DNA of 64,000 bases from Watersipora subatra. Its lineage: Eukaryota > Bryozoa > Gymnolaemata > Cheilostomatida > Watersiporidae. A program made the translations under genes and the position numbers. A model generated the notes under the pieces. That model did not search any database and was not told where the DNA came from. It saw nothing but the letters and a program-made list of their open reading frames with translations. Positions 1-64,000 of this stretch are shown here, piece by piece. Position 1 is the first letter of the stretch; every line of letters starts with the position of its first letter. Location: NCBI RefSeq assembly GCF_963576615.1, contig NC_088716.1, forward strand, positions 63,104,728 through 63,168,727. The letters are read 5' to 3'.

Positions 1-913
1 ATCCTCAGCTGTCCACATTCAGTACACCCTCAGCTGTCCACATGCAGTACATCCTCAGCCTGAGTCATGCAGTACATCCTCAGCCTGAGTCATGCAGTAC
101 ATCCTCAGCCTGAGTCATGCAGTACATCCTCAGCCTGAGTCATGCAGTACATCCTCAGCCTGAGTCATGCAGTACATCCTCAGCCTGAGTCATGCAGTAC
201 ATCCTCAGCCTGAGTCATGCAGTACATCCTCAGCCTGACTCATGCAGTACATCCTCAGCCTGAGTCATTCAGTACATCCTCAGCTGTCCACATTCAGTAC
301 GTCCTCAGCTGTCCACATGCAGTACATCCTCAGCCTGAGTCATGCAGTACATCCTCAGCCTGAGTCATGCAGTACATCCTCAGCCTGAGTCATGCAGTAC
401 ATTCTCAGCCTGAGTCATGAAGTTCATCCTCAGCCTGAGTCATGCAGTACATCCTCAGCTGTCCACACGCAGTACATCCTCAGCCTGAGTCATGCAGTGC
501 ATCCTCAGCCTGAGTCATGCAGTACATCCTCAGCTGTCCACATGCAGTACATCCTCAGCCTGAGTCATGCAGTACATCCTCAGCTGTTCACATTCAGTAC
601 ATCCTCAGCTGCCCACATGCAGTACATCCTCAGCCTGAGTCATGCAGTACATCCTCAGCTGTCCACATGCAGTACATCCTCAGCTGTCCACATGCAGTAC
701 ATCCTCAGCCTGAGTCATGCAGTACATCCTCAGCTGTCCACATGCAGTACATCCTCAGCTGTCCACATGCAGTACATCCTCAGCTGTCCACATGCAGTAC
801 ATCCTCAGCTGTCTACATTCAGTACATCCTCAGCTGTCCACATGCAGTACATCCTCAGCCTGAGTCATGCAGTACATCCTCAGCCTGAGTCATGCAGTAC
901 ATCCTCAGCTGTC
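1..913. repeat. 25-bp minisatellite with two interspersed unit types
   Basis: About 36 head-to-tail 25-bp units share the core CATGCAGTACATCCTCAGC. They end in either CTGAGT (type A) or TGTCCA (type B). The A and B units alternate irregularly, so the array reads like a two-letter code. It starts beyond the left edge and stops abruptly at about 913. The long open frames across it follow from a stop-free repeat and are not genes. Confidence 0.97.
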
Positions 914-2456
914 GGAAAGGAAAATTGTCATCTTACTCAGACAAGATATGAGCCAAAGCATGGTATTTTACCAAAATATGTATTTTTTGCTAGACTTCTA
1001 TTTTATAAAATGTTGTCGACAAAAATTGCTTTTTGAGAATTTGCGTAACATGAACCTTAAATTAAGCTTTAACTCTCATGGTGTGTAAACTATGCAATGT
1101 TCATGAGTGGTATTACAGAGAAGTTTTGGTAGCACATTTTGGGTGCGGTCAATCGAATTACTATACAAGTTGAGGCAGCATGATTTAAACATTAGTATGA
1201 TACTAATGATCTCTCTCAAGAAAGATAGTAAATATGTGGTCAAATAGAAATGTTATTATCAATTTTTATTCTTAAAATGAAGTGTTATCCGGCGGTTAAT
1301 GCACAGCTGATGCAAGTGGGTACTGCTAGGAACACCTACAACAGTGTTAGTGCTCGTTTTTGCTTGCAAAAATGGCCCAGACCAGCTTAATAGACAGCAG
1401 GCAATTTTAGATCTTGCAGTTTGTTAACAAACGCTGATAGAGGCAGTGTCTGATAGAGAAAAAATACATTTATCAATGAGTATCATAAAGCCAGTGATTG
1501 TCAGTGTAATAAGGTTATACTGAGTATCAACTGCACGCGTAGGATGTGTGTAAGCGACTGATGCTGGCACAAACATAGCTAGCATCTTATAATATGAAGA
1601 TGAGCTGACTCAGCTACTGTAGGGCTGGTAAAATCATTAGCACTCAGTGTGAGCACACACTGACAATGAGGTAATTGGATTAGACAGGTTAGCATTTTGC
1701 ACACTAAAAGCATATATATGTATATGACAACTTTTAATTCAGACTCACAAGCATAACCACTGTATAGGCTACAAATTGTATATACGTTAAAAGAATAGCA
1801 GTTATAATTATTGTTGCAGCTGTTTTCTTCACTTTTGTTTGTATTCAATATAACAAAAAACATCACGATTAATCAAATCTACGCAGTTGTGTCCTCTTGT
1901 CGAGTTAAAACATTGCCATGCAAACGATGATTTACGCTATAATCTCGGTTACCATTCAGTTAGGAGCTGGTCAGAATGATTTTTATCTAAAACACTTAAA
2001 ACGTCTAAAACAAAAACAGTTTTGCCTTCTATGTATTATGCCTTCTTTATATTACCGTTGCATATCTGTATAAAATATTGTAGCCGAGAGTTTTATTCGG
2101 ATAAGCCGTAGCGCCTAAGTAGATTAACCTGCAGACAAGTTGAATTTTTATTTTGAGTGAGATTTTAATTGTTGCTAATAACATGCATTTTTTTGAAAAT
2201 TTACAAAGTTACGCAAAAAGCTGACGTTTTAGAAAAAAACATAATAAAAACTATATGGGTGTAGTCGACCTATATTTTAATTTGCTGCGAACCTACAATG
2301 ACAGTTTTATGATTTGGCAGTTGTTCAGTAGCAGAATCTAGCTACTTGTCCGCCTTATTTAGTTAATATTTAAGGACTCTAGTAATTGAAGCTTGAATTC
2401 GTGATGGCAAGCAGGGCAAACCTTTACGAATACTTACTCTGAATAATTACATTTCA
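914..2456. other. intergenic, 5' flank of the ASXL-like gene
   Basis: No supported exon, RNA gene or array was seen. The segment must hold the promoter and 5' untranslated region of the ASXL-like gene, but no TATA box or other clear core element stands out. A TGA in frame with the gene lies at about 2394-2396 with no intervening ATG. Confidence 0.6.
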
Positions 2457-4487
2457 ATGGCTGTGTCAACTCTGGATAAGGAGAGCAAAAATGGCTGGTC
2501 AGCAAATGGACGTACTATACCTGAGGATGCTGGTGTATCTTCATTGACTGAAAGACTTCATCTGCATGATAAATTGCGTACACATAGCAGATGTGATTTA
2601 GAAACGCCGGCATCGTTGATTGCTAATGTGAATATCAAACAGTTACTTACACCTGCTGCTTTCGATTGTCTACCGACGCACTACCAGAATGAACTTATAC
2701 AGTTGCTACCAGAGACGGATCGCATTTCACTGACAGATGGCGAGACGCCTTTTGCAATGACAGTAAATGCTCTTAGTAATGAATTCTTTGCGAAAAGCTG
2801 CGTAGAGTATCGAGATCGGCTTCGCAATGGAGAATTCTGTATTCCTCCGCCTACCAGCAGTCGGACAGAAGTGAACCCTGTGGTATGGGATTGCGATGCA
2901 GAAGTACTAAAGCAGGTGTATTATTCCAAATTAGGTATACCGAAAGCTGGAGAACCTTTTATTTGTACTTCTCGAAAGAAAACGCTCCTTACACGAACTG
3001 TAAAGGGTGTTAAAAAGGCTTCAAGTAGTAAAGACAATAAGAAAATATACGTTCCCAAGTTAAAGAAGCCTATTACTAGCGGTACGGATTCAAAATCACT
3101 ATTGAAGACTTCTAAAAGCTTACCGGTGAAGACTTTGTCCGCTAATGTCTTTGCCCAAAAGGCTGTTTCTAAAGCCAAGGCAGTGAGTAATCTCAAGACA
3201 CGTGAAAAGGAAAGTGGTTCTATGCCTATTGCTGGTGTGAAGCGACCACGTCCTGACATTACTTCTATTGATGAGCTAAGAACTTCAACTAGCAGTGATG
3301 TTCCAGTACAAGTATCTCATAGTTCTTCTATCACTTCTAAACAACCCAATGAGGTAATTATTACTAAATTTAAGAAAGTTACTGAAAATGCTTCTACTGG
3401 CGCTAAAGTCACAAAGGTGGTGCCCGTTGTAGTTAGAAATCCTCACGGTCAAGTTGTTACTACCCTTGCCAATTGTAACCCTCTCTTGACTCAAATGATC
3501 AAAAGACCTGTAGATTCACGAACCGCTACAATGATGCCTGTAAAGATGAAACGTAAACAGAATCTCCACTCAAAGGACTTTAAGCGTGATAACCAAGTTA
3601 TTGTACAGTTAAAGAGTAAGTCATCAGCCTCCAACAGCAATCGAATAAATCAGGCTGTGACGGAGGTTATATCCAAGGTGAAAAGTTCGAGGGAGCAGCA
3701 TATGAACAATGGTAGCAGCCGACCGATACCAGTTATTGTGACTGTAAATGGATCCAATGGTTCATTGACAAGTAAACTAGTCTCAACTGCAGTGAACATG
3801 GAGCGCTCTAAACTCATCTGCGATTCTTCAAAGAACAATTCTCCAACATTAAACCTTGAAAGAAGCTATCAGATTTGCAAGCAGGTGCTTGGAAAAGCAG
3901 AAGGTGCTACAATAATGGTTGTGGGTCCAGGTGGGAAGAAAAAAATCATCTCCAAACCGGTACGTAATAGGCTCGCTGATGCAGCTGCTTCTAATGCAAA
4001 CAGTGTTACCAGTTCAGATATACCAATATATAGAAACAAACATCGAGGAAAATCCACGCTGACTCTATCTGGTCATGTATTTTTAGCCATGAAGAAGGAT
4101 GAAGATGGCTATGCTACTAAAGCGTACAAACGTAAGACAGCATTTAAGCAGAAACCTAAGAAAAAACTCAGTAAAGTTTCCAGTAAAAAGACTATTGTGC
4201 CAGTCTCTGCTTCCAAACCGTCTGAAGAGACTAGCTTGCAGACTACACCCAGTGCTTCACTATCGTCAGCGAGTAATGTGACTCTCGTTACTCCCTCATT
4301 ATACGCCACTCAGCCTGTCGTTAGTGTGACAGAAAACAAGAGTAGTGTTGTGAAGGACACAAGTCTGCTTGATACTTGTATGTGCAATAAGCGAGCTTTG
4401 ATTATGTGCAGTAGTTGTGGTGCGTTTTGCCATGCTGAATGTGTGAACAAGGATCTCTGTTTGTCTTGTCTTGGCAGGGAGCGGTAA
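2457..4487 (+). CDS. asxl: ASXL-like Polycomb-group protein (DEUBAD + C-terminal PHD)
   Basis: A single open frame of 676 residues. Residues about 50-150 match the ASXH/DEUBAD domain: a leucine-rich stretch (NVNIKQLLTPAAFDCLP, ELIQLLPETDR), then the hallmark ALSNEFF and a YRDRLRNGEF block. In the family this domain binds and activates the BAP1/Calypso deubiquitinase that removes ubiquitin from histone H2A (PR-DUB, nucleus). The middle (about 170-635) is Lys/Ser/Thr-rich, low in complexity and probably disordered. Residues 641-671 form the atypical ASXL PHD finger, with Cys at 641, 643, 651, 654, 658, 662, 668, 671 and His659. The HARE-HTH domain at the N-terminus of vertebrate ASXL proteins is not present in this frame. 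The ATG chosen is the first after an in-frame TGA. DEUBAD and PHD lie in one uninterrupted exon, which is unusual; a 5' coding exon or a retrocopy origin cannot be excluded. The gene converges on the anoctamin gene. Confidence 0.94.
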   Translation: MAVSTLDKESKNGWSANGRTIPEDAGVSSLTERLHLHDKLRTHSRCDLETPASLIANVNIKQLLTPAAFDCLPTHYQNELIQLLPETDRISLTDGETPFAMTVNALSNEFFAKSCVEYRDRLRNGEFCIPPPTSSRTEVNPVVWDCDAEVLKQVYYSKLGIPKAGEPFICTSRKKTLLTRTVKGVKKASSSKDNKKIYVPKLKKPITSGTDSKSLLKTSKSLPVKTLSANVFAQKAVSKAKAVSNLKTREKESGSMPIAGVKRPRPDITSIDELRTSTSSDVPVQVSHSSSITSKQPNEVIITKFKKVTENASTGAKVTKVVPVVVRNPHGQVVTTLANCNPLLTQMIKRPVDSRTATMMPVKMKRKQNLHSKDFKRDNQVIVQLKSKSSASNSNRINQAVTEVISKVKSSREQHMNNGSSRPIPVIVTVNGSNGSLTSKLVSTAVNMERSKLICDSSKNNSPTLNLERSYQICKQVLGKAEGATIMVVGPGGKKKIISKPVRNRLADAAASNANSVTSSDIPIYRNKHRGKSTLTLSGHVFLAMKKDEDGYATKAYKRKTAFKQKPKKKLSKVSSKKTIVPVSASKPSEETSLQTTPSASLSSASNVTLVTPSLYATQPVVSVTENKSSVVKDTSLLDTCMCNKRALIMCSSCGAFCHAECVNKDLCLSCLGRER

Positions 4488-4904
4488 CACCCGCTAACTC
4501 ATGTTGTGTAAATAGTTCTGTACAGTTGTGTTTAGTTGTGTTTAGGTACATAAGATAATATGAACTGTAAGCGTGATTCTTACATAATCGATATTTATTG
4601 GAAGACCATAGTATTTCCACTCCATTTCCCATGACTTTGTAAAGAATGATTAGTATAAATAACATACAGCTAATATTATCTTCATGTATAGCTGATGTAA
4701 AAATAAGAAAGTATATGAAGTAAAATAAACATGCACCATAAAACAAATGACTACAACATAAAGTTAGAATGCTTGTCCTTAACTTACAGCAACGGTAGAA
4801 TGACAGTGACACGAAACTCAAACATTTTGCGAATGTGAAACTTGTATTACTGTCTAAAGTATCAACGATAGTATTGTTCATGGTTTTGTTTTTATAATCT
4901 GCGA
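4488..4904. promoter_or_regulatory. shared 3' region of two convergent genes
   Basis: The 417 bp between the ASXL-like stop (+) and the anoctamin stop (-) contain a plus-strand AATAAA at 4724-4729. They also contain a minus-strand AATAAA (TTTATT on the plus strand) at 4594-4599. If both are used, each transcript runs past the other's poly(A) signal and the two 3' ends overlap antisense by at least about 130 nt. Signal use is inferred. Confidence 0.5.
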
Positions 4905-5060
4905 TTACATAGTGGTGCTATTCGTTTTGTCTTCATCATTCAGTCTGTCGTGCAAGGCAACTTTGGCAATGTGCTTCTCTCTCTGCGTTCGCTCTTTCAC
5001 ATCTGTCGGAACGTCCGGAATGATGAAATTGATGAATCCAGAGAAGCCTAGCACTACATG
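4905..5060 (-). CDS. anoctamin exon 18 (last coding exon)
   Basis: Encodes residues 816-866. A phase-0 acceptor is followed by the last helix ([18 protein letters not shown]) and a charged cytosolic tail ending DKTNSTTM, then TAA. The [10 protein letters not shown] stretch is one of the ANO7-like segments. The tail is much shorter than in vertebrate ANO7. Confidence 0.93.
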   Translation of the reverse strand, partial: HVVLGFSGFINFIIPDVPTDVKERTQREKHIAKVALHDRLNDEDKTNSTTM

Positions 5061-8000
5061 CTACAATAATCAACAAATAAGGTTATATTCTGGACAGTTC
5101 AGTATAGTTTGGATGTATCAGACTAATATGTCTGATACATTGAAGTATGTGCTCATTTTTAACCTTTATTATCTCATAGGGCAACACGACTGCTAGCAGC
5201 GTTACCTCTATTGTCAGATGTGGTCACAGGCATGCGGTCACCCCAAGGTAGAATAAGAAACTGGTGATTATAACCCGTGGAAATGCACATGAAGATATCC
5301 AACAGTGATCTGCATTACTTTTGAGCAGTGGGATTGCTTGCTAGATCAATTATAGCTCAATTCATTGACATGTATTTTATTTAAAACTAGATATAAAGGT
5401 GGTTGTTAAGAGTAGGAATGACTGAGAAATAGTTACCTCAAAGATGAGAATGAACGCCAATCGAGCTACTAGGATATGCCAGTACGCCGTCGTGTAAATA
5501 TAGTGTGTATTTGGATTACTATCTACCCACGATGACGACTCCGGGCTGTTGACATAGTCTCGATAGCTTCAAAATTACATATAAAAACCTCAATTAGTAT
5601 TCAATATTGGCACTATCATATGAAAAACAATCAAATGGTATAATTATGCCAATGTTGTAATGGAACTAATGTACGCATGCATGTGTTCAGCAGTTGTTTA
5701 GCGTGCTATGGCCTTATAGGTTTAATAAAATGTAAGGTATGCATAGGTTGCTGAAAACACCATGTCCATAGATGAGCAAAGTACATTTAGACCAAAACCG
5801 TTATAAAGAATACAAATACAATGTAAAGCTGTGTTCATACCAGCTAATTTCATGTCGGTTGCTCACATTAGTGCATGGTCTTTGTCATAGCTACAGACGC
5901 GAGTAAAAATTTTGTTGACAGCACACCTGAAAAGTTTCATCAACCCAATTATTGCTAGGGTTCAATTATTATAGCAACAGTATAATAACTGAAGTATCTA
6001 CTTCAATTATTACGCCGTTGCTATAATAATTGAAACAGATTCATGTTGGTAAAAGATTGTCTTTTCTATAGTTATTCATTGTTCATGATGAGCTGGACAG
6101 TGTAAAATAATCAGTAGATTTGCTAAAAGTCTCCACGAGAAACTTCGTAGGAAATAGTTAATAAAATGTAAAGTTCTACTCATAAAAAATATATCAGCTA
6201 AAGTCATCTCCCCTCACAAATACCAAATGGCAAAATCTCTCGGTCCTATCGAAGACCGGTGCGCCCTTTGCCCTTTGCGATTTGCCAGTGGAAAAGTTAT
6301 ATTCTTTATTTTCCTTCTGAAGTGCCTTTATATTCATTTCTTTCTAATTCTTTTCTAGACCTTCTCATCAATCAATCTGAATCAACTTAAATTTCTATCA
6401 TTCTCTTACTCACTATTACTCGGAATATACTTACATCTGTCCATAAACACAGGACATAGACACAGGACTTGATACGTGGATTATGATTATGAATTCGAGG
6501 GTGTTTATGGACAGATGTAAGTATACTTCAGAGTAATAGTGAGTAAGGGAATGATAGAAATTTAAGTGGATTTGATTGATGAGAAGGTCTAGAAAAGAAT
6601 TAGAAAGAAATGAATGAATAGGCACTTCAGAAGGAAAATAAAGAATATAACTTTTCCACTGGCAAATCGCAAAAAGCAAATGATGCACCGGTCTTCGATA
6701 CGGTCCAAAGACATCTTAGTGTGAATAAAAAATAGGGATCACAACTCCCATAAAATCGCTCAAACATTGGCCACAAATACTTTGTTTGCAAATCGGCTGG
6801 GGTGAACGCAGCTTAATTTTGATCATAAGGCAAGTGGCTACACAGTTACACAAAGAAGAGCTGATAATTTGGCCACTGAATAACTGCTCAGATCGGATAC
6901 ATACTGGCATCTGTGGCTGTGAGTGTCATCATTGCCAAACATGGCTACTTCGAATCTGTAATCTGGTGCACTGGCATTCTCAAAATCCTCTGTTCGGAAT
7001 GATGAGAGGCTCCATTCAACAAATGTTTGGTTAGCTTCCTCATGGTAAAAAGTGTAGAGAAATATGCTCCTCGGGATGAAATCTGAAGTAAATGCTATGA
7101 TGCATGCCTGCAAAGAAACTTATGTGTGTAGGATTTACATGCCCTGCAACCATCAATATCACCATATCACCTACCATCGGTGATATTCTATGATTTCTAC
7201 GAGTATACATACATTATATGACCTATAACTATAACATGATAATCTACCTATGCTTACTGGTATGTATATCATCTGCGCTATAGTAAATTATCTACAAACT
7301 ATCTATGACTTCTGTTATACATGCATATATCATCTTGACTGTGGTATCTGACTTTATATACATGTATATTATTCCTATAAAGTGCACATCATGAGTCGTC
7401 AAACATATCGCATACAATCTAAATCCATTTGCTTCATGAAAGGCTGGGCAACCCATTTATTAACAAATCAAAGTTGTAAGATGGGACTTACATTAACCAG
7501 CACAGCAAGTGTAGATACGGCTTGTAGGATGTAGAACCAAGTACCGATGTCTTGGGCTCTTGCCGCCATAGGCCTTTTCCATTGGGTCACCATTTTGGTT
7601 GCATCCAATCGCACTTCAATAATGTTGTTGAGGAGGGCAAAGAAAGGGGCGAGTGGGAAAGCAGCGACAAACAGTGTCACGAATCCATACTGAATCACTG
7701 CAAAGGTACAAAATAGTAAAGTGGACACATAGAACTGTGAGTTAGCAGCTGAATGTATGTATCATCTAGAGGCATACTTGCGGTACCTGAATGAAAGCAA
7801 ACAAGGAAGGACAATTAATAAAACTTGTTAACTCCACTAACCCATTTCAAGATATTCTTCGTACAGTCCGTGGATGGGAAAGTCAACTAGATCAAAGTCA
7901 CGCTCCCATCGCGTATATTTGTCATCATCAGTCTCCATCTTCTGTCGACCTTTTCTGCTCTTATAGAACTTGAATAGCATTCTGCAACAGAAACATTCAC

Positions 8001-11000
8001 TCTATAGTGACAGTGTGACACTAAACTCTATAGTGACAGTGGAACACTAAACTCTGTAGTGACAGTGTGACACTAAACTCTATAGTGACAGTGTGACACT
8101 TAACTCCATAGTGACAGTGTGACACTAAACTCTATAGTGACAGTGTGACACTAAACCTTTTCACCCATTTCCTCTAAACTTTCACTTGACTTACCATATT
8201 TTGTTTTGTGTACTTTTATCAATTATTACAATTTGAAGTAAACCAGTATTTATGTACAAAACACTTTCCATGTTACCTATTGACACAGTTACAGCATACA
8301 ACGACAGCACATGTGATACAAGCTCTCTGCCCGTTTTGAAGATAGGCTCATCAGTAAACAAATTCTTGCTACTAACTTTTTGTCAAAACGAATTAAAGTT
8401 TTCTTTTTTGTTGGATGGCTGCATAAAAGCCTCAAAATATTATTGATTGGTTGTACGCTAGGCCATCTTGAAACTTTGTAAATTGGTAACAAGGTGGACA
8501 CTAACTGTTTTGAAATAAGTTTTTATTCCCATGCTATAGCTGTCATGTTGAATTACACTGTTCAAGCTGCTGCCTATTTCAACACAAGTTACACCTACCA
8601 TCTATACAGCGTGATTGTAAGTTACACCTACATGTATGACAACACTTTACACTTACCGTCTACACAGTGGGTGTGTGAGTTATCGTTGTAGAAAAAAGCT
8701 ATTTATTTCTAGAACAAGCCACTTTATTGATCTTACTCATGCAAATATTGTACTAAAGTTGTTGTTACCTAGAACAGCCTTGACCTATCCTATTCCTAAC
8801 CTAGACTAGCCAATCGATAAGAGAATATATCTTCCCTCAATGTACAGTCTACCATGGAATTGGAGTTGCAGGCTCAAGCAGTTTCTAGCACAAAAGAGCT
8901 TTTATAAAAATTAAAGTACGTTGCTGAAATAAATTCTGTTTGCGTAGTTGAATTCTAGAAAATGATCCACCCTTAGTTCCCTATTGATAGGAATGGCTAC
9001 GACAGCTAATAGTAAAAACTGTGGCGGTAAGTAATAATCATATCCTGTGACATAACGATGTCTACTTGATAGAAACATAATTGAAACTCACGGTACAATT
9101 ATTTCTTTGAAGTTGTTGATAGCCTGATTGCCAACCATGACGATGCCAAGCTGAATTGCTAGTTCGATGAGGCAGCCCGCAGGATCGCACTGGAAACATG
9201 TAAACACTTTGAAAAGTGTCTCAGATTAAGAGCTTCGAATTTAAAAGAGAATATCAAAATATAAATAGTTGAGGTTACTTGAAGTTTGCTAAAACTAGAA
9301 GGTGTAAGTTTTAAGGTGTAACAAACCAGCAGGTGTAAGTAAAAACCAGCAGGTGTGAGTACAAACCAGCAGGTGTAAGTACAAACAGTCTGCCAAGCTG
9401 ACAGGCTAAGGAAAGAATGGAAAGCGAGTCACTGAGAAGGGAATAAAGGAACAATGACAGCTGCAGCCATACAAGATATAATGTATCAATCGTGTAACAA
9501 GTAGACCAACCTCTTCACCTCTCTTTCCAAAGGTGCGCATGTAGTGGTCAGGAGTTCCATTCACTCTGAAGAAGCAAAAATGCAGCAAACTTGTAGGACT
9601 TGCAGCAAGAAGCAGGGAGTTATCACACATGCATCACAACAGGAGAGGAAAACTCACAAACCTCTCTAGACCATTTTTACTGCTTATAATTTCTGATGTT
9701 GAAAGTTTTAGCAGTACGTTTACACAGCTATTGACAAATGCTAGATGGTATTTTATGGGGCTAGAAGGTACCTGCAGGCGCTTGAAAGCATTTGCAGGTG
9801 CTAGAGAGTACTTGCAGGTGTTTGAAGGTACTCGCAGGTCTAAGATTTGATTTGTTGATAATAATCTAGATAGATTACTAGTTTTAAACACCACCTGCTA
9901 CTGCAATATCAACAGCTGAACTAAGCCAATCCTTTTACTCATCTCACTGATCTTATGTCAGGATATCATTTCGGTATGTGTTATTTTACATAGACACTTT
10001 ATAATTGTAAAACAATTGTTTCAAGTAACATAATATAAATGTGTTGACTAAACGGGTATCTATAATCAACTTTGGTCTGAGACAGTCACAATACTTGAAA
10101 TCCAATTTTCACGCTCAAAAACTAATCAGAATATGTTTTCCTTTTTTAGTTTTACCATTGAAAATAAAAACAGGCAGGATGCAGACCAACTTGTAACATG
10201 CAATGTACGTCTAAGATAGAGATACAAAAAATCTAAAGATAAAGAAACAAGGTAAATATAGGATTAACTTGACACGTCAACAATCTGTAGCATTCATAAG
10301 AATTAACTTCTTGTATATGTACTTTTATCAGAAGAAATGTAGATTTTTTATGTTCAGTGACTCTTATGCACACGATGCATATTTCAAAACATTTATAGCA
10401 TCTTTCCGAATTTTTTGTATAGCCATAGCGGTCTAAGCTATGCTCACTCGTTGGTCTTGTGCAGGGATAAGCGTCTACTCGGCACACATGTACAAGCCAA
10501 ACCTAGAAAGCCATTATATCAATCACATTCAGAACAAGCTTAAGTATTTCTCTCAAATTCCAAGCGTCTGCTGAAAAAGTGCAAAGGTCAAAAGCAGCAG
10601 CTAGTTTTCAAACCTCCTCTATTCGTTGTTCCGCAAGTTTGGCGTAATCGCTCGGGGAGCCAATAAATCTGCGAGCAGACGAGACAATATCGTCATAATG
10701 TCAATTAAAAACATTTCTTCTGTCAAACTGACGCAGATGCAATGTCAGTTATTGTATTCTCTATAATTACACTAAAAACGTAATTACTAACCGTTAGTGT
10801 TATTATAGATTACGCTATAACAGTTAGTAATAGTGTAACAGTACTAACTGTTATAGTGTAATGTTACACTATAGTGTAACATTACACTTTTCACTAACAG
10901 TTTGAGCAACGCTAAAACTTGTGACATCAGCGAAAGCAAAAACTGAACACTGCTATATGACTTGTCTACTCTTGTCGAGAATGCTCCTCATTCAAAATTT

Positions 11001-14000
11001 TCTGTTTTACTAGCCAACTTTGAGGAATATTACAGCAAGAGTGGTGTAAATACAGTGATCATGCCTTTTGCTATGTAAGCTTTCAGCTGAATGAGAAAAA
11101 GCATTTCAAGTGGACAGACAAATGACTCAGGTAAGTGGCTAAGTGGTAAGGTAAGTGACTAAGGTAAGTGGGTGGATGCTGTTTAATTCATAGACTGATG
11201 AAACAGGACGCTGCCTCGAAACAATCACGAGTGAGCGCTTGTGTTTTAAACAGATAATGAGAAGGCTAAGCAGAGGGACACCTACAGATAATGCTGGCTG
11301 TATCTTTACACTACCCACGTAGTTGAGATGTACGTATGAGCCGATCCTGTAGGAGCCAATAAAACAGACTACATCAACGTGTAGAAAAATTCAACAATTT
11401 AGTTTTTTATTAATACTTTTTTAAGTTTTTGTTGAACAAGTTGAAAAATAAGAAATGTATTAATAACTTATGTATTTTGACAGACCGTAAGTATATTAAA
11501 CTTTGAATAGGTTGACAATTATAGATAGCTGTATAAAAAAGCAGACAACTCACCTTCCTTTGAAAAAAGCTATGTAGATGATAGAGCCGTAATAGTTGGC
11601 AAATTGGAAGAGGTACATTTTGCAAGTGAACGCATCTTCCCATTCACTTTCGTACTTCCAAGTCTCTGAATAAATATTTAAAAAATTCTTCATTAAGCCT
11701 CTATAAAGTTTCAGTAAGTTTTTATACAGTCTCAGTGGGTCTCTATGCACCCTCATTATGTTTCCATACAACCTCATTAGGTCTCTATACACCCTCATTA
11801 AGTTTCTATACAACCTCATTATGTCTCTATACAGCCTCATTATGCCTCTATACAGCAGCTTCATTAGGGCTCTATACACCCTCACTATGTCTCTATACAG
11901 TCTCAACAGGTCTCTATACAGTCTCACTAGGTTTCTTCTCATTCCATTACATTCTCAATCTAACAACAAGTTGGATTTGCTGCCAGCCATTACAACTATC
12001 AAACTATCTGATTGGCTCTGGCTGACTGACCAACTAACAGGAAGCTATGTCTTAAGATGTACTTACCAAGGCTATGTCTTAAGATGTACTTATCAAGGCT
12101 ATGTCTTAAGATGTACTTACCAAGGCTATGTCTTAAGAAGTCTATGTCTTAAGATGTACTTACCAAGGCTATGTCTTAAGATGTACTTATCAAGGCTATG
12201 TCTTAAGATGTACTTACCAAGGCTATGTCTTAAGATGTACTTACCAAGGCTATGTCTTAAGAAGTCTATGTCTTAAGATGTACTTACCAAGGCTGTCTTG
12301 AGATGTACTTACCAAGGCTGTCTTAAGATGTACTTACCAAGGCTATGTCTTAAGATGTACTTATCAAGGCTATGTCTTAAGATGTACTTACCAAGGCTAT
12401 GTCTTAAGATGTACTTACCAAGGCTATGTCTTAAGATGTACTTACCAAGGCTGTCTTGAGATGTACTTACCAAGGCTGTCTTAAGATGTACTTACCAAGG
12501 CTATGTCTTAAGATGTACTTATCAAGGCTATGTCTTAAGATGTACTTACCAAGGCTATGTCTTAAGATGTACTTACCAAGGCTATGTCTTAAGATGTACT
12601 TACCAAGGCTATGTCTTAAGAAGTCTATGTCTTAAGATGTACTTACCAAGGCTGTCTTGAGATGTACTTACCAAGGCTGTCTTAAGATGTACTTACCAAG
12701 GCTATGTCTTAAGACGTACTTACCAAGGCTATGTCTTAAGATGTACTTACCAAGGCTATGTCTTAAGAAGTCTATGTCTTAAGATGTACTTACCAAGGCT
12801 GTCTTGAGATGTACTTACCAAGGCTGTCTTAAGATGTACTTACCAAGGCTATGTCTTAAGACGTACTTACCAAGGCTATGTCTTAAAATGTACTTACCAA
12901 GGTGAGTAAGAAATACAGCCAGTTTTTCGTAGACCTTATTAAGGATAGCAATAGCCACCACAGAGATACAGGCTGCAGTCACTGAGGTAATGAGAGAAGC
13001 CTGAGATCTGATGAGATCATTTCCTTGGTTATAAAGAGGGACGGCGATGAATATCCTGTAGAGAATCACTGACAAGATGGCCGCCAGCACCACACATAGC
13101 TAAAAAAGAATGATTGTAAATGTTAAACCGTCTGCGTAATTATTAGCGTCGCGAACAAACAAATAATTAATAAGTATATGAGCTGCGAGAGACTTCTGGA
13201 ATATTGTAATCCCGACAATTCTAAGTGCACTTGTAGCAAAAAATTATTCCAACACCTACGCCATTTTGAACAGAAATAATTAGCTTATGTAGTGCAAACT
13301 TGAAAATTTTCCATTCAGCTAGTCAACTCACCAGAAAAAAGATGGAGATAATGGAAGGGACAAATCTGAGACATCTCTCTAGTGACGGCATATGTGGCTC
13401 ATAGTCATGGGTAATCGGGTTCTTCTTCTTGCTCACCACTACAGCTTGGTATTCTGGCCGAATGTTTTGCTGAACGGCAACAAAAATAGTTAAAGAAATT
13501 GAGTGAATCAATTCACTCAATTTCTGTATATTTATATACATATTTATTTATAAATAAAATATTTATAAATAAAATATTTATAAGTAAAATTATTATAACT
13601 AAAATGTTTATAATTGTCGCAACAAATAAAACAAAAGCGTGTGGAAAAGCTTACCTCATTTTCTTCAAAATCAGCAACGTCCCAGTCGTACTGAAGCCTG
13701 GCCTGGTGTCTCTTCCAAAACTCCATAAAGAAGGTTGTCCAAAGTGCCATGAAAATAGCAAAGAATATCGTTGCTGGGTTGTCCACGACATAGGTGGCCT
13801 AAAAATTCCAGAATAAAGCATTTAGATACAGTTATTTGACTTGTGTCGCCAAAGCACTGCCTCCAGGCTCTGTTAATGCCATATACAGTATTAGCTCCAT
13901 AGCTTCTCAAGACTACTGACCTTGCTGTAGAGACACGACTGGTTTAAGAACCAGTAAGGGCAGATGTTATCGCACTGAGGACACATGATTATGTCTCCAT

Positions 14001-17000
14001 TTGTTGTACAGATATCTCTACTCGTAGAGTCTGATGAAATCGTAGCGAGACCGTATATGGAAACGATAATACCGACTATTGATGCTGGAACCAACATAAG
14101 GGTGTAGAAACCAAGCCAACTAAAGTATATGCCGGCTTTTTCTCCAAAATAATGCCTAAAAATAGAATATAACCGGGTGTGCATAACGGAGCAAACTTTA
14201 GCGCTCAAAAATACAAAAGTCATACAATCCAGAGGGTTAAAAAGCTATATTTAGCACACATTGTATAGCATTATCGAGTTGAAGGGCTATAGCTCGTGCA
14301 CACGGTATAGCATGATAGGGTTAAAAAGCTTTATCTAGCACACACACACCGTATAGCATCATAGGGTTGCTCTTTCATAAAAACTCCTGGTCGAGCCCAT
14401 TCATAGTACAGCTCTTGTCGTTTATTCTCAGGCTTTTGAATTCCATCACCTTCAAGTTTGTATGGCCCGTCATGCAAAGGGTAGTAGGAGACGATTATTC
14501 CCTGATTGAAAAGTCGTCGCACACCTGGATGGATAAATCAAATACTACATGCTATGTGGTAACTACACTTTCCTTCTAATAAAATACGTATCTCATCCAA
14601 TGTTCATAACATAATTTAAATAAATTATAGAATATGTAAACTATAAAACTATAGAAAAGTAGACTATAGAATAAGTAGATTATAGAATAAGTAGACTACA
14701 GAATAAGTAGACTACAGAATAGGTAGACTATAGAATAAGTAGACTACAGAATAAGTAGACTACAGAATAGGTAGACTATAGAATAAGTAGACTATAGAAT
14801 AAGTAGACTATAGAATAAGTAAACTATAGAATAAGTAGACTATAGAATAAGTAGACTATAGAATAATTAGACTATAGAATAAGTAGATTATAGAATAAGT
14901 AGACTATAGAATAAGTAAACTATAGAATAAGTAGACTATAGAATAAGTAGACTATAGAATAAGTAGACTATAGAATAAGTAAACTATAGAATAAGTAAAC
15001 TATAGAATAAGTAGACTATAGGATAAGTACACTATAGAATAAGTAGACTATAGAATAAGTAGACTATAGAATATGTAGACTATAGAATAAGTAGACTATA
15101 GAATAAGTAGACTATAGAATAAGTAGACTATAGAATAAGTAGACTATAGTATAAGTAGAATATTGAATAAATAGTCTATAGACTACTTATTCAATAGTCT
15201 ATAGGTTCAATTGAAGTAAATCCTTCAATTTACTTATTCTATAATAGAATAAGTAAATTGAAGGATTTCAAAGAACAATACATATTTAACTATCTGATAT
15301 CTTCTTACCAAATTGCTGTTGCTCTTCTCCATATCTAGTCCTGAGTAGCACCTCGTGCACCATTCGACCTCGCTGAGCATTTGAGAAGAAGTTAGGTTTT
15401 GGGACGTCTGGTCCATCATATCCAATAAACCTATAATAACAAGTCATAGCAGGAGTCCATCGTATTTAATAAACCTATAATAAAAAGTCATAGCAGGTGT
15501 CCATCATATCCAATAAACCTATAATAAAAAGTCATAGCAGGTGTCCATCATATCCAATAAACCTATAATAATAAGTCAGCAGAAGTGGTAAGTATATTAA
15601 ATTGTTGTGGCTCCCTATGAATAGTTCTCCACAGACTTAGAAACAGGCTTACTCCCCCATCCTTAATTAAACTCTCCCAGTTCCTAATTGGTTTGCTGGA
15701 CTCTCTATGTCAGGACTAAGGCGCTCATGCAATGTGAAGATCAAGTGATTTTTTGTGAGCTGAGCTAGAGAATTTAAGGAGCTAAAGTCTCACAAGGCTT
15801 GCTGGTGAATTTTAAGACTTCCCTGCTGAGATTCTAAGGCTATAAGAAATAAAGCCAGCCATGCTGTCTCTAGAGCTCTCTATGAGAAATTAGTCTCTGA
15901 CACATATCGTAACTGATTTTGTTCAATTGATGAGCCAGAGCAGAGGAAACCCTCCTACCACTTCTGGCATGAGATATGTATTTGGTAAAGCATTTCATTT
16001 ATCGCATGGCACTTACTCACGACCATAGTAGAACCGGCAGCAGACCTTACATGATGCCAAATGATCTTTTTGAGGCAGCTGTAGAAGCAAGTGTAGAACT
16101 ATGCGTACACACTGTAGTTAGTCATATAGCAGTACACTGTCATTTTATGGCTACTCTAAACCAAACTTAGCATTACGATTAGGATTGTTATCAATACGCC
16201 TTTTTACATATGGTACTTAGGCTATTATGAATGTAAAGGACAATGACCCGTTTGAATAGACCGTTATAAAGGATATACTTTTACCAACCTCTGTTACAAT
16301 GAAGAGATTAAATTAAAAGAACTTTTATTAAACGCATACGGACTCATTTATATTATACGAAATGAATAATTAAAGCTCTAGAGATACAGTATACTATGTG
16401 ATAATATTTTTATTTTATTATATACAAAATAAAACATTATATTCATTAATGTATTTTGTCAAGGTTGCTTAATACTATTATAGTATTTCCTTATGCTCGC
16501 TGAGATGTAAAAGGTCTCCCTCAACCTTCCTTCAATTTATTCTATTTTCTGTTCACCCTCCTCTTCCAATAGCTTTGCTTTATTTACTAACATTCCTGTA
16601 GAAATGTCTATGAAATTCAATTTTGTGTAATTAAGAGTTACTTTCTCTCTATTCTGAATATTGGAAACCGAAAGCTGAGGTAAATAGAGCAAAGCTCTAT
16701 CTATAGAGGTAAGAAAACATTTTCAAGCATGCGATCTAGTTCATTTCTCTGTACAAACATGTATGTCACAATATCAACAAAGGGAATGTAGAAATTTAAT
16801 TTTTGAAAAGTTGACAAGTACAAAGTGTTGCTTTAGAGAGTTAAGTTTTATTATTATTGGGTAGAGGTCTGCCTCAAGTCTTACAAAAGTCAGCATTAGT
16901 ATTTTATACCTTCTTTGTTGACCTTCATTATGAACATACAAGGATTATTAGGTCTGCATTTCCTGAACAGGACAACCCACGAGGTACATTTCTACTGACA

Positions 17001-20000
17001 CGTTCTCCAGACCAACAACTATAGCTTCAATTGATATCTCTATACAAAAACAGAGCAAAATTTTCTCTTACGTCACAACACTGCCAAATATTACGACGAG
17101 TAGGACTGTAGAGATGATGCAACAGCCTAGTAGCAGCGTAGCAACTTGTTTATAAATGTCAGATAGGCATGACATTCTAAGTGGCAGGGAGCGTAAGTAA
17201 AAGGCAAAGCTTCAACGCGCAGTTTTTATAGTACAAAAATATATAGCGAGGAAATGAGATGGCGGAAAAAATTACTATTCCGAGATTGTTTTCAACTACT
17301 TGATAAGCTAATAGTTCCGGAAAAGTCAAAAGTCTTGCAAAACGCACTATGATTTTCATCCTCGGCATATGCCACTTGAGCTATGGTTATAAAGGCTGTG
17401 GCTTGTCACTATATAAAACAAAACCTGGTTATTGGTCTGAAAACTGAAGCAAAAACAACCGGCTTTGGGAAAACAAGCTAGCGTAAAGCTGTGCAAAGCA
17501 CACAAACCGTGCTTGACACAAGCGCTATAAAACCTGTTTGGGCAGCATACCATCTGTAATTAAACATTGAGAATAAATATACAGGTACGAGCATGCTAAA
17601 CTGAAGTACATGGTTTGCTACTAAAAGAAATTAACACAGTCTGGTAGAAAACAAAAGAGTCACTAGCTCACAGCGCTATCTGGTTATGGCTGGGCAAGCA
17701 GTTACAGCTATGCTACGTGCTAGTTGCAATGGGAAACCTATTGCATGCTGAAACACAAAGAAACAAACACAGTGTAAAGAAAGAAACTGGAGTGCTATGC
17801 TAGCGGAGTCGTCTTCTTAACACACAGTCTTTGAAGAGTATTTGAGAGATAACGAATTTATACAGAATGATCTATTACTTTAAAAGGTTTATATGGGTGT
17901 GCAGAGAAACTCGATCTTTACATGAACTATACCTCCCATCAAATATAACATCTATGTTAACCTTTGTGAATTGTCTAAACATTTTACAGACTCCCGAAGA
18001 CCAATAGAAAAAGACGATGAAACCTCGAGCTCCGCAGTGAACTTACTTCCCGTCTTTAAAGAAAGGAGAAGTGAAGAAGTCTTCTTCCTCCTCAACGTTA
18101 GGCTTGAACACACCGGTTGGAGAGCAGCATTGAGCAGCGATGGGGGTGTCTATGTCATTCACCTATATAATAGGCAGCATAATTCTATCATGGTACTAAG
18201 TCTGACTTCAGACATATAACTTTATTGAGTACAATATAGAAAAGCGACTAGACACACAGACTGTTGCTATCGCATATCCTTGATTATACACGTAACAATA
18301 TAAATATTCTAACGATACTTCAGCAACAATATTAGAATAGAATTAGAATAGTTTTAAAGGTTGACTTGCAACAAAATTCACATTACAGTTAATTAGTATC
18401 AAAAGATTCACCGTGTCTTACTCTGTTGTGTTGTAGGTGCAAAATATGTGGAAATGTGATTACAAGCTCTTAAAAGCTAAAAAAACGAAAAGCCGCCGTA
18501 GATTGGAATCTCTTTATTTCTCTGACGTAGTCATTACATTTGGTTATTGTCTTGTCACGTGATGTTCTCGCGTGAATTGAAAGGCCAATAAAAAGCTCAA
18601 TATAAAGCTTGTCGTAGCACTAGTTTATGACAAACACTTCGGGTTTTACCGAAGACCCCGTATCAAATATAGATGCTCGCTACTTTACAGTTTTATTTCG
18701 GCTTGATCTAATTGTCAAGTCGTAATCTGATCATGCGACCCAATACTTCGCAAATAATTTCTGCAGCGCTTTTCGATTATCACAAGTGACCAACAGCCTC
18801 GTCATGATTATCAAACAATGATATGTACTCCTTCGAGCTAAGGTTAAAAATTAAACGAATTTTTACGGTAAGTTATAAGATATCACTGCTAAAAGTGACA
18901 GCATTACAATGACGATAAAACAGACGCGTAAGAACAATAGACATGGTTTTATTGAATGTGTGAAGTATAATTGTGAAAATAGTTCGACGAATAAGGTTGC
19001 ATGAAAGTGTAAACAGAAGCCATCTCCTACAACTACGTCCCATTTGAGCCGTTTTGGAAAAAGAATCCAAACTACGGCGGTCTCATGTGACTGCGATTAA
19101 TTGTTCGTTTTTTAGCTTTTAAGAGCTTGTAATCACATTTCCACATATTTGGCACCTACAACACAGTAGAGTAAGACATGGTGAACCTTTTGATACCAAA
19201 TAACTGTAATGTGAATTTTCTTGCAAGTCAACCTTTAAGAATGTAAGGTTGCAAGTAAGCGTTTAATATATTTTTCAACATGACGCCAATCATTTAGTAG
19301 CGTCGGTAGTGGCTGCCGGTAGTGGCTGCCGGTGTGGCTGTAGTGGCAACAAAATATTTGCACGACATGTCAGTGATGGATTCCATTGGTGGGTGTAGTC
19401 AGGCCTTCACTCCCACAATACCAGAACAACAGAGCTGACTTACTTTCAGAATAACGGCGATGACTTACTTTTAAAATAACAAGGTTGACATACTTCCAGA
19501 ATAACAGAGTTGACATACTTCCAGAATAACAGAGTTGACTTACCCGAATAGGCATCTTGATTTTGAGAACTTCGGCGTAGACGAGGCAGAGTTTCCAGGG
19601 CATGTGAACTTTACAGTAGTAGGTGGCCATGTCTTGGGAAAACTAAAATACAAATAAGAAAATAGCGGAGTGAGGAAATGTGCTAGCGTTCTGGAAATAA
19701 GATAGTATTTCATCATATTTTGTATCTAATTATAGTCAGATTGTAGATTGTTTGGGAGATTTATGATAAATGCATATGTGCAAAAAACTCACAAAAATTA
19801 TTCATCAACACTGTCGCAAACCCTTGTACCGAAATCTCATCAACAAATTTAACCATTTTTGTGTAGAGTCGTTTAAGTATAATGATGATACAAAACACAT
19901 ATAAACATATTTAAATATGTTATCAAGTCTTTGAAAGGTTACTGCAATATCTTAAAACTAAACCATCTGATCGGATTATACATAAATAGACAGACTATTT

Positions 20001-20735
20001 TGGCCAAAAATCGCGATAAAAATTTGACAAGCTTTTTCTAATCAAAATAAAGACCGGCTAACGAAACGTCAATAAGGCAGTGCGACAAATAGTAGAACTA
20101 TTAAGTCGTGCGCATTTCACAAGAAAAACGTGCACATTTCACCAGTCTATGGCATTGTCTAATTGTCAGAGATTTCTGTAATTAACGTAAAAGTAATGAA
20201 AAGTAATCGTTTCTTTTTTGCTGATTCTACGGGATTCTGACATTTTGGGCACTTATAATGAGTATTTTGATATTCCAACTGATGTCAAAAGCAGTAAAAA
20301 TAAAGGACATTATGATGATATTTTTCTAACAATTCTCACAATATTACCTATAAGATTATTACAATATTTAATTGTAAGAATAATTATTCGATTTTATAAG
20401 ATTTAGTTATAAGAATAATTATTCGAATTTACAAGATCGAAGTATATAGTGACCGATGGTGTGCAATATGTTACTGTTATTATTTTTCTAAAAATTTTGT
20501 TGATGGTACTACAGCTGTGCTCAATATTGCAGTACTGCCAAGCCATTTTTAATACCTGCAAAATTAAGTGATAGGCCTACATTTTCTTATAGATATACAT
20601 CTATTTCTATGACAATCGACTAAAATCTGTTTAAATTCAGCATAATTCTTTAGATATAAATACAGAAATCTAGATAAATATCACAACTTCTTGATATTGG
20701 TTGCTATGACCAATGATATACAGCCTCCCCCCAAG

Positions 20736-20813
<78 letters not shown>

Positions 20814-23800
20814 TACACAGCAGCTTGCCATTTTACTTCTAATATTGCATTTCTCCTATTGCAGGGAAAGATATAAACATATAATCTTTTCCTTTCATTA
20901 TTGCTGTTTGTTGTACATAATAACACCCAGTGCATTACAGCTACCATTGCAGCTACCATTGCAGTTCTCCTATTGCACTGCAGTGCCATTTGACTGCTAA
21001 TATTGCATTTTTCAACCAGTAGTACCCTTTCTTTTTTTCATTATCATTTTGGTCGTGGGCTGTATGACAGTGAAATTCCTAGTTAATAACGGTCAAAAAT
21101 TATAAAAAACTATTTAATAGCCTAAAAATAAAAAGTATATTAGAAAGTATTTCAAAAGTTTTGAAACCTTTTTATCTTCAATTTCCAGTTCGACACCCTT
21201 TTCCTTCAGCTCCTCAAAAAACTTCTCTCGTTTCTCTATATCTTCTGCATCTTTTATGTCTTGATATGCGAGGACATAATCTATTCTCCTTTCTCCATCT
21301 CTGAACATGAGCGACTCTCTATCTGGTACTTCATTCTAGACAAGAAAAATATAATCAAATATTTATGAGTCAGCCCAAGTGTTGAACAAGTTTAAACAAA
21401 GTCTGTTTGACAGAGGGGAACTACAATTTTTAAATCTTTGAACCACAATGTGCATTGACAGTTAATAGCGTAAAACTTCTGGACATTTTAGTTGATGGCA
21501 TTGTTGTCAGGTGACAAGTATTGTCAGGTGACAAGTATTGTCAGGTGACAAGTATTGTCAGGTGACAAGTATTGTCAGGTGACAAGTATTGTCAGGTGAC
21601 AAGTATTGTCAGGTGACAAGTATTGTCAGGTGACAAGTATTGTCAGGTGACAAGTATTGTCAGGTGGCTAGTATTGTCAGGTGACAAGTATTGTCAGGTG
21701 ACAAGTATTGTCAGGTGACTAGTATTGTCTGGTGACAAGTATTGTCAGGTGACAAGTATTGTCAGGTGACAAGTATTGTCAGGTGACAAGTATTGTCAGG
21801 TGGCTAGTATTGTCAGGTGACAAGTATTGTCAGGTGACAAGTATTGTCAGGTGACAAGTATTGTCAGGTGACAAGTATTGTCATGTGACAAGTATTGTCA
21901 GGTGGCAAGTATTGTCAGGTGACAACTATTGTCAGGGGACTAGTATTGTCAGGTGACAAGTATTATCAGGTGACAAATATTGTCAGGTGACAAGCATTGT
22001 CAGGTGACAAGTTCTGTCAGGTGACAAGTACTGTCAGGTGACAAGTATTGTCAGGACAAGTATTGTCAGGTGACAAGTATTGTCAGGTGACAGGTATTGT
22101 CAGGTGACAAGTATTGTCAGGTGACAAGTATTGTCAGGTGACAAGTATTGTCAGGTGACAAGTATTGTCAGGTGACAAGTATTGTCAGGTGACAAGTATT
22201 GTCAGGTGACAAGTATTGTCAGGTGACAAGTATTGTCAGGTAACAAGTATTTTCAGGTGACAAGACTTAGTATTCTCAGCAAGCAATGCTTTCAGCTTGT
22301 TAGATACCTTCATGTATCAATATATAAGTGATAGTTGAATGTAGTTACATAAAAGGTAATATGTAACACAAATTACAAATCATAATAACTTATAGATGGT
22401 GGCTCTTGAATTTTTCTTGTTTACATTTAGCCTTACACAACTTCCATTAACACTTACTTCTGAACATACCCTTACAAGTAAGAAACATGCAATGGAATTT
22501 AAATGAAGTTTGGATAGTATAAATATTCTCTTATCAAAGCATTTCTCATTGATCTGTTGAAGCGATCGGTGTTACATTGTACAAGTGGGAGATTTGTAGA
22601 AGCGGGAGTGCAGTAGAAGTGCATGCACAACAATCACAAACTTATTATTCACAAGCTCAACCCACACAAACAAAACTGCTCAAAGTCAGGAAGGGGTGTT
22701 AGAGTGTAAAACCCAAGCCTATCTTTAAACAATGTACGGAACAATATGGGTGCGACGTCTGGTACAATATGGGTGCGACGTCTGGTACAATATGGGCGCG
22801 ACGTCTGGTACAATATGGGCGCGACGTCTGGCCGGTGGTCGAAAACAAAACAATACTAAGATAGGGCATAACTGTAAGCTTTGATATGCTGGACGCAAAG
22901 TAGCGGGATAGATAGGACAACAGCGGTCATTCTCGTCTCTCACCAAGAGGACTATAGTTGGCATATTTACAGAACTAAAAGGTCAAGGTCAAGGTGCTTA
23001 AAGAAACCAGAGTAGCAGCGATGTGTCTGGCTACATTCACTCACACAATCAGTTATATGGTCACTGCACGAGCACAACGAATATGATTTTAAATAGTTGT
23101 TTGCTGTAACCTTCCAATGCTGTGCTACAGAAAGTAGGTCTATGGGCTGTACCTACCCGGACAGGTCCACTACTCTAAAAAGACAAGCGTAGTCAAACGC
23201 AGTATTAGTATAAGGGCTCAAACTAACATTAAGGTTAAAACACATGGAGATTAGCTGCAGAAATAGAGGAACAGACAGTTCTGTACAGAAAATCGACAAA
23301 CAGAAAGTCTGTGCAGACTGTACAGTTTATTTCTGTACGGAATGTACAAAAAAGACTATTTGAGTAAAAAACCAACCGATCACCTGCTACTATAGCCTGT
23401 CTTGACAAGCTGTTGTTTTTGCGTAGTTGTCCCCCCGTCGAGCGGCGAGCAACAACAGTTGCTCGCCGCTCGACGGGGGACAACTACGCAAAAACAACAG
23501 CTTGTCAAGACAGGCTACTGCTACTAGTGCACTAGTACAACTAGACTGTACGCTTATCATATCTAGATGGAAGGGTACCAGCACCAGCGCTCATAGTTTC
23601 TTAAACAGGCTAATGGTATTATCATGACCAACGGCTACAGCCAAAAGTTAACCTATTCCCTTGTTAGTCGTGTTCCCTCAAATTAAAAAACCTTAGCAAA
23701 TATAATTCATGAGAATGAGAGATGAAATTATGCAATTACCTCGTCAGCATTATTGATGCCGATGACGACGTCATTTACAGAAGAAGCTCCACCGTATCCG

Positions 23801-23843
23801 CCGTTGTCATCTTTTACGAGTGAAGCCTTCTCGCTCTCCATCG
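4905..23843 (-). CDS. ano7-like: anoctamin (TMEM16), ANO7-like, complete in 18 exons
   Basis: Calcium-activated chloride channel and/or lipid scramblase of the TMEM16 family, with ten membrane helices and cytosolic ends. Coding exons, 5' to 3' on the minus strand: 23740-23841, 21168-21335, 19544-19642, 18047-18162, 15309-15430, 14350-14524, 13921-14155, 13655-13798, 13332-13469, 12898-13099, 11554-11665, 10614-10668, 9092-9189, 7842-7981, 7492-7697, 6905-7107, 5437-5566, 4905-5060. They sum to 2601 nt (866 residues plus TAA); every junction is GT-AG and keeps phase. Hallmarks are [12 protein letters not shown] (dimerization domain), [38 protein letters not shown] and a terminal IIPDVP. Predicted calcium ligands are all kept: N581, E585, E631, E634, E663, D667. 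The INNFKE, AQDIG and [10 protein letters not shown] segments resemble ANO7 more than ANO1, which supports the subfamily call; channel versus scramblase is not decidable. An alternative N-terminus comes from 25393-25426. Several splice sites are reiterated in tandem. Confidence 0.93.
5067..5436 (-). other. anoctamin intron 17
   Basis: Intron between exon 17 (5437-5566) and exon 18. No repeat, element or exon was recognised in it. Confidence 0.6.
5957..6031. repeat. short inverted repeat in anoctamin intron 16
   Basis: The arms TTCAATTATTATAGCAAC and its reverse complement flank a short centre that is itself partly palindromic. This may be a small miniature transposon remnant. No target-site duplication was identified. 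Confidence 0.7.
6241..6707. mobile_element. fold-back element with ~210-bp inverted arms
   Basis: Left arm 6241-6450 and right arm 6501-6707 are near-identical reverse complements around a 50-bp loop. The outer ends read GGTCC.TATCGAAGACCGGTGC and contain a subterminal palindrome (CGGTC...GACCG). No coding capacity is seen, so it is a non-autonomous element. It lies in anoctamin intron 16 and would form a long hairpin in the pre-mRNA. The target-site duplication is unclear. Confidence 0.85.
6905..7107 (-). CDS. anoctamin exon 16
   Basis: Residues 705-771. It starts with [13 protein letters not shown], the conserved end of a membrane helix, and continues into the last extracellular loop. That loop carries two N-glycosylation sequons (NQT, NAS). 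The split codon with exon 17 makes RCHYRDY, matching the conserved C-R-Y-R-D-Y motif of the family. Confidence 0.93.
7492..7697 (-). CDS. anoctamin exon 15 (calcium-site helices)
   Basis: Residues 637-704. Holds the most conserved family segment, [16 protein letters not shown], followed by IIEVRLDA. E663 and D667 correspond to the glutamate/aspartate pair of helix 8 that binds calcium in TMEM16 structures. [14 protein letters not shown] is ANO7-like. Confidence 0.95.
7842..7981 (-). CDS. anoctamin exon 14
   Basis: Residues 590-635. A basic cytosolic linker ([15 protein letters not shown]) is followed by [11 protein letters not shown]631 and E634 match the two helix-7 glutamates that bind calcium. 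The acceptor (TTGCAG) sits about 20 bp from a 26-bp tandem array. Confidence 0.93.
7998..8157. repeat. 26-bp tandem repeat beside the exon 14 acceptor
   Basis: About six copies of a unit containing CTATAGTGACAGTGTGACAC. On the coding (minus) strand it ends about 20 nt upstream of the exon 14 acceptor, so it overlaps the region expected to hold the branch point. Confidence 0.93.
8158..9091 (-). other. rest of anoctamin intron 13
   Basis: Unique AT-rich intron sequence between exons 13 and 14. Short open frames here have no splice context or recognisable protein content. Confidence 0.6.
9092..9189 (-). CDS. anoctamin exon 13 (calcium-site helix 6)
   Basis: Residues 557-588: [10 protein letters not shown], then a helix ending [10 protein letters not shown]581 and E585 match the asparagine/glutamate pair of helix 6 that gates calcium-dependent opening in TMEM16 proteins. 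The CxxxxCLIEL start is typical of the ANO7 branch. Confidence 0.94.
9310..9840. repeat. two small degenerate tandem repeats in anoctamin intron 12
   Basis: At about 9325-9386 there are three 20-bp copies containing ACCAGCAGGTGTAAGTA. At about 9763-9840 there are three or four copies of a 24-bp unit containing TGCAGGTG. Neither adjoins an exon boundary. Confidence 0.75.
10614..10668 (-). CDS. anoctamin exon 12 (55 bp)
   Basis: A short exon encoding residues 539-556 ([18 protein letters not shown]). This is the extracellular link that starts FxGxPxxY in anoctamins, between FFKGR of exon 11 and the CxxxGCLIEL of exon 13. It enters in phase 2 and leaves in phase 0. Confidence 0.9.
10815..10888. 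repeat. two adjoining palindromes in anoctamin intron 11
   Basis: 10815-10856 is an inverted repeat with arms of about 16 nt (CTATAACAGTTAGTA and its complement). 10855-10888 is a perfect 34-nt palindrome (17-nt half AGTGTAATGTTACACTA, no loop). TGTTACACT motifs recur across both, so the second may derive from the first. Confidence 0.85.
11554..11665 (-). CDS. anoctamin exon 11
   Basis: Residues 502-537, [12 protein letters not shown] then [20 protein letters not shown]. This is the family's helix 5 signature (F-Q-F-x-N-x-Y) ending in KGR. It follows the intracellular loop where alternative exon 10 donors would insert residues. Confidence 0.94.
11690..11945. repeat. ~22-bp tandem repeat upstream of the exon 11 acceptor
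   Basis: About 12 degenerate copies of a unit containing TCTCTATACA.CCTCATTA. The array ends about 25 bp from the exon 11 acceptor on the coding strand, but does not include the splice site itself. Confidence 0.93.
12045..12902 (-). repeat. minisatellite of 30 reiterated 5' splice sites (intron 10)
   Basis: Thirty copies of a unit of 27 bp (25-bp and spacer variants also occur). On the coding strand each carries CCTTG|GTAAGTAC. Twenty-six copies keep the donor GT; four read GATAAGT and have lost it. The copy at the exon edge (12898) is the authentic exon 10 donor, so the array grew from that junction and now fills the first 860 bp of intron 10. The 27-bp unit keeps reading frame: the next two donors would add GKYILRHSL or 18 residues before a 25-bp unit shifts frame. 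Confidence 0.95.
12898..13099 (-). CDS. anoctamin exon 10
   Basis: Residues 434-500: helices [20 protein letters not shown] and [20 protein letters not shown], then KLAVFLTHL entering the loop between helices 4 and 5. The donor at 12898 is the first of 30 tandem donor copies, so the 3' end of this exon could vary in 9-residue steps. Confidence 0.94.
13332..13469 (-). CDS. anoctamin exon 9
   Basis: Residues 388-433. A cytosolic linker ([32 protein letters not shown]) leads into the start of helix 3. Upstream, 13495-13525 is a palindrome with GAAATTGAGTGAAT arms, just inside intron 8. Confidence 0.92.
13655..13798 (-). CDS. anoctamin exon 8
   Basis: Residues 340-387. Contains the helix 2 signature [15 protein letters not shown] and [15 protein letters not shown], among the most diagnostic anoctamin segments. 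It ends in an acidic DFEENE. Phase 0 at both ends. Confidence 0.96.
13921..14155 (-). CDS. anoctamin exon 7
   Basis: Residues 262-339. [18 protein letters not shown] and helix 1 ([17 protein letters not shown]) are followed by the first extracellular loop. The loop carries the conserved cysteines (C..CPQCDNIC...NQSC) that form disulphides in TMEM16 structures, plus an NQS sequon. Confidence 0.95.
14228..14372 (-). repeat. tandem duplication of the exon 6 donor junction (x3)
   Basis: Read on the coding strand, the exon end plus donor (CCCTATGATGCTATACG|GTGTG) recurs twice more in intron 6 as CCCTATCATGCTATACC and CTCGATAATGCTATACA. The units are 41-46 bp, and a second shared block, GCTTTTTAACCC, lies between copies. 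The repeat therefore contains coding sequence and its splice site. Copies have diverged, so it is older than the intron 10 array. Confidence 0.85.
14350..14524 (-). CDS. anoctamin exon 6
   Basis: Residues 204-260. [20 protein letters not shown] is followed by [21 protein letters not shown], the conserved end of the cytosolic N-terminal domain. The donor (ACG|GTGTGTGTG) is a weak match to consensus and is the copy from which the adjoining tandem duplication arose. Confidence 0.94.
14636..15180. repeat. 16-bp tandem repeat in anoctamin intron 5
   Basis: About 33 copies of ACTATAGAATAAGTAG with point variants (GTAGATTAT, GTAAACTAT). The unit contains the self-complementary CTATAG. The array ends at an inversion point marked by palindromes. 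Confidence 0.96.
15180..15268. repeat. perfect 51-nt palindrome at the edge of the 16-bp array
   Basis: 15218-15268 reads as 25-nt arms (AAATCCTTCAATTTACTTAT...) around a central base pair. A second, shorter one at about 15170-15202 has CTATAGACTACTTATTCAATAGTCTATAG symmetry around its middle. Both contain ACTTATTCTAT, the reverse complement of the array unit. This points to template switching at the array end. Confidence 0.88.
15309..15430 (-). CDS. anoctamin exon 5
   Basis: Residues 163-202: [20 protein letters not shown], then [14 protein letters not shown]. The F-x-S/N-x-x-R-x-x-M/I-V-x-E-I/V-L pattern is conserved in anoctamin N-terminal domains. Its acceptor is the downstream-most of four tandem copies. 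Confidence 0.93.
15424..15599 (-). repeat. tandem 44-bp repeat of the exon 5 acceptor (x4)
   Basis: Four copies with exact 44-bp spacing start at 15424, 15468, 15512 and 15556. Each carries, on the coding strand, TTATTATAG|GTTTATT plus the next 12 nt of exon 5. The potential acceptors are at 15430 (authentic), 15474, 15518 and 15562. Splicing to an upstream copy would read [10 protein letters not shown] and then TGA, so those copies would act as decoys or poison acceptors. Confidence 0.93.
16013..17175 (-). CDS. possible small nested gene: 82-residue membrane or secreted peptide
   Basis: Three candidate exons inside anoctamin intron 4, on the same strand: 17072-17175, 16940-17018 and 16013-16078 (249 nt, ending TAA). 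They keep phase through GTAAGA/TATAG and GTATGT/CTACAG sites. The product starts [10 protein letters not shown] and has a 20-residue hydrophobic helix ([20 protein letters not shown]). It continues as a Cys-containing segment ([23 protein letters not shown]) and ends [24 protein letters not shown] lies at 17223-17230, about 50 bp upstream of the ATG. Doubts: the first intron would be only 53 bp, shorter than any anoctamin intron, and no family is recognised. Without splicing, the first exon alone encodes a 35-residue hydrophobic peptide ending GSVVT. It could also be chance open frame. Confidence 0.35.
17223..17230 (-). promoter_or_regulatory. TATA-like element upstream of the nested candidate gene
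   Basis: TATAAAAA on the minus strand, followed about 30 bp later by a short pyrimidine-rich leader and the candidate ATG at 17175. The spacing fits a core promoter with a leader of about 20 nt. Seen by motif only. Confidence 0.3.
18047..18162 (-). CDS. anoctamin exon 4
   Basis: Residues 124-161, [20 protein letters not shown], then an acidic run [10 protein letters not shown] and TSPFFKDGK. This is the variable linker of the N-terminal domain and is the least conserved exon. It is assigned by its good acceptor (TTATATAG) and donor (GTAAGTT) and by exact phase with exons 3 and 5. Confidence 0.85.
18354..19238. mobile_element. TTAA-flanked inverted-repeat DNA transposon (non-autonomous)
   Basis: The element 18358-19234 is bounded by TTAA on both sides. 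Its inverted ends start AGGTTGACTTGCAA and match for about 150 bp (18358-18510 against 19085-19234). The TTAA duplication is the signature of piggyBac-type insertion. No transposase remnant is seen in the 570-bp interior, so it is a MITE-like deletion derivative. It lies in anoctamin intron 3. Confidence 0.85.
19419..19550 (-). repeat. 25-bp tandem repeat of the exon 3 donor (x5)
   Basis: On the coding strand, GTAAGTCAACTCTGTTATTC follows exon 3 directly. Four more 25-bp copies follow, starting GTATGT, GTATGT, GTAAGT, GTAAGT. Each keeps a usable donor. A +25 or +50 donor shifts frame; +75 (AAA|GTAAGT) would add 25 residues in frame, and the frame stays open across the array. Confidence 0.9.
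19544..19642 (-). CDS. anoctamin exon 3
   Basis: Residues 91-123: [20 protein letters not shown], then [13 protein letters not shown]. This is the anoctamin block F-x-K-x-H-x-P-W...L...AE-x-L-x-x-K-x-P. Phase 0 at both ends. Its donor is the head of a five-copy donor repeat. Confidence 0.95.
20735..20815. repeat. (TA)n microsatellite
   Basis: About 70 bp of uninterrupted TA dinucleotide in anoctamin intron 2, ending TATGTATATTAC. Likely length-polymorphic. Confidence 0.98.
21168..21335 (-). CDS. anoctamin exon 2
   Basis: Residues 35-90: ...[20 protein letters not shown], then a charged helix [24 protein letters not shown]-x-R-x-I/V-D-Y/F-V-L is the start of the anoctamin dimerization domain. 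Phase 0 at both ends. Confidence 0.96.
21504..22263. repeat. 17-bp minisatellite in anoctamin intron 1
   Basis: About 44 copies of GTCAGGTGACAAGTATT, very homogeneous at both ends and more diverged at 21890-22060. The plus strand of each unit carries TCAG|GTGACA, a weak donor-like motif in antisense orientation to the host gene. Confidence 0.97.
22738..22832. repeat. 23-bp tandem repeat (x4)
   Basis: Four copies of a unit containing TACAATATGGGYGCGACGTC. It is locally GC- and CpG-rich compared with the surroundings. The minus-strand open frame through it is a by-product. Confidence 0.93.
23393..23517. repeat. near-perfect 125-bp palindrome with 4-nt loop
   Basis: Left arm 23393-23453 and right arm 23458-23517 are exact reverse complements, except for one extra C in a CCCCCC/GGGGG run. 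They are separated by AACA. The arm begins TAGCCTGTCTTGACAAGC and its inner part is GC-rich (GTCGAGCGGCGAGCAAC). The absence of divergence means a very recent origin or ongoing correction. It lies in anoctamin intron 1, about 220 bp from exon 1. Confidence 0.95.
23740..23843 (-). CDS. anoctamin exon 1
   Basis: Encodes [20 protein letters not shown] and 14 further residues to a phase-0 donor. The ATG at 23841 is the first after an in-frame TAA. However, TTCTAATGCTTAG|CG directly before it is a plausible acceptor with a branch-point-like CTAAT. If that is used, the codon GCG joins it in frame to the upstream exon 25393-25426. Confidence 0.82.
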
Positions 23844-25392
23844 CTAAGCATTAGAATCAGTGACTCGTTAGACAGGTATGACAGGCATAACAGGTGCTTG
23901 CTTGCAGGTTTGCAGGGAAGGAATCAGAAGCGATCAGTCATATTAATTCAAGGGTTATGTTATGTGTGCAAAGAGAGAATAGAACATAGATCTATGCATT
24001 ATACTCCTGAAGTTTCCCTTAATGGTAACAAGTACTATTTTTGAGATCGTCTAGGGACCAGACAAGCTCCTGAGTGGTTTATGGCATAAAAACTACTGTA
24101 TATGACAATCATACAATATGCATCTCATAACATAAAAGCATCACTCGTAGCTGATGTTATCTTATTCTAATGAGGTCAAGGTGAAAGTTGAGGAAGTTAC
24201 TTAACAAAATATGTGTGTAACAAACTCAAAGCTTGGGCCAGCAAATCTGTTTACTGTTAAGAGTGTGACACTTCCTTGTCAATGAGGTGTTACTCTTACA
24301 ATTAAGTCTGGTGGGATGCCAACCTAACATACATCTACTTATAGGTAATTACAACTTGTTCAAGTCTCAAGCTTCAGGTCTATCCCTTTCAACACATCTT
24401 GAGTCCTTCCCTCTCCAAACCTCTCAAGTCTCTCCCTTTCCCTTCCCCTTTACCTTCCCCTCTCTTCTAACTGAAGTTGTTCCCCCAGCTCGTGAACCTC
24501 TCCCATTCCTAAAGCCTCGAGTATTCTAGTGCCCTTCCACAGTGTTTAATTGTTTAAAGTGTCTAACTAGATCAATGGTAGTTATCAGCCCATGAAGCTC
24601 TGACGAGTAAATGATCAGTAACAGGCTATTGTAGAGAAAAGCTAACAGACCGACAAGGAACGGCAGTGTAAATTTTTAAATTAAATTTTTAAAATAAAAT
24701 AATGAAAACATAGCAAAATAGCGAGCTTAGTGAAATAAATAACATGACTGTTGCTTGGTAACATATCTTTATCTTTGCTACTTAAACACAGAGCTTTAGC
24801 TCCCACAATCCAGCCTGTATTTCTCACTGAGTGCAGACCTTTGTTTACCTTCGGTGCAGCAACTACAGGAACTGCTAGATAAAAGTACAAATAACAAAAA
24901 GGAGGGTAGAAAATCGAGTAAGTAGAAGGTGAGCAGCTCCAACCCCGGAAAGACGACTCCCAGAAGCAATATTTCCCTCTGACCTAAGCCAAATATGATT
25001 GGATAGTTCGATTGGACAATTTGTGAGTCACTCTTCCGGTTAAAGAATGGTATAATTACAGTGTAATATTATGGTTACAGCTTAGTGTCACAGTTACAGC
25101 ATAACATTGCAGTACTAGCAAGCAATCATTTCAGATCGGCAAAGAGACCATTCAGAGAAAAGTACAATTTTTGACATTTATACAGCTAAAAGTGAGGCCC
25201 AAATAGAAACCACACAGAAGTATTTAAATATTTTTTTGACAAGCTGAGAGCTTTTAAAAAAGTACAATATTTTTTTCAGTTTTTCTTTGAGATTCTCTAA
25301 ATGTGCAAATGTTAATGCGAAACTGTAACTTATAAATGAATGTTCTCTTTTCCCTGAGCAGCCTGTGCTAGCACTGACGCTGGCTTGCATAC

Positions 25393-25426
25393 CCGGTGAA
25401 AAGACAGCGGCAGGATGCTCCTCCAT
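25393..25426 (-). CDS. possible upstream first coding exon of the anoctamin gene
   Basis: The minus strand reads ATG GAG GAG CAT ... TCA CCG G|GTATGC, encoding MEEHPAAVFSP plus one base. Spliced to the acceptor at 23843 it joins in frame, giving an N-terminus 12 residues longer (878 in all). An AG (TTTTTGAGCAG) lies 17 nt upstream of the ATG, so an untranslated exon may precede it. Supported only by splice motifs and phase. Confidence 0.45.
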
Positions 25427-26402
25427 CTCAAATTCAGATCGCTCTGCTCAAAAATATGATGGTCAGTATTGAAAGAGGGATGAGCATTAGCAGGTTAGTC
25501 CCACACTTAAGCTTATCCTCGTGACCCCTCATTTAGTTTCTATTGCGCAATTTTAAGGATCGTGTTGATTAATGTTTCCTCTGCCGTGCATTATAGTTCA
25601 ACTATTAGCTAAGTTAGCAACCTAGTCTGCACAGAACACAAATCATATGCACAACACCTGCTGAGTATTGGAATGGACGTCACATGACACATCTTATCGC
25701 TAGCACGGCTATGAACACATGCGACAACACTGCTACAACAGATTGATTTCTGCCACCATCTAGCCTTAGATCCATGTACTTTCATCAAAGACTACGAGAT
25801 GTAATTGTCTTTAGTGTCTGCGTGAAAGATAAGTAAGTAGTAATCTGGCAGCTGAACTAAGTCAAAGGTATGAAGACACAGATGTCTTACCCTCTAGTTC
25901 CATTTCATTATCATCTACAATGTGACAACGAGCTATTCACTGTCGGTAGCTAGCAATATCTATCTACCATTTTGCCATAGATCTGGCAGCGGCTTTTAAA
26001 GGAAGTATAGAGCGAGGCAAGAGTGTACAGGAAGTGGAAGCAACGAAACTGCAGCCAAAGTTGCAAGTTTGTAGCTCGAAAAACTAAACTCAATCTCCAT
26101 CATTTTGTCACTTTAAAAAGTTAGTAGTTTATATATTTTAAGGTTTATGAGAATAAGATGTTTAATAAGTGTAGCTGTTTATTTCAAATTGCTGAAAGGT
26201 TGACATTTTTGGTTTGGTGCCAGTCAAGATGAACTATCGCATGAGGAAGCCCCTCATCAGATGCACAGGCACATAACCCGGTGTAGCCTTCATTCCTCAT
26301 CTCTCTCTCAAGCTATAAGAAGCTCAACGCCCCTAACACTCTTAGCAAAGCTTGCAAGCATGAAAGTTAAAGCTCTAGACCTACTAGCAGTGCAATACTT
26401 AC

Positions 26403-26423
26403 CGACTCTGTAGGACTGCAGAG
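26403..26423 (-). other. candidate 21-nt untranslated microexon
   Basis: On the minus strand a strong pyrimidine tract and acceptor (CTGTTCCTTTCCTGTTGTAG) are followed by 21 nt and a near-consensus donor GTAAGTATT. It lies upstream of the possible first coding exon of the anoctamin gene and on the same strand, so it would fit its 5' leader. Evidence is motif quality only. Confidence 0.3.
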
Positions 26424-28310
26424 CTACAACAGGAAAGGAACAGTGACCTAGTATAGCGGGTGCCTTTCCGTCACCTACACATTTGGAGGTCTTCCAAGCA
26501 ACCAAATGGATAGTTATTAATGTATTTACGGCTGAATTGCTGAGGCCCAGGAGACACGTGAGGGGCAGTCATGCATGGAAAGTCATGAGTTTAGACGTCT
26601 TCCATAATAACAACAGTTAATATTTATAAGGTAGGGCAGGGTTTAACCTACGTCTGTGCGCGGGGAGACAGACATGTACTGGTCAGGCCTCTGGACTTTC
26701 TCGTTGCATGAATAAAGTTAACAACTAATGAGGAGTTCTGAAAAATAATACCTGTTGAGAATTTACACGCTACACTTTCTACACAAATGTGGTTTCAATT
26801 CAAACTTATTACATGAGAAGCAGCATTATTGACACTCGCAAGCTCTCGCACTAACCGTAACCTAAGCGTGTTTTACTAATTCTCAAAAACTCAAAACAGC
26901 TTGTGGCTCATTCTCAACTCGTGGCTCCTTCTTTTGCTGTTTCTCAAGCAGTTGATGAAATATCTCTTTGCTATCTTGTGCTCCACTTCTAATGGTATAT
27001 GATACGGCAGACAAAGCGAACACACAAAGCAGGGGAGATAACGCACACGCCACACAAACTACAACCCTTTAAAATGCAACTTTTAGAGTTGTATACCAGT
27101 TTTCTCAGATGCAGGTAGTTTCTGGGCATTTCAATATAAAACTAAATAAGGTAATATTAGAATTCATAGACAGCATCTGATGGTGGATAAACTTCTGAAA
27201 CAGGTTAAGTTTGATAAGGGGTGCATACCTAGATGTCTAGCAAATGAGTTCTTAATAAGTAAATGATGGCGGGTCATATGTCACCATGTAACTGATGTCA
27301 TACATTTACCGGCTTAGACGATAGGTTGTGGAATGTCAAAAGTGGGCAGGCGCCAGCATGTTTCCCAAAGGTACTGATGGTGGTCATTGATATTGTATCT
27401 GGGTGATAGTTGTGGTATGAGAAATAGAGGTTGATAACTCTTCTATTTATATCTGTTATGTTTTGAGCTGACATAAATTATATGCTTGTGCTGATGCAAT
27501 CTTCCAGTTTCCAACATTCACATTTTATTACCAAACAGCCTTTTAAACAGGGAGTTGTCCAACCCTGACCCAATACCTTTAGTTTAAATCCATAAAATTT
27601 ATTTGAAAAAAGATCATAAGCAAATCTGTTTTATGGGCCTCTTATGTTTTCCTTAGCAACCCGCGTTCATCCTCTTATGTTTTCCTTAGCAACCCACGTT
27701 CATAAATAAAATATGGTGAGAGAAAAATGATAAAAACTCTAATATGATCATTATAATATATTTCTATATAATACTTGGTAAAAACAGTTGTAATTGAAAA
27801 GTTATTAATTAGTTCATAGAAGTTGTCTAAAAGGTTTTGCTGCATAAAATAGTGGTCAAAGCTCTTTTCTGTTGCACCACTAGCAATTTATAGCTTACTT
27901 TTTCAGTAGAGGAAAAGGAGGTACAAGAGGCTTCAAGAAGGTAATCACCACTTTATGTGACTTCTACAAAGCATGTGATGTGTGTTATACGAGTATATCC
28001 TTTTGTATATCCTTTTGTATCCTCGTATATCCTTTTGGTGGCAGCAACATATGCTGCTCCTTTAAACTGCCGCTTATTTCCCTTTGCTGAGAATGATGAT
28101 CATGATCAGCTATGATACCGCAGGTGTCTCAGGTGCCACAGGTGTCGCAAGTGCCCCTATACGGGTCAGCAGCCAATCTTGCAGGCCATCACATCACCAA
28201 AATGTATGTCAGCTCTTTCAAGCTAGACAGATTTTTAAACCTTAACACCCATTTTATAAAACACTCAAACTGTGAAAAAGTTCTGAGCAGTTGGTCAACC
28301 TACTATTAAC
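26424..28310. other. gene-poor stretch
   Basis: No supported exon. Includes a 31-bp direct duplication at about 27645-27707 (CTTATGTTTTCCTTAGCAAC twice) and a 9-bp microrepeat (CAGGTGTCT type) at 28120-28157. The anoctamin promoter may lie here. Confidence 0.5.
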
Positions 28311-28466
28311 CTGTGAGCCTGTTGACCTGTAAACTATCGACCTATGAGCTTGTTGACCTGTGAACTATCGACCTGTGAGCTTGTTGACCTGTGAACTATC
28401 GACCTGTGAGCCTGTTGACCTGTGAACTATCGACCTGTGAGCTTGTTGACCCGCGAACTATCGACC
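28311..28466. repeat. 31-bp tandem repeat (x5)
   Basis: Copies of a unit containing GTTGACCTGTGAACTATCGA with few changes. Non-coding. Confidence 0.93.
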
Positions 28467-28954
28467 AAAAACTTATTAATCTGTGATTTATCCTGGTTGG
28501 TCACTAAAAGCAAAGAGCTTGGAGCAGAATAAGAAGGAGACTGTAAAATTGAATAAATATTTAGCTGAGATAGGACAACTCCCCAATGTAAATAACACTC
28601 AGAGGGTTGTTTCCTATATAATATTATAAATAATCAACATGAACGTCTTAAGTAAAAAATGCTATGCATGGAATTATAAAATGTACACTGGAATTGATGA
28701 ATGGAAGTATATTAAAAAGTAAAACGATTAGCTGGCATACAAATATAATTTATAAAAAAATTACAAAAAACTCAAAGTAAACGAAATGGCTTTGACCTTG
28801 ATACTCGCCAGCAACTGTTTGGTTTGCATAGCTACACCACTGAGCTTTTTTGATTTTCTTGGAGTTCCTAGAGTTTTGAGTAACTAAATGGATAGGCTCA
28901 ACATCATAGAGCCTTTAACACTCATAGCCGTGAGTGTTAAAGGCTTAACATCAT

Positions 28955-29373
28955 GGCACTGACTGCACTAGTACTATCAGTACTAGTGCAGTCAGTACTA
29001 GTATTATCAGTACCTGTATTGATAATACTAGTACTGACAGTACTAGTGCTGTCAGTACTAGTGCTGTCAGTACTAGTACTGACAGCACTAGTACTGACAG
29101 CACTAGTACTGATAGCACTAGTACTGTCAGTACTAGTACTGACAGCACTAGTACTGACAGCACTAGTACTATCAGTACTAGTACTGACAGCACTAGTACT
29201 TACAGCACTAGTACTGTCAGTACTAGTGCTGTCAGTACTAGTACTGACAACACTAGTGCTATCAGTACTAGTACTGACAGTACTAGTGCTATCAGTACTA
29301 GTGCTGTCAATACTAGTGCTGTCAGTACTAGTACTGTCAGCACTAGTACTGTCAGTACTAGTACTGTCAGTAC
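28955..29373. repeat. 15-bp quasi-palindromic array with unit inversions
   Basis: About 28 units built on ACTAGTACTGTCAGT and ACTAGTACTGACAGC. ACTAGT is self-complementary, and the linker occurs both as GTCAGT and as its near-complement GACAGT/GACAGC, so orientation flips within the array. Long Leu/Val-rich frames are open on both strands only because of the repeat. Confidence 0.95.
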
Positions 29374-29402
29374 TAGGCGGGACTACCTTTCCATTGTATC
29401 AG

Positions 29403-29567
29403 ATAACACCAGCACTGCTTAGCACTGAAAACACTAGGCTGCTGGACAGGAAACTAGAAGATGCAATAACAACATCTCACACACTAAAGAAGAGTGCTGA
29501 TGCTGTCAGCGTGGATGAAAGCTGGATATTAAAGATAATGCACCTGGTTGAGCACCGATTCACTTGA
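29403..29567 (+). CDS. possible terminal exon, product not recognised
   Basis: A fair acceptor (CTTTCCATTGTATCAG) is followed by 54 codons and TGA. The encoded residues are ITPALLSTENTRLLDRKLED, then AITTSHTLKKSADAVSVDES and WILKIMHLVEHRFT. It looks like an amphipathic, possibly coiled-coil segment, with normal amino-acid use unlike the adjoining array. No upstream partner exon was found. It could be a chance open frame. Confidence 0.3.
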   Translation: MTPALLSTENTRLLDRKLEDAITTSHTLKKSADAVSVDESWILKIMHLVEHRFT

Positions 29568-30247
29568 TAGCTAATCAATTATTATGGGTATAATCTCGCT
29601 GTCCTGTCTCTGTAAGTGGCGCAATTTAGAGCTAAAATTGGCTTCCTCCCACACAGCTCTTAGAGTCACTATCTTGACTGCTTGTGGAAGGTAAACAATG
29701 ACATGCCTGTTCGCTGATAAAGAATGCATCAGGAAACCTTAAGTTAAAGTTATCTCCCTCCCTCCCCGACAGCACGCTGCTTACCGCTTCTACAGTAATC
29801 GAAAGTGCTGAAAAGTTCCAAACCTAATTTAATCATGATCTACTATAGTGAAGGTGTCTTTGAACTTTTACCATAGTCTCTGATATTAGAATATATTCTC
29901 AAATCCCTTCATTCTGTTTGGGAACTTCTCAACAAGTTCTTGTTTTCTACTTGGATTTTTCCCTCTTCTCAGTTTAACCTTTTACTTAGAGCTGCATGAG
30001 TCAGCATTATCAGTGATAGTGAATCGTATGAAATATGAGAGCCGTATTTTATTAAACCGCGAGAAACGATGAAGTAATTGATATGAATTTATAGGTCACT
30101 CTGTGAACTAAACTGTAAATTAAAAAGCAACAGCGTGTGCCATTTGTCTTTTCTCATAAAAAGTGGCCAATCAGAGGCGCAGTAACAGAAGTTATAGTTT
30201 TAAACTCAAGTACAACTTGTAAGCTGAGGCAGCTGTGGACGAGAATA

Positions 30248-31052
30248 CAGTAGACGCTCCTATAACGTAAATTCCAGATAACGTAAAGAATTTATGTGAA
30301 GTTTTTGCTTCGTACTACATCAAAAATTTCATATAACGTAAAGTGTTAAGTCGGGCGAGTTCTCAAATTCGATTTTAATATTAATCTATCTCGCTGCACT
30401 TATAGCGGTGTATCTATTAAGTATACAACTTCCATGACATTATAGTTTGTCATGATAGATCATCAGATGTGTCGACAAAACAGAATAGGTAGCTGCGCAA
30501 TCGTTAATAAATACTTAAAGGCGGTCGATTGGTGCAAATGTTACAGCGTCAGTCTACCAACCTAGATGCCACGAGTCGGAGTATCGTCAAAAGTTGTTTT
30601 TTATCCTAACCTTAACCTCTGGATACAGATAAACGACGAACAGGTCGTACAGTTTTTTATAGTCAAAATATTTTGTTGTTTTGCTTTATTGTAGGCGAAT
30701 AAAATATTCGTTATTAGTTTTACTTTCCAGAATAGACTTTGCTGTTTAGAAAAACTAAGCAAATCGTTGTAAATGAATGTTGAAGATGTGCAGTTCTCAT
30801 CAACTCACCGTAAAATTACCGCAATAATCGTCTATAAAACCGGTGAGATTGATCAGAAAAGTGAGAGAAGTTGTTGAAGCAAACCAATAATACTACGGTA
30901 CAGCCCAGTAGTAGTATGGTACAACCCTCAAAGTAAAAAGGTTAGGTCAAGTTTTTCTTTTTTGTATGGCTAAAGGGGTGAGTTTGAGAAGATCTTGGCA
31001 TGGATTAGGCAATTTACATGTATTTTACTGTCCTTATAACATAAAATCTGTC
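30248..31052. mobile_element. pogo/Tigger-like non-autonomous element, copy 1
   Basis: Starts TA|CAGTAGACGCTCCTATAACG, the CAG-type end with TA target expected for pogo/Tigger elements. It is collinear with 41410-42270 (about three-quarters identical by eye) through to ...TTTACTGTCCTTATAACATA. The right terminal CAG end is not recognised, so it is probably truncated. An internal tRNA-like segment lies at 30521-30592. No transposase frame. Confidence 0.72.
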
Positions 31053-31099
31053 ATCATAAATGCCATCTTGCTGCTGCTAAAAGATAACATACTTTAGGT

Positions 31100-31292
31100 G
31101 TTATTTCTATTCAACTACTCATCAGCATTTGTAAGAAACTGTGTTTTTTCATTTCTATTACGACTTGATGTTTTGATTTGTATAAATTTTCTAAAACAGC
31201 TTCCTGTGCAACTTAGTAACGAGCAGCTTCCTGCGCAACAGAGTAACAAAGACAAATGGATGAAATCAAAAAAACTTGCTTCACTCTACTAG
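31100..31292 (+). other. weak splice-bounded open frame, not called as a gene
   Basis: An acceptor-like TTTTCTAAAACAG at about 31198 is followed by LPVQLSNEQLPAQQSNKDKW to a stop at 31292. It contains a short internal duplication (CAGCTTCCTG). No support beyond that. Confidence 0.12.
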
Positions 31293-31448
31293 TCATTGGA
31301 ATTGAAAATCATATGGAAATTATAACTGTGAACATGCATCTACTGATACACAATGTGAATACTTCACAATCCTGATGTAGCCACATTCTCTAAAACGTTA
31401 ACAGAAGCAATCAAGTATTCCTATTGGTAATCTACGAGCACAGACACC

Positions 31449-32205
31449 TCTGTTGTTCACCCTAGCTTTACTGTTGTTTACCCTAGCTTTACTGTTGTCT
31501 ACCCTAGCTTTACTGTTGTTCCCCCTAGCTTTACTGTTGTTCACCCTAGCTTTACTGTTGTTCACCTGAGCTTTACTGTTGTTCACCCTAGCTTTACTGT
31601 TGTTCACCCTAGCTTTACTGTTGTTCACCCTAGCTTTACTGTTGTTCGCTCTAGCTTTACTGTTGTTCACCCTAGCTTTACTGTTGTTCACCTGAGCTTT
31701 ACTGTTGTTCACCCTAGCTTTACTGTTGTTCACCCTAGCTTTACTGTTGTTCACCCTAGCTTTACTGTTGTTCGCTCTAGCTTTACTGTTGTTCACCCTA
31801 GCTTTACTGTTGTTCACCCTAGCTTTACTGTTGCTCACCCTAGCTTTACTGTTGTTCACTCTAGCTTTACTGCTGTTCACTCTAGCTTTACTGTTGTTCA
31901 CCCTAGCTTTACTGTTGCTCACCCTAGCTTTATTGTTGTTCACCTAAGCTTTACTGTTGTTCACCCTAGCTTTACTGTTGTTCCCCCTAGTTTTACTGTT
32001 GTTCACCCTAGCTTTTCTGTTGCTCACCCTAGCTTTATTGTTGTTCACCTAAGCTTTACTGTTGTTCACCCTAGCTTTACTGTTGTTCACCCTAGTTTTA
32101 CTGTTGTTCTACCCTAGCTTTACTGTTGTTCACCTTAGCTTTACTGTTGTTCACCTAAGCTTTACTGTTGTTCACCCTAGTTTTACTGTTGTTCTACCCT
32201 AGTTC
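31449..32205. repeat. 21-bp minisatellite
   Basis: About 36 copies of TTCACCCTAGCTTTACTGTTG with simple variants (CTGAG, GCTCT, CCTAAG). A multiple of three, hence long Asn/Ser/Lys or Leu-rich frames on both strands that are not taken as proteins. Confidence 0.96.
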
Positions 32206-32659
32206 TACTGCGCTAGAAAACTTTACTATCGATCTGAAAGCCCACAAGAATTGCTGTTAGCCCAAGTGCTCAAAGATTTAGTTGTTGTTAGTCTGAAAAC
32301 TGCACTCTCTTTTGTTGTCAGTGGTATTGATCACAAAACGCATTCATTCATGCTGCCATCAGTGATGACTAGATGTACACTCCACTGTTTTATCTTCCCA
32401 GATACCACCATAAGTTTATATGAATGTTACTCTGGCAACCCAGCATTTGCTAATCACCAGTAGGTCACTTGTTACTACACGGCCTCCAATCTCTGGTGCA
32501 CATGTGTAAGTTCTGGCTGAGGTCAAAGACCTAGTCACCATGGATTATTGACTTGTTCATAAAAAACCACATAATTCTGCATGAACTGGTCTAACGCATA
32601 AATCAAAATAAATTGGAGTAAAATAAAAATACGGAAATTAGTTTATATGGTAATTAGCC

Positions 32660-32775
32660 ATAGCATGGGAACGTACGTAGCTGGCTCGTGGTAGGGGACT
32701 GGGGATCAGCAGTTGAATCCTCAAACCCGATAGGATTAGATAGCCGTGGGTAAACTCCGATGACCTGAGGCTCCT
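32660..32775 (+). repeat. possible tRNA-derived SINE fragment
   Basis: TAGCTGGCTCGTGGTAGGGG resembles an A box, and CAGTTGAATCC, 30 nt on, resembles a B box. No cloverleaf can be completed and no poly(A) or tail repeat follows. Old fragment at best. Confidence 0.25.
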
Positions 32776-33035
32776 GACTCATCCCTTCAAAGCCTGTAAA
32801 TATGATATAACCAATTTAATAGTGAATAACTGCAGTTAAATTTATTACTTTGTTCTCATCCAGGTGTTTACTACTGTAACATACTAGAAAATTTACTACA
32901 CTTTACGCATGGTCAGTTTTGTAATCCAGGGTTCTGACAAGCGAGAGCAGGTAGTTGCACCACAGCTATTCCACTCAGTGTTTTATGCAATCTGTTTAGT
33001 GGATGCATCGGAAGGCATCAAAACAGTTTATCGCT

Positions 33036-33874
33036 CGCAACTCATTGGTTAAACCATAACTGTCACGTACAACTTTTATCGTATATTCTAAGTAAATCAG
33101 CCACGCTGATTTCAATTTTGTACTCAAAATAAAGATTGGTCCACTAACCTTCAAAGTCATTTAGGCTTTTTTAAAGCATTTCAATATCCGTTTCGAAAAC
33201 AACACAATCGGCATTACAAGCTCCGCCCATAAATATGTGACGAAACCTAGCTTTTTCAGGAACAGAAGTTAGGAATGTTTAGCCCGATTTAGAATAATAG
33301 AGATGGGTGTCTTAAAACCCATTATTATCTAAATCCAGCCTGTAAAATAATTTCAGTTTTTTATGAAAGGTATATAAACTATTTAAAATTGCTCGTAGCT
33401 TGTTACATGATGTTTAAATGGGCTGAACGCCGAGAAAAATGAGCTCAAAAAGCGTGGTTTTGTCACAAGCTAGCGTTGTTATCGCACTTTTTTAAATATG
33501 CAATGCTAAATAGCTTATCTACCTTTCAGAAAAGACTGATATTATTTTTAAGGCTGAATTTAGATATTAATGGATTTTAAAACTTCCATCTCTATTATTC
33601 TAAATCGGTCTAAACATCCTTACATAACTTCTGTTCCTAAAAAGCTAGGTTACGCCACGTATTTATAGGCGGAGCTTGTTGTGCCGATCGTGTTGTTTTC
33701 GAGACCGATATTAAAACGCTGTAAAAAAGCCTTCATTACTCTGAAAGTTAGTGGACTAATCTTTATTTTGAGTACAAAATCGGAATCAGCATGTCTGATT
33801 TACCTAGTAAATACGATAAAAGTTGTTCGTGACAGTTATGGTTCAATTCCGCTTAACAACCAATAAGAGTTCAA
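33036..33874. mobile_element. ~840-bp inverted-repeat element with ~345-bp arms
   Basis: The ends ACCATAACTGTCACG...CGTGACAGTTATGGT are the tips of near-continuous inverted arms that run to about 33390 and from about 33515, leaving a loop of about 125 bp. The arms carry matched blocks such as TTTGTACTCAAAATAAAGAT and AGCTCCGCCCATAAATA with their complements. No coding capacity. Flanking TTAA/TCAA hints at a decayed TTAA duplication. Confidence 0.85.
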
Positions 33875-34078
33875 AATATCCTTTTAAAAGCAACCACATT
33901 GGTTGATATACAATCAGTGTAGACACATTTTAACAATAACCATTTGATATAAAGAGCTCTGAAGAAAACATGAGCATATATACATGCTCAGCCTGTTTAG
34001 ATGCCCCTGATACACATCGATGCAATAAAGAGTCAGCCTTTGTAGTCGCCCTTTCAGTTGATGCTGTGGAATACAAAT

Positions 34079-34290
34079 AGTCTAGCTGACTCTATGAATG
34101 CTGACTCTATGATTGCTAGCTCTATGAATGCTGACTCTATGAATGCTGACTCTATGAATGCTGCTTCTATGAATGCTGACTCTATGAATGCTGACTCTAT
34201 GAATGCTGACTCTATGAATTCTGACTCTATGAATGCTGACTCTATGAATGCTCACTCTATGAATGCTTACTCTATGAATGCTGGCAATGC
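34079..34290. repeat. 15-bp tandem repeat (x14)
   Basis: Copies of GACTCTATGAATGCT, very homogeneous. The open frame reading Asp-Ser-Met-Asn-Ala repeats is a by-product of period 15. Confidence 0.95.
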
Positions 34291-34389
34291 ATAAAGTACT
34301 TCCTTAAAAGTCAACAGAGAACCTGAGTTACAGAGGAAATATGTCGCCCAACTCAATAACATGGCCTACATTCAGACAGTATAGACCAT

Positions 34390-34495
34390 AGATATATATA
34401 CCTATATACCTATATATATACCTATATAAATACCTATATATATACCTATATACCTATATATATATACCTATATACCTAGGTATATATATCTATGG
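34390..34495. repeat. TATATACC-type microsatellite, palindromic ends
   Basis: Alternating TATATA and TACCTA blocks. The edges ACCATAGATATATATACC and GGTATATATATCTATGGT are reverse complements, so the whole 100 bp can fold on itself. Confidence 0.9.
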
Positions 34496-34792
34496 TATAG
34501 ACATTTCGCAGAGACACAGATCAGATACACTGTGTCATTTGATTTTACCCAGAATGCATTCCTAAATAGGTGCAACTAACTAATGCAACTAACTAGGTCG
34601 TTGCCTCAGTGGTTCAGCCTTAATATTAATCATGTATTGTCTCCTAGCAGTGTGACCTAATTTAAAGTTTCATTTTATCACTTTGTTAATTTACTACTGT
34701 TACTTACTCGCTGTTGCTACTTACTTACTTGTCCAAGTTATTGTTAACATTGGTAAGTTTTTGAAGAGGTTCCAACATAGAAAGTGTTTCAG

Positions 34793-35248
34793 AGAATTAA
34801 AGACCGTGTAGAGACAGCGCTAGAGTATTATAGAGAAACTTGCTCCGAGCAGCATGCTGCCTTTTCTTGTACGAGAGGTCAATGCGCAGTTTCTTACAGT
34901 AACAGCTATATTAAATCTGAACTTTCAACATCAAAACTAAATGCAACTCCTCCATTCTTATTTAAAGTAATTCTTGTAAAATACGTCTGCAGATATTCTT
35001 CTACCGCGTACCAAAATATTTATTTACAGCGCTATAAAATACTCTAGGAGCTGTATATAAATTATATATTTATTTCTCTTTATTATATATTTATTTTATA
35101 TATTTATTTCTAACGATAATAATAAAAAACTATATATTTTGTTTCTCTTCCAGCCATGGCCTTACTTTTTAACAAAATAAGTGATGGAAATGCAAGAGAT
35201 GAAGATGGCACGAGTGAACTATCAGCTGAGCTGCTGATTGAGTTATAA
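34793..35248 (+). CDS. 3' end of an unrecognised gene (two exons)
   Basis: Exon 34793-34877 (acceptor GTGTTTCAG; donor GAGAG|GTCAAT) and terminal exon 35154-35248 (acceptor TTTGTTTCTCTTCCAG) join in phase. They read RIKDRVETALEYYRETCSEQ, HAAFSCTR, then AMALLFNKISDGNARDEDGT and SELSAELLIEL, followed by TAA. The composition is that of an ordinary soluble, partly helical protein with an acidic tail. The first exon may instead start at the earlier AG (34781), adding KVFQ in frame. Upstream exons were not found in the preceding repeat-rich DNA. Family not recognised. Confidence 0.45.
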
Positions 35249-37297
35249 GATAAACAAAACCGCTGCGGCAGCGGCCAGTCATACTTATCATCCCTTACAT
35301 ACCAATGTGTCAGCATTCATTATAACATTTAAGCAATAGTTTGTCTCGATATTCACAGTAAATTCTTATTCTTATCTAAGGTGTCTTGAAACGGCGGATA
35401 TTTTGTAAATTGGTACCCAGTGCTTTATATTTGTTCACTCTACCCTTCAGGCCTCCTTTCCTAGCTTTACCCCGTTTCACACTAGCTATCTTAAGATGGC
35501 TGGTGTGAGTGGTAAAAATATAAAAATAAGATAGAATGTCACATGTTCCTTAGAATTACAGTAAAGGAATTATAGAAAAACATGAGCGCACATCTTTAAA
35601 AGTCGATGACGTCGTTTATTACCTTTTATAAAGAAAAGAGAGCCTAGAATGACAGGATAGTGGGGCGACTAAACACTATCCTGGAGAGCCTAGAATGACA
35701 GGATAGTGGGGTGACTAAACAAGATAATTAATGGGATAAGACAAAAAATATCAAATATAAAACCAAAAAATAATGTCAACTATCGCTATCAATTTAATTT
35801 TTGTGTATTTTATGTGTGACTAGTTCTGTATCTCTACCATAACCTCTACCATAACCTCTACATAACCTCTACACACATTTCCGTTTCCTGTGTCACCGCT
35901 GCTAGACCTGACCTCGTAACGTAAAAATGAACTGCCAAAGATTTATATAGATGATTATTTTATTTATTTAGTTTCTTACATATAATTTATTTTTTGTAAA
36001 TTTTGTATTAATGCGAGCAAGGGTACATGTAAGTAGGCCTACCTGAAATATTTATTGTTAAGTTTGTGGTCTGCAGAACTTATCAAACGGAATATAATAA
36101 ACTTTTATAAGAATAGTTACTCCAATATACAATAAGTTTGACAGATGACATAAATACCTGGATGGATTAATTTCGTATCTAGAGATCTGACTTGATCAAA
36201 AACAACTCCCGACTTTGAAGGGCTTAGAAAAACTGCGTACAAAATCTTGCATACACTTTGTCCAGAATATTTGTACATGTATTTATCCTTCCACACATAT
36301 GACAAACATTGTTTTGTATTCCGTCACACCAACATACTACATCCACCATCGTATGTTTCAGTTTACACACTTTCTGTTACTACGATCTACAATTCACTAT
36401 CCGGACTCCTCCGCAGTACTAGTAGATTTCCAGCTTTTAACATCTGTTCAACTCATTCAATAATTCCTGCTGTCTGCCATTTCATTTCTTATCTGTTTTT
36501 TGGCACGTAACAAAACAACATGATTATGTTGATGATTATTAACGCCAATAAAAGGTTATCTATAGACGCAACCCAGTACAGCATGATAGATACATAGATA
36601 CAGCCCAGTGCAGCATGCTTAAACCTGGCTCATGTACAAACTGATATGAAACGCTGGAAAATCTAAACTCTATCAGTATAGATCACAATATAATATAATC
36701 ACAATATGCTGCTTTTAACAAATCTATACTATAGCAATTTTATTGCAACTTTGATAAAGTTGCCAAAATTCTCCAATTTTGCAGACAGAGTGGAGAAACC
36801 GAGGGATGGTTGTGAGCCAATGAGAACGCTGAGTTAACTTACCCGTAAACCAACCGGGCAGAACTACTAATAGCAGATATAGCGCTGCCAGCTCATGAAA
36901 AAGAGGCTACGAGTTAGAGTGACACGCAGCCTTACTCGAGGCTGTAGCAGCTAATCTATGGCTATGAATGAGAAAAGCAGTGATCTAGGTCAGTACTCTC
37001 GGTGCAAAGCCGCAACATGTCATTGGAATGCGCTTGATTGGTGATCAAATCTCAGTATAGGCAAGCATCACATGGTGTGTCCCAACCATTGAGCATAAAT
37101 GATAAACACAGAGGAGGCTCTCAATGTACCCCAAACCATTATTGATAGATGAGAATCTAAAGCTATGAATAGGAAACGATGCTAAACTCTCATGTGATGA
37201 GAGTGTCACATATGCACATATAGTAGCAAGATGAAAGGAACTAGAGGTTAGAGTGGATCTGCAGTTGGTTTATTAGTCAATGTGAAATTTAGGTAGT
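35249..37297. other. gene-poor AT-rich stretch
   Basis: No supported exon or RNA gene. Contains a direct duplication of about 55 bp at 35638-35719 (GAGCCTAGAATGACAGGATA twice). Short open frames at 36.1-36.5 kb lack splice context. Confidence 0.55.
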
Positions 37298-37570
37298 TAT
37301 CATAACTCTATGCGTGAACTGGTAGTGGTTAGCATAACTCTATACATGAACTGGTAGTGGTTAGCATAACTCTATGCATGAACTGGTAGTGGTTAGCATA
37401 ACTCTATACATGAACTGGTAGTGGTTAGCATAACTCTATGCATGTACTGGTAGTGGTTAGCATAACTCTATGCATGAACTGGTAGTGGTTAGCATAACTC
37501 TATGCATGAACTGGTAGTGGTTAGCATAACTCTATACATGAACTGGTAGTGGTTAGCATAACTCTATGCA
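37298..37570. repeat. 32-bp tandem repeat (x8)
   Basis: Copies of a unit containing GGTTAGCATAACTCTATGCA, alternating mainly between TATGCATG and TATACATG versions. Confidence 0.95.
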
Positions 37571-37861
37571 TGAATTGGCTGTGAACGTGGCAATAGAGTA
37601 GAGCAGCGGTGAGAAAAGCCAAGTCTGAAATGTTACATCACTGAACCGTTTGTTTACCTCCGAGCTCGCGCTTTCCTATTGGGAAGGGAGGCTGACGCCC
37701 GCAGGAATTCTTTCATTTACAAAACATTTGGGTGCTTCTAAGACTCAGCAGTCGGTTGCTAATGGCAACCGACCTTATGCCTGGTCATAAGACTGACAGA
37801 ACATATTCATGTCTGCCCAAGAGCTGACCATCAGTAAACATGACCTGGGAAGTCTTTTTGG

Positions 37862-39333
37862 TGCACTATAATAGGCAGAACGTGTTTTATGTGAAAGATA
37901 ACTCATACACTATAGGCAGAACATGTTTTATGTGAAAGATAACTCGTACACTATAGGCAGAACGTGTTTTATGTGAAAGATAACTGGTATACTATAAGCA
38001 GAACGTGTTTTATGTGAAAGATAACTCGTACACTATAGGCAGAACGTATTTTATGTGAAAGATAACTCGTACACTATAGGCAGAACGTGTTTTATGTGAA
38101 AGATAACTCGTACACTATAGGCAGAACGTGTTTTATGTGAAAGATAACTCGTACACTATAGGCAGAACGTGTTTTATGTGAAAGATAACTCATACACTAT
38201 AGGCAGAACGTGTTTTATGTGAAAGATAACTCATACACTATAGGCAGAACGTGTTTTATGTGAAAGATAACTGGTACACTATAGGCAGAACATGTTTTAT
38301 GTGAAAGATAACTGGTACACTATAGGCAGAACGTGTTTTATGTGAAAGATAACTGGTACACTATAGGCAGAACATGTTTTATGTGAAAGATAACTGGTAC
38401 ACTATAGGCAGAACATGTTTTATGTGAAAGATAACTCATACACTATAGGCAGAACGTGTTTTATGTGAAAGATAACTGGTACACTATAGGCAGAACATGT
38501 TTTATGTGAAAGATAACTCATACACTATAGGCAGAACGTGTTTTATGTGAAAGATAACTGGTACACTATAGGCAGAACATGTTTTATGTGAAAGATAACT
38601 CGTACACTATAGGCAGAACGTATTTTATGTAAAAGATAACTGGTATACTATAGGCAGAACATGTTTTATGTGAAAGATAACTCATACACTATAGGCAGAA
38701 CGTGTTTTATGTGAAAGATAACTGGTACACTATAGGCAGAACATGTTTTATGTGAAAGATAACTCATACACTATAGGCAGAACGTGTTTTATGTGAAAGA
38801 TAACTGGTACACTATAGGCAGAACATGTTTTATGTGAAAGATAACTCATACACTATAGGCAGAACGTGTTTTATGTGAAAGATAACTGGTACACTATAGG
38901 CAGAACATGTTTTATGTGAAAGATAACTCATACACTATAGGCAGAACGTGTTTTATGTGAAAGATAACTGGTACACTATAGGCAGAACATGTTTTATGTG
39001 AAAGATAACTCATACACTATAGGCAGAACGTGTTTTATGTGAAAGATAACTGGTACACTATAGGCAGAACATGTTTTATGTGAAAGATAACTCGTACACT
39101 ATAGGCAGAACGTATTTTATGTAAAAGATAACTCGTACACTATAGGCAGAACATGTTTTATGTGAAAGATAACTCATATACTATAGGCAGAACATGTTTT
39201 ATGTGAAAGATAACTCGTACACTATAGGCAGAACGTGTTTTATGTGAAAGATAACTGGTACACTATAGGCAGAACGTGTTTTATGTGAAAGATAACTCGT
39301 ACACTATAGGCAGAACGTGTTTTATGTGAAAGA
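37862..39333. repeat. 41-bp minisatellite with higher-order structure
   Basis: About 36 copies of a unit containing ACTATAGGCAGAACGTGTTT. Two unit types (GAACATG...ACTCAT and GAACGTG...ACTGGT) alternate strictly through about 38390-39060, making an 82-bp dimer. A rare TATGTAAAAG variant at about 38630 recurs about 490 bp later at about 39120, which implies a block duplication of about 12 units. Confidence 0.96.
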
Positions 39334-39590
39334 TACGGTGAGGTTTTAAAATCTTGCACCAAATGATACAAAAACTGCTGAGGACTGTCTGTTAGCCAAA
39401 ACTGCTGAGGACTGTCTGTTAGCCAAAACTAAATACTAAACTTTTAGGTGTCATTTTAGAATAATGAAAAATGTCAATAAAATTACACAGTGCCAAGACT
39501 CAAAATGGTTGAGAGACAATTGCTTTGTTTGCATTAATTAGTGCGGGGTACCAAATCTTTTACTAGCTAAACCATTCCGCATGACATATG
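39334..39590. other. short spacer between arrays
   Basis: Contains a 27-bp direct duplication (ACTGCTGAGGACTGTCTGTT twice at 39374-39430). Otherwise unique and non-coding. Confidence 0.6.
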
Positions 39591-40212
39591 CTTATATTAC
39601 CATGGTTACACAATGTCCTACCATGGTTACACAATGTCCTACCATGGTTACACAGTGTCGTATCATGGTTACACAATGTCCTACCATGGTTACACAGTGT
39701 CCTACCATGGTTACACAGTGTCCTACCATGGTTACACAGTGTCCTACCATGGTTACACAATGTCCTATCATGGTTACACAATGTCCTACCATCGTTACAC
39801 AGTGTCGTATCATGGTTACACAATGTCCTACCATGGTTACACAGTGTTTTACTACAATTACACAATGTGCTACCACGGTTACACACCGTGCTACTATAAC
39901 TACGTATTGGGCTACAATGGTCACACACTGTGCAACAGTGGTCACACACTGTGCTACCATGGTTACACAGTGTCTTACCATGGTTACACAGTGTCCTACC
40001 ACGATTACACAATGTGCTACCACGATTATACGCCATGCTACCATAACTATGTATTGTGCTACTATGGTCACACACTGTGCTACAATGGTCACACACTGTG
40101 CTACCACGGTTACACACTGTGCTACAATGATCACACACTGTGCTACCACGGTTACACACTGTGCTACAATGGTCACACACTGTGCTACCACGGTTACACA
40201 CTGTGCTGTCAT
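39591..40212. repeat. 21-bp minisatellite
   Basis: About 29 copies of TACCATGGTTACACAGTGTCC, graded from homogeneous (left) to diverged (right, CACACTGTGC). Since 21 is a multiple of three, five of six frames are open for 100-240 codons. These are repeat artefacts. Confidence 0.97.
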
Positions 40213-41409
40213 GAAATCTCTCATACTTTTACAATTGTTGATGTCTCGTGTTAAGTTTGAGACTGAAGTTCTCATCAAGTGATGAATAGATATTTTCAAG
40301 GTGTCTTTAATCAATAGTTACATGGGTCAGTTTTAGGTGAGTTATTTTATTTCTTTATTATTATTCTTATACACAAATTTCTTAATTTGAACCGCAAGTT
40401 GATTAAAGATCTTCTCCTTGACTCAAAGTCTAACAGAAAATTTTTGCCAAGCGCTGCAGGAGCATAAAATGGAGTATAATATTGAGTTATGTGAGGTTAC
40501 CACTGAGTTGCTCGAATTTATTATTAAAAAAGTCATTCAGTGGTCTGTACATTAGTAGTGTGACATTGCCAGAAATTTAGAGAGATGTGCTGCAGTTGTA
40601 GATGAATAAAAGAGTTTTCTGGTTAGAGGCGATCTTCACCTGTTAGCCAACAAAAAACTATGACCTTAAGAGCAGCAGGAAGCTTCACTTGTATTTCACA
40701 CACGCTGTCTGCTTCTATTGCTCTGTGTGTCTGCTTCGAGTGCTCCGGGTGTCTGATTTGAGTGCTTTGTGGAGCATTCCAGTTATTTAATAACTGCATG
40801 TATTTATCTACAGATAGGTAGTTAGCAATATCTGTTGTTACGGCCTGTGCGATAACAGCGGCTATACTACTGCATACATAGCTTGTGTAGGCATGGTAGT
40901 GACGGCTAGTATTGATAGCTGTCTTATATCATTTATCATAAAGGGCGTAAGCTATTTCTTGGAACACCTAGGCCAGTCTGACTTATGCAGGCGTAACAAA
41001 ACCCACTTGGGAGAACCAGATTAGTGGACCATGGCAAAACATTCCTTCGCATCTGACTCACACTCTAACAGTTGTATCACTAATAGACCCCTTCTCATTC
41101 CTTTTTAGTTTATATGGTAAGAGTGTTGATGCCTGTGTGCTATTTTCATTCATAGACTCATTGCCAGGTCATTAGACTCAACTGGCAGCAGGTAATAAAA
41201 TGGGGAAAATAATAATTCTACACGTAGGTTATAACTGATATAAAATAAGCTAAGGCGTGATACTTCAATTCACTGTGAAAATAGCTCTACATTTCTGTCA
41301 CGGCTGCACCATGTAAATGAGCATTAACACTGGCTGGTAGACTGCTTGTATATTTTAGCAAACTTCCTGTGTAAAACGTAAGGAATCACTTCAGCCCATA
41401 ATAGAAGTA
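40213..41409. other. intergenic, nothing recognised
   Basis: Unique AT-rich sequence with no supported exon, RNA gene or array. Confidence 0.5.
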
Positions 41410-41732
41410 CAGCAGACTCTCCTATAACGTAAATTCCACATAATGTAAAAAGTTTCTGTTAAGTTTTTGCTTCATATTACGTAAGAATTTCCATATAAAG
41501 TAAAGTGTCAAATTAGTGCAAGTTTTTATACTCGATTTGATTAGCGAGTGTTCCAAAGTTAGCTTGGTGTTCCAAATATCATTTTATCTTTTGCCGCACT
41601 TGGGAGAGAAAACGACGTATATCTTTATTACATAAACAAGTACCCTGACAGTCTAGTGCGCCATGAGAGATCATCATGTGTGCTGATAAAGCAAAGAAAA
41701 TAAGTAGCTGTACAGTTATTTAGAATTACTTA

Positions 41733-41803
41733 AAGGCAGTCGATTGGTGCAGATGTTAGAGTGTCAGTCTGCCAAACTAAATGTCACGAATTGGAGTCTC
41801 GTT
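41733..41803 (+). other. tRNA-like segment inside the pogo-like element
   Basis: Contains TTGGTGCAGATGTTAGAG (D-arm and A-box-like), GTCAGTCTGCCAAACTAA (anticodon-arm-like, CTGCCAA loop giving GCC) and CACGAATTGGAGTCTCG (T-arm and B-box-like). The corresponding stretch of copy 1 is 30521-30592. Stems are imperfect and it is not a functional tRNA gene. Confidence 0.45.
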
Positions 41804-42267
41804 GAAGGCAATCTTTTATCCTGATTTCTAAACATATATTAGGAAAAACAGACGAAAAGAAAGACACTGGTCTTATGATAATGATTATATATTTTTGTTT
41901 TACTTTATTTAAGATATTGGATATGCATATGCATACAATATTTTTATCTGCTTTTTTGCAAAATAGACCTTGCTGTCTGGACAAAAAGTGAAAACTAATC
42001 AATTTAAATTGACATTGAAACTGTGCTCCCCTTAACTCAATTTAAAGCTACAGCAATCATGAACCCTAAACCAAGTGAAAGTGAAAAGTGAAGAGTTATT
42101 GATACAAACCAACAATACCAATAAATCATTAATACAATAAAATAAAACTGTAAAGTCATTAAATCAAAAAGTTACGTTTAGTTTTTTCTTTTTTGAATGA
42201 CCAAAAGGGTGAGTTTGTGAAGATCTTACAACGGATTAAGTAACTTACATGGATTTTACTGTTCGTA

Positions 42268-42630
42268 TAACATACAATCCCTATAACATATAATCTCTAT
42301 AATATACAATCCCTATAACATACAATCCCTATAACATACAATCCCTATAACATATAATCCCTATAACATATAATCCCTATAACGTACAATCCCTATAACG
42401 TACAATCCCTATAACGTACAATCCCTATAACGTACAATCCCTATAACGTACAATCCCTATAACGTACAATCCCTATAACGTACAATCCCTATAACATACA
42501 ATCCCTATAACATACAATCTCAATAACATACAATCCCTATAACATACAATCTCTATAACATACAATCCCTATAACATACAATCCCTATAACATACAATCC
42601 CTATAACATACAATCCCTATAACATACACA
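42268..42630. repeat. 16-bp array grown from a transposon terminal repeat
   Basis: About 22 copies of CCCTATAACRTACAAT inside copy 2 of the pogo-like element, just before its right end. The word matches the element's terminal CCTATAACGTAAAT. A central block has CG (AACGTAC) and outer blocks CA (AACATAC). Confidence 0.93.
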
Positions 42631-42670
42631 TTCTCAGAATAGATTATTTACGTTGAGTGAGTGTCTACCG

Positions 42671-43755
42671 GAGCAGGTTTTACCCGCTGGTGTTTAACTT
42701 CATTCTTATTGGTCAGAAGCTCAATTGGTTCAACAGGCCAGGCTCTGTCTAACTTCAAGGTCAATGACATATAGCTTTATTGAAAGTTGTCTGGCAGCAG
42801 TGTTATTGTAATAAAGTAATGAATCGCTATCAGGGTAATGGCTGCCGCTATGAATCTATTAAGTATCTGAAGTTTCTCCTACATATTCACTTAAATCTTC
42901 AGGATTAGCCAGCAATAAGCAGTTCATGTATTTTAAGGTTGTTCATATCAGAGCCGTGCAAAATGGCTAATTTTGTTGATAACAATTCTTCACTAAAAAG
43001 ATTACGATGCTTACAGGCTGTTGGAGTCTTTTCTGGCTGGTTGTTAAAATGGAACAGCCGTCGAAGTATGGAAGATGAGCCTTGATTCTGGTCAGCTATC
43101 TGGGAAGTTACAATTGACTCTAAATGATTGGCTCATCCAGCTTTTGCACAATCAGCAAGTGTACACCAGTTTTACTTTTGTCCAATGAGTAGTTCGCCAG
43201 AAATCCCCTAGTGGGCGGTGCTCAAGTGGCCCTCAACAATAGTATTGCTCTTAGAGTAGCAATTTACCAGCTTCTTCAACAGACTCAAAGGGAACCAGTT
43301 GAAATATGTGGATACTTCAGGAAGTGTGATATTTATATGATGAAGTGTTTGCCATGAGTGAGTCAGATATGATTATGAGTTAAGGATAAAGTGAAATAAG
43401 ATGATAAGTAAACACCACTTGTCACACCCTAAACGTCTGTGCACTGAGTTCATCCCGGTTCGCTTCTAGACTTGCTTAAAGACTAACAATCTTGCGCCCA
43501 ACCTTGAAACATGTAAATATTTGTATCTACTAAAACTTTATACACGAAGCCTGCTACCACCCTAGAATGTTTCCCAGGCCAAACATCTGACAAATCTTTT
43601 GGAACCGTTCATATAGTGGGTACATGTACTACACACCGAAGAGGAGTTCGTTTCTCTGAAGCTGAGCAAGTAGGCCTAAATAGGAACTTGGAGTGGGTCG
43701 TAAATGGGTCTCAAGTGTGTACATAACTTCGTGTTATCCATCTAAACATCTATCA
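42671..43755. other. intergenic, nothing recognised
   Basis: Unique sequence without supported exons or repeats longer than a few bases. Confidence 0.5.
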
Positions 43756-44665
43756 ACTAGTTTCAACTGAGTATCTGCTATGTCTGAAAACATGCTGTCA
43801 AGTTAGCTGAGTATCTGCCATGTCTGAAAACATGCTGTCAAGTTAGCTGAGTATCCGTCATGTCTGAAAACATGCTGTCAAGTTAGCTGAGTATCTGCCT
43901 TGTCTGAAAACATGCTGTCAAGTTAGCTGAGTATCTGCCATGTCTGAAAACATGCTGTCAAGTTAGCTGAGTATCTGCCTTGTCTGAAAACATGCTGTCA
44001 AGTTAGTTGAGTATCGTCGTGTCTGAAAACATGCTGTCAAGTTAGCTGAGTATCTGCCATGTCTGAAAACATGCTGTCAAGTTAGTTGAGTATCCGTCGT
44101 GTCTGAAAACATGCTGTCAAGTTAGCTGAGTATCCGCCATGTCTGAAAACATGCTGTCAAGTTAGCTGAGTATCTGCCTTGTCTGAAAACATGCTGTCAA
44201 GTTAGTTGAGTATCGTCGTGTCTGAAAACATGCTGTCAAGTTAGCTGAGTATCTGCCATGTCTGAAAACATGCTGTCAAGTTAGTTGAGTATCCGTCGTG
44301 TCTGAAAACATGCTGTCAAGTTAACTGAGTATCTGCCTTGTCTGAAAACATGCTGTCAAGTTAGCTGAGTATCTGCCTTGTCTAAAAACATGCTGTCAAG
44401 TTAGTTGAGTATCGGCGTGTCTGAAAACATGCTGTCAAGTTAGCTGAGTATCTGCCATGTCTAAAAACATGCTGTCAAGTTAGCTGAGTATCTGCCTTGT
44501 CTGAAAACATGCTGTCAAGTTAGCTGAGTATCTGCCATGTCTGAAAACATGCTGTCAAGTTAGCTGAGTATCTGCCATGTCTGAAAACATGCTGTCAAGT
44601 TAGTTGAGTATCCGTCGTGTCTGAAAACATACTGTCAAGTTAGCTGAGTATCCGTCGTGTCTGAA
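43756..44665. repeat. 40-bp minisatellite
   Basis: About 23 copies of a unit containing GTCTGAAAACATGCTGTCAA. The variable part (CTGCCAT, CTGCCTT, CCGTCGT, CGTCGT) recurs in blocks of several units, again suggesting higher-order duplication. Confidence 0.96.
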
Positions 44666-46169
44666 GCTGCTGTTGACATGATATTATTTACAAACATCTA
44701 TCCAGAGACAATTGCATTGTCAATGCTAAACAAAGGTCAAAGATTAACACTCTTAGACTGAGATTCACCAAAAATAACGCTTTACTGTGAGAATCCAACT
44801 TTATTGATTTAAGTTTGCTTCGCTAAATTTGACTATAGCCGCTTGTGTCGCTGAGAGGACGCGTCCAAATTTTAAGTAAAGCTGCGTGCAGCATAGCAAA
44901 TGTTTCATACTCTGATTTCACCATAGCGATGTCGTATGGTGATGTCATACTCTGATTTCACCATAGCGATGTCTATGGTGATGTTATACTCTGCAGTCAT
45001 ATAATATTTGCATGCGGTAATGTCACCTGATAGTATATGATAAATCAATTTGTTTAAACTATAATATTGACTACATATCTCAATGTGACAGGAGATATGT
45101 TACAAGGACAACAAGGAAGTCCTAGTGCAGGCTAGCCAGCAAGACATAAGCTGAAGTTTAAGAACGATCAGAAGGATCTTAGTCTCTGATGTAGGAGGGG
45201 AGAAGCAACGGAACTACCTGAACCCAAAAGCTTAAAACCAGACGTTATACTTATGCTTTACATTATTTTCCTTTTAGTAGTTGATGTAGTCATGATTCAG
45301 AAAAAATAATGGAGTTTTAACTTTACTCTGGACAGCCTTTGGCCGGTTGGTCCTTCTTTTGGTTCGGGGGTCGAGGGTCAGCCAGCTTTTGTCACAAACG
45401 CTAATTTTTAATCAAACCGGTTCAATATTTCAAGGCTGACTTTTTCTATTAGAAACATTTTCTCAGCAGAATTGATTTTTCAAAATGCATCACAACCATT
45501 TCATCGATTCCAATTTTTATTAATCCTTACTGGCATGATTAATTTTATGGCTATATTCCATAGCTGCATTTTTAACAATCCTCTGATGTATCGACATCTC
45601 CGACATCTAGTCGACTATATTTGTGTCATAGACAGTAGGTTATTGACATTGGCTGACTACTACCTATATAGATATGTAACGTGTGTAGTTTTACACATGG
45701 GTATAAATAATAGTGTGTTTTATAACCATGGTGACAACAATAGCCATTGTCAGCCATGACACCAGACTCAAACTCAAACAATTGAGGATTGAGAGGGCAA
45801 CTCTTAGAGTATGAATCACAACATTGACTAATAAATGTATAAGAAAGACCCTGTGTGAGAGAAGAAAATATATAATTATTGTGTGACATGGTGCTGCCAA
45901 AGCGAAGTGCATCTTGTCTAGAAAACTGAGGAGAAAGCGAAAGAAGATTCACCAAAGGCGCTACAAAGCTATTAGTTGTGGAAGTATAATAAGGTATAAC
46001 ATCTACTGATATTGTGTGTTTTTCAGTCTGTATGCATCTGTCTGCGTGTACAGCTCAACTCTGCTGCCAGATAATACAGCCTGTTTTCAGTTTAACCAAA
46101 CACAACAAGATGGTGTTCTGAAGAGCATAATAATGTTTTGTAAACAAATCCAAGATACTGGACTATGGG
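44666..46169. other. intergenic with a small palindromic duplication
   Basis: 44920-45000 holds two copies of CATACTCTGATTTCACCATA, each followed by a self-complementary CACCATAGCGATGTC.TATGGTG. Minus-strand frames at 45.6-45.95 kb include hydrophobic stretches but have no consistent splice context. Confidence 0.5.
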
Positions 46170-46372
46170 TTGCGGTCACTATTACAGGGCTATGGTCACT
46201 ATTACAGGGCTATCCAAGGCTATGACCACCAGTACAGGGTTATAGTTACAGTTTCAAGGCTATGGTCACGTTTCCTGGGCTATGGTCACCATTCTCGGGC
46301 TATGATCACTAATCCGGGTCTAGGCTCACTAATCCAGGGCCATGGTCACTAATCCAAGACTAGACTCTGCTC
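46170..46372. repeat. 20-bp degenerate tandem repeat
   Basis: About ten copies of GGGCTATGGTCACTATTACA, well conserved at the left and diverged at the right. Confidence 0.88.
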
Positions 46373-46636
46373 TAGGGCTATTATAGACACTAATTGAAGG
46401 CTACCAGTCTCTGATTTCTAGCTAATCTATGCTCATTAGTCATAGGCATGTTTAGAGCTGTGAATTATATTACCAAAGAGAGACACTAGCTAACATACTA
46501 ATGGGAACTTATAATCTAAGCTTTTTTAAAAATATTTTGCTCTCAAGGCAGGGGATATTAGGATAGTAAAAATATAAAAATACAGAAAGCATGAAACACA
46601 GCAGATACCAACACCTGCCATAATCAGAAACTCTAC

Positions 46637-49600
46637 CTATTTCAGAGTCGATGTCATGGTCATAATCCGGCAGCGGTAATATAACATTCCCATCATTGTC
46701 CAATGGCTGCCCTAATATAGAAGCACCTCTTCTAATATCTTCTGTTTTGGTGTAACCTGCATTGTCATAGACGGGCGCGATTCCTTTTTCAGCACTGTAG
46801 GAAGCAGTTCCTACTACCGTAGGCTCACTGCTAGACATTTGTACAGGTGTATTCTGTTGAGCTATACTGGTTCTTTGCCTAGATTCAGTTGGTGTAAACT
46901 CAGCTGCTGCTTTGTACGATTTCAAATAGTGTTCTATGATGAAAGACGGCAGCCAGAAATAAGAGAAACAGGTTATCAGCGGGGCCTCTGGGCGTGGCTA
47001 ACTAACAACTTTCCTATTCACTGCAGGGCTATCAGCAGTCTCTAATTTGTGCTCTTGAGATACCCTAGGACACTTAAGTATTCGCGGCATCTAACTTTCG
47101 CGTTTTCGCGGAGTCATCATCAAGCGAAAAATTCATGCGCGAAACTAAACTATCATAACGAACTAGCGAAAATTCGAAATTAAATAGCTATGTTCTACGC
47201 AGGCCTGTATTCACTGGTTGCAAGTTGGGGGGCTAATGTTAGACGACTAGTTATGAACATCTGGGGTGTAGAGAAGGGGGGGTGCTGTAAGCTCCCAACT
47301 GGTTTCTCTTATGCAGGGCCTCAGCCGGGCCTCTCACGTGAAGTTTTAAAAAATTTTATTGGCAAGTATCAACATTTTTCTATTTTTTGAGATTTGCTTT
47401 GTTTTAGCTGATGTGACTGACAAAACGTTTTAAAATTAAAACAGGCAAAACTTGTATGCAGTTGAAAAGCTCAGAAAGAAGACATCTTTTTCTTTTAAGC
47501 GTTTTAACAAAGATCATTTTTGCCGATTTTATTTCAAGTTCATTAAGTAGGATATGGGCAAGCAGATGTTTGCTAAAACTTGATATTTTGCAAACCTTTA
47601 TAAAAGTCGTTAACAAAAATATTTTGCCGCTGATGAAGATAATAATGACGCCTAAGAACTACTAAAAGTTGACGTTTGTATCTATGGCTTCGAATAAAGT
47701 GATATTCTACAGCGATAAAAACCTTTCTATAGCCGTTGGACTATGAAATTCCTAAAAAGTTGGGGCGTCTTAGCCGGCCAGCTGTCCAAGGGAATACGGC
47801 CCTGTAGTTCATTGATATCCACAACAAAATCGTCATATTAGAAATGCAGATAATTTTGTGTGTGATTGAGCTCATTGGGAAATTTCTAGTAAATTCGTTA
47901 ATACACCGAATGAGCAGCATGGCAAAGCAAATTAAGATAACAAGTTTTTTTGGAAAAGCCAAGACAAACGAAGAAGATGATGATATCAGTTTAGTCACCG
48001 AATTTGTAACTGATGAGGATGAAAGTCTGGTAGGTGAAGTCATACAATTAAATAATACTTATTGTAGTGATGAATTTTACTGCCAACCAAAAACGATAAC
48101 AACCCTCACCAGGTCCAACCATGTTATACAGCTCTGGTTGTGATGTTGGTTGTTATCTATTTTCTTTTTTATGAGACATGTACTGTATTTGATTTTTTTA
48201 AAATTTGAAATATTGTGAACTCAAAGCGTGCCATGGCCATCGCTTGCTATAAATACTTGAGATCTAATATTGGTACCATATCGGTCACGACGGAAAGGAC
48301 CGAGACGTCATTGATAGTCCAAGAAACAAATGGCAGCAAGCGATCACGTTGAATTATCGATTTCTGCCAAACATTTATACCTGCGGGTTACAAATACAAA
48401 CTAGTCGCAAATATAACAACTTTTTTTACTAGAGGACCGGACCTGAGGAATCTAATTTGTTTGTTCCACTGTATTTATTTTCACATGACTATATTTTCGC
48501 ACTCATCAGAGCTGCGAAATTAAGTTGCAGCGAAATTTTACTCTGTGTGCTACTCACGAAACTAAATACTAGCGAAATATAAGTGTCCTAGGGTAAGAGC
48601 AAACAAACACTGGATTATCCACTCAACAAGTTTGATCGATTGCATCTTCAAACATACTCTCTCATTCGTTGCAAAGCAATTTAGGAAGCGTAATGATGAT
48701 GTTGTATATCAATTATTTTATATAAAGCATTAGATACAATTATAAGTTATTCATATTCTTCATAAGCAGCGTCGATCCCCCAGGCCCTTGTGTAAACAAG
48801 TTTGGATTTATTACTGCATGAAGTTTAATAAGTGGTCTTCTTTTGCTTTAGAGTTTAGAGCAACTTGTAAAATTCTTGCCAATATAGCACCTTTGGAGGA
48901 ATCCGGGTTAACAGCGGCGCCACAATCAAACCCGAATAGCTTAATAAAACTATTCTAATGTTCTGTATCTTTATTAATGGCTGACTATATATTATTCATG
49001 CCTCCAGTGATAATAGAACTTTGTTTTCTTCTCTCACCCGAAACCCAAGGGCTCACCGTGCTCAAGCATTTGCTGACTTGCGAATAAAAAACTTACTAAT
49101 AAATAAAAACAACCAAATAAAAATCACAAAATAAAATGGCACTTAAAATAAACCCTACTTTTGCCTTCTGAGACTTGAAATTGACTTGGTTTGGTTTAAG
49201 CTTTCCAGCTGTCGTGCACTAACATCGTACCGATCTAGCAAAGCTGCAACAAAATTATCATTCTGGCTTACCTCTAGTTTTGCTTGACTACTAATAATAT
49301 TCTCACTATTACTGCGAATTAAGCTTTCAAATTATCAATGCTAATCACTAAATTGAGTGATAAAATTAAAAAACACAAATGAAAAGTATTAACTGACTGT
49401 TGACAAACCGGAGCTCGAGGTTTTTTAGGAAAGCTGCGTTTGAAAGCATTTTCAAAGCCCTGCAAACACTGACAACGCAGATACTGTTTAAAAACAGCAA
49501 TTCTTACTAAGCTGCTGTAGAGCCAATTCGTGAATAAGATGTTCGTGTAATATTAGTAACCCTGCCTTCGTAATGAGGTCGGTCTATTTTAAGTCAGTTC

Positions 49601-50783
49601 TGTGCCTTTTTAAACTGGATGCCATAGATTTATCAACTATAGATGTATCAGCCATAGATGTATCAGAAACATCTGTCACTAGCCGTAGTATTCACAGGCT
49701 GTCTCTCCATAAGCATATTGTTACTAGCATCTAGCGACTGTTGGCATTTTTACTAACATCTGTTGATTAACTGAGTTATTCAAGTGAAGCGTGAATATCT
49801 TGTTCCAATATTGATCACATTACGTGAATAGCAAAGACAAGAATGCCATACTATAGTAGCGGAGCAGTAAGCTACGTATCTACATGTAAGAGTGAATGAG
49901 CATTCCACCGCAGCTAGTGTGCTATCTGAAAGTGCCAGCGGACATACATGAAGGGAGGCCAGTTTAGAAATACAATGCATATGTATATATCCAGAAGTCA
50001 GACAGAACTAACAGCGGCCATTGTCTGTCCCTGTGCTGTTTACATTAGGCTACTGTTTCCCACATGAACAGTTGGCAGCATTAATGTTGGTCTGACAGTC
50101 TAACCGGAGCGTAGGTGGTTCTATCAGTGGACCTGAACCAGTCGCCCATATACTCTCAAAAGATTATGTCAGCTAATCCACTAGGCTACTGTAGGCCTAT
50201 GTCACCGGTCTTTTACAGCAGTTGTCTGATGTCCGACCACTCACAACCCCAACCCGACTTTGGAAACTATGACATCTGCTCATTATTAGCCAGAAGAGAT
50301 GTGGGGAGCAGTAAGTAGTAGCGTGAGGAACTGCTCTATTTGAAAAAGTGTTCCCCGACAATCCTTTGCAAACCAAACCCTACTGGTGGACCAGAGACCC
50401 CTGCTTATGGGTAGAGGTGGATTTTGATAGAGTTTCAGCCTACTTGCCAAACTATAGACATTTTATAACAAATAAATTTCGCCACCCCAGGCGACAGTAT
50501 TTGTTATAGAATATGGTTAACACTGGTAATAAAGGAAGGCAACCCTGATATGAGTGCAGACGCTTTAGAGCAATAGGACTAAGTCCACTGTTTGAATAAG
50601 TTATTATGAGCTGAGGTTCCAGATATCAGCAAAACTCTTGATTAGGACTGCTGCCAATCTGTGTGCATAGTTCACAACTAATGATGACCTAGTTCACAAA
50701 TAATGATGACCTAGATAATACAAGAACTGATGCAACAGGTACTCACCAAGAGCCTGTGATTGCGGAGTCATGTTGTAAGACAT
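46637..50783 (-). CDS. 5' part of an unrecognised gene (two exons)
   Basis: First coding exon 50747-50783 (MSYNMTPQSQAL, donor TTG|GTGAGT) and second exon 46637-46933 join in phase. The second acceptor has a long pyrimidine tract ending CATCATAG and its donor is ATAG|GTAGAG. The second exon reads HYLKSYKAAAEFTPTESRQR, a Ser/Thr/Gln-rich stretch, then GIAPVYDNAGYTKTEDIRRG, ASILGQPLDNDGN and VILPLPDYDHDIDSEI. It looks hydrophilic and cytosolic, with tyrosines in short acidic contexts (VYDNAGY, LPDYD). No domain is recognised. The next exon (phase 1) was not identified; acceptors at about 45920 or 45870 would end after a few codons. The intron holds a pogo-type element. Confidence 0.5.
47063..48593 (+). 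mobile_element. pogo-type DNA transposon remnant with PIP-box frame
   Basis: Bounded by TA on both sides (47061-47062, 48594-48595). The ends are inverted repeats CCCTAGGACACTTA, followed by TTCGC-rich subterminal sequence. A plus-strand frame at 47919 reads MAKQIKITSFFGKAK and then an acidic stretch. QIKITSFF fits the PCNA-interacting (PIP) box Qxx(I/L/M)xx(F/Y)(F/Y). A C-terminal PCNA-binding motif is known for the Drosophila Pogo transposase. The rest of the transposase is missing or unrecognisable, so the element is probably inactive. It sits in the first intron of the gene at 46637-50783. Confidence 0.72.
48596..50746. other. rest of the intron upstream of the 46.6-kb exon
   Basis: No supported coding exon. 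It would be intron if the exons at 50747 and 46637 are joined as proposed. A short direct duplication (AATGATGACCTAG) lies at 50680-50714. Confidence 0.45.
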
Positions 50784-51564
50784 TTCTCAGTTTCCTCAAC
50801 GCCACCCCTTCACCAGGAGCACAGGCAGCCTTGGTAGCTAAGGATAGTTGCTAAAAGACAGCCTCAGATACTAAATACTTCAACTAGAATGACTAGTTTC
50901 CATTTGCAGTGCACTCGACTCCTTCAACTAAATTAATTGATAGTAAGTCCTAAATGGATCAATAGCCAGCACATAGCCTGTACACTAGCCCGTAGCCCTT
51001 GCCTTGGCCGCGCAGGTTATGCCGTAATACAGCGCAATATGACTGAGGGAGGGCGGAGGCGTATTAACTATGAATCACTGTTGTTGTCGGAATGCAGTGA
51101 TGCGAGTCTAGAGTCTAGAGTTCACCGAGTGAGCATATTGCTGTGATGAGAGGCATTTGCAGGGTAATCGGGTTAAAGCTTCACACCGGAGTTGCCCTAC
51201 TTTTGTTAGCATTTATTTGTGTTTCCAGATTAGTTTTGCGTCACTGATGGTCACAGACACAAACGGAGTGACCAGAATTGTTTTCTATACATATTCTGAA
51301 CAGTTTGAGAATACTTTGGGGCATAGAGTTGAGATATTGAAGACTACATGAATTGTGAAAGAGTGAACCCTTTCATGTAAATACATTGGTGAAATATGTA
51401 TGGAGCTGGTGAGTTCAGACAAGTATTGTCAACACTAATGAGTAGCATGACGCAATACATCTGAGAGAAACGCATGTTTGGCTGTAATGAACAGATGCGC
51501 AGGTTTATTTGACAAGGATTAATAGTTACATTAGGATTGCTGAATAGTCTGACCATAGATCACA
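50784..51564. other. 5' flank of the 50.78-kb first exon
   Basis: Expected to contain the promoter and leader of the minus-strand gene starting at 50783. No core element is identified. Short open frames at 50937-51351 (+) have no splice support. Confidence 0.4.
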
Positions 51565-51840
51565 CTTACCACACAAACTTGAGTCGCACTTACCTGCAGA
51601 TAGTAAATTTGAATCAGTTTTACCTGCTGGTAGTAAACTTGAATCAGACTTATTTGCAGGTATTAAACACTAATCAGACTCATCTGCAGGTAAAAAACAT
51701 GTGATCAGCTTTACCTGGAGGTAGTACACATAAATAAGACTTACCTGCTGGTAGTGAACATGAACAAGACTTCCCTGCTAGTAGTAAACATGAACCAGCA
51801 ATACCTGCACATCAAACAAAGCCATTCTTGAGTGAAATTC
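51565..51840 (-). repeat. degenerate ~31-bp repeat carrying a donor consensus
   Basis: About eight copies. On the minus strand the best ones read GCAG|GTAAGTCT, others GTAAAA, GTATTG or GTATTA. The array begins exactly at a donor-like site after ATGGCTTTGTTTGATGTGCAG|GTATTG (51805-51825), which could be the end of a small start-codon exon (MALFDVQ). Copies are much more diverged than in anoctamin intron 10. Confidence 0.75.
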
Positions 51841-52880
51841 TGGCTACAATGAATCATAAGAAACTAATCCAAAGTTGTTCACTTTTGAAGAATGAGATGC
51901 GAGCTCGAATACCGCTGTATTTATACTGAACTATAATTCGTAAATCTAATCTTATACAAAGAGAGCAAAAACAATTTCTCAGGCTAGATTCACTGAGCTT
52001 GTAACAGTTTATTAAATTATAATAGTATAAGTAATCAGTAGTAGCTCATAGACAAACATGTGAAGACAAATGAAAACAGAGAGACATCTATATAGAATGT
52101 GCATGTATACTGAGCATTTCAAGCGTATTCTCTCAATATGACAAGTCACAGCCATACATAGACAGACTAGATGTTATATTTGTTAGTCATAGTTTTTCAT
52201 AAAGATATGAGATCTATTTAACTCAAATATATCTTATATCTATATGTATATTTCTACAAGTATGTTTTATGTCTGTATGTCGTATGTCCGTCTGCATTCC
52301 GGCTATAGCTATTATTAGAATAGCCTAGCTGGGCAACAATGCTGACGCAATGTAATTGTCTACCGGCATTTGAAGCTTACTAACTAGTTTAGTGGAATTT
52401 TCCATTGGCAATGTGCCAGGCCATTTGGCAATGGCCTGCCAATTGATGGAGAGTTGCCTGCCAGCAAGTGGTAAGCAAATCTCATCACTTCTCGTTGTTT
52501 ATAAGCCGATTTTTTAATGCCTGAGCGACGCCGGGAGGTACAGCTAGTCTTCACATAAATGTAAAACAATACCAATTCTGCGGAGATTCATTTGATTTAT
52601 CCATGTCAAGGTTGCTCTCTATATAGAGCCAGCCTTAACCACCTTCTAGCTAGTCATGCCAGAAAAAGCATACTGGTAGAGGTTGATTTTAGCATCTACA
52701 AGTTCTGTGATGTTTTTAGGATGTGAGTGAGAACAGGATAGTTAAAGTTCTGTGCTTACACGGAGCATTATTATAATTAATTACTCTCTGAATTATCTGT
52801 TATAATCCCTGACAAGTTTTGCGTTAGTGTTATTTTCTCTCGTTCCTTTTTATGTGTCTATTTATTAATCTACCGCGTAT
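51841..52880. other. gene-poor stretch
   Basis: No supported exon, RNA or array. Short open frames only. Confidence 0.5.
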
Positions 52881-52883
52881 AAC

Positions 52884-53362
52884 ATATGTATCCATGTCAT
52901 ATGATGTATGTATCCATGTCATATTATGTATGTATCCATGTCATATTATGTATGTATCCATGTCATACGATGTATGTATTCATGTCATATGATGTATGTA
53001 TCCATGTCATATGATGTATGTATCATTGTCATATGATGTATGTATCCATGTCATATGGTGCATATATCCATGTCATATGATGTATGTATCCATGTCATAT
53101 GATGTATGTATCATTGTCATATTATGTATGCATCCATGTCATATGATGTATGTATCCATGTCAAATAATGTATGTATCCATGCCAAATGATGTATGTATT
53201 CATGTCATATGATGTATGTATCCATGTCATATGATGTATGTATCATTGTCATATGATGTATGTATCCATGTCATATGATGTATGTATCCATGTCATATGG
53301 TGCATATATCCATGTCATATGATGTATGTATCCATGCCAAATGATGTATGTATCCATGTCAA
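52884..53362. repeat. 22-bp minisatellite
   Basis: About 22 copies of TGTATGTATCCATGTCATATGA with scattered variants (CATTGTC, GGTGCATA). A block of several units with the same variants occurs twice, about 180 bp apart. Confidence 0.95.
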
Positions 53363-55088
53363 TGTTGAGAATCGCAAACTTCAGAATAAGTAGTCTTTGA
53401 TAAAAGATGTAATACTGAAAGTTACAGTGAAATGAATAAAAACAATTTAGTTAACAAATTTCACATATAAATTAAATTTCATGAATACTTGAGCGTATTT
53501 ATAAATCGATTTGAGCTCTCTATATAGCAAAACTTGTTCGTTGAATTTATTACTTCAATCTGTTGGTAAATAAAAGAGATTATTTTTTTCCCACAAAATC
53601 TATTTATTCGAAGATTTAATACTTCGAAATTTGAAAAAGTTAATATTGGTCAAATTGAAGACCTTTGAAATTGTGAAAAACTATTTTTGAAATCATCAGA
53701 AACTCAGTAGTCTACAAAACCATTTTCAAGATTTTTTACCCAGCTGTTTGAAAGTCTATACAAGATGTAGATGTTGTGCACATGCAAACTTATTGTTATA
53801 TGTTTATGGATAATAATTTTGTAAAATCTGAAATTTTTCACAATAAATGTTTTCAGCTTTTGTGACTCGCAGCTAATTACTAAATTTAAGGGAAGACTCT
53901 GCATACAAGTTCTAATATTTACCAGTCAAAACATTATCACATGGATATCTTAAAGATTACCTTCAGGAGAGCTGAAGGGTGAAGAAGTGAGCCAAAGTCT
54001 TATGGCAAACATCGGACTAAGGTGAAGGTAAGACAGAGAGAAGCTAACTCTGTACTTACATATACATGCAATACACATAGTGCAGTTGACATTTCAAGGT
54101 ATTAATTGTCTGGTTTTAATGTTTGAGCCTGAATAGAAAAAACACCAAATGGGCTCAGTTAGATGAGAAAGGCAACACACATTTCGGTATCTTCAACATA
54201 TAAGCTTAAGGTAGAAACTGACATGCAGGCATGTTAAAGATGTGACTGCACCAATGAAGTCATTGAAATGAAACTAAAACCGATATAAGACTAAAACATC
54301 AACTACGATTTGATGTCATTTTTGTTTTTGTAGACTAGCCCAGTCCAGAGATATAATAGTTTGAATGAAATAATATTTTGAAACGCTTATATAGTGAGCA
54401 TATACGGAAAGAGTCCGTAAGCGATAAACATACGATCTCATCTTTAACCAATCATCAGTAGACCGCATCAGTTGGGTCAAGGATAAGATACTTGTCAGTG
54501 GTTGACACCTCTTATAACTAAGTTTTATTTTGTGCAGTCTGATCTGTTTCCTACTCGTGCAATTAACAGACTCCGTAGATTTTAGTGACCAGGTAGTGTC
54601 CTACACTCGCCAGTTGCAGGACAGTGTAGTTACTGGCATTAAAACTACAGCAGACACCACAAACTAGTCATAGTGGCATTGCTTACAATAATAGGTTATG
54701 TCACGAACAATATATTAAATGAGAAAACAACATTATACAAACATAAACAACTTTAAATATTTGTGCCATGACCCATAACTCCTTATAATGATAACTCCTT
54801 ATAGCTTGTCTTTAATCTACACTCGAGTCTGTTACCTACGCTACTGAACGACTAAAATGGATCGAGTCTTCTCACCTGACTCAGGCTAACTTTAAATATG
54901 TCAAATAAACTCACCGACTCTGTTACCTATCTCAAATAAATTTTGTATCATTGATGGAACCATACAAGTCTCTCCAAATATGTAGGGTAAATCCTTGCTT
55001 AATGAATGGTTTTTAGCTTACAGAAAGCATTGAAGAGCACAAACTACTCAGTTGAGAGCTAACCACTAACCTAGTTGTAGAAATGAAA
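53363..55088. other. gene-poor AT-rich stretch
   Basis: No supported exon, RNA gene or array. Confidence 0.5.
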
Positions 55089-55645
55089 TGTGGTAAGTAA
55101 CAACTTCATGTAGACACCAGCTAAAATAGTAATAGGTAAGTAACAGCTACATGTAGACACCAGCTAAAATAGTAACAGGTAAGTAACAGCTACATGTAGA
55201 CACCAGCTAAAATAGTAACAGGTAAGTAACAGCTACATGTAGACACCAGCTAAAATAGTAACAGGTAAGTAACAGCTACATGTAGACACCAGCTAAAATA
55301 GTAACAGGTAAGTAACAGCTACATGTAGACACCAGCTAAAATAGTAACAGGTAAGTAACAGCTGCATGTAGACACCAGCTAAAATAGTAACAGGTAAGTA
55401 ACAGCTACATGTAGACACCAGCTAATATAGTAACAGGTAAGTAACAGCTACATGTAAACACCAGCTAAACATAGTAACAGGTAAGTAACAGCTACATGTA
55501 GACACCAGCTAAAATAGTAACAGGTAAGTAACAGCTACATGTAGACACTAGCTAATATAGTAACAGGTAAGTAACAACTTCATGTAGACACCAGCTAAAA
55601 TAGTAACAGGTAAATAACAGCTACATGTAGACACCAGCTAAAATG
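55089..55645 (+). repeat. 43-bp minisatellite carrying CAG|GTAAGT in each unit
   Basis: About 13 copies of a unit containing AACAGGTAAGTAACAGCTAC. Ten units hold the perfect donor consensus CAGGTAAGT. The first reads GTGGTAAGT, the second TAGGTAAGT and the last CAGGTAAAT. The array starts at ATGAAATGTG|GTAAGT, which may be the original splice donor of a plus-strand, probably untranslated, exon (upstream frames are closed). Confidence 0.93.
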
Positions 55646-56850
55646 TTGATGGCCAAATGGGAGAGTTTTGGAATGAACTCAATTAAATGTACAATCAAGT
55701 AATACTTCAACAGAAAACAACTCCAAATTTATTAAAGCGTGCCATATGAACAAGCTCTTTCACCGTTTATTTGGAATGGTAAAGTAGGGGACACAACTAG
55801 ATCATTCCTAAACTATTGCTTGCTCTCAATTATTTGTCTCATCGTAACCTTTTCTTCGCCAAATTTCTGGTATATTCCTTAATTATTCTTCAAGTACTTG
55901 GAGTTATCTTTCCTACAACATGTTATCTTTGCATCTGTAGGAACTTGCAATGCTATGTTTAAGTTTGTGCTGTTTTTTACAAGTTTTTAAGCTTTTGGTG
56001 TTTTGGATTTATCCCAAAACTTCACTACATTTTAACAGATAATGTAACATTTATGTTCTGATAATATGTCAATTTCCTATCAATAGGTTGGTTTGATGTT
56101 CGTCTCATATTAATAGGTTAAGTTAACTTGTTCTGATGCTTATACATTTCTATATTTTCTACGTTTTAGTGCCATTTAATAAAAATTTCCCAATTTTAGA
56201 TTTTCTTTCAAATAATTATAACTAAAAGTTTCAACAGTTGATTTAGCAAAAAGAAAAAGCTTCCCGATTGTCAAACTTTTAATTTTTGAAACTCCATGAT
56301 CAGTTGCCATAAAAGTAGATTACAACTTGGCCTGTTATAAACCTACTTCAGTCTATCCTTTGTATGAGCTGTAGTCATGTTTCAAGGTATAAGTGCTATT
56401 AGTTGTATATTAATATTATTATTTCTATAGAAGTCAACATCTATTTATTATACGTGTTCCCATTTATAATAGTCATTATAACTGACGACAGCATTCTATC
56501 ATCAACATTAGAGGCTGTTAGAGTTCTGTAAATATTGATACTGTTCTTTTGAATGAATAGAAATTTTCACCATAGTATTATTGGTATATATGTGCATGAT
56601 AATCATGAAACTCTAGCTATTGATACTGTCTCAAATATTTTAGAAAATATTATAGTTTATTAATTTATTACTTTTTATAATTAACCAAGCGAGTAAGATT
56701 ATCATCCCATAACAACACCATATATAATAGTGAACTGTGTTTATTAAAGAATACTCGCATAAACAAGAGACCATAGTTCATGTAAACCTTATCAGAACTT
56801 CCAGTTTGTGATGGAAATAAATTATGTGCTAAATTTGAATGCATTTTGGG
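55646..56850. other. gene-poor AT-rich stretch
   Basis: No supported exon, RNA gene or array. Confidence 0.5.
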
Positions 56851-56856
56851 TGCTCA

Positions 56857-57935
56857 CAGTTGTAGCAATAGATACTACTGTACTCTCAGTTGTAGCAATA
56901 TATACTACTGTACTCTCAGATGTAGCAATAGATGCTACTGTGCTCTCAGATGTAGCAATAGATGCTACTGTGCTCTCAGTAATAGCAATAGATACTACTG
57001 TGCCGTCAGTAGTATCTATTGCTGCTACTGAGAGTACAGTAGTATCTATTGCTACTACTGTGCTCTCAGTAATAGCAATAGATACTACTGTGCCCTCAGT
57101 AGTATCTATTGCTGCTACTGAGAGCACAGTAGTAGCAATAGATACTACTGTACTCTCAGTTGTAGCAATAGATGCTACTGTGCTCTCAGTAATAGCAATA
57201 GATACTACTGTGCCCTCAGTAGTATCTATTGCTACTACTGAGAGCACAGTAGTAGCAATAGATACTACTGTACTTTCAGTAGTAACAATAGATACTACTG
57301 TGCTCTCAGTAATAGCAATAGATACTACTGTACTCTCAGTAGTAGCAATATATACTACTATGCTCTCAGTAATAGCAATAGATACTACTGTACTCTCAGT
57401 AGTAGCAATAGATACTACTGTGCTCTCAGTAATAGCAATAGATACTACTGTACTCTCAGTAGTAGCAATATATACTACTATGCTCTCAGTAATAGCAATA
57501 GATACTACTGTACTCTCAGTAGTAGCAATATATACTACTATGCTCTCAGTAGTAGCAATATATACTACTATGCTCTCAGTAGTAGCAATAGATACTACTA
57601 TGCTCTCAGTAGTAGCAATAGATACTACTGTGCTCTCAGTAATAGCAATAGATACTACTGTACTCTCAGTAGTAACAATATATACTACTATGCTTTCAGT
57701 AGTAGCAATATATACTACTATGCTCTCAGTAGCAGCAATAGATACTACTGTACTCTCAGTAGTAGCAATAGATATTACTGTGCTTTCAGTAGTAGCAATA
57801 GATACTGCTGTGCTCTCAGTAATAGCAATAGATACTACTATGCTCCCAGTAGTAGCAATAGATACTGCTGTGCTTTCAGTAGTAGCAATAGATACTACTG
57901 TACTTTCAGTAGTAACAATATATACTACTATGCTA
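56857..57935. repeat. 30-bp minisatellite of hairpin-forming units, some inverted
   Basis: About 36 copies of a unit built on AGTAGTAGCAATAGATACTACT, whose ends AGTAGTA and TACTACT are complementary. At about 57007-57045, 57097-57132 and 57217-57246 units occur in reverse orientation (GTAGTATCTATTGCTGCTAC). The 386-codon plus-strand frame is due to the 30-bp period and absence of stops; it is not taken as a protein. Confidence 0.96.
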
Positions 57936-58034
57936 GGGGAGCTTCATTTAGAGTTTTATTTAATTTAAAAGGGAAAGATATAGTGCAACAAAACCTTATC
58001 TTGCCACATAAAAGTTCTTTGTATAGACATGTCA

Positions 58035-58460
58035 TCATAAAAACTACTGTGTACAAGTGTCATCACGAAGACTACCATATGCTGGTGTCATCAGGACTAC
58101 CATTTAAGAGGTGTATACAGAGTGCAACAAAACTTTATCTTGCCATATAAGAAATCTGTTTAGACACATGTCATCTTGAAGACTGCCATTTACGAGTGTC
58201 ATCATGAAGACTATCATGTGCAGGTGTCATCATGAGGACTACCATGTGCAGGTGTCATCAGGAAGACTGCTATTTACAGGTGTCATCATGAAGGCTACCA
58301 TGTACAAGTGTCATCATGAAGACTACTGTGTGCAGGTGTCATCAGGAAGATTACCATTTACCGGTGTCATCATGAAGAGTACCATGTGCAGGTGTCATCA
58401 TGAAGACTACCGTGTGCAGGTGTCATCAGGAATACTGCAATGTACAAGTGTTGCAGCAGA
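58035..58460. repeat. ~28-bp degenerate tandem repeat
   Basis: About 14 copies of a unit containing GTGTCATCATGAAGACTACC, with variation in the middle. Confidence 0.88.
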
Positions 58461-59424
58461 GCCGTCATCGTTGTGATCTTTTGGAAGCTAAACATTATTA
58501 AATAAAATGTGGATAATACAGAAAGTATCATTTTATTAAAACATTAAAACATCATAGTAATGATAAAATACAGCAAATGTATCTCTAGTGTAATACGTGA
58601 CTCAAACTAAAAAAGAAGCAACTATGTTTGTTTATCAATAATAAAATTACAAGCAAAGATTCACACGAGTCAAAGGTAACAAGTATAGAGATATTTGCTA
58701 CAACATGCTTGACTCTATGCAATGACACCTCTCAGTAACTATATATTGCTAGTTTATATTGCCAGTATAGACGAGTATATCAGCTATACCAACACATGTA
58801 GCATCATACATTCATAGGTGGTCCTCTGTTGGAAATTTTTATAACAAAAGATAGATTTCTATTTGTATGTAAAGGAATCCAATGAGAAAGAATTGCTTTA
58901 CAGTTTTTATGATTGAAATTGGTTGCTTATCGATACTCTCTATAGAACAGCAAGGTTGTACAATATTAACAATAATAATTATAGTTATGTGTAACAAAAC
59001 AAACCTCCTCTCCTACATTGAATGTCTCTGACATACTCTCTGCTCTACCTTGGGTCAATGGGAATGCAAGGTTTTCTAATTATTTTCAAATGAAAATAAA
59101 AACCCATGATTAGCTAAATGGCTCTTATGGGCATAACTCTATAAGCCTCACATGGCAAGTGTTTCTCTAATGCTCGTGGCCTCGCCGAGTTGTGTAGCTC
59201 TGTGGGGCTGAAATACTCTGCTGTATTTAGGTGCTTGGGCGTGCAAGAAGGAGTCGGAGATGTATCGTATATTGCGAGAAGTAGTTCTGTAAAAGAATGC
59301 AGCTGGCATTATTTCTTCTCCATACTAACACATCTACTAAAAAAGCAAAGTTCTACTCTTATTTTTACTCAAGTACATCTACATCTTCTGAACACTTACA
59401 TATATCTTGCTACTTAGGGTGTTT
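58461..59424. other. gene-poor stretch
   Basis: No supported exon, RNA gene or array. Confidence 0.5.
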
Positions 59425-60172
59425 CAGGTATGAGTATGTAGTACTTATGTTAAGGGTATGTATAGGAGGTATGAGTATGTAGTACTCATGTAAGGGGTAC
59501 ACATAGGGTGTATGAGTATGTAGTACTCATGTAAGGGGTATGTATAGGGAGTATGAGTATGTAGTACTCATATAAGGGGTACACATAGGGAGTATGAGTA
59601 TGTAGTACTCATGTAAGGGGTACACATAGGGAGTATGAGTATGTAGTACTCATGTAAGGGGTACGCATAGGGGGTATGAGTATGTAGTACTCATGTAAGG
59701 GGTACGCATAGGGAGTATGAGTATGTAGTACTCATGTAAGGGGTACGCATAGGGGGTATGAGTATGTAGTACTCATGTAAGGGGTATCCATAGGGAGTAT
59801 GAGTATGTAGTACTCATGTAAGGGGTACACATAGGGAGTATGAGTATGTAGTACTCATGTAAGGGGTACGCATAGGGGGTATGAGTATGTAGTACTCATG
59901 TAAGGGGTACGCATAGGGAGTATGAGTATGTAGTACTCATGTAAGGGGTACGCATAGGGGGTATGAGTATGTAGTACTCATGTAAGGGGTATCCATAGGG
60001 AGTATGAGTATGTAGTACTCATGTAAGGGGTACACATAGGGAGTATGAGTATGTAGAACTCATGTAAGGGGTACACATAGGGGGTATGAGTATGTAGTAC
60101 TTATGTAAGGGGTATCCATAGGGAGTATGAGTATGTAGTACTCATGTAAGGGGTACGCATAGGGGGTACGTG
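59425..60172. repeat. 41-bp minisatellite with a hairpin motif
   Basis: About 18 copies of a unit containing TGAGTATGTAGTACTCATGT. Each unit holds the inverted pair TGAGTA...TACTCA. Variants (TACACATAGGGA, TACGCATAGGGG, TATCCATAGGGA) recur in the same order twice, indicating a block duplication of about six units. Confidence 0.96.
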
Positions 60173-60736
60173 CTGAAGATATGTATAGTCAGCATGTGAA
60201 GACAAATGCTCATGAGCTGTTTGAATATCAATTGTCCACCACTTGACTTACAATTGTAAAAAAGTACAATACCTTTATGTTGATTGTGGTGAATGAGGAC
60301 ACATAATAACTAAGCCAGGTAGGGCCAGCATGCAGGGCTTACATGCCCACACAACCAAGCCTTCAGTCACACCCAAGTAAAACACTAATCTAACTATATA
60401 ACATAAAATAGTTATATACAACATATATGTTGTACATAACTATTTGATTATTTATATGAAAAATCTATAATTATATCATAATAGTATATGATTATATAAT
60501 CATCATACAAATATATAATAACCAAATATTATTATATTATACAAACAATTATATTGGTCAGAGTTATATCAAACATATATGTTGTGTATAACTACACAAC
60601 ATATATATATATATTGCATGTTTATTTCCTGCTCTCAAACTTGAACAGTACAATTTAATGTGTATGTCAGATAGGGAGCCAATATTACTTATGAGAGCTA
60701 TGAATGAGAAGATACCAGAAAAAGCAAAGCTTTGCC
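60173..60736. other. 3' flank of the minus-strand gene at 60.7-63.8 kb
   Basis: AT-rich with an imperfect palindromic run (ATATATGTTGTACATAACTA and complements) at 60400-60620. On the minus strand it would be the 3' untranslated region of the neighbouring gene. Confidence 0.45.
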
Positions 60737-63700
60737 TCACCCGTAAGGACTGTATCCTCGAGTGGCTTCCCTCTGGGAAAACATGGGTTCATCTCCATGG
60801 TAGCTTGATGGATGGTACGGTACTTCCTGGTTAGGACTTATGGCATAGTTAGACCTGTTCGGGTCACTAGGTGCATAAGTATGGCTATATCTCTCTGAGG
60901 AAGGGCCCTGTGGCATCCTGTACTCAGGCTCCTTGGGTATTGTGAAGGAGTCATAGTAATTGGCATGGTTAGGGAGCTGCGACGAGAAAGGGTACAATCT
61001 AGACTCTTTCGTTGGAAGATCAGACGTGAAATTGCAGTCGCAGCGAACTTAGCTAAGGGTGCAACGGGTGGGCTAGGTGCTAACTTGAAAAGATAAATCA
61101 CTCCGTTCCATTTTCTCTTCTGGTTGACTAAGCCATATGACAACTCTAGTTCGTTACCTCAATGCCTATCTAGAAGGAGAACGCCACTTGTTTTGAATAA
61201 TCGATCATCCCAAAAAGTCCAAAGTATGTGTTTAACTTTTCCAGTATATTCTAAAAATCAGTCACTGCGTTCTTTACAGATTCTTATAGAAAAATTTGAG
61301 GTTGAAGCAATCAAGAAACACCTGCATAAACTGGCAGAGAGGTAAAGTAGTTCAAAGGATATTTGTATAAACAATGAAGAGAATTCTTTATAAACGCTGT
61401 TTTTGGATTCGATGAAAAATAAAAGAAAAACATAGTTGAAAGCTCAAGTCATCTCATTATGAAATCAATTAGTCTTTTCTATCCATAGTTTCTGTCTGTA
61501 TTCACCTAGAAAGACCTAAATACCACTGACCTCTTGATAAACATTAGAGTTCTCTTGATGTAAGAACACAGGAGTGCCAGGAGCAATACGGCTAGTTCCA
61601 GATTGACTGAGAGAATCTTCAAAATCCTCTTCACTCTCTTGTTCTGAGTGGCAGCATCGACAGCAGAGGCAGCAGCTGGCATAAACAAAAAATGGGGTGT
61701 GAATTCCAGAAACTGAGGAGATAGTTGAGGTACCTTGTATAACATGATCTTTACTGGGAGCTGAGATAGTTGAGGTCCTTGTTTAACATGATATTTACTG
61801 GGAGCTGAGATAGTTAAGGTACCTTGTTTAACATGATATTTACTGGGAGCTGAGATAGTTAAGGTACCTTGTTTAACATGATATTTATTGGGAACTGAGA
61901 TAGCTATAGCAATATTGCACTCGCATTGCACTCGCATAGATCTATCAATTGATACCTTGATTTAGCTGACTTCTTCGTTGAAATGTCTGAAACTGAGCGA
62001 ACATCTGTCTTTGAAGTTTTTGACTTTTCTAAGCAGAGACAGCACTGCAGACAGCTGAAGCAGCAGCAAAGATACTAAAATAAGAATGAGAAGAGGAAAA
62101 TTAGATTACAGCAAATGCTACGCTGAACTCATGCAATGATCAGATTACACATTTATTATTTGTAATTGCTTTCCCTTTGAGGTTATTCATTCATGTGCAG
62201 TCTTATTGATTCGATTTTGTTCACGTCTAATCTATAAAGAGTTAAAAATACTAGTTATAAAAGCTGCTATGTAGCATGTAATAGAAAAAGCGTAAATAGC
62301 GAAAAGCGAAAAAGCGTAACAGAGATAAATGCAGTGAAGGTAGCTATTATACGCAATATATATAAAACTTAAACACACAAATCTACTTCATTTAGAAATA
62401 TCCTTCCGATGTTAAAACTGTCATACGTTGGATCAAATACTGTCACAAAATTTCAGAGTAACCTTTTTAGTTTCCACACCTCAACAGACAATGATAATTC
62501 TGTGATGAAAAAAGATACAAAACAGCAGATAATAAAGATGTAATCAATAAATGGATAGTTTTATTTTAACTTCAAGACTGACAAAAGAAGGTTTGACATT
62601 GGTAGAGGAGTCAGATAATACATACTGTATGTAGAGGCGGTGATACAGGAGTCAGACAATACATACTGTATGTAGAGGCGGTGGTACAGGAGACAGACAA
62701 TACATACTGTAGGGAGAGATGGTGATACAGGAGTCAGACAATACATACTGTAGAGGGAGATGGTGATACAGGAGTCAGACAATACATACTGTAGAGAGAG
62801 GTGGTAATACAGAAGTCAGACAATACATACTGTAGAGAGAGATGGTGATACAGGAGTCAGACAATACATACTGTAGAGAGAGATGGTGATACAGGATTCA
62901 GACAATACATACTGTAGAGAGAGGTGGTGATACAGGAGTCAGACAGTACATACTGTAGAGAGAGGTGGTGATACAGGAGTCAGACAATACATACTGTAGA
63001 TAGAGATGGTGATACAGGAGTCATACAATACATACTGTAGAGAGAGGTGGTGATAGAGGAGTCAGACAATACATACTGTAGAGAGAGGTGGTGATACAGG
63101 AGTCAGACAATACATACTGTAGAGAGAGGTGGTGATACAGGAGTCAGGCAATACATACTGTAGAGAGAGGTGATAATACAGAAGTCAGACAATACATACT
63201 GCAGAGAGAGGTGGTGATAGAGGAGTCAGACAATACATTCTGTATGTAGAGGTGGTGATACAGGAGTCAGACAATACATACTGTAGAGAGAGGTGGTGAT
63301 ACAGGAGTCAGGCAATACATACTGTAGAGAGAGGTGATAATACAGAAGTCAGACAATACATACTGCAGAGAGAGGTGGTGATAGAGGAGTCAGACAATAC
63401 ATTCTGTATGTAGAGGTGGTGATACAGGAGTCAGACAATACATACTGTAGAAAAAGGTGGTAATACAGGAGTCAGACAATACATACTGTAGAGAGAGGTG
63501 TTGATAGAGAAGTCAGACAGTACATACTGTAGATAGAGGTGGTAATAGAGGCATGAAGAATAATTTATGCCAACTTGTACTATGTAGTCTATAAATTAAC
63601 TTGATTTTTATATTTTTCATATGTTGTGTTCTTGATTGCTTATTTTTAAATGTAACCTTCTGCATCGGAATTTTCACTTTAGACTTTCTTATCATCAGAT

Positions 63701-63788
63701 CCCTTTCACTTTTTCAAGAAACTTAATGTCATGTTGGAACTTACTCTGGCTGTGGAGTCAAATCTTTGCTTAATTTGTTCATTGCATG
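60737..63788 (-). CDS. C-terminal tail of a membrane protein, possibly a GPCR (partial)
   Basis: Four exons in consistent phase: 63745-63788, 61956-62074, 61531-61675 and 60737-60976 (ends TGA). The first has an ideal branch point and acceptor (TACTAACTTTCCAG). The 181 residues read CNEQIKQRFDSTAR, then YLCCCFSCLQCCLCL, a Ser/Lys-rich linker and a second cluster SCCLCCRCC. After those come an acidic Ser stretch (EQESEEDFEDSLSQ) and a Tyr/Pro/Ser-rich end closing RGYSPYG. N-E-Q-I-K-x-R-F followed by a Cys cluster resembles helix 8 and the palmitoylation site after NPxxY in class A receptors, but the seven-helix part is not in the window, so this is a guess. The stop overlaps a donor-like GG|GTGAGG, so the last exon might instead be spliced further. 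Confidence 0.5.
61727..61890. repeat. 43-bp tandem repeat (x4) in an intron
   Basis: Copies of a unit containing TTTAACATGATATTTACTGG, between the exons at 61531 and 61956. On the minus strand each has ACAAG|GTACCT, similar to the nearby exon donor TCAAG|GTATCA, so a donor origin is possible but weak. Confidence 0.9.
62598..63545. repeat. 41-bp minisatellite in an intron
   Basis: About 23 copies of a unit containing GGAGTCAGACAATACATACT, between exons 63745 and 61956. A block at about 63130-63270 recurs at 63310-63440, indicating a duplication of about four units. Confidence 0.96.
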
Positions 63789-64000
63789 CTGGAAAGTTAG
63801 TACGTTGAAGGAATCATAAGGCGAGGATAGACAATAGAGTTAATACAGATAGAGGCGTTGAATGGAAAGAAACAATATAAATGAATACTGTGAAAATAAG
63901 TAGGATGTTCATGTGTGTGACGCAGGTGTCTATTATGACAAAATAAACTAACGCATTTAGCGCTTATGACAAAGTTACCCAAATTGATTCTTCCCATCAA
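63789..64000. other. right edge of the window
   Basis: Expected to be intron or upstream exon of the minus-strand gene. A minus-strand open frame runs off the edge but has no recognisable content. Confidence 0.3.

Follow-up and report, generated by a model that had tools for sequence, protein, structure and literature searches.

The 64,000-bp stretch of the Watersipora subatra genome that was analyzed here, hereafter called the window, contains exons on its minus strand that match P0001, the RefSeq protein annotated as "anoctamin-4-like isoform X2 [Watersipora subatra]." Exact mapping to P0001 placed 21 coding blocks; at least one further short block, with residues 59-66, has no placement. 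For 19 of the 20 joins between neighboring blocks there is a single GT-AG solution that restores P0001 exactly, while the remaining one is unsolved because residues 59-66 are encoded by exon sequence that is unplaced. Beside the anoctamin gene, on the plus strand, a long open frame at 2397-4484 carries an Asx homology domain (E = 9.3e-18) and an Asx PHD finger (E = 2e-8), and it appears to belong to an ASXL-type gene. The intron on which this study focuses is 1,232 bp long and lies between two exons of the minus strand: the upstream exon at 12898..13099, which encodes residues 501-567 of P0001, carries the initial base of the codon that follows, and ends in ...VFLTHL, and the downstream exon at 11554..11665, whose first base is 11665 and which completes the junction codon. 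In the first-pass annotation the upstream exon was labeled exon 10, but the mapping to P0001 makes it the 13th of the 21 placed coding blocks. By the same exact mapping, the donor reads ACCTTG/GTAAGTAC, with the slash marking the junction and 12898 as the last exon base. The protein falls at this point into the loop between helices 4 and 5, which we take to be cytosolic. This placement, proposed in the first-pass annotation, is borne out by an alignment in which the junction fits without gaps between LTKI and EVPKTE of TMEM16A (6bgi).

The intron begins with a tandem array of its own donor, occupying about 12044-12902 on the minus strand. Tandem Repeats Finder reports these bounds, and unit reading resolves the array into 30 units of 27, 25, or 43 bp, each of which contains CCTTG(G/A)TAAGT, with the motifs running from 12902 to 12071 on the minus strand at spacings of 27, 25, or 43 bp. 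The array begins with 5 exonic bases, and the 27-bp unit is composed of these 5 bases, CCTTG, and 22 intronic bases, spanning the exon-intron boundary. The donor of the units is CCTTG/GTAAGT in 26 of the 30 and CCTTGATAAGT, with GAT, in the other four, in agreement with the copy number and the split between GT and GAT given at first pass. Unit 1, the authentic donor, lies at 12876..12902 with its last exon base at 12898 and has an ACATTTT that is private to it. GAT is found in unit 14 (12501..12527), where it stands for GGT and the donor is lost, in unit 20 (12343..12369), whose block is identical to that of unit 14, in unit 26 (12169..12195), and in unit 29 (12072..12098), all on the minus strand. 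On the sense strand, the 1,232-bp intron contains 26 GTRAGT motifs, or 21.1 per kb, versus 0.76 per kb in those parts of the window that lie outside arrays, and by this density the donor array is far from chance. P0001 reads ...VFLTHL-ETWKYE..., that is, the annotated product joins unit 1 to the next exon and contains no insert from the downstream units, where donor use is judged from this one annotated protein of a cluster with 4 member sequences. Computed joins agree with the first-pass claim that the second and third donors remain in frame: joining from unit 2 adds 27 nt and from unit 3 adds 54 nt (9 or 18 residues), both without a stop. Joins from units 4-30 add 79-831 nt, and a stop is found in all 27 of them (23 of these units have GT), so at most three proteins are possible from the donor array.

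The sequences of the units also bear on the history of the array. Units 1-5 and 6-10 are identical at 146 of 147 positions, the sole difference being a single substitution private to unit 1, and units 11-16, which include the GAT unit 14, are identical at 158 of 158 positions to units 17-22, which include the GAT unit 20. Four independent losses of the donor by GAT were considered and dropped, since the blocks holding units 14 and 20 are identical; the GAT change is at least partly copied, rather than having arisen four times. The identical blocks suggest that the array has changed recently, and such recent block copying (158 of 158) leads to the prediction that its length is polymorphic. The same intron contains a second array on the minus strand, at 11689..11936, with a 21-bp unit in about 10 copies (Tandem Repeats Finder) and an edge 24 bp from exon base 11665. 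TAATGA occurs at 7 places in it and might serve as a branch point. The two arrays account for 1,102 bp (89%) of the 1,232-bp intron. The 130 bp outside them resemble in size the three introns directly upstream, which are 232, 185, and 122 bp long. The intron suggests a way in which a short intron can expand several-fold, to 1,232 bp, while leaving the annotated protein without a trace of it.

Three further arrays of the minus strand reach across splice junctions in the anoctamin gene. The first, at 19421..19543, has a 25-bp unit in about 5 diverged copies and lies at the donor that follows ...KMPIR, with 19544 as the last exon base. The next, at 14233..14350 (14233-14345 by Tandem Repeats Finder), consists of 2.7 degenerate copies of a 42-bp unit at a donor whose last exon base is 14350, and its later copies also repeat the exonic letters preceding the donor. 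The last, at 15411..15578, lies on the acceptor side and comprises four copies of TATAG/GTTTATTGGATATGATGGAC, the third of them diverged, in a 44-bp unit; it includes about 20 exonic bases, and the first exon base is 15430. At all three of these arrays (19544, 14350, and 15430) the junction of P0001 corresponds to the exon-proximal copy. Two other arrays of the gene end 18 and 24 bp before acceptors. A 16-bp array of 33 copies at 14648-15182 has an acceptor-like unit, CTACTTATTCTATAGT, on the sense strand. The array at 51588-51809 (minus strand), which lies upstream of 50783, where the first placed coding exon is found, has units with CTGCAG/GTAAGT-like sense letters and could lie at the donor of an untranslated exon. 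A 43-bp array at 55092-55644, likewise upstream of that exon, has about 13 copies that contain GGTAAGTA when read on the plus strand, which is the antisense strand of the anoctamin gene. In total, minisatellite arrays make up 15,343 of the 64,000 bp of the window (24%), and elsewhere in the genome 20 pieces taken at round coordinates (2.5 kb each, 50,000 bp in all) contain 4,825 bp of arrays, of which 2,246 bp come from one piece. When a strong tandem copy is defined as at least 17 matching letters of 20 in 20-letter windows, one is found at 19.6% of 3,000 random intronic points and at none of 1,745 exonic points, which is expected if exons are protected. We read this as dense intronic minisatellites that are kept out of exons by selection, with some reaching over the boundary.

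Similar arrays exist elsewhere in the genome. When the donor array was used as a DNA query, at least three other places were found, at 65-67% identity (L002, L003, and L004). L002, with a 24-bp unit, and L004, with a 27-bp unit, are different donor arrays that each start at a likely coding exon, and L003 has no GGTAAGT in it. A pattern of three GGTAAGT separated by gaps of 12-40 gave 10,882 matches versus 1,773 for the reversed pattern, with 741 versus 429 for gaps of 20-21 and 428 versus 93 for gaps of 23-24, counts that include overlapping matches and are dominated by long arrays. Among the matches listed, which cover C1 and part of C2, 13 arrays were distinguished: five from gaps of 12-40, including the one from gaps of 20-21, and eight from gaps of 23-24. 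Four of the 13 (L005, L037, L058, and L064) lie at a likely coding exon. Counted as not at a coding exon are L011, L035, L036, L059, L060, L061, L062, and L065, together with L063, which is ambiguous; L011 is intronic, with its first GGTAAGT about 330 bp past a likely donor. The firmest of the other loci is L058, a donor array at an exon of IFT172, as judged by homology: the match to IFT172 covers the entire exon (E = 2e-13), and it gained no residue when the query was lengthened by 11 residues from the first unit. At L064 (C2:11599016-11599859 and upstream), a 31-bp donor array has more than 25 copies, and its unit holds about 19 exonic bases. The exon there, possibly from a MOCOS-like gene, has a weak match to class-V aminotransferases (E = 0.025 and 0.027) that ends at the donor even with a longer query, and E is about 0.5 against cysteine desulfurases of the PDB. 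The exon calls at L005, L037, L002, and L004 were made from open frames, acceptor and donor signals, and reading by eye; a Pfam search with the exon peptides preceding five other arrays returned no family. Scoring the flanks by codon usage was too weak to decide, since 18 held-out real exons gave p values from 0.009 to 0.58, and exons were therefore called by reading and homology. The scores were 0.020 for L001 (the value of a locus in the training set), 0.022 for L002, 0.079 for L004, 0.046 for L005, and 0.127 for L037, and 0.43 for L011, 0.80 for L035, and 0.76 for L036, the downstream flank of the last giving 0.025. The 34-bp array L005-L010 (C1:1754476-1754718) has a pyrimidine-rich CTACAG directly before GTAAGT in its units, which in our view resemble the zero-length exons of recursive splicing.

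The donor array of the anoctamin gene is very probably a boundary-spanning minisatellite of the "mirage" type, whose ordinary growth was stopped at the exon by selection and whose extra donors are bystanders. Its origin would be a tandem duplication of a 27-bp stretch composed of the last 5 exonic and the first 22 intronic bases of the anoctamin-4-like gene. Block amplification, via slippage or unequal exchange, would then have followed, placing a donor copy in every unit, and selection would have removed growth into the exon so that the edge of the array stays at the splice junction. Splicing would normally take the exon-proximal copy, leaving the other 25 intact donors as bystanders, and the use of any unit beyond the third would result in a premature stop. 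We infer this duplication history and the bystander role because every unit carries 5 exonic bases, because P0001 uses the first copy and the exon-proximal copy is likewise used at the three other boundary arrays, and because blocks of units are nearly identical and stops lie past the third unit. The dense minisatellites, the exons free of tandem copies, and the like layout at L058, L002, L004, L005, L037, and L064 argue for the same explanation.

One alternative is regulated production of length isoforms, with donors 2 and 3 in use at an appreciable frequency and the helix 4-5 loop gaining 9 or 18 residues. A comparable case is the minisatellite of human IFI6 (6-16), reportedly studied by Turri et al. 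in 1995. Passages of PMC4526556 describe two downstream repeat units of IFI6 that serve as donors and give rise to three mRNAs, whereas the annotated anoctamin product uses unit 1. Donors 2 and 3 are equal to donor 1 across the 8 intronic bases GTAAGTAC, and the frame is kept without a stop. The first-pass proposal that the array encodes length isoforms can thus stand for these two donors, but not for the rest: units 4-30 all lead to stops, and because 23 of the 26 intact donors do so, making isoforms is not what the full array is built for. When the exon and its continuation into the array served as a protein query, none of 30 candidates matched, although length limits make this a weak test, and we regard regulated isoforms as distinctly improbable. 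Another function suggested at first pass was that of a landing array for U1, in which many U1 sites would protect a long transcript from premature polyadenylation. Donor-like sites guard long introns that contain cryptic poly(A) signals, and the 26 sense-strand GTRAGT in 1,232 bp (21.1 per kb) would provide such sites at high density. The array seems, however, poorly placed for that role. Its intron has no AWTAAA on the sense strand, while the longest placed intron, of 17,953 bp, has 32 AWTAAA and only 10 GTRAGT (0.56 per kb). In addition, the array at 55092-55644 carries its 12 GTRAGT on the strand antisense to the anoctamin gene and none on the sense strand. Protection by U1 is accordingly a most remote prospect.

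A third alternative, which competes with the bystander reading, is that minisatellites of this genome arise preferentially at splice donors, for instance via breaks or R-loops where introns start, so that the donors are more than bystanders of array growth. Arrays lie within 5 bp of a junction in 4 of 42 merged arrays of the gene (permutation mean 1.28, P = 0.035), within 10 bp in 4 of 42 (mean 1.46, P = 0.054), and within 30 bp in 7 of 42 (mean 2.14, P = 0.005); when the threshold for calling arrays was relaxed (46 arrays), the P values were 0.048, 0.071, and 0.0085, respectively. At some tolerances this junction contact is above the random expectation; arrays might be seeded at boundaries, which weighs against the bystander reading. 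The genome-wide excess of triple GGTAAGT over the reversed control, 6.1 to 1 by match count with each motif occurring 10 times outside arrays in the window, points the same way, although long arrays dominate the counts and match counts differ from array counts. Of the 13 arrays sampled, four have a likely coding exon at their start, whereas nine, one of them unclear, lie away from any recognized exon. Attraction of arrays by splice sites was not upheld by the 20-letter window test, although the permutation of junction contact points in its favor. In the window test a strong tandem copy was found at one donor and one acceptor, out of 19 of each, and was thus rarer at junctions (2 of 38) than at random intronic points (19.6%); the test is conservative because two of the three donor arrays of the gene score only 13 and 15. 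Preferred seeding at donors seems unlikely on this balance.

The closest known kind appears to be the "mirage" minisatellites of amphioxus, and on its sequence features the array can be filed as a mirage-type minisatellite in a bryozoan. As described in passages of PMC3087553, amphioxus mirages occur in Adh3 and in the globin genes BflGb6 and BflGb9, their tandem units extend across the exon-intron boundary at the 5' or 3' ends of introns, and many of them contain splice signals, with no apparent interference with regular splicing reported by the authors. The same passages give 10-72 bp for the Adh3 units and report that cluster edges are excluded from homogenization and that length is unstable (PMC3087553). 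The anoctamin array is similar in that its unit spans the boundary and 26 of 30 units keep GTAAGT, and in that both intron ends are hit, given the acceptor array at 15411-15578 in the same gene. It differs from what those passages describe in having 30 units with 26 intact donors, in the presence of four boundary arrays in one gene, in the similar loci elsewhere in the genome, and in its bryozoan host. Tandem duplication at exon-intron boundaries, splice sites included, is known to alter gene structure, according to the portions of PMC2812944 on which we draw; the present array shares the duplicated boundary, but an existing intron has grown and no new intron is evident. PMC4974935 and PMC3443670 appear to deal with such changes of gene structure as well. 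In a limited literature search, arrays of this boundary kind were found described, in the parts of the sources covered, only for amphioxus and one human gene. A search on bryozoan tandem repeats and introns gave, by title, only mitochondrial work, and we claim no wider absence from it.

The anoctamin array adds a bryozoan to this boundary-array kind of repeat. It is conceivable, though doubtful, that hundreds of introns of W. subatra have an array of their own donor at the start and that the spliceosome still takes the exon-proximal copy among up to dozens, "hundreds" being a very rough figure derived from 5 arrays within the initial 4.3 Mb of a single chromosome and from the 4 of 13 arrays at likely exons. 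Experiments on how one of several equal donors is chosen usually employ engineered copies, and many natural arrays of near-identical donors at intron starts would let that choice be measured from ordinary RNA reads. If hundreds of introns are indeed built in this manner, the genome would be a natural experiment on the choice among equal donors, and array length would make splicing error and nonsense decay vary from one individual to another.
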